From: a virus
Strand: one strand, 5' to 3'
Virus record (IMG/VR): IMGVR_UViG_3300008117_000167
Coordinates: 1 to 33,774 of that record
Length of the DNA: 33,774 nucleotides
Shown here one piece after another: positions 1 to 33,774 of this stretch. Position numbers and translations under genes: made by a program. The notes beneath the pieces are model-generated. The model was given only the letters and a program-made list of their open reading frames with translations, was not told where the DNA came from and searched no databases. How positions within the stretch are numbered: the stretch's first letter is position 1; each line of letters opens with the position of its first letter.

Positions 1-114
1 CAATATGTTTTCTTGCTGATTCAATCAATTCTTGAATCAAGCTATCATCTGTATCGTATGAAATACGCATCCATGTTTTTGCATCAGTCAAACTCACAGG
101 CTCAACCACTACAT
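1..114. repeat. Terminal direct repeat, left copy (circularity)
   Basis: These 114 bases are identical to 33661-33774. The repeat lies inside a gene, and joining the ends restores that reading frame without a break. The simplest reading is that the window is a circular or circularly permuted genome with an assembly overlap, not a genome with functional physical ends. Confidence 0.97.
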
Positions 115-151
115 CTGATACAACATTTACACTATTTACTATAATTGCCAT
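1..151 (-). CDS. Head-tail connector (gp6-like), N-terminal part across the circle junction
   Basis: This is the start of the connector gene whose remainder is at 33248-33774. On the minus strand an ATG at 151-149 opens MAIIVNSVNVVSDVVVEPVS, which runs in frame through the 114-bp overlap into the part at the other end. The whole protein is about 187 residues. This start adds 14 residues to the GTG start at 33769 that the right end alone would suggest. It lies 5 bases downstream of the glycosyltransferase stop, which supports co-transcription. The sequence SLTDAKTWMRI is typical of the N terminus of phage gp6-like connectors. Confidence 0.85.
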   Translation of the reverse strand, partial: MAIIVNSVNVVSDVVVEPVSLTDAKTWMRISYDTDDSLIQELIESARKHI

Positions 152-156
152 ATTTG

Positions 157-1128
157 CTAATTGTATTTATATGCCATTTCTCGCATCCACTCCTCAAATC
201 TTTCCAGTTCGTCATTTGACGTTTGCTCTTTTGCTCTGAGATATGCTTTTCGTGATGCTGACTTATAACTCTTTTCTTCATCAATCCTACAAATGGCATT
301 AACCCATTCTTTAATGTCATCACGATTTTTGATATATATCCCTGCTTTATCACAATTTTCTTTTAACCCTGGTGTTTCAGTACAAATAACTGGTATGCCA
401 TAACACATCGCCTCAGTTGCCGTCATTCCCCACGATTCATACTTAGAAGGCATTAATAAAATCTTTGTCAATTTATATACTTCTTTGATGTTAGAAGTAT
501 TTTCATAAATAGTAACATTCGGTAAGTTTGGTATGAACTGTTCATCATAACTACCTTTTACAGCTAAAAATGATTTATTTGGTAATGCCCTTGCAATTTG
601 TTCAAAAATCTTACCACCTTTATTCTCATTTATATTAATTAAAGTGATAAAATCGTTCTCCCAAGGCTCAGTGTCAGAATTAAAAAAACTCGAATCAACG
701 GGTGGATGCAAAGTAAAGTTATCAAATTTATACCCCAATTCTTCTTTTAACCACCTTGAGTTATACACAATATGTTGATTTCTTTCTGCATTTATAATTT
801 CGGGATATGGGTAAGAATTATGAATCAAATGAAACAAAGGTTTTCTTTTCATGGCTGCATAAGATATGCTCCATTTTGTATAATCCAAATGCGTAATTAC
901 AATATTTGCCCAATTAAATAAATTCTCAATTACAGTCTGATTTGGTGGGAAAACATCAACACCATCAAAAACATAATTATTAGTTATTTTATAATGATTG
1001 GCTTGATGCAATAACACCCTAACATGATGTCCTTTGCTAATTAAGTATTTATTGATCCGATGCAGCATATATTCTGCACCGCAATTATGTTTAGGAGGAT
1101 AAAGATGTATAGAACAAAGTATATTCAT
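157..1128 (-). CDS. GT4-like glycosyltransferase (GT-B fold)
   Basis: The 323-residue protein has a GT-B architecture. The N-terminal half begins MNILCSIHLYPPKHNCGAEY, with a GG/GA-type loop of acceptor domains. The C-terminal half carries the nucleotide-sugar signature LMPSKYESWGMTATEAM followed by GIPVICTETPG, including the E-x7-E pair (ESWGMTATE) of family 4 retaining enzymes. It should transfer a sugar from an activated donor in the cytoplasm; donor and acceptor cannot be read from sequence. Its ATG overlaps the methyltransferase stop (ATGA), and the connector gene starts 5 bases after its stop, so it sits inside the virion operon. Candidate acceptors are capsid or tail proteins, or a host surface glycan. 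Confidence 0.85.
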   Translation of the reverse strand: MNILCSIHLYPPKHNCGAEYMLHRINKYLISKGHHVRVLLHQANHYKITNNYVFDGVDVFPPNQTVIENLFNWANIVITHLDYTKWSISYAAMKRKPLFHLIHNSYPYPEIINAERNQHIVYNSRWLKEELGYKFDNFTLHPPVDSSFFNSDTEPWENDFITLININENKGGKIFEQIARALPNKSFLAVKGSYDEQFIPNLPNVTIYENTSNIKEVYKLTKILLMPSKYESWGMTATEAMCYGIPVICTETPGLKENCDKAGIYIKNRDDIKEWVNAICRIDEEKSYKSASRKAYLRAKEQTSNDELERFEEWMREMAYKYN

Positions 1129-1634
1129 ATAAAGTCGTAGTTTGTGTAATATCCGTACAATTCATTACCAAAAAGTAATCTCATATATGGAAATCTCTCA
1201 ATAAAGTTTTGAGGGGTTAAATCGGGCTGCAAATGCGTTTCATGAATATTTCCACCAACCTCACCTTGTTCCATTTGATATGGAACTGCAATTAAACATT
1301 TCTTATTAACATTATGTATATATCCGAGTAAGTTTTGTGCAACTTTTAGCTCTAAATGTTCAACAACATCGCCTAAAATTAAAAAGTCATATTCGCTAAT
1401 ATCAAAATCAACTACATCTGCACAAAAAAGACGTGTATAAATAGAATGTAAGTCAAATTTCTCAATATATGGATGATATATCTCAAGTGCATCAATGCTA
1501 TCGAAATATCCTTTTAGCATTAATCCATATTTGCCTGACCCTGCACCGACATCCAAAACTTTTGCATAATGTGGGATATTCCTCATAATATGCAATTTCA
1601 CATCATTTTTAAAATAGTCGTAAGAGTATGGCAT
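1125..1634 (-). CDS. Class I SAM-dependent methyltransferase
   Basis: The 169-residue protein has motif I as VLDVGAGSGKYG near residue 26, an acidic strand-2 end (IDALEIYHPY) and a motif IV-like LILGDVVEHLE. These place it in the Rossmann-fold methyltransferases of the Methyltransf_11/23 type often found with sugar-modifying genes. It ends in an ATGA overlap with the glycosyltransferase, so the two are translationally coupled and probably act on the same glycan or target. It lacks the DPPY/NPPF motif of N6-adenine or N4-cytosine DNA methylases, so DNA modification is unlikely. Its ATG falls directly after the T-tract of a terminator hairpin, which suggests low expression by read-through from the capsid gene. 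Confidence 0.8.
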   Translation of the reverse strand: MPYSYDYFKNDVKLHIMRNIPHYAKVLDVGAGSGKYGLMLKGYFDSIDALEIYHPYIEKFDLHSIYTRLFCADVVDFDISEYDFLILGDVVEHLELKVAQNLLGYIHNVNKKCLIAVPYQMEQGEVGGNIHETHLQPDLTPQNFIERFPYMRLLFGNELYGYYTNYDFI

Positions 1635-1665
1635 AATAAAAAATAAGGGGGATTTTCACCCCCTT
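1635..1665 (-). terminator. Intrinsic terminator after the capsid gene
   Basis: On the minus strand the stem AAGGGGG / CCCCCTT (plus 645-651 and 659-665, loop 652-658) is followed by a T-rich tract (plus 1635-1644). It lies 20 bases beyond the capsid stop and abuts the methyltransferase ATG. It should cut most capsid transcripts and lower expression of the downstream genes. Confidence 0.85.
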
Positions 1666-1685
1666 TCGGTTATATCTAACACAAA

Positions 1686-2861
1686 TTAGATTGCACCGTA
1701 AATAGCCGCAGTAGGCTGGAATTGCAACAATTCACATCTTGCCTCACAACGGAAAGTGATCAAGTTCTTAATGAAATCGTCTTGGTCAAATTCAGTTGAA
1801 CGAACAGACAAACCTGACTGCTGTGCAATTGAATATTTGCTTGTGTCCATAACATAAGCCTTAGAAGCTGTAACAAGAGAATGAGGAACAACTGGAATAC
1901 CCATGATCCTTACATTACCATTGTTATCAATTGTAAGACCGCCAGGAACACTATAAGAACCACCAGAAGGCAAAGTCTTGAGAACCGCAGCCCAACCAGC
2001 AAATGTGGTCAAGATTAAGTTTGCATTCCAGTTAGCAGAACCCAACTGAGCAACGTAATCAATGAACTTCTCAGCAGTGTTTGCACCAGAGCTTACACCA
2101 GCAGTTGCAGAAGATGCAATTGCGTTAAGGTAGTAAGTATCTTCTGCTTTTTGGAAATCTTCAATCAAAGAAGACTGCAAATAAGACTGAAGGAAAGGAA
2201 GATCATCAATCATCTGACGGCTAACTTTTGCGTAACCAGCGATGAAAGAAAGAGCAGTGTTTACAACTGTTACATCGTAATCAACTTGTGCCTTACCTGA
2301 ACCTTCAGTTTGCTTACCAAAAGAACCTTCACCAACAGGGCTGTTTCCACGAGGGAAAGATACAGAACCAGTCGCAACTGGAAGAATGTTAAATACTGAA
2401 CGCAAATGAGGGTTAACATAAGACCTCATATAAGCATTATCAGCATAAGATACATAAACACTACCAGTAAGGTTTGTACCTTCGGTCATAACTTGTACTG
2501 CTTTAAGATCAAGATCAGCAGCAAATCCTTTACCACCGCTTTTTACAGCAGATTTGATGTCGTTCCAACCTTTCTCAACAGAAGCACCAATCGCATTTTT
2601 GATGTCCATGATATGCTCTGAATAAGAAGTTGCAACTTTCTTCTCAACACCAGAAGCCAAACGGCCATAAGCAGCTTTTGCTTCAAGAACTTCTGCTCTT
2701 GCTTCTTCAAGACTCTTATTTGTCTTAACGATGCTTTCGTTGATTTGCTCAACTTTGCTTTCGAATTGTTTTGCAGCTTTTTCTGTTACGGCAGCTACTT
2801 CCGCTTTTTGTTCTGCCAACTTAGCTTCAAGGGCAGTTTCAAATTGTTTCAAATTTTCCAT
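1686..2861 (-). CDS. Major capsid protein, HK97 fold, with N-terminal scaffold-like segment
   Basis: The 391-residue protein begins with about 110 residues of charged, Ala/Glu/Lys-rich predicted coiled coil, like the HK97 gp5 delta domain that acts as an internal scaffold and is removed by the prohead protease. The HK97-fold shell domain follows, with features such as SVFNILPVATGSVSFPRG (N-arm and E-loop region) and AEDTYYLNAI (spine helix). The protease gene ends 5 bases upstream, as in HK97-type head cassettes. The mature form probably begins around residues 115-125; the exact cleavage point is inference. Codon use looks less AT-biased than in most neighbours, which fits strong expression. 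The start AACAAAATG has an A-rich leader. Confidence 0.93.
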   Translation of the reverse strand: MENLKQFETALEAKLAEQKAEVAAVTEKAAKQFESKVEQINESIVKTNKSLEEARAEVLEAKAAYGRLASGVEKKVATSYSEHIMDIKNAIGASVEKGWNDIKSAVKSGGKGFAADLDLKAVQVMTEGTNLTGSVYVSYADNAYMRSYVNPHLRSVFNILPVATGSVSFPRGNSPVGEGSFGKQTEGSGKAQVDYDVTVVNTALSFIAGYAKVSRQMIDDLPFLQSYLQSSLIEDFQKAEDTYYLNAIASSATAGVSSGANTAEKFIDYVAQLGSANWNANLILTTFAGWAAVLKTLPSGGSYSVPGGLTIDNNGNVRIMGIPVVPHSLVTASKAYVMDTSKYSIAQQSGLSVRSTEFDQDDFIKNLITFRCEARCELLQFQPTAAIYGAI

Positions 2862-2866
2862 TTTGT

Positions 2867-4006
2867 TTAGAATTTATTTATTATACTTATTAATGATTGC
2901 TCAAACTCTGCATTATCATCCTTTTGCTGCATAGGTGCTTCCGCTGCCAATGTGCTACTTGTTTGCATCTGTTCCACAGTTTGTGCAAGTTGTTTAACCT
3001 TAATTAGGCAAAGATCAATTGTTTCATCAGAAACATCAGAATCTCTGATAAATTTCTCAAATGCTTTAATCTGATCTTGTATCTTCTCTATATTTTTCAT
3101 TCCTTTCATACCGATAAGTGGTGTGTTCTCGTTTGCACCCCAAGCAGTAAGTGATGAACCTTCAAAAAGCATTACATCAAAAATCTCATTCGCCTCACTA
3201 CCTTTTTGCTCTCTCAAAGTCTTAAATCCAATAGAATGTTCACCAATTAGGCCACTCTCTACCATCTTAATAAAATCCTTACCAAGTTGATGTGTTCCAA
3301 TCTTAGATTCATAATAAAGACCGTAATTGTCTTCTTTAAGAGTTGTAAGTTTCCCCAAAGGTTGTGATGGGTTATGATTAAGCAAGTGCTTAATTCTTTG
3401 CTTACCTTCTACTCCCCAATCTTGGATTGATCTTTTAAATGCTCCTGGCATTATAATATCCCCATCTGTATCCATCATTCCAAATGCAGAAAAGTAACCA
3501 GCTACTACTCCGCTTTTAGCATCAACATCTTTAACTTGCAAGTCAAAAGACTTATAATTGTATATCATACTTTTACTTTTATTTTTATCTATTTGTTCCA
3601 ATTTTCTTATTGCCCAATTTATACCAGCATCGCCACCCCAAGCATCCCACATAAGACCGCCACAACCTTCAGAATAAGGCACATCTTTATGTTGTTGATG
3701 CCTTTTAAATGATGCCATCCTTGCAATGGTATCTCTACTTAACTTCTCACGATTTGCCAGTTGTCTTGCTCTTGTCCAGCCAACTGATGTCCCACAATCA
3801 CTTCCATTCTCCTCTTTATACTTTATTGCTCTTTTTGCGTTATTACTCGCTGCTTCAGGATAATCATTATAAGTCATCTCCTTTGTTTCATCAGCCTCTT
3901 GTGCTAAATAAGCTACATAGGCTCTTTCAGCAGATTCTTCTGAATTATACATACACTCACCATCCCCAATCCTATATTTTCCGTTTTCGCATCTTGTAAC
4001 TGGCAT
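2867..4006 (-). CDS. Prohead maturation protease (HK97 family) with extra N-terminal domains
   Basis: The 379-residue protein has three parts. Residues 1-35 form a small phage domain (TRCENGKYRIGDGECMY) often seen beside capsid genes. Residues 50-138 form a second module with SVGWTRARQLANREKLS, IARMASFKRH and GCGGLMWDAWGGDAG, which I recognise as a recurrent phage domain of unknown role. Residues 150-295 are the S78-type protease: candidate catalytic residues are H211 in HNPSQPLG, S258 in EHSIGF and an acidic residue near 282. The C terminus (300-379) is a predicted coiled coil. It should process the capsid delta domain and itself. HK97 gp4 is about 225 residues, so this is much longer than usual. 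Confidence 0.88.
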   Translation of the reverse strand: MPVTRCENGKYRIGDGECMYNSEESAERAYVAYLAQEADETKEMTYNDYPEAASNNAKRAIKYKEENGSDCGTSVGWTRARQLANREKLSRDTIARMASFKRHQQHKDVPYSEGCGGLMWDAWGGDAGINWAIRKLEQIDKNKSKSMIYNYKSFDLQVKDVDAKSGVVAGYFSAFGMMDTDGDIIMPGAFKRSIQDWGVEGKQRIKHLLNHNPSQPLGKLTTLKEDNYGLYYESKIGTHQLGKDFIKMVESGLIGEHSIGFKTLREQKGSEANEIFDVMLFEGSSLTAWGANENTPLIGMKGMKNIEKIQDQIKAFEKFIRDSDVSDETIDLCLIKVKQLAQTVEQMQTSSTLAAEAPMQQKDDNAEFEQSLISIINKF

Positions 4007-4837
4007 CTATTTATTTTTTCTTATTAATTTACCATTAGAATCTCTCCTACCTTCAAAACCAACTGTACAACGACAATTGATGCTAAATCCTGCTGGTGTT
4101 GTAGGATCACCAGGGAATCCTGACAATACCAAATCACCTTTCTTTCCAGTTGATGTAAAGTCTTCATCCCATCCTACTTTTTGACCATTCATACTAACAT
4201 GATCATATTGGTCTTTAGGTATTCTTCTTGTCCTCGCATCAACTCTGCTAATCCAAATCTTATCTACTATAAAGTCATGCTGATCAGCAGCCAACATCGA
4301 AGCATAGTTACTTGCTCTCATCACTTCCGTTCTCACAATCCTTCTTGCTCTCATTGCACTATATCCATTCTCTCTATCATCAAGAATTAATTTTACAATC
4401 TCTTCAACACTTAGTCCCTCATCAAGACCTTTTGCTAAAATATCTTGCAACTTAGCTTTCGTTGTTTGCGTCATCTCTGATACTAACAAAAAGCCATATT
4501 GCACCAAAAATTCTACTGCCTTTTGCACCCACTCACTATTAAACATGGATGCACTTGCCTTTTGATTATTTATTGCAATTGCTCTATAAACTGCATTACC
4601 AAAAATCACTGCTGCTTCTTTATATAACTTGTTCATGATTTTCATCATGTCCTCACTCCAAGCATAGCTACCCATTTTTGACAATGCACCTCTTGCACCA
4701 AATTCTTTTAGATCAGATGCAAACTGCTTTAAATCTTTTCTTATTGCCGCATTAAACAAAGAACTATACTTTATATCAAGTTGCCTCCTCAGTCGTTCCA
4801 CCTTCAACCAATATTCCCTTTGCTGCGTTGCGTTCAT
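4007..4837 (-). CDS. Mu gpF-like minor head protein
   Basis: The 276-residue protein has a helical N-terminal region (MNATQQREYWLKVERLRRQ) and the MuF C-terminal domain. Visible elements are IVRTEVMRASNYA, WISRVDARTRR followed by a DxxDH motif, MNGQKV, FPGDPTTPAGF and the closing NCRC. The family is thought to act in head morphogenesis or to be packaged in the capsid near the portal. It starts 20 bases after the portal stop and ends directly before the protease gene, the usual portal-MuF-protease-capsid order. No toxin domain is fused at the C terminus. Confidence 0.88.
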   Translation of the reverse strand: MNATQQREYWLKVERLRRQLDIKYSSLFNAAIRKDLKQFASDLKEFGARGALSKMGSYAWSEDMMKIMNKLYKEAAVIFGNAVYRAIAINNQKASASMFNSEWVQKAVEFLVQYGFLLVSEMTQTTKAKLQDILAKGLDEGLSVEEIVKLILDDRENGYSAMRARRIVRTEVMRASNYASMLAADQHDFIVDKIWISRVDARTRRIPKDQYDHVSMNGQKVGWDEDFTSTGKKGDLVLSGFPGDPTTPAGFSINCRCTVGFEGRRDSNGKLIRKNK

Positions 4838-4997
4838 CAGTTAGTTTTCGTTTATAGCTATTCCTCGCTGCGATACGCATTGCCTGTTCCGTACGGCACG
4901 TTCTCTCTGTCGGAATCTTCGGAAACCTCTCCATCACCATTTGCCATATCTCCTCGTCCGTTGTCGTTGCTACTATCATCATCATTGTTTTGGTCAT
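4776..4997 (-). CDS. Possible overlapping small ORF across the portal/MuF junction
   Basis: This 73-residue reading frame covers the last 140 bases of the portal gene and the first 62 bases of the MuF gene in another frame. Its central part, DEEIWQMVMERFPKIPTER followed by CRTEQAMRIAARNSYKRKL, looks like a compact, protein-like helical sequence. In the same place the portal frame is a low-complexity Asp/Asn/Ser-rich tail. Either frame could be incidental. I list it because the amino-acid pattern is better than expected of a shadow. Its function is unknown. Confidence 0.3.
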   Translation of the reverse strand: MTKTMMMIVATTTDEEIWQMVMERFPKIPTERTCRTEQAMRIAARNSYKRKLTDERNAAKGILVEGGTTEEAT

Positions 4998-6351
4998 CAG
5001 ATGGGATGCTGAGGTCCATCATCACTTGCTCAAGTGGAACAATGCTATTGTTCACATAAGAATGCTCATAGATGCCACCTTTTTCTTCATAGTTCATCGC
5101 AACTCGCTTCTCGTCAAATGTTAACCAGTTGGCATCACGCAATATCCTACTCATCCTCTCCATGTCTTGCTGCAACTCAGGAAGTGCTGTAATATCAAAG
5201 TCTATATAAACATCTTCATCAAATGCAGGTACAAGCCATTTATTAAGTTCATCTCTTAATGAACAACACATTGGCACAATCGTGTTTGTCATCAAATCAC
5301 GAAGGGCATTTTGATAGTTATTGTAACTTGTGCTTGATGTATCAAATAGTACCGATGGCATACCAAATACACGACACCATTGCTGCAAACTCATCGTCAT
5401 TGTCTTAACCAAGTCCATGTCAACTGAACTTAGTCCAAAGTTTAAATAGTCCCATGGTGTTTGCAACACTCCTATCTTACCTTTATTGTCAACACCATTA
5501 ATGTCATCATTAACGGCTCTTTTTATTATACCAGCTTGTTCAATTGTAAACGTAGGCACATTTGTACCAATCGGCTTAGGTGTAATTGCACCCTTTGCTC
5601 CACCATTGGCAGCCATCATCGCAGAAGCATCCGCTGCATTGTTACTCATCCGCAAAGTCTTGTATGCAGACTTTAATGGTGATACTCCACGCAGATGCGA
5701 TCTTGTTACATCATTGAACTCTGGGTTCCATGTTTTCCATTGGCAGACTTGCTCTTTTGGAATATTAATACCTTGGCCAACCATAAGTTTATAACCAAGG
5801 ATATTATACAAGTCTTTCGGATCGGGATAAATATCTAAAAATTGTGTTGGCAACACATTTAATTCAACGAACTTGGTTCCTTTCACATTGCCATTATTAC
5901 CATAAATATTTCCCTCACCACTCAAATACCTATAACCAAACAAATTTTCCAAGAATTGATCTTGTGATTGCGATCTGTTCGGATTCTCTAAAAGTTTCGC
6001 AAGTGGGCTGTTCATCACAACATTCTCACTATACGCATTTTTTCTTTGTATCAATGCTTGTTCAAACGCACCTTTGAATTGAATACCTTTAGAAAGGTTT
6101 TTATATTTCATTAGTGCTGTTCTTCCCTTCTCTGTATTGTTTAACTTATAAACGTACCAAGGAATAGATGCAGACTTTCTCGCCAAGAATGTTACAATAG
6201 CATAAACATCAGCATTACCTAAGTAACCTTCTCTGACATAACTTTCCGTATTGTAATCTTGAAGAACTGCACCATTAATTCCTTTCATCGGTGCGGTATA
6301 TGTAACTGTTGGATCTAAACCTTTTTTTCTAAATATGTCGAATAATCCCAT
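4858..6351 (-). CDS. Portal protein (HK97/SPP1-type)
   Basis: The 497-residue protein should form the dodecameric ring at the DNA-entry vertex. HK97-family features are the N-terminal GNADVYAIVTFLARKSASIP, the NRSQSQDQFLENLFGYRYL region, a gapped proline-rich stretch NVLPTQFLDIYPDP, and the tunnel-region MSLQQWCRVFGMPSVLFD. The C terminus is an Asp/Asn/Ser-rich acidic tail (about residues 440-497) without obvious conservation. It starts 5 bases after the terminase stop. Length is normal for the family. Confidence 0.92.
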   Translation of the reverse strand: MGLFDIFRKKGLDPTVTYTAPMKGINGAVLQDYNTESYVREGYLGNADVYAIVTFLARKSASIPWYVYKLNNTEKGRTALMKYKNLSKGIQFKGAFEQALIQRKNAYSENVVMNSPLAKLLENPNRSQSQDQFLENLFGYRYLSGEGNIYGNNGNVKGTKFVELNVLPTQFLDIYPDPKDLYNILGYKLMVGQGINIPKEQVCQWKTWNPEFNDVTRSHLRGVSPLKSAYKTLRMSNNAADASAMMAANGGAKGAITPKPIGTNVPTFTIEQAGIIKRAVNDDINGVDNKGKIGVLQTPWDYLNFGLSSVDMDLVKTMTMSLQQWCRVFGMPSVLFDTSSTSYNNYQNALRDLMTNTIVPMCCSLRDELNKWLVPAFDEDVYIDFDITALPELQQDMERMSRILRDANWLTFDEKRVAMNYEEKGGIYEHSYVNNSIVPLEQVMMDLSIPSDDQNNDDDSSNDNGRGDMANGDGEVSEDSDRENVPYGTGNAYRSEE

Positions 6352-6356
6352 TTTGT

Positions 6357-7502
6357 TTATATTGCCCCCCAGGTAACTGAAGGAATTGTTAGCTTACTAA
6401 ATATAGCATATCTCATCGCATCAATTGCGTGATCTGAAAATTTTACAGGCATATCCAATTTATTTCCATTCCTATCCGTTTTCCACCGATAACTCTTTAG
6501 TTCCTTTAACAAATTTAAGGAATCTTGGTGAATTGTCAAAGGTGTGCCTTTTACTGTCCTAATACCCTCCGTTACATCCTTATTAGCTGGTTTCGCATTA
6601 AACCCATTTCTAACAAGTTCCTCAATCGTTTTCGGCTCTGCCGCATCACAATATATCTCATCGTAACTACCAAGTCCCATCTGTTTTAATTTGTCAACCA
6701 AGTCGTTTGTCGTTAGCCTTGTTTCGTAAAGCAATTCCTGTACATAAGCCACTCCATCGTTAAATATTACCTTTACTAATGATGATGGATTATTAAACCC
6801 AAAATCAAGTCCATACACCACCTCACCCTCCTCGGGCATATTCTCCGTTGTCCTATGATGCGTAAAGATCAAATCTTGCGACAATCCCCTCTCACCCAAG
6901 CCATATATTTGCCAGTAGTTTGGATCGGCATCTTTTAACCTACTTAACTCGTCAACTAACTCTTTCGGCAAAAATGGATTATCTAAAAATGTCGTAATAT
7001 GAAAATCGGCATCATCCCTCGGAATCACATTGTCATAAATCCACGAACTCACATCAGATGGGTTATAGTCTATCACAATCTTGCCCTCAGTACGCATAAT
7101 TAACTGCATCCACGCCTCATAACTCAATTCATTCGCCTCATTGCAGAAAAGATAGTTTCTTGCCCTACCCCTTATCTTTTGCGGTTGATCAGCACTCACA
7201 AACTCAATAATATTGCCATTTAATGAGTAAATCTGATCGGTTTTGTTGTGATTATCCTCGGAATATATACCAAGTTTTGATAAAATATCAATAAAATCAC
7301 GCAAAACAGTACCTTTTATACTCGGAAGCGATTGCCTTACCACCGTTAAGGTCTTACCATTCTCTTGAAGTAACTTGACAATGAACCAAATTAGAATATT
7401 ATAAGTTTTACCACTTCTTGAACCACCTTGCATCACAGTTATACGCTTCTTACTGTCCTCAAGCAGTTCGTAAACCTTATTTGTTTGCAGTTTAGCATTC
7501 AT
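6357..7502 (-). CDS. terL: Terminase large subunit
   Basis: The 381-residue protein is the ATP-driven packaging motor and nuclease. Walker A is MQGGSRSGKTYN (about residues 24-35), the Walker B-like strand is FCNEANEL, and the nuclease domain opens with VYGLDFGFNNPSS, with later acidic positions in EIYCDAAEP and KFSDHAIDAMRYA. This pattern matches PBSX-like/Terminase_3-type large subunits, and the length is at the short end of the family. The portal gene follows after 5 bases. The upstream gap to the small-subunit candidate is unusually long for this packed genome. Confidence 0.93.
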   Translation of the reverse strand: MNAKLQTNKVYELLEDSKKRITVMQGGSRSGKTYNILIWFIVKLLQENGKTLTVVRQSLPSIKGTVLRDFIDILSKLGIYSEDNHNKTDQIYSLNGNIIEFVSADQPQKIRGRARNYLFCNEANELSYEAWMQLIMRTEGKIVIDYNPSDVSSWIYDNVIPRDDADFHITTFLDNPFLPKELVDELSRLKDADPNYWQIYGLGERGLSQDLIFTHHRTTENMPEEGEVVYGLDFGFNNPSSLVKVIFNDGVAYVQELLYETRLTTNDLVDKLKQMGLGSYDEIYCDAAEPKTIEELVRNGFNAKPANKDVTEGIRTVKGTPLTIHQDSLNLLKELKSYRWKTDRNGNKLDMPVKFSDHAIDAMRYAIFSKLTIPSVTWGAI

Positions 7503-7789
7503 AGAAAAAATTAAAAATTGAAATCGGTTTTTCAGTTTGAAAAGTAGGTATAAAAAGGGGCCATACTTTTATTTAAGTTTTTTTATAACAATTAGTTTAA
7601 CTGATATCACTCAGTTCGACTTATGTCGGGGCGGTCGGTTCGGCGCCCTTAAAGTACCCCCCTACATTGTTAACGCACTATTCAGGTCAACCATGGCGAA
7701 AATACGTCTTATAACATTTATTATGTTAAGTAGCCACTTTGTCATACACATAAAGGGTTGATATTCAACCCCTCCCCTACCCTACCATA
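7503..7789. other. 287-base gap between terS and terL; candidate packaging region
   Basis: No convincing gene is visible here, although all neighbours overlap or nearly touch. The gap contains the most GC-rich patch I noticed in the genome (about 7625-7672, with CGGGGCGGTCGGTTCGGCGC), an imperfect hairpin near 7708-7730 and a perfect 7-bp hairpin at 7755-7771. Placement between the terminase subunits makes it a reasonable candidate for cos/pac or for a regulatory leader of terL. No TAnnTTTG box is visible on the minus strand. Function is inference. Confidence 0.4.
7755..7771 (-). terminator. Perfect hairpin downstream of terS, possible weak terminator
   Basis: GGGTTGA / TCAACCC with a 3-base loop begins 19 bases past the terS stop. 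On the minus strand it is followed only by TTTATGTGT, so it would be a weak terminator, a processing site or a protein-binding palindrome. Confidence 0.4.
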
Positions 7790-8128
7790 TTAAGCTACCT
7801 TTGTCAGTTCAACGGGTTGCGGCTTGACCACCTCAACACTAACCTGATTTAGTTGGCCCTCTATTTTGTTTTCAATTTTCTGTGTTGGTAAGCCAATAAA
7901 ATATTGACAGAATAACTGGATGGCCTTCATATCCTTTTCCATTATCTTTTCCCTTAATGCATTGAAGGCCGCTTCGGCCATTGGCTCCAGTTTGGCAATG
8001 ATCTCCTCCTCCTGCATCCTTCGCTTCCTTCCTCCTCCTTCCCTCTTTCCTCCCCAGGATGTGACAGGCTTCCCAGTTTTGCGGCTGATCCTTTGCGGCT
8101 GTTCCTTGGTTTTTCCTTGGCTATCCAT
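7790..8128 (-). CDS. terS: Putative terminase small subunit
   Basis: The 112-residue basic protein begins with a Gly/Arg-rich region (TSWGGKREGGGRKRRMQEEE) like those at the N termini of many TerS-like proteins. A helical segment with IAKLEPMAEAAFNALREK and AIQLFCQYFIGLPTQKIE follows, plausible for oligomerisation. TerS binds the packaging site and presents DNA to TerL. Support is position (next gene before terL on the same strand), size and composition; no signature motif proves it. It overlaps the preceding small gene by 8 bases. Confidence 0.65.
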   Translation of the reverse strand: MDSQGKTKEQPQRISRKTGKPVTSWGGKREGGGRKRRMQEEEIIAKLEPMAEAAFNALREKIMEKDMKAIQLFCQYFIGLPTQKIENKIEGQLNQVSVEVVKPQPVELTKVA

Positions 8129-8354
8129 GTTCAGTATTTTTGTTATTTTCCTCAGTAAATGTAAAGTTTTGGATAAGTTCCATATTATGAGTGAATCCTC
8201 TTGTATCAGGTGAATCTCTTTCGTATATTCTAAATTTTAGCCATTCATCACCATTCGCCGCCTTCATATATTCATTGAAATCTACCTTGTGAATGTGCAA
8301 GTATATTGACTGATCCCGCTTTCCTTTCTTGATATAAAACCCTTTTTTTGCCAT
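8121..8354 (-). CDS. Small protein of unknown function at the head of the packaging operon
   Basis: The 77-residue soluble protein opens MAKKGFYIKKGKRDQSIYL and is rich in aromatic and charged residues. I do not recognise a family. It is the first minus-strand gene after the divergent control region and overlaps terS by 8 bases, so it is probably co-translated with packaging genes. A leading role as a TerS partner or a small regulator would be speculation. Confidence 0.65.
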   Translation of the reverse strand: MAKKGFYIKKGKRDQSIYLHIHKVDFNEYMKAANGDEWLKFRIYERDSPDTRGFTHNMELIQNFTFTEENNKNTEHG

Positions 8355-8558
8355 TAATACATAAAATTAAACATATTATTGAATTATATTTAATTGTTTT
8401 TAACATTTCTTAATATCTTATATTAATATATCTTTTATTTTATATATTTTCTAAATTTTATATTATTTATAAAAATACTTTAATAAATATTTGGATATAT
8501 CATTACTTTAATATTATATTTGTAAAACAATTAACAATAACAATAAAAACAAAACAAC
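8355..8558. promoter_or_regulatory. Divergent AT-rich control region
   Basis: About 200 bases of extremely AT-rich DNA separate the minus-strand packaging operon from the plus-strand operon. The plus-strand promoter at 8490-8522 is clear. For the minus strand I find only a weak box, TATGTTTA (plus 8368-8375), one base off TAnnTTTG and without a TTTG at the right spacing. The late genes may therefore need a phage activator. No ORF is visible here. Confidence 0.55.
8490..8522 (+). promoter_or_regulatory. Bacteroidota-type promoter for the plus-strand operon
   Basis: TTTG at 8490-8493 and TATATTTG at 8515-8522 are separated by 21 bases, matching TTTG-N19-21-TAnnTTTG used by the primary sigma factor of Bacteroidota. 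Transcription should start a few bases after 8522, about 30 bases before the first ATG at 8559. Confidence 0.75.
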
Positions 8559-8648
8559 ATGAAAACTTTCACCATTGCTTCAATCATTTATGTATCACTT
8601 GCAGTTATTATGATCCCAGTAAGTTTATTTCTTTTATCAATTAATTAA
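8559..8648 (+). CDS. 29-residue single-span membrane peptide
   Basis: MKTFTIASIIYVSLAVIMIP begins a peptide that is almost entirely one hydrophobic helix and ends at TAA 8646-8648. It is the first ORF after the promoter and is preceded by a long A/C-rich leader (8529-8558) like those before the other plus-strand genes. Function is unknown; candidates are a small holin-like, superinfection-exclusion or host-takeover peptide. Confidence 0.5.
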   Translation: MKTFTIASIIYVSLAVIMIPVSLFLLSIN

Positions 8649-8669
8649 TCACACTAAAAACCAAACACA

Positions 8670-8942
8670 ATGAAAATAAATAACATGACAAGCCGCAACG
8701 GTAACAAAGTAGCAAACCAATTTATAGTGCATACCCCTGAAGCTACATTTTTTCAGTCTTACAATTCAATCATTGTCAAAACAACTTTTGAAGATGGGCA
8801 AAGGGTTGTATACCTTGATGAATATTTTTGGAATTATTCAAGAACTACCTCAAAGTATAGATCTTTATTTTTAGGTGAAAATACCCAGGAAACAAAAGAC
8901 AATATAAAAAGCGGCAAATATAAATTAACCAATTTAAATTAA
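8670..8942 (+). CDS. Conserved phage protein of unknown function (DUF8033-like)
   Basis: The 90-residue soluble protein contains NMTSRNGNKVANQFIVHTP, FFQSYNSIIVK, a YLDEYFWNYSRTTSKYR block and a closing ETKDNIKSGKYKLTNLN. I recall this pattern from many small phage and plasmid proteins filed as DUF8033; that assignment is from memory and unverified. Its role is unknown. It follows an A/C-only leader (CACTAAAAACCAAACACA) and is the second gene of the probably early plus-strand operon. Confidence 0.75.
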   Translation: MKINNMTSRNGNKVANQFIVHTPEATFFQSYNSIIVKTTFEDGQRVVYLDEYFWNYSRTTSKYRSLFLGENTQETKDNIKSGKYKLTNLN

Positions 8943-8946
8943 TACC

Positions 8947-9090
8947 ATGAAATATATTAACAAGCATTTTAATACATTAAAGGAAGCGGAAAGGTATTTG
9001 AATAAACTTTACAATAAGTATCACCATGTGATCGTAATTAAATACCCACTATTTTCAGAAAACGGCATTTATATCTTTGAAATAAATTAA
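8947..9090 (+). CDS. 47-residue small protein, unknown
   Basis: ATG at 8947 lies 4 bases after the previous stop, and the frame ends at TAA 9088-9090. The protein starts MKYINKHFNTLKEAERYLNK, a helix-like segment, followed by a beta-like stretch HHVIVIKYPLFSENGIYIFE. This resembles small standalone phage modulators, but I recognise no family. Its tight spacing supports translation. Confidence 0.6.
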   Translation: MKYINKHFNTLKEAERYLNKLYNKYHHVIVIKYPLFSENGIYIFEIN

Positions 9091-9111
9091 AAACAATTAA
9101 AACCCAAACAC

Positions 9112-9675
9112 ATGAAAAAGTTACATTTAGCAGTATCAAAAGACAATCTAAGGCCGCAACTACAAAACATTCAAGTTAAAGATGGCCATGTATTTGCAAC
9201 AAATTGTCATATTTTAGTAAAGTTCCCAATTAACGAAGTTTTCGGCGAAAATTCACCAATAACAAAAGACGATCATTTTTATATTAATGGCAAAGAATGG
9301 GGCAAATTTAAGTTTTATAATGCCATGTATTTCACCTTTGAAAATGATATACTTTGCGCAAAAGATAAGAAAGGTAACAATTTAGGCATGATAAAAGTAA
9401 TTAAAGAAAATGAACTAAGTAGGCCATTTTATGACTGCAATGTGGTAATACCTAATGAAACAAAAGAAACGGTACAACTTTGTCAAATTTCATTTAATCA
9501 TGAACTTTACTACAATTTAATAGAAGTATTTAATTTTGATACCCCTTTGTTTAATATGAATTTTTACGGACAAACTTCCACAATTTTAGTAAAGTCAAAC
9601 ATTGAAACAGATACAAGGGGCCTGGGGGTTATTATGCCAATTCAAATAAATTTTAAAGAAGATGAAAAAAATTAA
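9112..9675 (+). CDS. Sliding-clamp-like protein (DNA polymerase III beta-related)
   Basis: The 187-residue protein has the clamp-domain pattern in which a short LRPQLQNIQVKDGHVFATNC is followed by HILVKFP. In bacterial beta clamps the matching segment is the R-P-x-L-x-x-I-x-V-x-x-G-x-x-x-A-T-x-x-H-x-L strand-helix-strand. The end, RGLGVIMPIQI, resembles the final strands with the conserved M-P before the clamp C terminus. At half the length of bacterial DnaN it would have to form a higher-order ring or be a partial clamp. No polymerase is encoded, so it may recruit or compete for the host polymerase. An A/C-rich leader precedes it. Confidence 0.6.
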   Translation: MKKLHLAVSKDNLRPQLQNIQVKDGHVFATNCHILVKFPINEVFGENSPITKDDHFYINGKEWGKFKFYNAMYFTFENDILCAKDKKGNNLGMIKVIKENELSRPFYDCNVVIPNETKETVQLCQISFNHELYYNLIEVFNFDTPLFNMNFYGQTSTILVKSNIETDTRGLGVIMPIQINFKEDEKN

Positions 9676-9757
9676 ACTTTACCATTTACTTATTTGGCTA
9701 TTTATAGCCGCTTTGATCCTGGGCAAATTACAGGCTAATGATCCAGCTTTTTATTAA
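9662..9757 (+). CDS. 31-residue membrane or secreted peptide
   Basis: The ORF overlaps the clamp-like gene by 14 bases. It encodes MKKIKLYHLLIWLFIAALIL and a short polar tail, with stop at 9755-9757. The basic N terminus plus one hydrophobic helix fits a single-span inner-membrane peptide or an uncleaved signal. Function is unknown. The overlap suggests coupled translation. Confidence 0.5.
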   Translation: MKKIKLYHLLIWLFIAALILGKLQANDPAFY

Positions 9758-9776
9758 TCACATAAAACAAAAAAAC

Positions 9777-9977
9777 ATGAATACCGTTAAATTCAACCAT
9801 TTACTTATTGAACAGTCAAGCGAAAATAGTTATTACATAACATTAGGTGACTGGGTTATTTATATTGATGCATCAATTGACGGCGAAAAAATTGTTTCCC
9901 ATTGGATAGATAGCGGCGAAAATAGCCCTTATTCTGAAGTTGATAAAACATATAGATACTCAGTTATTGAATACTAA
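9777..9977 (+). CDS. 66-residue small protein, unknown
   Basis: I choose ATG 9777 (MNTVKFNHLLIEQSSENSYY) over an ATG 39 bases upstream, because the sequence before 9777 (CACATAAAACAAAAAAAC) is the A/C-rich leader typical of this operon, while the upstream start would overlap the previous peptide. The protein is acidic, probably all-beta (YYITLGDWVIYIDASIDGEK), and unrecognised. It is the last gene before the terminator at 10008-10043. Confidence 0.65.
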   Translation: MNTVKFNHLLIEQSSENSYYITLGDWVIYIDASIDGEKIVSHWIDSGENSPYSEVDKTYRYSVIEY

Positions 9978-10007
9978 ACAGCTAAACTGATGAGCCTTGA
10001 ATTAGGC

Positions 10008-10043
10008 GAAAAATACCCAGCCTTAAAACTGGGTATTTTTTTA
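10008..10043 (+). terminator. Strong intrinsic terminator, probably bidirectional
   Basis: A perfect 10-bp stem AAATACCCAG / CTGGGTATTT (10011-10020 and 10029-10038) with an 8-base loop is followed by a T-tract. On the minus strand the same hairpin is followed by a shorter T-run, so it may also end the replication operon coming from 10210. Confidence 0.9.
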
Positions 10044-10059
10044 GCATAAATATACAATT

Positions 10060-10227
10060 ATGAAAATAGACATTAACACAATGCAATACTTACTGAATTA
10101 CATAGAGTTAAACTATGATCGGTTAGAACATTTTTACAATAACCTACCCGAAAAAGACAAAAAAATGTCTTTTATTATCTTTATTATTGCTCAATTCACA
10201 AAAGATCATCTAAAAAATATTGAATGA
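10060..10227 (+). CDS. Possible 55-residue protein, unknown
   Basis: The ORF MKIDINTMQYLLNYIELNYD ends at TGA 10225-10227 and overlaps the convergent DnaA-like gene by 18 bases. The helical, charged sequence (LPEKDKKMSFIIFIIAQFTK) looks protein-like. It lies after the strong terminator, so expression would need read-through or an unseen promoter. Moderate to low confidence. Confidence 0.4.
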   Translation: MKIDINTMQYLLNYIELNYDRLEHFYNNLPEKDKKMSFIIFIIAQFTKDHLKNIE

Positions 10228-10617
10228 TACGTTGTATTTCTTAATTAGAAGCGTTTTAAGGCTGTCTAAGTCTGTTCCAATAGGTACATACATTTGAAGC
10301 AATAAACGGCCGTTAAAATGCCCCATTTTAACTAATTCGGCATTTATTTTGGCAATTAAGTCAGTTATGATGGGATCATTTATAGAAACCATGGTTTCTA
10401 TTGATGTAATGCTGTGCATTATGCTTGTGTGATGCTGTTTAAATAGTTCGCCAATTTGAACAAAAGTGTACCCATAATAAGATCGTAAAAAATATTGAAC
10501 AATTTGTCTGGGATATAAAACTTTTCTGGATCGGTTACGCTTAGTTAGTGCGGCCATATCGTAACCCGTAACATTAAAAACAGCTTGACAAAGATTAACA
10601 AAATTAGCATCTTGCAT
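10210..10617 (-). CDS. Stand-alone DnaA domain IV-like DNA-binding protein
   Basis: Residues about 16-95 of this 135-residue protein follow the DnaA C-terminal domain. TKRNRSRKVLYPRQIVQYFL matches the basic-loop and helix segment of DnaA ([20 protein letters not shown] in E. coli), and ELFKQHHTSIMHSITSIE matches its GGRDHTTVLHACRKIE helix-turn-helix; the DHT signature is HHT here. There is no AAA+ ATPase domain. The last 40 residues are unassigned. It should bind DnaA-box-like sites. The gene is next to the iteron-rich gap that I propose as the origin, and a 14-bp palindrome lies upstream of its start. It could initiate replication, repress its own promoter or displace host DnaA. Confidence 0.8.
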   Translation of the reverse strand: MQDANFVNLCQAVFNVTGYDMAALTKRNRSRKVLYPRQIVQYFLRSYYGYTFVQIGELFKQHHTSIMHSITSIETMVSINDPIITDLIAKINAELVKMGHFNGRLLLQMYVPIGTDLDSLKTLLIKKYNVSFNIF

Positions 10618-10683
10618 AAAATAAACAGTTTAAATAAGTTAAAAAAGTGTGCAATTCATTGTATTTCAATCACTTATAAGATA

Positions 10684-10697
10684 GTTGCATATGCAAC
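10684..10697. promoter_or_regulatory. Perfect 14-bp palindrome upstream of the DnaA-like gene
   Basis: GTTGCATATGCAAC is an exact palindrome 66 bases upstream of the DnaA-like start. It is a candidate operator for a dimeric regulator, perhaps the HTH protein encoded at 18047-18211. Confidence 0.5.
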
Positions 10698-10736
10698 CAT
10701 TGTCGAAACAACCGATTTTTGGCCATTTCCGCCCTA

Positions 10737-10824
10737 CCCCGCCAAAAACCCCACAAAAACTCCCCGCCAAAAATCTGCCAAAAACCCCACAAAAACCCCA
10801 GCGACAAAAATCTGCCAAAAATCT
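10737..10824. repeat. Tandem 36/37-bp repeats with five G4 runs on the minus strand
   Basis: The 20-mer GCCAAAAACCCCACAAAAAC occurs at 10741-10760 and 10777-10796. Together with the linker ending in AAAAATCT it forms units 10741-10776 and 10777-10813, and a third partial unit (GCCAAAAATCT) starts at 10814. CCCC runs at 10737, 10749, 10762, 10785 and 10796 give five GGGG runs on the minus strand, separated by 7 to 19 bases, enough for a G-quadruplex. Confidence 0.85.
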
Positions 10825-10826
10825 TG

Positions 10827-11131
10827 GGTACACGATTACACGATTTTACGCCCTTTCTATATTCCCCTATATATATTTTTTTTTCGTTTTTTTTTACAGA
10901 CCCCTTCCAGAATAGAGAAAAATCGCGAAATCGCGTCTCCGCGTTGATTATCAACACTTTAATCGCGTACCAATCGTGTACCAATCGCGTTCCCAAGCCT
11001 AAAATCGCGTTACCAAAAACCCTAAAACTGCACCTCATTTTCCTCTATTAAGTTAAATTTATAAACTTTTTTACCACCAGATGCCTTTTCTCGCTTAAAA
11101 AGGTACGCGATTTTTAAAAGGGTACACGATT
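10827..11131. repeat. AATCGYGTACC iterons in both orientations
   Basis: Plus-oriented copies of AATCGCGT/AATCGTGT start at 10929, 10961, 10972, 10983 and 11003, with a related AATCGCGA at 10921. Those at 10961, 10972 and 10983 are exactly 11 bp apart, one helical turn. Inverted copies (GGTACRCGATT or ACACGATT) lie at 10827-10837, 10838-10845, 11102-11112 and 11121-11131, the last two inside the end of the primase gene. The array flanks a T-rich tract at 10866-10897. Confidence 0.85.
10948..10956 (+). promoter_or_regulatory. DnaA-box-like site
   Basis: TTATCAACA differs by one base from the bacterial DnaA box TTATCCACA and sits inside the iteron array. It may bind host DnaA or the phage DnaA-like protein. 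Confidence 0.5.
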
Positions 11132-13529
11132 CTTCAATTGCCTTGGTGAACCTTTTTACCGAATAATCCTTCTTTTCAAAACCTGCCATATTTAAGAAAT
11201 CGTTATAAAGTTGTTCTAACTTTATCCAATTTCCATCCTTCTCAAGTACACCCTCAATAAAGTCCAAAAATTCATCACCAAACTGCACCTTGATCTGCTT
11301 TTTGACCAGTTTATCAGAATTTGTCATATTCTGCACCCCAAACTGCAAATAACCTTGTACGCAGTTAAACATCAAATTATAAAACCGATTCCATTCTTGA
11401 ACATCCCAATCGTCAAATAGCTTATGCCCAAAAAAGTCCTCTGGTGTGTAGGTATTTGAAAATGTCGGAGCAAATTCCATCACCTTTTGTCTTCTCTTTG
11501 CATGGTTGCCCGAATTTGGGATGGTGTAATTTGTCGTAAATATAACCTTTGGTGAATCCTTATAAGGTATAAATAATTCATCCTTATTTTTCTTTTCAAC
11601 AGTAACTCCTTCGGTTATTATGCTATAAAAACCCTCAAAATCTACATTTTTTCTCGTGTCCTCAATAGCTAAAATCTTTGTATCAAGGTCAACCCTCTGA
11701 AACGCAAAGTTCTTGTCAACTTTAAAGTTCTTGCCATCTACTCGAACAGTATTTAAAATATAACTAAGTGCCTTTACAAAAATCCCCTTACCAGTTCCAC
11801 CACCTTTCGCCTCATTATCGGTTTCCTCGGCAAGAATAACCGCAAATGGTCTTGCAGGGTCTTTATACTTATGTAAAAGGTAACCAATTAGGCTTAGTGC
11901 GTACATTATCCTTTCTTGATCGCCTCCGCTAATCTTCTCAATGAACTTATAATATTCAATTTGTGATGGCTCTGTGCCCGTCTGATCAATGTGAATTTCA
12001 TGGTTGATGACTTGCGACTTCCAAATGCATTTTTTTAGTTCGCCATAAGACTTCAGTTCAATGTCATCTTTGGTTATCACAACCACCCCATTTTTAAATG
12101 GGAAATAGCTTACATCTTTGGTGTCTTTTAGAAAATCGACATCTGCCCTATCAAAAAACTCAAAGAAAGCATCGCTAAAAAGCAGTGATGCACCCTTATA
12201 CATCAATTCAAGCAAATCTTGTGGCGAAACCTCACCATCAAAGGTGTCGGGTAGCCTATCCACATAATCCTTTATAAACCGCTTTATTTGCTCAGTACTC
12301 GCCTCCTCCACAAAACCATCCTTTACCCTTATAAGCCTATAAATCGTTGAATTAGGGTCGTAGAAATAAAGCCTAAAGCCACCTTGCTTGGTTAGGAATA
12401 TTTGCAGCTTATAACGATTTATACTTGGTTGACCTGTTTTCTCGTTTATATCCCAAAACTCAAGTATCTGCTCACCCCATCTGTCATTTAGGTCTTTTAT
12501 GATGCCTTCGGCTTCCGTAAGTTCTTTATCATACTTTTTAATAAGTAGAGACTTAAGTTCATCGTTTGTTGCTCCATTCTGCTTTTTGTTAAAAAGCGTC
12601 TTTTCCAATTTCCCTCCGTATGATGTTTTTTTTTCACCAAAACCCATTTCGACCAATTTCTTTGCTCCCGCCTTAAAATCCCCTCCACATTCAAGTATGC
12701 AAAACACTGCCGAAGGCTTATAGCCTTTCTCAACTATAAAAGGTGTATTCGTACTAAAAACACTAAATAACCCCAAACTCTTATTATATGATCCACTATG
12801 CTTGGCTTCACTCCCAGGTCGTAAAAAATATATCCTTTCCGTATTTTCACCAACCACTTTCCATCCAAAGTTGCCTAATAAGGTAACAATGTCCCCTCTT
12901 TTATTATAATCATCAAAAGGGGATATGCCATACTCTTTCACAGAAGGTCGATCATGTGCTTCAATTATCACTTCTTCAATCACTTCGTTAAAACTTCTCA
13001 TTATACTGAGTAAACTATCCCTTTCATCTAAGGTAATAATATTAATACCTTCTTTAACAAAGCTATAACCTTCTGTTGGGGGAGCAACAACATATCCAGC
13101 TTCTCCCCTCGTTTCTATTATGCAGTATGTTTTAATGTTGGGATTTCTCAATAATTCCTCAGCCGTTGCATTACGCAAAGCAAGCTTTTTATTCCCTTCA
13201 ATATATTCGCATCTATAATATATATGATAGCCGTTGTTCTTTGTACGAACAATATGTAGCTTATCATATAATTCTTTTGGAATCTTAGTCGCAATTTGCG
13301 ACCACAAGTCATAAGTCTGATATTTTGTATCAACATCTATCACTTCCAAATTACCGCTAACAGCACCGCATATTACTGCAATACCTTTCGCCTTATGGTC
13401 AGCCATTTGCCTTTCAACTTCTTCAATCGTTATTTCCTTTGTCTGATAAATCTTCCAAGGAAATATGGCTTGTTTCTGTTCGTTTACAGCAATAATATTA
13501 ATACCTTGTTCAATATAATTTTCAATCAT
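11022..13529 (-). CDS. Primase-helicase (PrimPol domain plus SF3/D5-type helicase)
   Basis: The 835-residue protein should prime and unwind phage DNA. The N-terminal PrimPol domain shows the catalytic LEVIDVD (D65 and D67) and NNGYHIYYRC (H102), plus GEAGYVVAPPT near 142. A middle region (200-300, SGSYNKSLGLFSVF) and a linker lead to the SF3-type ATPase: Walker A GGGTGKG near 576-582, Walker B-like ILAIEDTRKN near 620, and sensor VIFTTNYTIPNSG near 670. A C-terminal winged-helix-like part follows (VLEKDGNWIKLEQLYNDFL). It ends at the proposed origin, and its last 100 bases contain two inverted iterons. Length is normal for fused phage primase-helicases. Confidence 0.9.
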   Translation of the reverse strand: MIENYIEQGINIIAVNEQKQAIFPWKIYQTKEITIEEVERQMADHKAKGIAVICGAVSGNLEVIDVDTKYQTYDLWSQIATKIPKELYDKLHIVRTKNNGYHIYYRCEYIEGNKKLALRNATAEELLRNPNIKTYCIIETRGEAGYVVAPPTEGYSFVKEGINIITLDERDSLLSIMRSFNEVIEEVIIEAHDRPSVKEYGISPFDDYNKRGDIVTLLGNFGWKVVGENTERIYFLRPGSEAKHSGSYNKSLGLFSVFSTNTPFIVEKGYKPSAVFCILECGGDFKAGAKKLVEMGFGEKKTSYGGKLEKTLFNKKQNGATNDELKSLLIKKYDKELTEAEGIIKDLNDRWGEQILEFWDINEKTGQPSINRYKLQIFLTKQGGFRLYFYDPNSTIYRLIRVKDGFVEEASTEQIKRFIKDYVDRLPDTFDGEVSPQDLLELMYKGASLLFSDAFFEFFDRADVDFLKDTKDVSYFPFKNGVVVITKDDIELKSYGELKKCIWKSQVINHEIHIDQTGTEPSQIEYYKFIEKISGGDQERIMYALSLIGYLLHKYKDPARPFAVILAEETDNEAKGGGTGKGIFVKALSYILNTVRVDGKNFKVDKNFAFQRVDLDTKILAIEDTRKNVDFEGFYSIITEGVTVEKKNKDELFIPYKDSPKVIFTTNYTIPNSGNHAKRRQKVMEFAPTFSNTYTPEDFFGHKLFDDWDVQEWNRFYNLMFNCVQGYLQFGVQNMTNSDKLVKKQIKVQFGDEFLDFIEGVLEKDGNWIKLEQLYNDFLNMAGFEKKDYSVKRFTKAIEESCTLLKIAYLFKREKASGGKKVYKFNLIEENEVQF

Positions 13530-13539
13530 TGTGATATTA

Positions 13540-13641
13540 TTAAAATAAATTTTTTAAATATTTAATAAATTCTATTAATAAAGTAATTGTAGCTATAATT
13601 AAAAATATTGCTAAACAAAATAATATAATATTTTCAATCAT
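13540..13641 (-). CDS. 33-residue single-span membrane peptide
   Basis: The ORF MIENIILFCLAIFLIIATIT has one hydrophobic helix and a short basic tail. It overlaps the upstream gene stop by ATGA (13638-13641) and ends 10 bases before the primase ATG. The coupling supports translation. Function is unknown. Confidence 0.5.
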   Translation of the reverse strand: MIENIILFCLAIFLIIATITLLIEFIKYLKNLF

Positions 13642-13850
13642 GGTTTCAATTTTTCTCCAGTTGTAGGATTCCCATAAATTCTAATATCATTTTGGTCTAT
13701 CGTTCTGACTTCTCCGCTATGATAAAACCTAACAATAAACTGCGGATTTGAGTGTATTGAACCACTAATCATAAATAATGCAACTCCATATCCAAGTGGT
13801 GTGTCCACATCAAATGGATTCATTATCTCGTGTATTGTCTGATAAATCAT
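13638..13850 (-). CDS. 70-residue conserved-looking protein, unknown
   Basis: The protein reads MIYQTIHEIMNPFDVDTPLG and later FIVRFYHSGEVRTIDQNDIR, a short beta-rich fold with a bound-ligand-like loop. I do not recognise a family. Its ATG directly abuts the VRR-NUC stop, and its stop overlaps the next peptide by ATGA, so it is part of the replication operon. Confidence 0.65.
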   Translation of the reverse strand: MIYQTIHEIMNPFDVDTPLGYGVALFMISGSIHSNPQFIVRFYHSGEVRTIDQNDIRIYGNPTTGEKLKP

Positions 13851-14123
13851 CTATACATATTTATAGCAAAAAACATCCACATCTTCAACTGCTGTTACAA
13901 CGGCTGAATAGCACCCAGCTTTCTGCAAGTTGTCAATCACATACTTTTGTAGTTCAGATGGTTCTTCTCCAGGCTTCTTAACTTCCAAAAATATCACATC
14001 ACCTTTACGAATCGCCATAAGATCGGGGATTCCGTTCATTGATGTTTGGATTAGCTTTGTAACAAGCCATCCGTTTTCTCTAAGCCTTTTGGCGATTTTA
14101 CTTTGAATTGTTGATTCTTTCAT
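13851..14123 (-). CDS. VRR-NUC domain nuclease
   Basis: I choose ATG 14123 (MKESTIQSKIAKRLRENGWL, 90 residues) because it overlaps the upstream stop as ATGA; a start 36 bases earlier lies inside that gene. The PD-(D/E)XK core is visible as GIPDLMAIRKGDVIFLEVKK, with D, E and K of the active site, followed by the SELQ motif. Phage VRR-NUC proteins resemble Holliday-junction-type or structure-specific nucleases and are often encoded with SNF2-type helicases, as here (14911-16149). It probably processes branched replication or packaging intermediates. Confidence 0.88.
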   Translation of the reverse strand: MKESTIQSKIAKRLRENGWLVTKLIQTSMNGIPDLMAIRKGDVIFLEVKKPGEEPSELQKYVIDNLQKAGCYSAVVTAVEDVDVFCYKYV

Positions 14124-14317
14124 AATATAACCTCTTTTATTACTGTAATTTTTGGCCAATTTAATCTTTCTACTGACAAATTAAGTTGATTTATAGCTTC
14201 ATCTATTTCATAATATGTACCACATTTTACCTTATCTAATCCTGTTTGATGATCAAACCATAATATATAGTGGCAATCACCATTTTTATATTTATGTTCT
14301 TCAATATAAAATTTCAT
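14120..14317 (-). CDS. 65-residue small protein, unknown
   Basis: The protein MKFYIEEHKYKNGDCHYILW with a helical NQLNLSVERLNWPKITVIKE end is coupled on both sides: its ATG overlaps the preceding stop, and its stop overlaps the VRR-NUC ATG. No family is recognised. The Cys-His pair is not enough for a metal site. Confidence 0.6.
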   Translation of the reverse strand: MKFYIEEHKYKNGDCHYILWFDHQTGLDKVKCGTYYEIDEAINQLNLSVERLNWPKITVIKEVIL

Positions 14318-14733
14318 ATTACTGTTATTATGTAGTCATCAAAATTTACTATTACTTCGTTTAATCTCATCATATCACCTGCAAGTTCAAGGTAGTTATT
14401 GACAACATATTTCTTATTATCAATCCGTATTTTACCGATAATATGGTCATCCGTTTCTTCGCATGGGTAAAACTCGCCTAAATCTTGTTGCAAAAGGTGT
14501 TGAATTTCTCGGCTTGTCAAGTCTTGCTTCTCTATGTTATAACTTATTACAAGTTCATAATTGCTTACATAAGTTAATATTGACTTAATTCCCCATTCTC
14601 TTGTTTCTACCTCGCAATTCCATACAATTACTCCAAAATCTTTATAGTAGTCAATTGGAACAAGTTTGCTGATGCCAAGTTTCTTGTTTAGTCCTTCAAG
14701 TGATAGATGAAAGTCTTTTGATCTAAATTCCAT
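14314..14733 (-). CDS. 139-residue protein, unknown
   Basis: The soluble, acidic protein begins MEFRSKDFHLSLEGLNKKLG, contains YYKDFGVIVWNCEVETREWG, and ends IIGKIRIDNKKYVVNNYLEL and a helix. It is a mixed alpha/beta sequence of no recognised family. It overlaps its downstream neighbour by 4 bases and its upstream one by 11, inside the helicase/nuclease cluster. Confidence 0.65.
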   Translation of the reverse strand: MEFRSKDFHLSLEGLNKKLGISKLVPIDYYKDFGVIVWNCEVETREWGIKSILTYVSNYELVISYNIEKQDLTSREIQHLLQQDLGEFYPCEETDDHIIGKIRIDNKKYVVNNYLELAGDMMRLNEVIVNFDDYIITVI

Positions 14734-14914
14734 CTTGATTGTTTTTATCGTTATTTATTTCGTGCAAAAATTTAGCTTCTTTAATTGGGTTTTTATCCCA
14801 TTCATTTAATATTGCATTCATTAATATAAACCTCTTTTCATCGTACCAAATGTTGTGATAAATCTTTGCAATAAACATCATTCGTTCTTGTGGCGGCATT
14901 TCAGTAAAAGTCAT
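14723..14914 (-). CDS. 63-residue helical protein, unknown
   Basis: The protein MTFTEMPPQERMMFIAKIYH is predicted to be helical and has conserved-looking aromatics (YHNIWYDEKRF). It overlaps the helicase stop by 4 bases and the next gene by 11. Position suggests a helicase partner, but nothing in the sequence shows this. Confidence 0.6.
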   Translation of the reverse strand: MTFTEMPPQERMMFIAKIYHNIWYDEKRFILMNAILNEWDKNPIKEAKFLHEINNDKNNQDGI

Positions 14915-16149
14915 AAAAAGTCAGTTTTAAAGTGATTTAATGTGTAGTCTTTCTTTTGTTGTACGGCTTTGTAGATTTTGTCCTCTATGCCATTAAGAGA
15001 AAAAATCCAGTGTATTTTGCTTTCTTTTGTCCTATCCTTTGTTTGTATTCTGGCTCTGCTCTGCCAATAAGATACAGCAGAGAAATCAATATTGTAAAAC
15101 ACAAGATCGTCAGCACCGCTAAGATTAACGCCTTCACGACCAGAAACGATTTGAGAACAAAAAACAATGTTCGTGTCAGTCGTTTCATTAAATTTCTTAG
15201 CATCGAACTCAATATTTTTACCAAAGACAAATTGAATAGCATAAAACTCAGCCACGAATTTATAGAAAATAGCTATCTTTTTGCCTTTGAATTTCTCTTT
15301 AATATAATTGGCTTTTTGGTAGTCAAACACCTTTGCAGTCCTTTGTGGTTCATCTATTATAACCGAACCACTATAAATTTGGTGTAACTTGTTCATTAGC
15401 TTTACGGCAGTATCTCCCTTAACCACTTGACCTTCACCATTTATGGCGATTTTGTCCTTTTTTAACTTGTCGGCAAACTTATAGGTGCTTGGCTCCATCG
15501 TAACATAATGTATCTGCTCTTCAATAAGAGATTCAAAACCAGCCTCTTTTTGCGTAAATGATATGATAAGATGGTCAGTTTTCTCTTTTATCATTTCGTA
15601 ATCTGCGAAAGAGTAGTCGTTGATGGCACGATTAAAGACATATTTCTTTTTTAGATTAACATAGTCCTTTGCCCAAGAGTAAAAGTTTTTATATTGCCCA
15701 AATGGTGAGTATGAACTAACCCAAAACTGATGGTAAAGTTGAGAATAAGATTCTGGTGATGGTGTTCCTGATAGGTATATTATCTTTTTACTTTGGCATA
15801 TCCTTTTCAGTTCCCTTGCTCTTTTTGATGGCTGCGGAAACGCACCAAGCGAATGTGCTTCGTCAATAATGATGTAGTCAAATGAACAATCTACATTTTG
15901 CAGTTGCTCAAAGTTGGTGATGTAAATCTCCATGTCATATCCCATCTCTCTTGCTTGATCAATAATGTCTGTGATGGCTTTTTTCTTTGTGATGAATAGC
16001 ACCTTTTTTGCACCACTTTCGTAAGCTATTGCAAGTGCTGTCAAAGTCTTACCAGTCCTGACTTCCATAGCTAAATACACTAAATTATAAACTCGAAGTA
16101 TTTGTAGTGCTTGATCCTTTATCTGTATTTGGTAATCTCTTAGTTTCAT
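14911..16149 (-). CDS. SNF2-type superfamily 2 DNA helicase/translocase
   Basis: I choose ATG 16149 (MKLRDYQIQIKDQAL, the Q-motif-like start of SF2 enzymes, 412 residues) over a TTG 18 bases upstream. Motif I is MEVRTGKT, motif II is IIIDEAHSLG, motif III IYLSGTP, and the C-terminal domain has GREGVNLSGADDLVFYNID and the motif VI-like YWQSRARIQTKDR. It is shorter than cellular SNF2 proteins but normal for phage versions. It should translocate on dsDNA or remodel forks. The VRR-NUC gene lies four genes downstream, a pairing seen in other phages. Its start overlaps the preceding small gene by 65 bases. Confidence 0.88.
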   Translation of the reverse strand: MKLRDYQIQIKDQALQILRVYNLVYLAMEVRTGKTLTALAIAYESGAKKVLFITKKKAITDIIDQAREMGYDMEIYITNFEQLQNVDCSFDYIIIDEAHSLGAFPQPSKRARELKRICQSKKIIYLSGTPSPESYSQLYHQFWVSSYSPFGQYKNFYSWAKDYVNLKKKYVFNRAINDYSFADYEMIKEKTDHLIISFTQKEAGFESLIEEQIHYVTMEPSTYKFADKLKKDKIAINGEGQVVKGDTAVKLMNKLHQIYSGSVIIDEPQRTAKVFDYQKANYIKEKFKGKKIAIFYKFVAEFYAIQFVFGKNIEFDAKKFNETTDTNIVFCSQIVSGREGVNLSGADDLVFYNIDFSAVSYWQSRARIQTKDRTKESKIHWIFSLNGIEDKIYKAVQQKKDYTLNHFKTDFL

Positions 16150-16321
16150 GTGTTTTAAGTTTTTCAATATAAAGTATAGAATCCATTAGTTCTTCTTGCA
16201 AATGAACTAACCAATTATAAAATGATAGATCGTTTCTGTCAAGTGTAGTGCCATATTTTTTTATGCCAAGTTCACTTCTTTCTCGCATTCGATATATCAC
16301 ACTTTCTAATATACTATCCAT
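16085..16321 (-). CDS. Small MazG-like or unknown phage protein
   Basis: The 78-residue protein contains RSELGIKKYGTTLDRNDLS and WLVHLQEELMDSILYIEKL. The E-E-x-x-D pattern in a helix after KYGTTLDR resembles the all-alpha NTP pyrophosphohydrolase-like proteins common in phages, but only one helix pair is visible and the protein is shorter than MazG. It may instead be an unclassified phage family. The C-terminal tail is Ser/Thr-rich and overlaps the helicase gene by 65 bases. Confidence 0.5.
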   Translation of the reverse strand: MDSILESVIYRMRERSELGIKKYGTTLDRNDLSFYNWLVHLQEELMDSILYIEKLKTHETKRLPNTDKGSSTTNTSSL

Positions 16322-17054
16322 TTTTCTGATATTTTAATTGATAAGATATTTGTTTAGGCTTGACATCTTCATTAAGGCTTAACCATAGCTTATGCGTAGC
16401 TTCAAACAGCTTTAAGTCTTTCTTAACTTCTGCCATTGTTTTAGTTACAAGTTGCCATCCTATGCCTTGTATTGCTCCATTTTTGCCAGTTGTTCTGGTT
16501 TTAGCATTCAGCCACAAGATACCTACTGAATCAACTTTTATGTCAATTGTTTTAAGCAGTTCATTGTAGGCAGCCAATTGCAACCAATAGGATGGGTAGA
16601 TTGAATTAGATGTTTTGATGTCAAGCAGCATTGATTTGCCATTCATATTAATAACACGGTCAAGCGTTCCTGCATAACCTAATTTCTCAGATACCATATT
16701 AAGTTCCATTGATTCAATGGTAGGCTTATGCGTTTGAATAAAGTCAACATATCTCTCAAACATTGACCATTCGAGCATCTTATACTTAGGAAAACCTTGC
16801 TCACTAATAAATGAGCATTCTTCACCCCCATCATACTGCTCTGTCAGTTCGTGAACGATTGATCCCCTGCGACCAGCTTCATCACGAATCGTGTCGGCAT
16901 CTGAGCCAACATCTTTTAGCCATTTAAAATAAGATGCATCTTTCGGATATGCCTCTAAGATTGTCGTTACGGATGGCACAAATCCGTTCTCTGTGTTGTA
17001 AAACCTGGCATCAAGAAACTCAATGCGGCCTTTGTTGATAGTAAAGTTTTTCAT
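16314..17054 (-). CDS. RecB/Cas4-like PD-(D/E)XK exonuclease
   Basis: The 246-residue protein has the nuclease core GYAGTLDRVI (active-site D), LLDIKTSNSI (D-x-K) and YWLQLAAYNEL (the Q-xxx-Y motif of RecB/Cas4-type enzymes). The N terminus has FVPSVTTIL and RRGSIVHELTEQY, typical of the family's first helices (G-x-xxH). It probably acts as a dsDNA end-processing nuclease in recombination. Cysteines for a 4Fe-4S cluster, as in Cas4, are not evident. The terminator-like hairpin at 17085-17114 lies directly upstream. Confidence 0.85.
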   Translation of the reverse strand: MKNFTINKGRIEFLDARFYNTENGFVPSVTTILEAYPKDASYFKWLKDVGSDADTIRDEAGRRGSIVHELTEQYDGGEECSFISEQGFPKYKMLEWSMFERYVDFIQTHKPTIESMELNMVSEKLGYAGTLDRVINMNGKSMLLDIKTSNSIYPSYWLQLAAYNELLKTIDIKVDSVGILWLNAKTRTTGKNGAIQGIGWQLVTKTMAEVKKDLKLFEATHKLWLSLNEDVKPKQISYQLKYQKNG

Positions 17055-17084
17055 TTCAGTTTATAGTTAATTGTCAAAGAATTT

Positions 17085-17114
17085 TAAAAAACCCCCAATG
17101 TAGAAACATCGGGG
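17085..17114 (-). terminator. Terminator-like hairpin inside the replication operon
   Basis: CCCC-ATGT / ACAT-GGGG (plus 93-101 and 106-114 of 17,0xx-17,1xx, one mismatch, 4-base loop) is followed on the minus strand by a T6 run. It lies between the SSB-like and nuclease genes and would leave the SSB-like transcript in excess. Confidence 0.7.
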
Positions 17115-17135
17115 TAAATCACATGAAACCCAAAC

Positions 17136-17723
17136 CTAAAAAGGTACTTCTTCGCCTTCCACACTATCTTGTAACTCAGGCTTTAGAAATGGAATGATAT
17201 TTTGTTTTACATATTCTTCAAGAAACTCCATACGGTCAGAATCATCCCAAGATTCTTTACCCTTAATCTTAATCTTTTTAAGATCGGGCATACCATTTGG
17301 ATTGTCTTTTGTAAAGAAATGCTTTAATCCTTTGCCTTGCTGACTAATAAATAGTACAGACTTCTTTTTATCACCATCAATGATAAGTTTTGGTGATAGT
17401 GTTACAATGCTTGTAAAATCCACGTTTGGCAAGGCTTTCAGAAAAGTTGTGGCATATCCGCTTGAGTAATTAAACTCAAGTTTGTAAAGTTTACCTTCGG
17501 ATTTGATGCTCACAACCCAAGATTTGCCGTACTCGGATTCTCTTGTCGTAACATCTGAGATGACACCAGTAATTGAATCATAAAATAGTTCGTGAACCTC
17601 ACGACCAAGTTTATTAACTCTGCTTACTGAATTGTCTTGCTTTGTTTTAACTTGTCTTACGATTTTGCCATTGGCAATTTGGAGAAAAATTACTGATTCT
17701 GACTGACTGTTTTGTAGTCCCAT
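17136..17723 (-). CDS. Putative ssDNA-binding protein
   Basis: The 195-residue protein begins MGLQNSQSESVIFLQIANGK, then beta strands with FYDSITGVISDVTTRESEYG and SWVVSIKSEGKLYKLEFNYS that fit an OB-type fold. It ends GEEVPF, like the acidic D-D-x-I-P-F tail with which SSB proteins bind partner enzymes. Together with its place at the head of the replication operon, this suggests a phage SSB. No family signature is certain. Confidence 0.6.
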   Translation of the reverse strand: MGLQNSQSESVIFLQIANGKIVRQVKTKQDNSVSRVNKLGREVHELFYDSITGVISDVTTRESEYGKSWVVSIKSEGKLYKLEFNYSSGYATTFLKALPNVDFTSIVTLSPKLIIDGDKKKSVLFISQQGKGLKHFFTKDNPNGMPDLKKIKIKGKESWDDSDRMEFLEEYVKQNIIPFLKPELQDSVEGEEVPF

Positions 17724-17729
17724 TTTTGT

Positions 17730-18050
17730 TTAATTTAAGTTATTAGATAAAAGAAAAGTTTTAACTCGTTTGTTATATGCGTCTACTAAAATAGACATTT
17801 TTTCAATATAAAAGCAATATTCTATCAACTCTACATATTGATACATTAGATTATCTATTAAATTTTCCACCCTTGCCGTGTCCTCAATTGTCATTTTATT
17901 TATAGACAAAATACAATGATTGTAGTCATCCCAAAAAGATGCAGGAACAGTATGCTTATTTTTTTTAGGCTGTTTTGGCTTTTTCTTAGGCATATCATAC
18001 ATAATGATACTTGCCACGACAAAGGCGAAAAATAAAATAAAATAAATCAT
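17730..18050 (-). CDS. Membrane-anchored small protein, unknown
   Basis: The 106-residue protein begins with one hydrophobic helix (MIYFILFFAFVVASIIMY), then a Lys/Pro-rich linker and a helical C-terminal domain (TARVENLIDNLMYQYVELIE). It would sit in the inner membrane with a cytoplasmic helical domain. It overlaps the HTH gene stop by ATGA. Function is unknown; candidates are a membrane anchor for replication or a host-takeover factor. Confidence 0.65.
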   Translation of the reverse strand: MIYFILFFAFVVASIIMYDMPKKKPKQPKKNKHTVPASFWDDYNHCILSINKMTIEDTARVENLIDNLMYQYVELIEYCFYIEKMSILVDAYNKRVKTFLLSNNLN

Positions 18051-18211
18051 TGCTCAGATTTTAGTGTGTTAATAATTTTAATGTAAGTTGAAAGTCGCAT
18101 CTTACCAGTCTTTTCAGCACGATTGATCGTAACAAATGAAAGTCCAGTAATCTTTGCAAGTTGTTCTTGCGTTAATCCTTTTTGTAGTCGTAGTTCTTTA
18201 ATGTTATCCAT
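18047..18211 (-). CDS. Cro/CI-type HTH regulator
   Basis: The 54-residue protein MDNIKELRLQKGLTQEQLAK continues with GLSFVTINRAEKTGKM, the two helices of a canonical XRE helix-turn-helix. It has no second domain and no partner repressor, so it looks like a Cro-type single-domain switch. It is the first gene after the promoter at 18232-18263 and probably controls that promoter. The 14-bp palindrome at 10684-10697 is another possible target. Confidence 0.85.
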   Translation of the reverse strand: MDNIKELRLQKGLTQEQLAKITGLSFVTINRAEKTGKMRLSTYIKIINTLKSEQ

Positions 18212-18231
18212 ATATATTTAATTTTATATGG

Positions 18232-18263
18232 CAAATGTAATAAGTAAAATATTATAAACAAAA
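18232..18263 (-). promoter_or_regulatory. Bacteroidota-type promoter for the replication operon
   Basis: On the minus strand TTTTG (plus 18259-18263) and TACATTTG (plus 18232-18239) are 19 bases apart, an exact fit to TTTG-N19-TAnnTTTG. Transcription should start near 18225, about 14 bases before the HTH ATG at 18211. Confidence 0.8.
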
Positions 18264-18270
18264 TATAATT

Positions 18271-18310
18271 GTTAAAAAAAATAAAAAACCCCCAACTAAA
18301 AAGAAGGGGG
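18271..18310 (-). terminator. Intrinsic terminator ending the late operon
   Basis: A CCCCC/GGGGG stem (plus 289-293 and 306-310 of 18,xxx) with a 12-base loop is followed on the minus strand by a long T-rich tract (plus 18271-18288). It lies after the HExxH gene and just upstream of the replication promoter, separating the two blocks. Confidence 0.85.
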
Positions 18311-18336
18311 AATTAACAATCAAATGAAAAAGCTAC

Positions 18337-18612
18337 CTATTTTGTCCCATCTTGCAATGGTATTTTTTGCTCAGGTTCTATTGACCTAAAATGCTCGTGC
18401 CATAGTGTATTAGTCAAAATTACGGAATTTTTAATTACATCTTCTTCTTCCATATCCTTAAATAGACAATGTAGGCATTCATGGATAATAATTTCCATCT
18501 TCTTCTTAGCTTTAAGGTTGCTATCTACCTCAATGGTATTATCGTCATAATTAGCCATACCCCAGGCTTTAAACTTGCCTAATTTCTTATATTTTACCTT
18601 GATCCGTTTCAT
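18337..18612 (-). CDS. HExxH putative metallopeptidase
   Basis: The 91-residue protein contains IIIHECLHCLF, an HExxH zinc-binding motif in a helix after a hydrophobic strand, as in SprT/ImmA-type minimal zincins. A later acidic stretch (MEEEDVI) and TNTLWHEHF could give the third ligand. It is short, so it may be a minimal metallopeptidase or a structural relic. It overlaps the exonuclease gene by 4 bases and is the last gene before the terminator. Substrate unknown. Confidence 0.65.
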   Translation of the reverse strand: MKRIKVKYKKLGKFKAWGMANYDDNTIEVDSNLKAKKKMEIIIHECLHCLFKDMEEEDVIKNSVILTNTLWHEHFRSIEPEQKIPLQDGTK

Positions 18613-19337
18613 CGTTCTGTTTTGGTATGATGCTTATGGCAAGTTTTACATTGAAATACTATCTTTTTTAAGCCTGTTGCACTATATCTAACTAAATTTC
18701 GTATAATTTTATCTGAACCACATTCGGGGCAGCTTCCACGTTCGCCACCGAATATCATACCATAATGAGTTTTAGGAGCAATATGCCCTTGTAATGCCTT
18801 ATAAACCTTTTCTAAAAGTATTACATCCTTTTTGCAATACTTAATCATGGCATCCATGGCCTTTTTGTCCTTATGCAACACAATATCTTTCCATAGTCCA
18901 AACTCAGTCTTTATCTTTTGCCCAATGCCCAAAAAATCTGCTATATAATTTAACTTATTGCTATTAAACTTAAACTTACTTCTCGCTATTTTTAGGGTAT
19001 CTATTGTGATATAATTAGGGAACATCTCAATTCCATGAAATAGGCATCTTGTCCTAATCCATGCCAAATCAAATCTATCACCATTATGGCCTACCAATTC
19101 ATCCGCTTCATTGGATATTTTAATGAACTTTTGCAGTAATGCCTTGTCGCATTGCTTACTATCCCAATGCACCTCAAAAACCTCCTTTGACTCCTCCCAT
19201 TTATAACAAATACAAATGATGGCTCGTTCTTTAATTATATTGCTATAATCAATATTTTTCTTGTACCCTGCCTCCCAAAAAAGTCCTATGTTCGGGCTGG
19301 TTTCGATGTCGAAAAACAGCCTTTTTCTTTTTGTCAT
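18609..19337 (-). CDS. DEDDy-type 3'-5' exonuclease with zinc ribbon
   Basis: The 242-residue protein has the DnaQ-like motifs: ExoI RLFFDIETSPN, ExoII LVGHNGDRFDLAW and ExoIII AMIKYCKKDVILLEK (Y-x3-D, hence DEDDy). After residue 205 comes a zinc ribbon, CPECGS and CKTCHK. The fold belongs with the YprB/RNase H-like exonucleases common in phages. It may degrade host DNA or process ends. The location between the spanin and the HExxH gene is unusual; overlaps on both sides show it belongs to the late transcript. Confidence 0.85.
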   Translation of the reverse strand: MTKRKRLFFDIETSPNIGLFWEAGYKKNIDYSNIIKERAIICICYKWEESKEVFEVHWDSKQCDKALLQKFIKISNEADELVGHNGDRFDLAWIRTRCLFHGIEMFPNYITIDTLKIARSKFKFNSNKLNYIADFLGIGQKIKTEFGLWKDIVLHKDKKAMDAMIKYCKKDVILLEKVYKALQGHIAPKTHYGMIFGGERGSCPECGSDKIIRNLVRYSATGLKKIVFQCKTCHKHHTKTER

Positions 19338-19822
19338 CTATTCTTAAATAAAAATGCACCACCTGCAATCAAGATTATAAAAAACCATGTCCAAAATAGT
19401 GATTTCCTTAGTTTAGTGTGTGAATCTGACATATTATCGTACTTACTTTTGATGTCGTTGTACAATATCTTGTACTTATCGTCATAAATTATCTTTGATA
19501 CTATCTTGATACTATCACGACAAGGCTTAAGTATTGTCCTTATTTTCTCTTTATCTACATATTTAGTATCTGTAAGCCATTTATATAAAGTATCTGTGAT
19601 ATGCTCAACTATCAAGGAATCCTTGACAATTAGCATTGTATCTATCTTATTTGTTTGGGGAAAGGCATCAAGGCAGATTTTTGCCCCTGGTAGTTCAAAA
19701 GTATTGATATACTGACGTGCAATGTAATTAGCTTTTTCGGGATTACGTTCAAAATATGCTTCAGCCTTTTTTTGTGTCGTGCATCCAAAAAACCCTATGA
19801 TAAGAATAATTATATATTTCAT
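19334..19822 (-). CDS. Unimolecular spanin candidate (u-spanin)
   Basis: The 162-residue protein starts MKYIIILIIGFFGCTTQ, a short signal with a lipobox-like FFGC (C14), and ends with a transmembrane helix FWTWFFIILIAGGAFLF before KNR. An outer-membrane lipid anchor at one end and an inner-membrane helix at the other is the plan of T1 gp11-type u-spanins, which fuse the two membranes in the last lysis step. The gene overlaps the endolysin stop by 4 bases. The lipobox is loose (F at -3), as often seen in Bacteroidota. A two-component Rz/Rz1 pair is not visible. Confidence 0.75.
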   Translation of the reverse strand: MKYIIILIIGFFGCTTQKKAEAYFERNPEKANYIARQYINTFELPGAKICLDAFPQTNKIDTMLIVKDSLIVEHITDTLYKWLTDTKYVDKEKIRTILKPCRDSIKIVSKIIYDDKYKILYNDIKSKYDNMSDSHTKLRKSLFWTWFFIILIAGGAFLFKNR

Positions 19823-20415
19823 AATATTAATGATTTAAATATTTCAAACTTCTTAATCCTATCATCAAGACCATGATACCCACCATTTATATATTTGGTT
19901 AATTTCTTAATCGTTTCTTCAGAATCACCTTGATCGCATATTTTCCATAATCCTTTCTTTTCAAAGAACCATGCTGCACTTGATAGGGCATATTTTGTTG
20001 CCACCAAATCGGGGTTATCTAATAAGTTAACTTCAAGGTAATCTGCGTAGGCTTTATAATTCACCTTGCCTGTCAATTGCAAAAATCCTCGACCTCTGTA
20101 CTTCCATCCCTCCCCACTTTGTTTATCAGCATTGCCAAGGCGATTTGCATATACGATATTGGCAATCTTTTCGGGCTGCCTTGCACAAGCCATTGCCGTA
20201 TCTTTTGAGAAATATTTTGGGAATACTTTTAGAAGACCTTCTGCCGAATAATTTAGGTTCTCACGAATAGCTTTGAAGTTATTTGATTCGTGAGCTGTCT
20301 GAGCAAGAAAATGAGATAGCCGTAACGAAGAATTAATGTTGTACTTTTTAATTACCTCATCAAGTTCATTCGTTACGGACAGGGGAAGTTTAAGAATTAG
20401 CTTCGTTGTTATCAT
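19819..20415 (-). CDS. Endolysin, GH19 chitinase/lysozyme-like
   Basis: The 198-residue protein should cleave peptidoglycan glycan chains. Features are RLSHFLAQTAHESNNF with candidate catalytic E43, a second acidic region near E52 and E59, and GEGWKYRGRGFLQLTGKVNY at 101-120, the family's substrate loop. It has no signal peptide, so export through a holin is expected. The holin candidates are about 5.6 kb upstream in the same transcript. The u-spanin follows directly. Length is typical for phage GH19 endolysins without a binding domain. Confidence 0.92.
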   Translation of the reverse strand: MITTKLILKLPLSVTNELDEVIKKYNINSSLRLSHFLAQTAHESNNFKAIRENLNYSAEGLLKVFPKYFSKDTAMACARQPEKIANIVYANRLGNADKQSGEGWKYRGRGFLQLTGKVNYKAYADYLEVNLLDNPDLVATKYALSSAAWFFEKKGLWKICDQGDSEETIKKLTKYINGGYHGLDDRIKKFEIFKSLIL

Positions 20416-20530
20416 TTTGCTTTTTCATTTCTTCAGCAATCTGATCGTTTGTTTCTTTTAGCTTTTGTTGCAAAAATTCCAACTGAGCCAAAATGTCGTA
20501 AGCCTGGGCTTTTAAATCTTTCAAATCCAT
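20390..20530 (-). CDS. 46-residue coiled-coil protein
   Basis: ATG at 20530 opens MDLKDLKAQAYDILAQLEFL, a heptad-like helix that continues to LKETNDQIAEEM; the frame ends at TAA 20390-20392, overlapping the endolysin start by 26 bases. The start sits 31 bases after the fibre stop. It resembles short coiled-coil proteins common beside lysis genes in Bacteroidota phages. Function is unknown; a lysis regulator or fibre trimer accessory is possible. Confidence 0.6.
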   Translation of the reverse strand: MDLKDLKAQAYDILAQLEFLQQKLKETNDQIAEEMKKQNDNNEANS

Positions 20531-20561
20531 AGTTTTTGTTTTTAGTTATTAATTATTATTG

Positions 20562-21944
20562 TTAATCTACTTGAACTTTTATCATAGTATCATTACTAAC
20601 AGGATATATTTGAAAATATGAATTAGCTTTTGCTGTTGCTGATGCTGCATTAGTCAACGAAACAGATGGAATTATTGTTCCACCACCCAATAATGGTATT
20701 CTTAATGTACCCTCAAATTTAAGTATTAATTGTGTACCAGTTTGAGCAGTTACTGGTGTAGAATAACTTGAAGTTGTTGAAACACCACCACTTAAAGTGT
20801 TAGCAGTACTAACATTATTATTATCAAATCCTGTTGTAAAATACATTATTGATGAAATGGTAATAGTTCCACCACCTTTAATATCAATTGTTAAATTACC
20901 ACTTGTACCACTCATTGTCGTTATATAAAATAAACCTGAGAAAAAATATGTTTGTGTTTGTACAAGTGTTAATGTATCAAATGATGGTGTAAAAAATGCT
21001 TGTTGTGAAGTTGTATTTGTTAATGTTCTATCTGATGAAAGTGCAAGAATTTGTATTCCTGGTATTACACCTTTTCTATGAAAAGCATAGTTAATAAATT
21101 CATTAGATGTTCCAAAATACAATGAATATTCTACAAAATCAAGTATTCTACTAGAAGATAACCCTCCATCACTGTTATAAATGTTTATTCCACCGCCACT
21201 ATCAAGTAGTTGCCAAATACCTGCATTTCTTAAATAAAGACCAGCAGTATTATTTGTTTGATAAACAATTAGACCATTTGCTGGTGATGCTATTGCTGTT
21301 CTTTGTGCCTGTGTCATTCTTGGCGGCAAAAATCCTTTTGTAGTTGACACCATTGTTACCAATGATGAAGGATTTGTTGTTATGGTGTCTTGACCAAAAA
21401 TTGTTTCGTAGCCATTGCCTTGAATACAAAGAGGAAATTGTGTTGTAACAGGTGATATTGGTTGTGTATATATTTTGACGGCTTGGTTTCCAAGTCCGTT
21501 ACTTCCACCTGTGTCAATATATAAATTTACATCTACTATATTTGAATGTAATATAGGCCCTTGAAAAATACCAAGTCTTGTTGCTATTGCACTTCCGTAT
21601 GCAACTACACCCTTATTTAATCCACCAATATCTCCAAAGTCAGCCTGTCCAACAACATGGAGTTTTGTTCCTATGTCTGTTATACTCCCAATCGAAACAT
21701 TGCCATTAGAATGAAAACGACTTGATGTTGTCCCTGCAAAAGTTAATGAAAATGTACTTTGCGTAAGTGTCCTATTACCTGTAAGCGTACCATCGGTATT
21801 ATATATATTCGTATCAGCTACTGTCCAAGTCCTATTAGCACTTAGATCATAAGTCGTTCCATTTATTGTTATCGTTCTCGTTATGGGAACGGCATCAATA
21901 TCAGAAGCCTGATCGGGAATATCAACAAGTCCGTATCTTCTCAT
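20562..21944 (-). CDS. Second tail fibre protein
   Basis: The 460-residue protein carries the fibre modules ITINGTTYDLSANRTWTV and LHVVGQADFGD in its N-terminal half, related to those in the larger fibre (22260-25490). A distinct C-terminal half is rich in beta-forming GGGTITISSIMYFTT and GGGTIIPSVSLTNA. That half is probably the receptor-binding or head-proximal module, a divergent type compared with the first fibre. Its ATG overlaps the preceding stop as TAATG. Confidence 0.8.
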   Translation of the reverse strand: MRRYGLVDIPDQASDIDAVPITRTITINGTTYDLSANRTWTVADTNIYNTDGTLTGNRTLTQSTFSLTFAGTTSSRFHSNGNVSIGSITDIGTKLHVVGQADFGDIGGLNKGVVAYGSAIATRLGIFQGPILHSNIVDVNLYIDTGGSNGLGNQAVKIYTQPISPVTTQFPLCIQGNGYETIFGQDTITTNPSSLVTMVSTTKGFLPPRMTQAQRTAIASPANGLIVYQTNNTAGLYLRNAGIWQLLDSGGGINIYNSDGGLSSSRILDFVEYSLYFGTSNEFINYAFHRKGVIPGIQILALSSDRTLTNTTSQQAFFTPSFDTLTLVQTQTYFFSGLFYITTMSGTSGNLTIDIKGGGTITISSIMYFTTGFDNNNVSTANTLSGGVSTTSSYSTPVTAQTGTQLILKFEGTLRIPLLGGGTIIPSVSLTNAASATAKANSYFQIYPVSNDTMIKVQVD

Positions 21945-22240
21945 TAGATAATTACAAGTGAAAGTTTAGATGCTGACCAATCATAAATCCAAGCATTTAT
22001 TGCCATTGCTGGTTGATCGCCCCAATTTACATAATCTTGACCATCTATCGTCAAATTTCCACAAGAAATTTGTTCTCCTTGCTTCTCATTACCTTCTTCA
22101 TCCACAACTTTTGTAAAAATCTGCCAATAGTTCGTTGCACTATTCTCATAGTTATCGTTGATACAAGTTACTTGAAAGAACTCGCCTACTTTGTTTTCTC
22201 CATTAATCCAGATATTGACTGGTTGAATTTGTTTTGCCAT
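21944..22240 (-). CDS. 98-residue fibre-associated protein, unknown
   Basis: The protein MAKQIQPVNIWINGENKVGE, with an acidic linker (VVDEEGNEKQGEQISC) and NWGDQPAMAINAWIYDWSAS, sits between the two fibre genes and overlaps the second by TAATG. It is beta-rich and may be a fibre chaperone or connector. I do not recognise a family by name. Confidence 0.6.
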   Translation of the reverse strand: MAKQIQPVNIWINGENKVGEFFQVTCINDNYENSATNYWQIFTKVVDEEGNEKQGEQISCGNLTIDGQDYVNWGDQPAMAINAWIYDWSASKLSLVII

Positions 22241-22259
22241 TTTTGTTTTATTTTATTGT

Positions 22260-25200
22260 TTATGCTAATAATCCTGCGTTTCTAAGTGCTTTTACTACTT
22301 GTCCTATTGTATATCCATCAAATGTGGCTGTATCGTTTGCAATACCACTTGTATTTGCTACAAATGCAGCCGCAGCCACAGCCGTTGTCGGCTGAACAAT
22401 CGGTGTTGCATTCCAAAAAGCTATCTTTTGTGATGTTGCAGTACCTATTTTAGTTCCTGTTGTTGTGCCAACTATTATGTTTCTTGTATCTGATAAAGTA
22501 AAATCTCCCTGCACCCTCGCTGTTCCATTCACATCAAGTTTATATCCTCCGTCGGTTGTTGTGCCGATGAGGAGATTGCCTGTTGATGCAAGCGTCATTG
22601 CTTGGGTGAAAGTGATATTGTTTCCTGCTGTACCTACTGGGGCATTATAAAAACGATGTTGCCCTCCTGATAATGAATATAATGAAGCAGATGTACTTGA
22701 TATATATTTAAAATTAGTTCCATCAAAAAATGCATTAAAATAAATATCAGCAGCAGCAGAAGCACCTAAAAATGCAAGACTGTTACCTATTTGTAACGCT
22801 TTATAACTTGCACTCCACGCACTCGGTGTTACCCCAAGACCCAAGTTTCCACTCGAATCAATACGCATACGTTCGGTTGCACCATTACTTCCAAATGCTA
22901 AATATTTTCCTGTATCACTGAATATTAATGAATCACCACTTGCTAAAATTCTAATAGCTAAATCAGAAACAGTATTACCTATTAATATTTGTCCAATTGC
23001 TGCTGCACTATTCCTAAATGCAGCAACTGAAGTGCTTGATGATACAAGGTGCAAATTATATGCAGGACTTGCAGTTCCAATCCCCAACCTATTATTCGTA
23101 TCATCCCAATACATTGCACTTGCCGTTGTACTACCTATTCTTGCACTCCCACTCACCTGCAACTTCTGACCTCCGTCTGTTGTTGTGCCTACAAGGAGGT
23201 TGCCACCGCTTTTTAAGCGGATTTTTTCTGTTGCATTTTCTGGGTCATTTCCTGTTGCAATTACAAAATCATTTCTTGTAGTAATAGCAAGATTTCGTAA
23301 ATTAGAGGATGAAATATATGAAAAAATAGAATAGTTGAATAAACCATCAATGGGTCGTGAAAGTTTTATTCCAACACCCAAAGTTGATACATCTGAAATA
23401 ACAGAAGATAAAGGAGAATAAATTTGAAGCTCTTTATTTGTATCAACTTTAACTTGTAAGGTTGCACTTGGGGTTGCAGTTCCAATCCCCAACCTATTAT
23501 TAGTCGCATCCCAAAACAGATTATTACTACCAGTCTGCGTATTCGTTCCACTCCAATATGCAACTTGCCCTGCTGCTCCTGTTCCTGTAATAGGATTCGT
23601 TAATACCGCTTGATATTGAGGAATATTTAGTGTAGCACCAATAAGCGTAGCAGCACCGCTTGTACCTGTTGTGGTTAAAGTGATTGCATCTTGCTTTGCA
23701 TTGAATGTACTCCAATCAGCAGAACTCAATGCACCACGATTTGTTGCAGATGCGGTAGGCACATTTAAAGTTATTACAGGTGTTGTAGTTCCTGTCGCAA
23801 CAGATGAACTTAAGTCAGTTCCCGTTGTGCCTAATGTAAGTGCTGCAACAGATGTAACTGTTCCAACACTCCATGACCTATCAGCACTCAAATCAAATGC
23901 AGTTCCATTTATTGTCAAAGTCCTTGTTGATGGAACACCACCAAGACCGCTTAATGTATAATTCGGAACATTTATGACACCGCTAATATAAGTAGCAGCA
24001 CCGCTTGTGCCTGTTGTTGTTAATGATATTGCGGCTCTTGCCCTTGCATCTGTGAAGTAAAGATTAGTGCCTTCGGTAACTTGATCCGTAGTATAATCAC
24101 CACTCGTAGCAACCACAGCACCTGTTCTTCCAAACACAGATGTTACAGGAGCAGTATCGTAGTCAGTCCATGATGCAGTTATCGTACCGCCATCTTGCTG
24201 ATTTAATGTTAATGTCTTTGTTGTTGTACCTGTTACCGCAGCACTATTTATCTTATCATTATATGCAGCAGTCCAATTCGTTTGATTTGCATCTGTTGGA
24301 ATAGAATAGCCTGAAGCAAGACCAAGTGCAAGTGTACCACTTGAAGTAATAGGATTGCCCGATACAGTCAAACCCGTAGGCACTGTCATGTCAACACTTG
24401 TAACAGTGCCAACATATTGATCCGCACTTGATATAGTGAAATTAGGATATGTGCCAGTTATTGTAGTTGTGCCACCTTGCGTTAATGATACAACTTGATC
24501 AGGTGCTGTATTTGTTATTGTTAATGTACCACTTGATGTTATTGGAGAACCACTAACACTTATTCCAGTACCAGCAGTTGCAGCAACACTTGTTACCGTA
24601 CCTACACCATTTGTTGATGGCACCCAAATGCTTCCGTTATACGTTAGTACCTGACCATTCGTTGCACCATTTGTATTGACATCGTGCAACTCGCCAAGTT
24701 CCCATCCGTTCATTATCTTCACATATATCTTACCATTGTTCTGATGAGCATACTCTACATATCCTATCACAACCAAATGTTGCGGAGCAACAGGCTTTAT
24801 ATTTGTTATAGCACCTGCAACAGTAGGACTTAAATAAAGTACATCACCATCTGACCATGTTTCTCCTTGCAAAGAACCCGTAGTGTCAATTCCTTCAAGA
24901 CTTCCTACGGTCATGATAAAGCCTTCTTGATTCGTTGCTATCGTTTCGGTAACAAGACCAATCGTATCTGCACTATTATTGTCGTTATTGGCTTGTGCAA
25001 ATGCCACCGCCAACCTCTGCCCTTGTGCGCCACTTATCCTTACCGCTTGGTATGCAGCTTTGGTAAGTGTTGTGTTTGGACTTACCTTGTTGACTACCCT
25101 CGCCACCAAGTCAACACCATTCTTTAAAACAACACTACCACCCTTTAAAGTAGTTTCTGATGATCCTATGGTGTTATTCCACCTTGTAGTACCTACCGAA

Positions 25201-25490
25201 GCAGTACCCGTAGGTGATACATCCAATGTAAGCTGACCCGCTTTTAATTCGTATTCACCCAAGTCAACATTAGCGGTAGCCCCAGTATAAGGTACTTTAT
25301 CATCAAGAGCATTTTGCAAATCAGTCTGATCCGACAAAGTGCCTTCTATATCGCCCCATTTTATACTTGTACCGTAAACAACCTTCGCATATACGTTATT
25401 TACAGATGTTTTTATATATACAGGCGTTTCATCATAAGTTATTTTTATGATTGGCGAAACACTCGCATAATTAATTTTTACTAATACCAT
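22260..25490 (-). CDS. Large repetitive tail fibre / receptor-binding protein
   Basis: The 1076-residue protein starts with a tail-binding segment (residues 1-110) and a GETWSDGDVLYLSPTVAG module near 220, then runs of GTVTSV, SSGTLTITN and LTTTGTSGAAT repeats. Repeated RLGIGTASP / GTTTDGGQKLQVSGSARIG units follow, typical of trimeric beta-helical fibres of phages. The C terminus GYTIGQVVKALRNAGLLA is a short conserved-looking helix, presumably a trimerisation or assembly tail rather than a self-cleaving chaperone. It probably binds a host surface glycan or protein. Confidence 0.88.
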   Translation of the reverse strand: MVLVKINYASVSPIIKITYDETPVYIKTSVNNVYAKVVYGTSIKWGDIEGTLSDQTDLQNALDDKVPYTGATANVDLGEYELKAGQLTLDVSPTGTASVGTTRWNNTIGSSETTLKGGSVVLKNGVDLVARVVNKVSPNTTLTKAAYQAVRISGAQGQRLAVAFAQANNDNNSADTIGLVTETIATNQEGFIMTVGSLEGIDTTGSLQGETWSDGDVLYLSPTVAGAITNIKPVAPQHLVVIGYVEYAHQNNGKIYVKIMNGWELGELHDVNTNGATNGQVLTYNGSIWVPSTNGVGTVTSVAATAGTGISVSGSPITSSGTLTITNTAPDQVVSLTQGGTTTITGTYPNFTISSADQYVGTVTSVDMTVPTGLTVSGNPITSSGTLALGLASGYSIPTDANQTNWTAAYNDKINSAAVTGTTTKTLTLNQQDGGTITASWTDYDTAPVTSVFGRTGAVVATSGDYTTDQVTEGTNLYFTDARARAAISLTTTGTSGAATYISGVINVPNYTLSGLGGVPSTRTLTINGTAFDLSADRSWSVGTVTSVAALTLGTTGTDLSSSVATGTTTPVITLNVPTASATNRGALSSADWSTFNAKQDAITLTTTGTSGAATLIGATLNIPQYQAVLTNPITGTGAAGQVAYWSGTNTQTGSNNLFWDATNNRLGIGTATPSATLQVKVDTNKELQIYSPLSSVISDVSTLGVGIKLSRPIDGLFNYSIFSYISSSNLRNLAITTRNDFVIATGNDPENATEKIRLKSGGNLLVGTTTDGGQKLQVSGSARIGSTTASAMYWDDTNNRLGIGTASPAYNLHLVSSSTSVAAFRNSAAAIGQILIGNTVSDLAIRILASGDSLIFSDTGKYLAFGSNGATERMRIDSSGNLGLGVTPSAWSASYKALQIGNSLAFLGASAAADIYFNAFFDGTNFKYISSTSASLYSLSGGQHRFYNAPVGTAGNNITFTQAMTLASTGNLLIGTTTDGGYKLDVNGTARVQGDFTLSDTRNIIVGTTTGTKIGTATSQKIAFWNATPIVQPTTAVAAAAFVANTSGIANDTATFDGYTIGQVVKALRNAGLLA
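22540..24060. repeat. Imperfect internal DNA repeats in the fibre gene
   Basis: Near-identical blocks recur, for example CCAATCCCCAACCTATTATT near 23077 and 23483, GCACCGCTTGTGCCTGTTGT near 24000 and its variant near 23654, and CTCCGTCNGTTGTTGTGCC near 22547 and 23171. They encode the repeating fibre modules and offer homology for module exchange. Confidence 0.75.
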
Positions 25491-25492
25491 TA

Positions 25493-25831
25493 CTATGATG
25501 TTATTTGGTCTTGTACTTCAATATATCCAATCATCCAAGTATAAATACCACTACCAGTATCAACTTGTAGTTCATATTTAAACTCACCCGCAGTATAACC
25601 AGCAGTTGTAGTATAAGATAAAGTAACAGTTCTTTTATTTGTCGCCACGCTGACAAAATCAGCATTGTTCCATGTAAATTGCGTAACTCCAGCACTATTT
25701 TTAGCCATCAACTTAAATATATAAGTGCTAACATTAATAGGAGTAGATTCACATTCATCTGAATAAAACTCAAATGGGATGATATATGTATCACCCTTTT
25801 TTATCGGCATTAGATTTGTTTCTCCTATCAT
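25493..25831 (-). CDS. BppU-like baseplate/fibre adaptor protein
   Basis: The 112-residue protein opens MIGETNLMPIKKGDTYIIPF, continues with an all-beta pattern (YIFKLMAKNSAGVTQFTW, RTVTLSYTTTAGYTAGEFKY) and ends in IYTWMIGYIEVQDQITS. This is the layout of the N-terminal immunoglobulin-like domain of upper baseplate proteins (BppU). It is directly followed by the large fibre gene after 2 bases, so it probably joins fibre to tail tip. It overlaps the previous stop by 4 bases. Confidence 0.6.
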   Translation of the reverse strand: MIGETNLMPIKKGDTYIIPFEFYSDECESTPINVSTYIFKLMAKNSAGVTQFTWNNADFVSVATNKRTVTLSYTTTAGYTAGEFKYELQVDTGSGIYTWMIGYIEVQDQITS

Positions 25832-26049
25832 AGCTTGTCTTGTTTATCTTTAAGTGCTAATTTTATTTCGTTTAAACTTGCAAAAATCTTCTCAAGTTTC
25901 TGACTCATCTCATTGTCCTTTTTCTCTACTCCGTAAAGCCTAATCTCAAGTTCTTTTAACTTCAATTTCATATCGGTGAACATCTTGACAAAGGCTGCTA
26001 TAAAGGCTATTGATTGAACGAAAATCGTAAGTATTATCTCATTATTCAT
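25828..26049 (-). CDS. Small membrane coiled-coil protein (holin or accessory)
   Basis: The 73-residue protein has an N-terminal hydrophobic helix (IILTIFVQSIAFIAAFVKMF) and then a charged heptad coiled coil (KLKELEIRLYGVEKKDNEMS) to the C terminus. This resembles XhlA-type hemolysin-like proteins with domain order reversed, or a lysis accessory. It overlaps the holin-like gene by 4 bases on one side and the adaptor gene by 4 on the other. Confidence 0.6.
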   Translation of the reverse strand: MNNEIILTIFVQSIAFIAAFVKMFTDMKLKLKELEIRLYGVEKKDNEMSQKLEKIFASLNEIKLALKDKQDKL

Positions 26050-26252
26050 TTCACCCCACTTTTAGTGTGATCAGATGCGAATTTCCCTAACAAATATACG
26101 GAAATAGCCAAAATTATCCTATAAATATCCGTAATACCTCTTTCCACATAATCTTGCACCACTATTGACACTCCGCTTATAAATCCTACTAAACTTGTCT
26201 TCCAATCCACCCCGAAAATCTTAACCATTTGCTTATTTATCCATTTTTTCAT
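26046..26252 (-). CDS. Holin-like protein
   Basis: The 68-residue protein has DWKTSLVGFISGVSIVVQDY and RIILAISVYLLGKFASDHTK, two hydrophobic segments (about 19-35 and 44-58) with a short loop. The DWKT...G...GK.A.DH pattern is common in small phage holins. It would make the inner-membrane hole for the GH19 endolysin. Position next to fibre genes, not beside the endolysin, is unusual but both are on the same transcript. Confidence 0.6.
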   Translation of the reverse strand: MKKWINKQMVKIFGVDWKTSLVGFISGVSIVVQDYVERGITDIYRIILAISVYLLGKFASDHTKSGVK

Positions 26253-26253
26253 A

Positions 26254-26904
26254 TTATACGTTTTTATATATTGTTGTAATTTTTGTGCCGTTTGTAGCTT
26301 CAGGAATCAAAATCTCATACACCCCAGCACTCGGAGTAGTTACAACATAAGAGTAATACCATTTACCATTAAATCCGACCGCAAAGAGAGCCTTGGTTGC
26401 AGGGTTCTGAGCAGACACCTTACCCGAAGCCAAAGTCTGCTGATAGGTGCTAAGTGTGCTGCTACCCGATGTAGAAGGTATAATAGGACCAGATATTTGA
26501 AGGGTAAATGAATAAGAAGGGTTTTGCCCTGTTGCACTATTTAAAGTAATATCTTGTAAATAGGCAGTCGTTTCGTAGGCAATATAATTAGGTGCTGATG
26601 TCTTATTATCCAAAATATCGAATGTAATGCCAAATAAGGTCGGTGTTATGGCATAAATATCTTGAAACAATGATTGTATAGGATGCGAATTTGTACCCTC
26701 TAAAATGACCAAAGCATTGCCTGTAATCGTTCCTGTAACCCTATCAGGATAATATTCCCTAAACCTCGTATTCGTCTTAGGTGCAAGTTCTAAAAAGTTC
26801 CTATTCAAATTAAGCGTAACATCCTTTGCACAACCCACAGGGTATGTATTACCTCCGTAAGTTATGGTCATCACTAAGCCGTCTGCGGTTATATTATAAG
26901 GCAT
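26254..26904 (-). CDS. Second tail-tube-like (MTP/Dit-fold) protein
   Basis: The 216-residue protein begins MPYNITADGLVMTITYGGNT and contains CAKDVTLNLNRNFLELAPKT, RFREYYPDRVTGTITGNALV and NPSYSFTLQISG. This is the pattern of the tail tube fold (strand, N-x-x-R-x-x-x-E, K-x-x-x-R-x-x-x-P, then G-x-x-x-G-N). It is distinct from the 143-residue tube protein at 31941-32372. It lies after the tail-tip gene, so it may be a tail-tip ring (Dit-like) or a specialised tube protein. Its ATG is 4 bases past the upstream stop. Confidence 0.6.
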   Translation of the reverse strand: MPYNITADGLVMTITYGGNTYPVGCAKDVTLNLNRNFLELAPKTNTRFREYYPDRVTGTITGNALVILEGTNSHPIQSLFQDIYAITPTLFGITFDILDNKTSAPNYIAYETTAYLQDITLNSATGQNPSYSFTLQISGPIIPSTSGSSTLSTYQQTLASGKVSAQNPATKALFAVGFNGKWYYSYVVTTPSAGVYEILIPEATNGTKITTIYKNV

Positions 26905-26908
26905 ATTA

Positions 26909-29323
26909 TTAATTGTTTATAACTTCATCTCTATAAGCATCATAGTTGAATGGCTCAGTTACAGAATATGAGAAATCTATACCGCCACTTGTTACTTGCA
27001 CTTGTGTTATAGTGTTACCATATTGAATGAATAATGATTCATTTTGGGTTATTGTAACACCATTAGTGTCAAGATTAGCAGCAAATGGGAATGGTGTAGT
27101 TGGTACAGCTAAAGTATAAGTATTGAGTATTGTCGCACCTTTTCTAAGTGTAATCTCAATTGGCGAACTTGTACGGCTATTTATATAACCATTTAGTCTT
27201 GCAGTAATATTAACCGTAATTGGATCAGCACCAAGATAAGTTAAGTTATCTTGATTTGAATTAAGTACAAAATTACTACCAGATACAAATGTTAATTTAG
27301 CATATACAAGTGAATTAAATGTACCAGTAGTTGCATTTGTATCAACAGTATTTGTTGTAGTGCCACCATCATCATCAAGATATTGGTCATATAATTCAAG
27401 CAAAGTAGCTGACCAAGTAGAATTGCTAAAATTAATCTCTTTAAGATTTAATATCCCATAAACCTTATTTGGGTCGTCATCAACAAGTTTAACTGTATTT
27501 ATAAGTCCCAATGGTTGATCGGCAGTGCCATCATTCCATACAAGACCATAAATATTGGCATCAAACTTATTTCTGTTAAACCTTGTATTCTCCCAATTTG
27601 CAATAAGATTCATTGCCCTAAAGCCATGCCTTTCATTTGTTGCTTTATATCTATAACGATACCATTCCTTATTTGTAAATGTTGTTTTGTCAGATTCAAA
27701 TAGGTTTCCTTTATATTGCCAAGAAAAGCCATCATCAAGAAATACCTCATTTTCTGATTCATTTCTTAAAATAACATCCTTTTCAAATATAGATTGAATA
27801 CCAATATTCTTTCTATCTGAAAAAGAATTGAAATAAGTAATTACTTTGATTTTTAGATTTTTAAATCTTTTCCTTGTTGGTAAAGCAAATGTTGCTGGAC
27901 CCATTGTCAAATAGGTTTCTAATGAACCACTTGCAGGTAAAGGTTGTGATACAATATTTATTGACTGATAGTCATTTGAAAGTATTGTACTTGTATATTT
28001 TGTTTGAATTTCAGCAGTAAAAAAACCTGCAACTGTTGAAGGAATCCAATTACCATCATTTGATAATCTATATGCAAAACCTGGTGATACCCTTAATATA
28101 AATAAAGAATGTGTTGCAACACCTGTGTAAGATGTTGGATCGTCAAATTTAACGTCAAATGATATTTCTATCTTATCTTCTTTTTCTAAATTTACAGCAT
28201 TTGCTAATAAATATGGATTACCCCCAGTTGGATCAGGTGTTAAAAAAGCAAAATTATCTATCATTCTACCTGCACCATCAAACTCCTCCATTCTACCATA
28301 TTGACTTGAGGTTGGTGTTCCTATCGGGAATTTTTCACAAGTCCAATATAATAAATCATATATTCTGTCATTACTACCAGCACTCTGAAAAGCACCTCTT
28401 GCAAAAGATTCATTATCTAAAACTTCTTGAAATTCATCATACATGAATTTCGTAGTAACCTTTCTTTTCTTCCTATTTATAAACCTTATTACTTCGGGAG
28501 TAATAAATTTCATCTCACTATTTGCACCAATCTCTACATCAAATCTTTTATTAAATGCTGTTCTTCCACCACTACTATTTGTAAATCCTTTAAGATTTGT
28601 CGAAAATGGTGCATAAAGTTCTTCAAGCCTAAGTATATACCATTGGCCTTTATATTGAAATATTGTCTGACTAAATGCACTATTAATTTTATTTAATACC
28701 TCAAGTGATGATTCGTATTCAATTGGTGTATTAGTCTGAAATGTTTTTACATCAAGATAGCATTGATCTAATGGCATTTGGTTATTCCCATCTGTCATTG
28801 ATGTATGAAACAAGTTATTTATTACTACACTATTTGTAAATGTTTGCGGAGATTGATACATTGCATATTGTATCAATTCCCAAGGTGTTTTTTTATTAAG
28901 CAATTCATTTCCAGCATTATCTTGTAATGGAACATATTGCAAAAGTCCAATACCATCACTTGCCCTAAGAATTAAAACATGAGAAGTATATTGCCATACT
29001 TCTTGAAAGTCATCTTGCATTAACCAACCTACCCAATAATTTGTCCAAGTTCCAAAATCAAATGATACCTTAATTTGGTTATCTGTATCAGTCAAAAAAT
29101 CATCTATGCTAACCCCACCAGGCTCGTGAAGTATTTGTATCTCAGCCATCATTGGCCTTACAGGCTTAAACCAATTCTCATCAGTATTATTCTCTCTAAG
29201 TACAAATGGATTCGCAGCACCTTTTAAAGTAGTAGATGCCCCTGCGAATGATGTGAAATCAAATCGCACAACACAAGTCTGATCTTGTAAAGTCTTAAAT
29301 TCTATTCTATATTTCTCAGCCAA
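26909..29323 (-). CDS. Tail-tip / baseplate hub protein (putative)
   Basis: The 804-residue protein follows the tape measure, the place of Dit/Tal-type proteins. The first 150 residues (RIEFKTLQDQTCVVRFDFTS, then WTNYWVGWLMQDDFQEVWQY and ILRASDGIGLLQYV) form a beta-rich hub domain of a type I know from Bacteroidota phage tail-tip proteins. A carbohydrate-module-like middle region (FDGAGRMIDNFAFL to ISFDVKFDDP) follows, then Ig-like C-terminal repeats (LVYAKLTFVSGSNFVLNSNQ). It overlaps the tape measure gene by 8 bases. No enzymatic motif is seen. Confidence 0.7.
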   Translation of the reverse strand: MAEKYRIEFKTLQDQTCVVRFDFTSFAGASTTLKGAANPFVLRENNTDENWFKPVRPMMAEIQILHEPGGVSIDDFLTDTDNQIKVSFDFGTWTNYWVGWLMQDDFQEVWQYTSHVLILRASDGIGLLQYVPLQDNAGNELLNKKTPWELIQYAMYQSPQTFTNSVVINNLFHTSMTDGNNQMPLDQCYLDVKTFQTNTPIEYESSLEVLNKINSAFSQTIFQYKGQWYILRLEELYAPFSTNLKGFTNSSGGRTAFNKRFDVEIGANSEMKFITPEVIRFINRKKRKVTTKFMYDEFQEVLDNESFARGAFQSAGSNDRIYDLLYWTCEKFPIGTPTSSQYGRMEEFDGAGRMIDNFAFLTPDPTGGNPYLLANAVNLEKEDKIEISFDVKFDDPTSYTGVATHSLFILRVSPGFAYRLSNDGNWIPSTVAGFFTAEIQTKYTSTILSNDYQSINIVSQPLPASGSLETYLTMGPATFALPTRKRFKNLKIKVITYFNSFSDRKNIGIQSIFEKDVILRNESENEVFLDDGFSWQYKGNLFESDKTTFTNKEWYRYRYKATNERHGFRAMNLIANWENTRFNRNKFDANIYGLVWNDGTADQPLGLINTVKLVDDDPNKVYGILNLKEINFSNSTWSATLLELYDQYLDDDGGTTTNTVDTNATTGTFNSLVYAKLTFVSGSNFVLNSNQDNLTYLGADPITVNITARLNGYINSRTSSPIEITLRKGATILNTYTLAVPTTPFPFAANLDTNGVTITQNESLFIQYGNTITQVQVTSGGIDFSYSVTEPFNYDAYRDEVINN

Positions 29324-31298
29324 CTCTTGAAAATTGTGAATTTGTACGATTTAAACTACCCACTAAATCTTGACCTCTTAATACTAAATTAACTTGACCA
29401 CCCATATTAATGCCACCAGGTTGTACACCCCCAAAACCTGGGTTTGCAACACCGCCACCAATCTTTATTCCTAATAATTGTTTAAATGCTGCACCAAAAC
29501 TTAATCCTCCTGCTGTTGATGCACCACCACTAGCTAATGAAATTATAGCTGCTACTGCTGCTGTTGCAGCTAATTTCGCATATAATTTTTTTAGTGATTC
29601 TACTACATTTTTAGTAAAATCTTCCCAAGATTTTTCTCCTTTTGTTAAAATTACATCAAACAATTCATTTAGCGGATTTATTATATTACTATATATAATC
29701 CTACCAGTTCTAATAAAATTTTCTTGTAATCTTTTATTTTCTTCTTCTTGATCAGATAAACCCTTAAGTTTTACAAATGTACTTTCAAATATTGCTCTTG
29801 CAGCTTTACCTTCATCTTCTTGAATTCTTAATCTTTCTTTTGCTGCTTTTTCTTCATTTTTTAAAGATATTTCATTAAATTTATCTTCAATTTGTTGTTG
29901 CTTTATTCTTAATTCTTTATCAATAGATGTAAAATCAAAATTATTTGCTCTTAATAAAGTTTTTCTTTTTTCTTCGTAATCTTCTTGTATTTTATATAAT
30001 TCTTGTTCTCTATCACTTAATGTTGAAACATAAGCATCTCTTAATACTTTAAATGCATTATCTTCTCTTTTAAATCTATCATTTAATATTTCAAGTTGTT
30101 TATCAGCATTTATTTTTGCTAATCTAATTCTTTCTTTTCTTGATTTTTCGTTTTTATCATCTTGTTCTTGTTGCTTTTTTAAAGCATCATTTGCAGCATC
30201 TATTGGTGCTTTTATTTCAATTTGTTTTCTAACACTTTTGTCAAGTTCAGTATTAAAACCTGTTAAAGTTTGTTTTAATTCTTCAACAACTTTTTTCTGC
30301 TCATTAAATCTTGCTAATGCAGCATCATATTCTCTTGTATCAACAATATCTGCTTTACCAATAAACTTTAAAGGTTTTCTTGATATATCATCCCTTTCTT
30401 TACCTAATTTATTTAAAATAATTTGTTGTTTAGCTAATTCTGTGCTTGTATCAGTTATAGCTTGTTCATATCCTTTAGTTATTGCAGCTTGTTCAATACT
30501 TGATATATATGCTTTTACTGCTTCATTTAAATCATTAAATTTTGTTTTTTCTAAATCAAGATTGCCAAAAAATTCTTTATCAATACTTTTTAACTTATTT
30601 AATGCAGTATTTCTATTTTCATAGCTTTGTGTTTGGTCATTTATTATATTAACTAATGTTTTTACTGTTTGAACATTATCACCAACACTTGCTTTTTCTT
30701 CTGAAGAAATTTCTATGTTTGTTCTTCTTGCTTCAGTAAATTCTTGATAAGATTTAATTGCATCTTTTAATTCCTTATTGTATGTACTTTGAGATCCAAT
30801 TAATGCATCCAATGCCTTACCAAATGATCCATATTCTCTAATAGCAACAGTTATTAAAGATGTTACTGTTGAGAATGCAAAAAAGGCACCAGCTGGGCCA
30901 ATCAATGAACCAGCTAATTCTTTTAAGCCTCCAATTAAGCCACCATTTTCTTTTCTTAATGTACCAAATGATTGGACAAGTGCTGGAATGTTATTTTGTA
31001 TTGCAATAAATCCAAAAGGTAAATCTTGGACAACTCTACTTAAATCTGTGAGTGCAATTCTTGATTGCCTTGTTTTATCAGGCAAATCTTCTGGTAAGCC
31101 AATAGATTGTAATTTTTCCCTATATTTTATTAATTTGTCAATTTCCGCATTTAATGGTGCAATACCATCTTTAGTTGCAGAACCAGCATCTTTAGTAAAT
31201 TTTTTTATTAATCTATTAGCTTCATTAATAGATAAGTCAAATTTGCTTAAATCAGCACCTATATCGTAATTTAATTGAGCAAGTGTCCTATCTGCCAT
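29316..31298 (-). CDS. Tail tape measure protein
   Basis: The 660-residue, highly helical protein sets tail length. At about 1.5 angstroms per residue it implies a tail near 100 nm. The N terminus (MADRTLAQLNYDIGADLSKF) and the block LSRVVQDLPFGFIAIQNNIP are typical of tape measures in Bacteroidota siphophages. Hydrophobic segments at about 125-155 and 585-610 flank long charged coiled coils (350-520). The end is Gly/Ala-rich. The ATG overlaps the GT stop (TAATG). Codon use is very AT-rich. Confidence 0.9.
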   Translation of the reverse strand: MADRTLAQLNYDIGADLSKFDLSINEANRLIKKFTKDAGSATKDGIAPLNAEIDKLIKYREKLQSIGLPEDLPDKTRQSRIALTDLSRVVQDLPFGFIAIQNNIPALVQSFGTLRKENGGLIGGLKELAGSLIGPAGAFFAFSTVTSLITVAIREYGSFGKALDALIGSQSTYNKELKDAIKSYQEFTEARRTNIEISSEEKASVGDNVQTVKTLVNIINDQTQSYENRNTALNKLKSIDKEFFGNLDLEKTKFNDLNEAVKAYISSIEQAAITKGYEQAITDTSTELAKQQIILNKLGKERDDISRKPLKFIGKADIVDTREYDAALARFNEQKKVVEELKQTLTGFNTELDKSVRKQIEIKAPIDAANDALKKQQEQDDKNEKSRKERIRLAKINADKQLEILNDRFKREDNAFKVLRDAYVSTLSDREQELYKIQEDYEEKRKTLLRANNFDFTSIDKELRIKQQQIEDKFNEISLKNEEKAAKERLRIQEDEGKAARAIFESTFVKLKGLSDQEEENKRLQENFIRTGRIIYSNIINPLNELFDVILTKGEKSWEDFTKNVVESLKKLYAKLAATAAVAAIISLASGGASTAGGLSFGAAFKQLLGIKIGGGVANPGFGGVQPGGINMGGQVNLVLRGQDLVGSLNRTNSQFSRVG

Positions 31299-31594
31299 TA
31301 TGCTAATCTTTTAAATAATTCCTTAATATCATCATCATTTAATGCACCACTATTTTCTTCATCCCCTGGCAGTTGCCATAATTCTTCTGGTGATTTTGGT
31401 GCGGATTTTGGATCACCCATAAGCCGCACCATTGTGTACATCAATAATCTTGTTTGTCTATATGTATCTACTTTTTTATCTTGATGTCCTTTTATCATTA
31501 ATGAAAAATGATGTGGAGACATTGCATAAAAATCATTAGGCAATAACATTAATTCACCAAAAGCAAATGCTTCTATTTCTTCCCACGAGTAATC
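31298..31594 (-). CDS. Tail assembly chaperone, T extension (frameshift product)
   Basis: After a -1 slip at 31594-31600 the ribosome reads DYSWEEIEAFAFGELMLLPN and continues to the stop at 31298-31300. This gives a G-T fusion of about 213 residues (115 from G, 98 from T). The extension has the usual W-E-x-I and MSPHHFSLMIKGH pattern of GT proteins. An internal ATG at 31549 gives an 83-residue ORF, but translation by frameshift is more likely. It binds the tape measure protein, whose gene follows. Confidence 0.8.
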   Translation of the reverse strand, partial: DYSWEEIEAFAFGELMLLPNDFYAMSPHHFSLMIKGHQDKKVDTYRQTRLLMYTMVRLMGDPKSAPKSPEELWQLPGDEENSGALNDDDIKELFKRLA

Positions 31595-31938
31595 TTTTTT
31601 TTTGTTTTTTCTGCTGTATCAGATGACATACTTTTAATAAATTCATTCTCACTCCACAAATCAATGACTTTATTAATTTGATTAATTATATCATCATTTT
31701 TTAGATTATTTTCAACAAAATCTACAAAAAATTCAAAATTATATTCTGGAATTACATCTTTTATAATACAATTATTATAATAGCCGCTATATATTATTTG
31801 TGCAAATCCAATCTCAGTTAATGTATTACCATTAAATGATACACCATCTATAAATCTATTTTGCAAATATCTAAATGATGCCATTCCAAATTTAAGTCCA
31901 ATAGTTTTTCCTTCAATCTCAATTGTAGTATAATTCAT
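31573..31938 (-). CDS. Tail assembly chaperone G
   Basis: The 121-residue protein MNYTTIEIEGKTIGLKFGMA, then FVENNLKNDDIINQINKVID, precedes the tape measure gene by one overlapping frame, the position of lambda G-like chaperones. Its end, KTKKKITRGKK, contains the slippery A AAA AAG. It stabilises the tape measure together with the GT product. Length and position are typical. Confidence 0.8.
   Translation of the reverse strand: MNYTTIEIEGKTIGLKFGMASFRYLQNRFIDGVSFNGNTLTEIGFAQIIYSGYYNNCIIKDVIPEYNFEFFVDFVENNLKNDDIINQINKVIDLWSENEFIKSMSSDTAEKTKKKITRGKK
31594..31600 (-). promoter_or_regulatory. Programmed -1 frameshift site A AAA AAG
   Basis: In the G frame the codons are ACA AAA AAA AAG ATT; the last seven bases before ATT form A AAA AAG, the heptamer used in E. 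coli dnaX. Slipping back one base opens the frame that runs without a stop into the 83-residue ORF. The nine-A run (31595-31603) also invites sequencing length errors. Confidence 0.8.
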
Positions 31939-31940
31939 AA

Positions 31941-32372
31941 TTATGCAGTTATATCAATAGTTCCAGAAGATGTAATTGTACCGCTAAATTTCATAAAATC
32001 AGCTGTTGCTTGTGTAAGTGTCAAAGAAGTTACATAAGCAGAGAACTGATGATAATAAACGGTACCTACTGAAGCACCAGTAACTGTTGGGTTTTGTACC
32101 CTAACTGTAACCAATGTCTTGTTAATACTTGCAGTTAAAAGACTACCATAAGATACTTGAGAAACACTTGGTGATACCTCACATACGGCATCAAAGCTAA
32201 TTGCAACTCCTGGCTCTCCAACAGATGTAAGAGTACCACAGTTTGTTTGATCAGTTGTTGTGTCAAGTGTTGTGTTTACTGAAGATGATGCAAGACATAC
32301 AAGTGTTTTGTATGAAGAACCACCAGCTACATCTATTTCGATGTTTTGTACTGAACCGAGAATTTGTCCCAT
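31941..32372 (-). CDS. Major tail tube protein
   Basis: The 143-residue protein MGQILGSVQNIEIDVAGGSS is Ser/Thr/Gly/Val-rich and predicted all-beta, with SVGEPGVAISFDAVCEVSPS and YYHQFSAYVTSLTLTQATAD. It lies between the tail terminator and the G/GT chaperones, the standard place of the tube gene. It should polymerise around the tape measure. The codon use is less AT-biased than in its neighbours, consistent with high expression. Confidence 0.85.
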   Translation of the reverse strand: MGQILGSVQNIEIDVAGGSSYKTLVCLASSSVNTTLDTTTDQTNCGTLTSVGEPGVAISFDAVCEVSPSVSQVSYGSLLTASINKTLVTVRVQNPTVTGASVGTVYYHQFSAYVTSLTLTQATADFMKFSGTITSSGTIDITA

Positions 32373-32385
32373 TTTTTATTTGTTT

Positions 32386-32820
32386 TTATTTTTGATTAAC
32401 TAAATTGTTTATTGTTATAATTTTTCTTGTTATATATAAATCATCATTTTCTATATCTAAATATCTTGATGCAGTTCTTGCAATTGGAAATATTTGAAAT
32501 TGTGCATCTACGTTTAAGTCTTTTACTCCTGTTGTTGGTATTAATAAATTTAAAATTGTACTTGCAATAGAATCCACAACACTTAAATCCCTATTCCTAT
32601 ATTGTTCACAATATATATCTATATCAATATCTGCATTTGTTACAAAAACCTGATTGTTATTATCAGGCGATTCATTAACAGTTCCAATTATAATATATTT
32701 ATCAGGGGTAGTTATAGTAGGTATTTGTGAATATACAGGTATTACTTTACCATTATATATTACATTGTTTTGTAATACAGTTAAATAAGCGGTTCTAACA
32801 TTATTTGAACAATCTAACAT
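32386..32820 (-). CDS. Tail terminator / completion protein
   Basis: The 144-residue protein contains YSQIPTITTPDKYIIIGTVN, then DIDIDIYCEQYRNRDLSVVD and a terminal YITRKIITINNLV. This is the alpha/beta pattern of DUF3168/gpU-like tail terminators that cap the tube. Its ATG overlaps the gp10-like stop as TAATG, and the tube gene follows. Confidence 0.7.
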   Translation of the reverse strand: MLDCSNNVRTAYLTVLQNNVIYNGKVIPVYSQIPTITTPDKYIIIGTVNESPDNNNQVFVTNADIDIDIYCEQYRNRDLSVVDSIASTILNLLIPTTGVKDLNVDAQFQIFPIARTASRYLDIENDDLYITRKIITINNLVNQK

Positions 32821-33248
32821 TATTTATTTGTAATTACTAAATTATATAATTTTTTATATAGTTTTGGTTGAACTTGCTTTACACTTGGAAATAAAAAAGG
32901 TCTTTGTTTTGTAAAACCTTCTCCATTTACATAAAATTGTTTTGCAATTTCTCTCCATTCATTTGTTAATCTGCTTTGATACTTTTCATAAAATTGGCCA
33001 GTTCCAAATTCGTAATATGCAGAATATTGAAAATTAGCATTAATTGAATATCTTAAAAATGATAATTTTTCAACACTAATTGTACCTGCAATAAACTCTG
33101 GTGCTTTTCTTCTCGCTAATGTAGCAATTTCTTCAGCAGCAGCACCAATTTCCATATCAACTTCTTTAGCTAAATCATTTTTTACTTGCTTTAGCTTATT
33201 TAATGCTTCTTGCACTTCCCTATCTTTTAATCTAAAGAAAAATGCCAT
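32820..33248 (-). CDS. HK97 gp10-like tail-completion protein
   Basis: The 142-residue basic protein FFRLKDREVQEALNKLKQVK, VDMEIGAAAEEIATLARRKA and the YYEFGTG motif near residue 80 match HK97 gp10-type proteins, which join the head-tail interface. The ATG overlaps the connector stop as TAATG, and the tail terminator gene follows in the same way. Confidence 0.85.
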   Translation of the reverse strand: MAFFFRLKDREVQEALNKLKQVKNDLAKEVDMEIGAAAEEIATLARRKAPEFIAGTISVEKLSFLRYSINANFQYSAYYEFGTGQFYEKYQSRLTNEWREIAKQFYVNGEGFTKQRPFLFPSVKQVQPKLYKKLYNLVITNK

Positions 33249-33774
33249 TATATAACTACTTTTTTATATTGATGATAATTAAGACCATCCCATTTAGGAA
33301 ATTCGCTTAAAGTACCAGTTGTTTGATCACCCTTAAATTTCTTTCCTCTGTTCTCATAAGACCATGCAACTAAAGTCAAAATATCGCTTTTAATATCTTC
33401 GGGTAGTGATGAATATCCTGCTTGATAGGTAATAATATAATTACCTGCATTGTATAACCAAATCTTGCCCCCAATCAACTCATAGTCATCATTTTTGACC
33501 ATGGTTTCATACATATTAAATCCAGTCTTCCACTTTAATTCATTAACGCAAATAAGTGGGCCGTATGGAACATCCACCATCCAAACTTGTGGAACTGATC
33601 CTGTAAGTTCAATAGTTGCCTTTAAAACCTTGCTTCCAAATGATACGGATGTCAATGCCTCAATATGTTTTCTTGCTGATTCAATCAATTCTTGAATCAA
33701 GCTATCATCTGTATCGTATGAAATACGCATCCATGTTTTTGCATCAGTCAAACTCACAGGCTCAACCACTACAT
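33248..33774 (-). CDS. Head-tail connector (gp6-like), main part; continues at 1-151
   Basis: This is the C-terminal 173-175 codons of the connector. The frame leaves the window at its right end and continues to ATG 151 after the ends are joined. Features are TDAKTWMRISYDTDDSLIQE, ESARKHIEALTSVSF and YQAGYSSLPEDIKSDILTLV, the pattern of the gp6/adaptor family that sits below the portal. The GTG at 33769 is only an apparent start. Confidence 0.9.
   Translation of the reverse strand, partial: VVVEPVSLTDAKTWMRISYDTDDSLIQELIESARKHIEALTSVSFGSKVLKATIELTGSVPQVWMVDVPYGPLICVNELKWKTGFNMYETMVKNDDYELIGGKIWLYNAGNYIITYQAGYSSLPEDIKSDILTLVAWSYENRGKKFKGDQTTGTLSEFPKWDGLNYHQYKKVVI
33661..33774. repeat. Terminal direct repeat, right copy
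   Basis: Identical to 1-114. See the left copy. Confidence 0.97.

Follow-up and report, generated by a model that had tools for sequence, protein, structure and literature searches.

The plus-strand cassette and its variability

The stretch of DNA analysed here, a window of 33,774 nt from a virus of bacteria, contains an intact ORF at positions 9112-9675 on the plus strand, which encodes a 187-aa protein that we describe as a half-size sliding-clamp homologue based on profile searches, an AlphaFold model and fold searches. The gene is opposite in strand to its neighbours and is located between the small-terminase side of the genome and a DnaA-HTH gene (Pfam E 1.6e-13). At the head of its cassette, a motif scan identified the promoter TTTG-N21-TATATTTG (8490-8522, +), a motif that we take to be of the Bacteroidota type. 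The first ORF of the cassette codes for a small hydrophobic protein of 29 aa (8559-8648, +) and is followed by a 90-aa ORF that matches phrog_21575, a family of unknown function (8670-8942, +), and that is also found alongside the clamp gene in the related loci L054, L069, L071 and L079. A small ORF of 47 aa (8947-9090, +) lies immediately upstream of the clamp gene and another of 31 aa (9662-9757, +) overlaps its end; these two and the first ORF are called from sequence only. The last ORF codes for 66 aa (9777-9977, +), with a similar ORF in loci L018 and L084, and the unit is closed by an intrinsic-terminator-like hairpin with a U tract (10005-10046, +; -17.4 kcal/mol, z -4.3), which was missed by a consensus scan. 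Two 40-nt stretches at the starts of two small cassette ORFs (9655-9694 and 9770-9809) are 78% alike.

The window protein had no close relative in a phage collection (eight weak matches, best E 0.01), and related-locus searches with the window protein, with a three-row alignment or with the half-clamp of Vibrio phage pYD38-A alone returned no relatives; likewise, genome-contig profile searches with the window clamp family and with the terminase gave no relative, and phrog_3007 as the family query missed the window protein. The subfamily was reached via synteny: out of 240 relatives of the terminase, the best were used to retrieve 80 surrounding loci, seven of which carry the clamp gene according to a profile search. 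A subsequent profile scan yielded 11 loci, and there were 18 ORF matches in total among 91 loci, several of which are the same contig seen twice. The ten aligned subfamily sequences share 36-48% identity with the window protein, the ORF is intact in all ten, and residues R14, W63, N129, M175 and P176 are invariant.

The content of this locus differs strongly between related phages. In the 48 related loci for which both flanks are present, the interval is shorter than 300 bp in 17, 300-1000 bp long in three and a cassette of more than 1 kb in 28, and the clamp is carried by six; when reduced to 35 distinct loci, the corresponding numbers are 9, 2 and 24, with a clamp in four. Locus L039 also has a clamp, in a contig without one flank. 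Other cassettes code for GP88 (Pfam E 2.5e-34) and unrelated ORFs. The opposite-strand cassette (8355-10220 in the window; loci L005-L084) is hypervariable, with GP88-like, DUF7249-like and unknown genes swapped between related phages, and ten listed ORFs in the same slot (in L049, L053, L062, L083 and others) belong to one family of uncharacterised proteins of 177-337 aa. The motif TTG-N18-23-TANNTTTG falls within the opening 150 nt in 20 of 24 distinct related cassettes (0.38 expected), and is found on the opposite strand in 0 of 24 and in 0 of 246 other 150-nt stretches. Within the window by itself, the promoter motif is not above chance (5 versus 2.98 expected), and a sigma-70 scan was uninformative. 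The original prediction assigned the gene to a separate plus-strand unit, which is borne out by its position, the promoter and the terminator. Because the locus content is variable, the promoter is conserved and a hairpin closes the unit, we conclude that the clamp gene is an accessory gene with its own plus-strand transcription unit, from which it is presumably expressed.

A cut-down relative of DnaN

A clamp-like pattern had been noticed in the 187 residues, half the size of DnaN: RPQLQNIQVKDGHVFATNC at residues 14-32 and VIMPI at residues 173-177. The pattern is real and goes beyond chance, as judged by profile matches to beta clamps. A profile of ten relatives retrieved nine PDB sequences at E<=10, every one a bacterial beta clamp (best 7evp_A, E 0.0021), with the match falling on the second unit of domain III, and with a 38-row profile, all 42 PDB sequences at E<=0.001 were beta clamps (best 2.9e-22). 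Within PHROGs, the window protein matches phrog_3007 over residues 7-179 (E 7.7e-7), followed by phrog_6615 (1.6e-4) and phrog_947, a DNA polymerase processivity factor (1.1e-3). The ten-row subfamily aligns over its full length with 13 half-size clamps of the phrog_3007 type (HHalign probability 97.3, E 1.6e-11), and its alignment with a single full-length DnaN gave a C-terminal match only (probability 2.4). Pfam returned nothing for the window protein except a sub-threshold zinc-finger match, and NCBIfam returned no match. Matches to viral glycoproteins in the PDB had E-values of 0.4 and worse and were taken as chance.

An earlier AlphaFold model built from ten sequences alone reached a pLDDT of 59, and its leading fold matches were weak and to clamps only. 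Our conclusions on the fold rest instead on a model from the 38-row alignment with diverse IMG/VR half-clamps (pLDDT 89.3, pTM 0.84), which, because other half-clamps went into it, does not provide evidence independent of the sequences. A Foldseek search of the PDB with this model gave 124 matches at E<=0.001 (best 1.4e-6), and all 50 listed are bacterial clamps. Bacterial beta clamps also make up all 50 entries listed by VIA-align, with Z-scores from 13.1 down to 10.8; the best entry is S. aureus DnaN (7evp_A; Z 13.1, 163 aligned residues, 3.0 A), and the alignment with the E. coli clamp 6fvl_D spans residues 137-366 (162 aligned, Z 12.3). The two-domain clamps of the T4 gp45 and PCNA type are absent among these 50 matches, a listing that cannot exclude a family. 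In the viral-model library BFVD, many of the best fold matches are phage proteins of 163-215 aa, several of which are named DNA polymerase III beta subunit. The comparison with DnaN that the original prediction called for could have yielded an unrelated fold; this did not occur and the monomer model is clamp-like. Three repeated units are visible in the AlphaFold model, and the repeated beta-alpha-beta-beta-beta units of the clamp fold are recognised in the window protein by AlphaFold, Foldseek and VIA-align.

With 187 residues, the protein lacks the three complete domains of DnaN, which has a length of about 366 aa. HHalign of the 13 phrog_3007-type proteins with Salmonella DnaN (366 aa; probability 99.3, E 3e-20) pairs them with DnaN residue 136 to about 250 and then with residues 316-366. 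Because this alignment starts at residue 136 and skips about 65 residues, the layout, as judged from alignments and the model, combines DnaN domain II with the second half of domain III and lacks both domain I and the first domain-III unit. In an alternative alignment of the wider half-clamp group, the third unit is paired with the first domain-III unit, and some dimer interface may thus persist in that group; for the window subfamily, the alignments shown pair the last unit with the second domain-III unit. The window protein resembles DnaN (E. coli 2pol, S. aureus 7evp, Elizabethkingia 8dt6) in its domain II/III fold, the order of the units and the pocket segments, but is without domain I, one domain-III unit and the canonical dimer interface. 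On the strength of sequence and predicted structure, we regard it as a genuine but shortened relative of the DNA sliding clamp of bacteria, with a DnaN-like fold.

Eighteen residues of the clamp's peptide-binding pocket are listed in PMC11139829, which also names conserved dimer-interface residues (I78, R103, F106, I272, L273, E298 and E304). All 18 pocket positions fall inside the kept DnaN segments, as opposed to none of the seven interface residues. By alignment mapping, pocket subsite I (residues 14-17, RPQL; 9151-9162, +) is the counterpart of DnaN R152-L155, the pocket residues 30-35 (TNCHIL; 9199-9216, +) of T172-L177, residues 107-112 at the pocket and the domain II/III junction (YDCNVV; 9430-9447, +) of P242-V247, residues 129-132 (9496-9507, +), with the invariant N129, of N320-Y323, and the pocket residues 173-178 (VIMPIQ; 9628-9645, +), with the invariant M175 and P176, of V360-R365. 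In the window protein, ten of the 18 pocket residues are the same as in DnaN and eight differ, including those at R176, R246 and R365. Across the 13 phrog_3007-type half-clamps, pocket identity is 0.666 versus 0.271 elsewhere, which was not equalled in any of 20,000 permutations. For the window subfamily, pocket conservation is 0.479 versus 0.430 elsewhere, which is not significant (p 0.27; seven of ten rows after removal of near-duplicates), and this null result is the main weakness of a pocket-based reading for the window protein. A clamp fold, moreover, does not by itself establish what a protein does. Regarding the head-to-tail dimer interface (I78, F106, I272, L273), domain I and the I272/L273 region are absent in the subfamily alignment. 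A ring-compatible interface, the lack of which the original prediction would have taken as a refutation, is therefore doubtful: the protein has no domain I, which provides one interface face, and no I272/L273 face can be made out in the window subfamily. Basic residues close to the second predicted helix might touch DNA in the way a true ring does; in this region, W63 and K65 are invariant, K64 is near-invariant and K67 is found in six of ten rows.

Half-size clamps in phages and the polymerases of their genomes

Half-size clamps are not confined to this genome but are common in phages. A tblastn search with the half-clamp of Vibrio phage pYD38-A found 299 of 50,697 phage records, and a scan of IMG/VR gave at least 512 half-clamp relatives among 600 stretches, with an ORF length of 170-218 aa in 78 of the 80 stretches kept. 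Known phrog_3007 half-clamps include VPRG_00008 of Vibrio phage pYD38-A, that of Akira and gp07 of Sodalis phage SO-1, among others. They share with the window protein a length of about 180 aa, domain II plus half of domain III and a C-terminal MP motif, in addition to the full-length profile match described above, and several of their genes are also opposite in strand to neighbouring virion genes. The window protein is only 13-23% identical to them, has lost RYYLNG and the arginines R176, R246 and R365, and belongs to a different phage lineage. Based on these comparisons, it adds a new and divergent member to a kind of half-clamp that is widespread, and it belongs to a small subfamily of which ten sequences were aligned. 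The nearest match from a named Bacteroidota phage is WLZ21242.1 of Bacteroides phage C3_41T2LP (182 aa), with 46% identity over residues 3-43, beyond which the two are too divergent for a BLAST alignment; a related-locus search found no close relatives of the C3_41T2LP protein.

PHROG and many RefSeq records name the phrog_3007-type half-clamps RusA-like Holliday junction resolvases (L003:3229-3765 is an example), and several depositors named the same proteins DNA polymerase III beta subunit. The pYD38-A member of phrog_3007 matches DnaN in the PDB with a best E-value of 2.2e-12, and 36 of the 38 listed matches are clamps. No Pfam RusA domain was found in the window protein (E<=10) or in the pYD38-A member (E<=1), and we rejected a resolvase identity; judged from these searches, the RusA label on phrog_3007 is very probably a propagated misannotation. 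In print, half-clamps are listed in gene tables under the name 'DNA polymerase III beta subunit', and the literature searched contained no experimental study of a half-size phage clamp.

The genome had been described as lacking a DNA polymerase, which holds for PF00476, PF07733 and PF00136 in the window but not entirely, as a Prim-Pol protein (PF09250, E 1.3e-14) is encoded at 11022-13529 on the minus strand. This Prim-Pol plus DUF5906 protein is likely a primase-helicase, possibly with polymerase activity. The window also codes for a polymerase-type exonuclease (phrog_403) and for a helicase. A stand-alone DnaA domain-IV-like protein, a possible origin-binding protein that is kept in relatives, is encoded at 10210-10617 (-) and flanks the cassette; elsewhere, glycosyltransferase-like and methyltransferase-like ORFs, recognised by eye (157-1128 and 1125-1634, -), adjoin a major-capsid-like gene. 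Neither the window nor four related contigs contain PF00476, which was found in two of 14 named half-clamp phages, both Dhillonviruses (two of 19 records in total), and in two of 24 further half-clamp contigs. Thus, 39 of 43 half-clamp or related records, a set that includes the clamp-less relatives L033 and L046, are without PolA and all 43 are without PolC (PF07733); PF00136 was found in none of 19 half-clamp or related records. A C3_41T2LP protein annotated as 'DNA directed DNA polymerase' (L002:1592-3688) is a DnaB_C helicase by Pfam and was not counted as evidence for a polymerase. Since half-clamp and related phages mostly carry neither PolA nor PolC, half-clamp phages probably use the polymerase III of the host. 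Burkholderia phage AH2, as described in PMC3483164, codes for a similarly short clamp (gp20, 209 aa, 'DNA polymerase III beta subunit'), which is among the BFVD fold matches, and, unlike the window, also for a DNA polymerase (gp73); the clamp of phage KL1 has 386 aa according to the same source. The combination of a clamp without a polymerase is therefore not a rule.

Possible functions of the half-clamp

Because the kept segments hold the pocket and not the normal ring interface, we tentatively favour, at somewhat less than an even chance, a ringless or non-canonical clamp fragment that is directed at the host and acts via its partner-binding pocket. Such a cut-down clamp would keep the pocket and be unable to form a normal ring, and the pocket might engage the clamp-binding motifs of host replication and repair proteins, for which polymerase III, the clamp loader, mismatch repair, Hda and RecBCD/AddAB-type enzymes are candidates. 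The half-clamp would then compete with the host clamp for these partners or divert them from it. The original prediction is supported in part, and either of the roles it offered, redirection of the host polymerase or a decoy clamp, may apply. It had also proposed a search for clamp-binding motifs in the phage's own replication proteins; a search of the 43 phage genes gave none above chance (no pentamers versus 1.6 expected, and three hexamers versus 2.3 expected, all outside replication genes), so the partners would be host proteins. According to PMC3022782, attempts to clone a monomeric beta with a functional cleft failed and a dominant-negative effect was suggested, which by analogy may lend indirect bench support to a ringless competitor. 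Several observations argue against such a competitor: the pocket of the window subfamily is not significantly conserved and differs from DnaN at eight of 18 positions, the conserved basic residues near the second predicted helix could touch DNA, some interface may persist in the wider group according to the alternative alignment, and outright inhibition would hurt a phage that depends on host polymerase III. With slightly more reserve, we speculate that the protein is a natural ringless clamp reduced to its partner-binding half, which would steer the host's clamp-binding proteins as a soluble competitor or adaptor and, within the phage group of the window, would be a swappable accessory and not a replication subunit.

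The main rival is a new ring, in which three-unit protomers would assemble via new contacts into a processivity clamp that recruits host polymerase III to phage DNA. Known clamp rings contain twelve units, and four protomers of three units each would, for example, also give twelve. The clamp fold, the three repeated units of the model and the conserved basic residues fit such a ring, as does the fact that most half-clamp phages are without their own PolA or PolC and must use the host polymerase. We nevertheless consider it rather unlikely, as domain I is missing, the gene is dispensable in close relatives with the same Prim-Pol, helicase and DnaA-like genes, and no clamp loader of the phage itself was noticed in the scan of window proteins. 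Less probable still is an anti-defence or host-takeover protein whose clamp fold blocks clamp-dependent repair, recombination or DnaA inactivation instead of replication. The location in a hypervariable opposite-strand cassette, typical of accessory genes, the annotation of the Sodalis phage SO-1 relative as 'possible moron gene product' and the binding of RecBCD to the clamp described in PMC13254535 point in this direction; PADLOC, however, gives no match and no known defence or anti-defence neighbour was recognised in the window cassette. A decaying, functionless remnant of a captured full-length dnaN could account for the half size and for relatives without the gene, but is highly improbable and already disfavoured by conservation, as the ORF is intact in all ten aligned members in spite of only 36-48% identity to the window protein, the same locus with its promoter is kept, and the tight size class of 170-218 aa in 78 of 80 distant ORFs argues against decay.

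If the ringless fragment that we favour is correct, half-clamps would be ready-made competitors for the bacterial clamp pocket, which is treated as a drug target in PMC11139829, and would show which part of a clamp is useful without a ring. Half-size clamps are present in hundreds of phages, and the dispensable, promoter-headed cassette provides a natural comparison between phages of the window group with and without the clamp.

Follow-up and report, generated by a model that had tools for sequence, protein, structure and literature searches.

Iterons beside an AT-rich tract, placed within the gene of the very protein that binds them, are known from ori-lambda and the lambda O protein, which has no primase or helicase domain and requires P and the host DnaB. 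In other systems the initiator is itself a helicase: the C-terminal domain of SaPI Rep and SCCmec Cch2 binds iterons directly downstream of its own gene (PMC7581432), and P4 alpha is a primase-helicase that binds the repeats of its origin by a C-terminal winged helix (PMC4234260). Prim-Pol, SF3 helicase and a C-terminal winged helix are combined in one protein in pRN1 ORF904 and in phage BIP-1, and the origin proposed just 3' of the gene contains a large stem-loop and no iterons (PMC4234260). Searching the literature, we found no description of an iteron origin beside a phage prim-pol.

Here we describe such a candidate in a viral contig of 33,774 nt (the window, i.e. the whole stretch of DNA that was analysed). 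Its two ends share 114 identical bp, and because of this terminal redundancy the contig is probably a complete circular map. A block of short repeats separates a primase-helicase gene from a gene for a DnaA_C protein, and comparison with related sequences makes it very likely that this block is a phage replication origin. We give a probability of about 70% to an origin of the self-recognising initiator type, the iterons of which would be bound by the C-terminal winged helix of the prim-pol/helicase.

Measured against SaPI Rep, Cch2 and P4 alpha, a protein with helicase and primase domains is encoded directly beside the block (PF09250, PF19263; the layout is kept in relatives), and short iterons lie immediately 3' of the proposed initiator gene by an AT-rich tract. 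Like SaPI Rep and Cch2, the locus has iterons directly downstream of the gene for the (proposed) initiator helicase, with a C-terminal domain as the (here predicted) DNA reader; unlike them, it has Prim-Pol fused to the helicase, iterons that reach into the coding sequence, a conserved palindromic core and a DnaA_C gene next to it. A primase-helicase with a C-terminal winged helix (here predicted) for the origin repeats is shared with P4 alpha, which however has a Toprim primase, whereas the window protein is a Prim-Pol that does not qualify as a P4-family primase by TIGR01613 (24.9 bits; cut-off 108.7). With pRN1 ORF904 and BIP-1 it shares Prim-Pol, SF3 helicase and a predicted C-terminal winged helix in one protein, as well as a proposed origin 3' of the gene, but here there are iterons without a conserved stem-loop. 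As in lambda, iterons lie beside an AT-rich tract and inside the gene of their proposed binder; in contrast to O, the window protein has primase and helicase domains.

The repeat block and its flanking genes

The features of the locus, from the primase-helicase gene towards dnaA_C, are as follows:

11022..13529, minus strand: Prim-Pol / DUF5906 (SF3-like) primase-helicase gene, 835 aa, proposed initiator (Pfam, PHROG)
11046..11318, minus strand: predicted C-terminal winged-helix domain, residues ~738-828, proposed iteron reader (AlphaFold models)
11122..11131, plus strand: iteron 1, in the primase gene, inverted, GTACACGATT (motif match; codon constraint)
11103..11112, plus strand: iteron 2, in the primase gene, inverted, GTACGCGATT (motif match; fits the intergenic class in most classes)
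11003..11012, minus strand: iteron 3, TAACGCGATT, weaker copy
10983..10992, minus strand: iteron 4, GAACGCGATT, first of three at 11-bp spacing
10972..10981, minus strand: iteron 5, GTACACGATT
10961..10970, minus strand: iteron 6, GTACGCGATT
10944..10954, no strand: palindromic core TTGATTATCAA, sole exact copy in the window, conserved in relatives
10929..10938, minus strand: iteron 7, close pair, AGACGCGATT, weaker copy
10921..10930, minus strand: iteron 8, close pair, TTTCGCGATT, weaker copy
10866..10897, no strand: AT-rich / T-rich tract, proposed unwinding element (sequence)
10836..10845, plus strand: iteron 9, inverted, past the T-rich tract, TTACACGATT, weaker copy
10828..10837, plus strand: iteron 10, inverted, GTACACGATT
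10210..10617, minus strand: DnaA_C protein (DnaA domain IV alone), 135 aa, proposed accessory factor (PF08299, E=1.6e-13)

The elements listed in a preliminary description of this DNA were all found again. AATCGYGTACC occurs in both orientations around the T-rich stretch (~10873-10897), with five exact copies (for the motif as written, 10961-10971 and 10972-10982 on the plus strand; 10827-10837, 11102-11112 and 11121-11131 on the minus strand) and one with a single mismatch at 10983-10993; three copies start exactly 11 bp apart (10961/10972/10983), two lie within the end of the primase gene, and the DnaA-box-like 9-mer TTATCAACA is present at 10948-10956. The flanking genes also proved to be those named, i.e. 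DnaA_C (PF08299, E=1.6e-13) on the one side and Prim-Pol PF09250 plus DUF5906 on the other (Pfam matches PF09250, E=1.3e-14, and PF19263, E=2e-8; PHROG match phrog_19930, DNA polymerase/primase). With the weaker copies at 10836, 10921, 10929 and 11003 there are ten iterons in all: two in the primase gene end, four in the array, two in the close pair and, past the T-rich tract, two in inverted orientation. The 8-mer AATCGYGT is present 11 times in the window (0.98 expected; none of 100 shuffles reached 11), and 9 of these copies fall within 10830-11131. The 11-mer with two mismatches is only weakly above chance genome-wide (14 copies compared to 7.8 expected; 2 of 100 shuffles). The iteron signal is one of clustering, rather than of the genome-wide 11-mer count.

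The core contains the DnaA-box-like TTATCAACA, which forms one half of the palindrome, and an IHF-like match, TATCAACACTTTA. Among the relatives, the IHF consensus WATCARNNNNTTR overlaps the core in less than half of the loci; almost no class C locus has it, nor do the loci in which the core reads TTGAGAATCAA. Exact TTATCMACA is found once in the window, and DnaA boxes with one mismatch are at chance level there (42 compared to 33.6 expected), so that no DnaA-box cluster was found. Before dnaA_C, DnaA boxes are not systematic: perfect TTATCCACA is seen in three loci (L004, L013, L096), in two of them near the start codon. In the relatives, the DNA after the close pair is AT-rich as well (AT fraction 0.85 over the first 10 nt).

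Several further sequence elements lie in the vicinity. In 28 of 55 loci the close pair is followed, within 90 nt, by runs of at least 4 G (the place of 10866-10897 in the window), compared to 17% of upstream 90-nt windows (the related loci not being independent), with a possible link to priming. A second, G/T-rich array is found on the minus strand at 10714-10825, between the far inverted iterons and dnaA_C, with repeats like GGGGTTTTTGGC / GATTTTTGGC at a spacing of ~11-14 bp; three relatives (L004, L027, L035) have similar stretches in this position, most relatives do not. A perfect 14-bp palindrome, GTTGCATATGCAAC, lies upstream of dnaA_C (10684-10697; sole exact copy in the window) and could be an operator. 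At 9112-9675, on the strand opposite to most genes, a 187-aa protein with weak PHROG matches (phrog_3007; phrog_6615, DNA polymerase) is encoded, which probably acts in DNA metabolism.

The inverted repeats might matter as a hairpin instead of as protein sites, in a stem-loop origin like that proposed for pRN1; the domain order of the window protein recurs in pRN1 and phage BIP-1, for both of which an origin 3' of the gene has been proposed (PMC4234260). Indeed, the window strand folds better than its shuffles (z -4.3). However, z-scores in the relatives range from -5.5 to +1.9, and the fold, which tracks the presence of the far inverted pair, is not conserved. No conserved stem-loop was found among them; we rejected this element and regard a hairpin origin as very improbable.

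A fixed layout with changing repeats

Relatives were collected from IMG/VR by searches with the primase (36 loci, then 80, on partly overlapping contigs), and 55 non-identical loci made up the set for detailed comparison. In nearly all loci that reach far enough, the order is primase 3' end, repeat block, DnaA_C gene. More than 50 relatives share the layout of inverted in-gene iterons, ~11-bp array, TTGATWATCAA, a pair 8-9 bp apart and AT-rich tract, and many carry two additional inverted iterons. In nearly all iteron classes, the core TTGATWATCAA separates the array from the close pair. The slots of the repeats are fixed relative to the primase stop codon, while the repeat sequence varies: assigned by eye, about nine iteron classes can be told apart, with GTACRCGATT as class A, to which the window belongs, and TAACATSATT, ACGTCATT, TGTACCRCTT, TGTTCCACTT, GTAGTCCATT and its variants, TTGCRCGATT, GTARTCGATT and GTAGCGGATT as the others.

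The position of the block, the architecture kept by more than 50 relatives and the concerted change of the repeats give good support to the replication origin read from the window alone in the preliminary description; its implied link to the DnaA-like protein finds no support (see below). A loss of iterons from relatives that keep both flanking genes had been named there as an argument against an origin; we found the iteron slots retained even where the motif is altered. The suggested inspection of GC skew spoke neither for nor against an origin: the cumulative skew and the skew at 4-fold sites by replication arm gave no signal at the block, and are uninformative because nearly all genes are on one strand.

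The copies within the primase gene follow the same pattern. Class A shows hardly any codon variation over them: of 15 conserved Ser columns, that of Ser801 varies least, with TCG in 25 of 26 loci. In most other classes the copies in the gene have shifted along with the intergenic repeats: KIAY (ATCGCGTAC) is replaced by KIDY (ATCGATTAC) in loci with GTARTCGATT and by KMDY (ATGGACTAC) in loci with GTAGTCCATT, and the gene end reads IML in loci with TAACATSATT. In 48 of 55 loci the gene end is matched best by the intergenic matrix of the locus's own class (the exceptions being class D, A3 and five A2 loci), and in 51 of 55 the gene-end score is unmatched by any sampled upstream window; no in-gene iteron matching the class is seen in class D (L022), A3 and two A2 loci. 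These patterns suggest that the in-gene iterons act as DNA.

More distant relatives were found as well. Two of them (L111, L112) have no DnaA_C gene in their 43-kb contigs, and L111 still has the repeats and the palindrome TTGATWATCAA. In Chitinophaga japonensis DSM 13484 (L116), at 8540-8660, GGTACAA-type repeats ~10 bp apart lie just 3' of a related primase gene, and other genes, the first for a DNA methyltransferase, follow the primase gene and repeats. This region has the appearance of a related prophage, pointing to hosts in the Bacteroidota.

Such comparisons also bear on a transcriptional role. The block sits in front of dnaA_C, and the primase could autoregulate, so the repeats might be operators for dnaA_C or for the primase operon and not an origin. 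Yet ten repeats, with two in the 3' end of the upstream gene and an AT-rich tract beside them, would be unusual for an operator, and the repeats are retained where the downstream gene differs. We therefore consider operators in place of an origin unlikely; regulation of transcription besides an origin function is possible.

Which protein reads the repeats

The preliminary description had implied the adjoining DnaA-like protein as the binder of the iterons. Its gene adjoins the block in nearly all relatives and the core includes a DnaA-box-like 9-mer, both of which would fit a phage DnaA_C acting as a mini-DnaA initiator. The 135-aa protein, however, matches the C-terminal HTH part of DnaA models alone and is not the full-length DnaA with an AAA+ domain of a DnaA/oriC-type origin. 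Moreover, its recognition helix varies freely while the iterons stay constant: the iterons are identical in L002 (RDHATVMN), L012 (RHHSTVIH) and the window (HHTSIMH) despite very different helices, and conversely the helix HHTTILYS is identical in L025 and L033, which have different iterons. Distant relatives without an adjoining DnaA_C gene keep the repeats, among them L111, which retains both repeats and core. Iteron distance is not correlated with DnaA_C (partial correlation 0.08 given the primase core, p 0.16). Taken together, a mini-DnaA initiator seems improbable.

The dnaA_C gene appears to have a history of its own. In L012 and L002 the primase ends and origins are near-identical and the DnaA_C proteins clearly different, which suggests that the gene was exchanged or rapidly diversified independently. 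Used alone as a query against viral contigs, the DnaA_C protein gave zero confirmed matches, because it diverges too fast.

For the primase, on the other hand, iteron distance correlates with its C-terminus at r 0.68, and at a partial r of 0.57 (p 0.001) once the primase core is accounted for; the codons over the iterons were excluded, and related loci are not independent. This association builds up by degrees between residues 550 and 800, so that linkage may account for some of it; and the DnaA_C distances may be saturated (20-28% identity), which weakens the contrast between the two proteins. Counted on trees, class changes of the iterons number 9 for the primase and 11 for DnaA_C, too close to decide alone. 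Class A and most A2 loci share the primase recognition helix SVKRFTKG despite their different iterons, and differ in the wing alone.

The whole-chain AlphaFold model of the primase-helicase is poor (pLDDT 51.7 overall), with 70-86 in the C-terminal domain; for this reason the last 150 residues were folded alone, giving a helical segment followed by a winged helix (mean pLDDT 80.8). Foldseek against the PDB returned mostly winged-helix DNA binders for this C-terminus (Fur, TFE, LmrR, Orc1/Cdc6; E 0.06 or worse), none of them significant, and no known initiator was matched significantly; sequence profiles against the PDB gave no meaningful match. On these models the winged-helix fold class is plausible, and they point to no particular kin. 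In the predicted structure of the window protein, the residues encoded by the in-gene iterons close the recognition helix and open the wing. This raises the idea of a self-locking pair, in which the iterons encode the very parts that read them, i.e. the helix end and the first strand of the wing (EESCT and KIAY, over two iterons). A change of iteron would then recode the reader and the whole origin would turn over in concert, repeatedly (~nine classes) within one phage family and with the layout fixed. We put this forward tentatively, as a doubtful extension.

Proposed initiation and its meaning

Among the mechanisms considered, recognition by the primase-helicase has the best support, with SaPI Rep and Cch2 as the nearest model, and from the sequences we infer that the block acts as an origin, is bound by the winged helix and is the place of melting, helicase loading and priming. 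The C-terminal winged helix of the prim-pol/helicase would bind the iterons that follow its own gene as well as those within the gene's 3' end. The bound protein would multimerise, open the adjoining AT-rich tract, load its own helicase ring and, through its prim-pol, supply the primer for DNA synthesis. An architectural protein of the IHF/HU kind, or a different host factor, probably binds the core TTGATWATCAA. For the DnaA_C protein an accessory role is probable, most likely that of a regulator or of a modulator of the host DnaA.

If this reading is right, phages with a prim-pol/helicase gain an identified origin, and initiators of this kind can use iterons besides the stem-loops proposed for pRN1. 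It would also correct the intuitive view of the adjoining DnaA-like gene as the initiator. The iteron classes, set on one fixed scaffold with primases that are mostly ~61-90% identical, amount to a natural experiment in the joint change of initiator and origin specificity.
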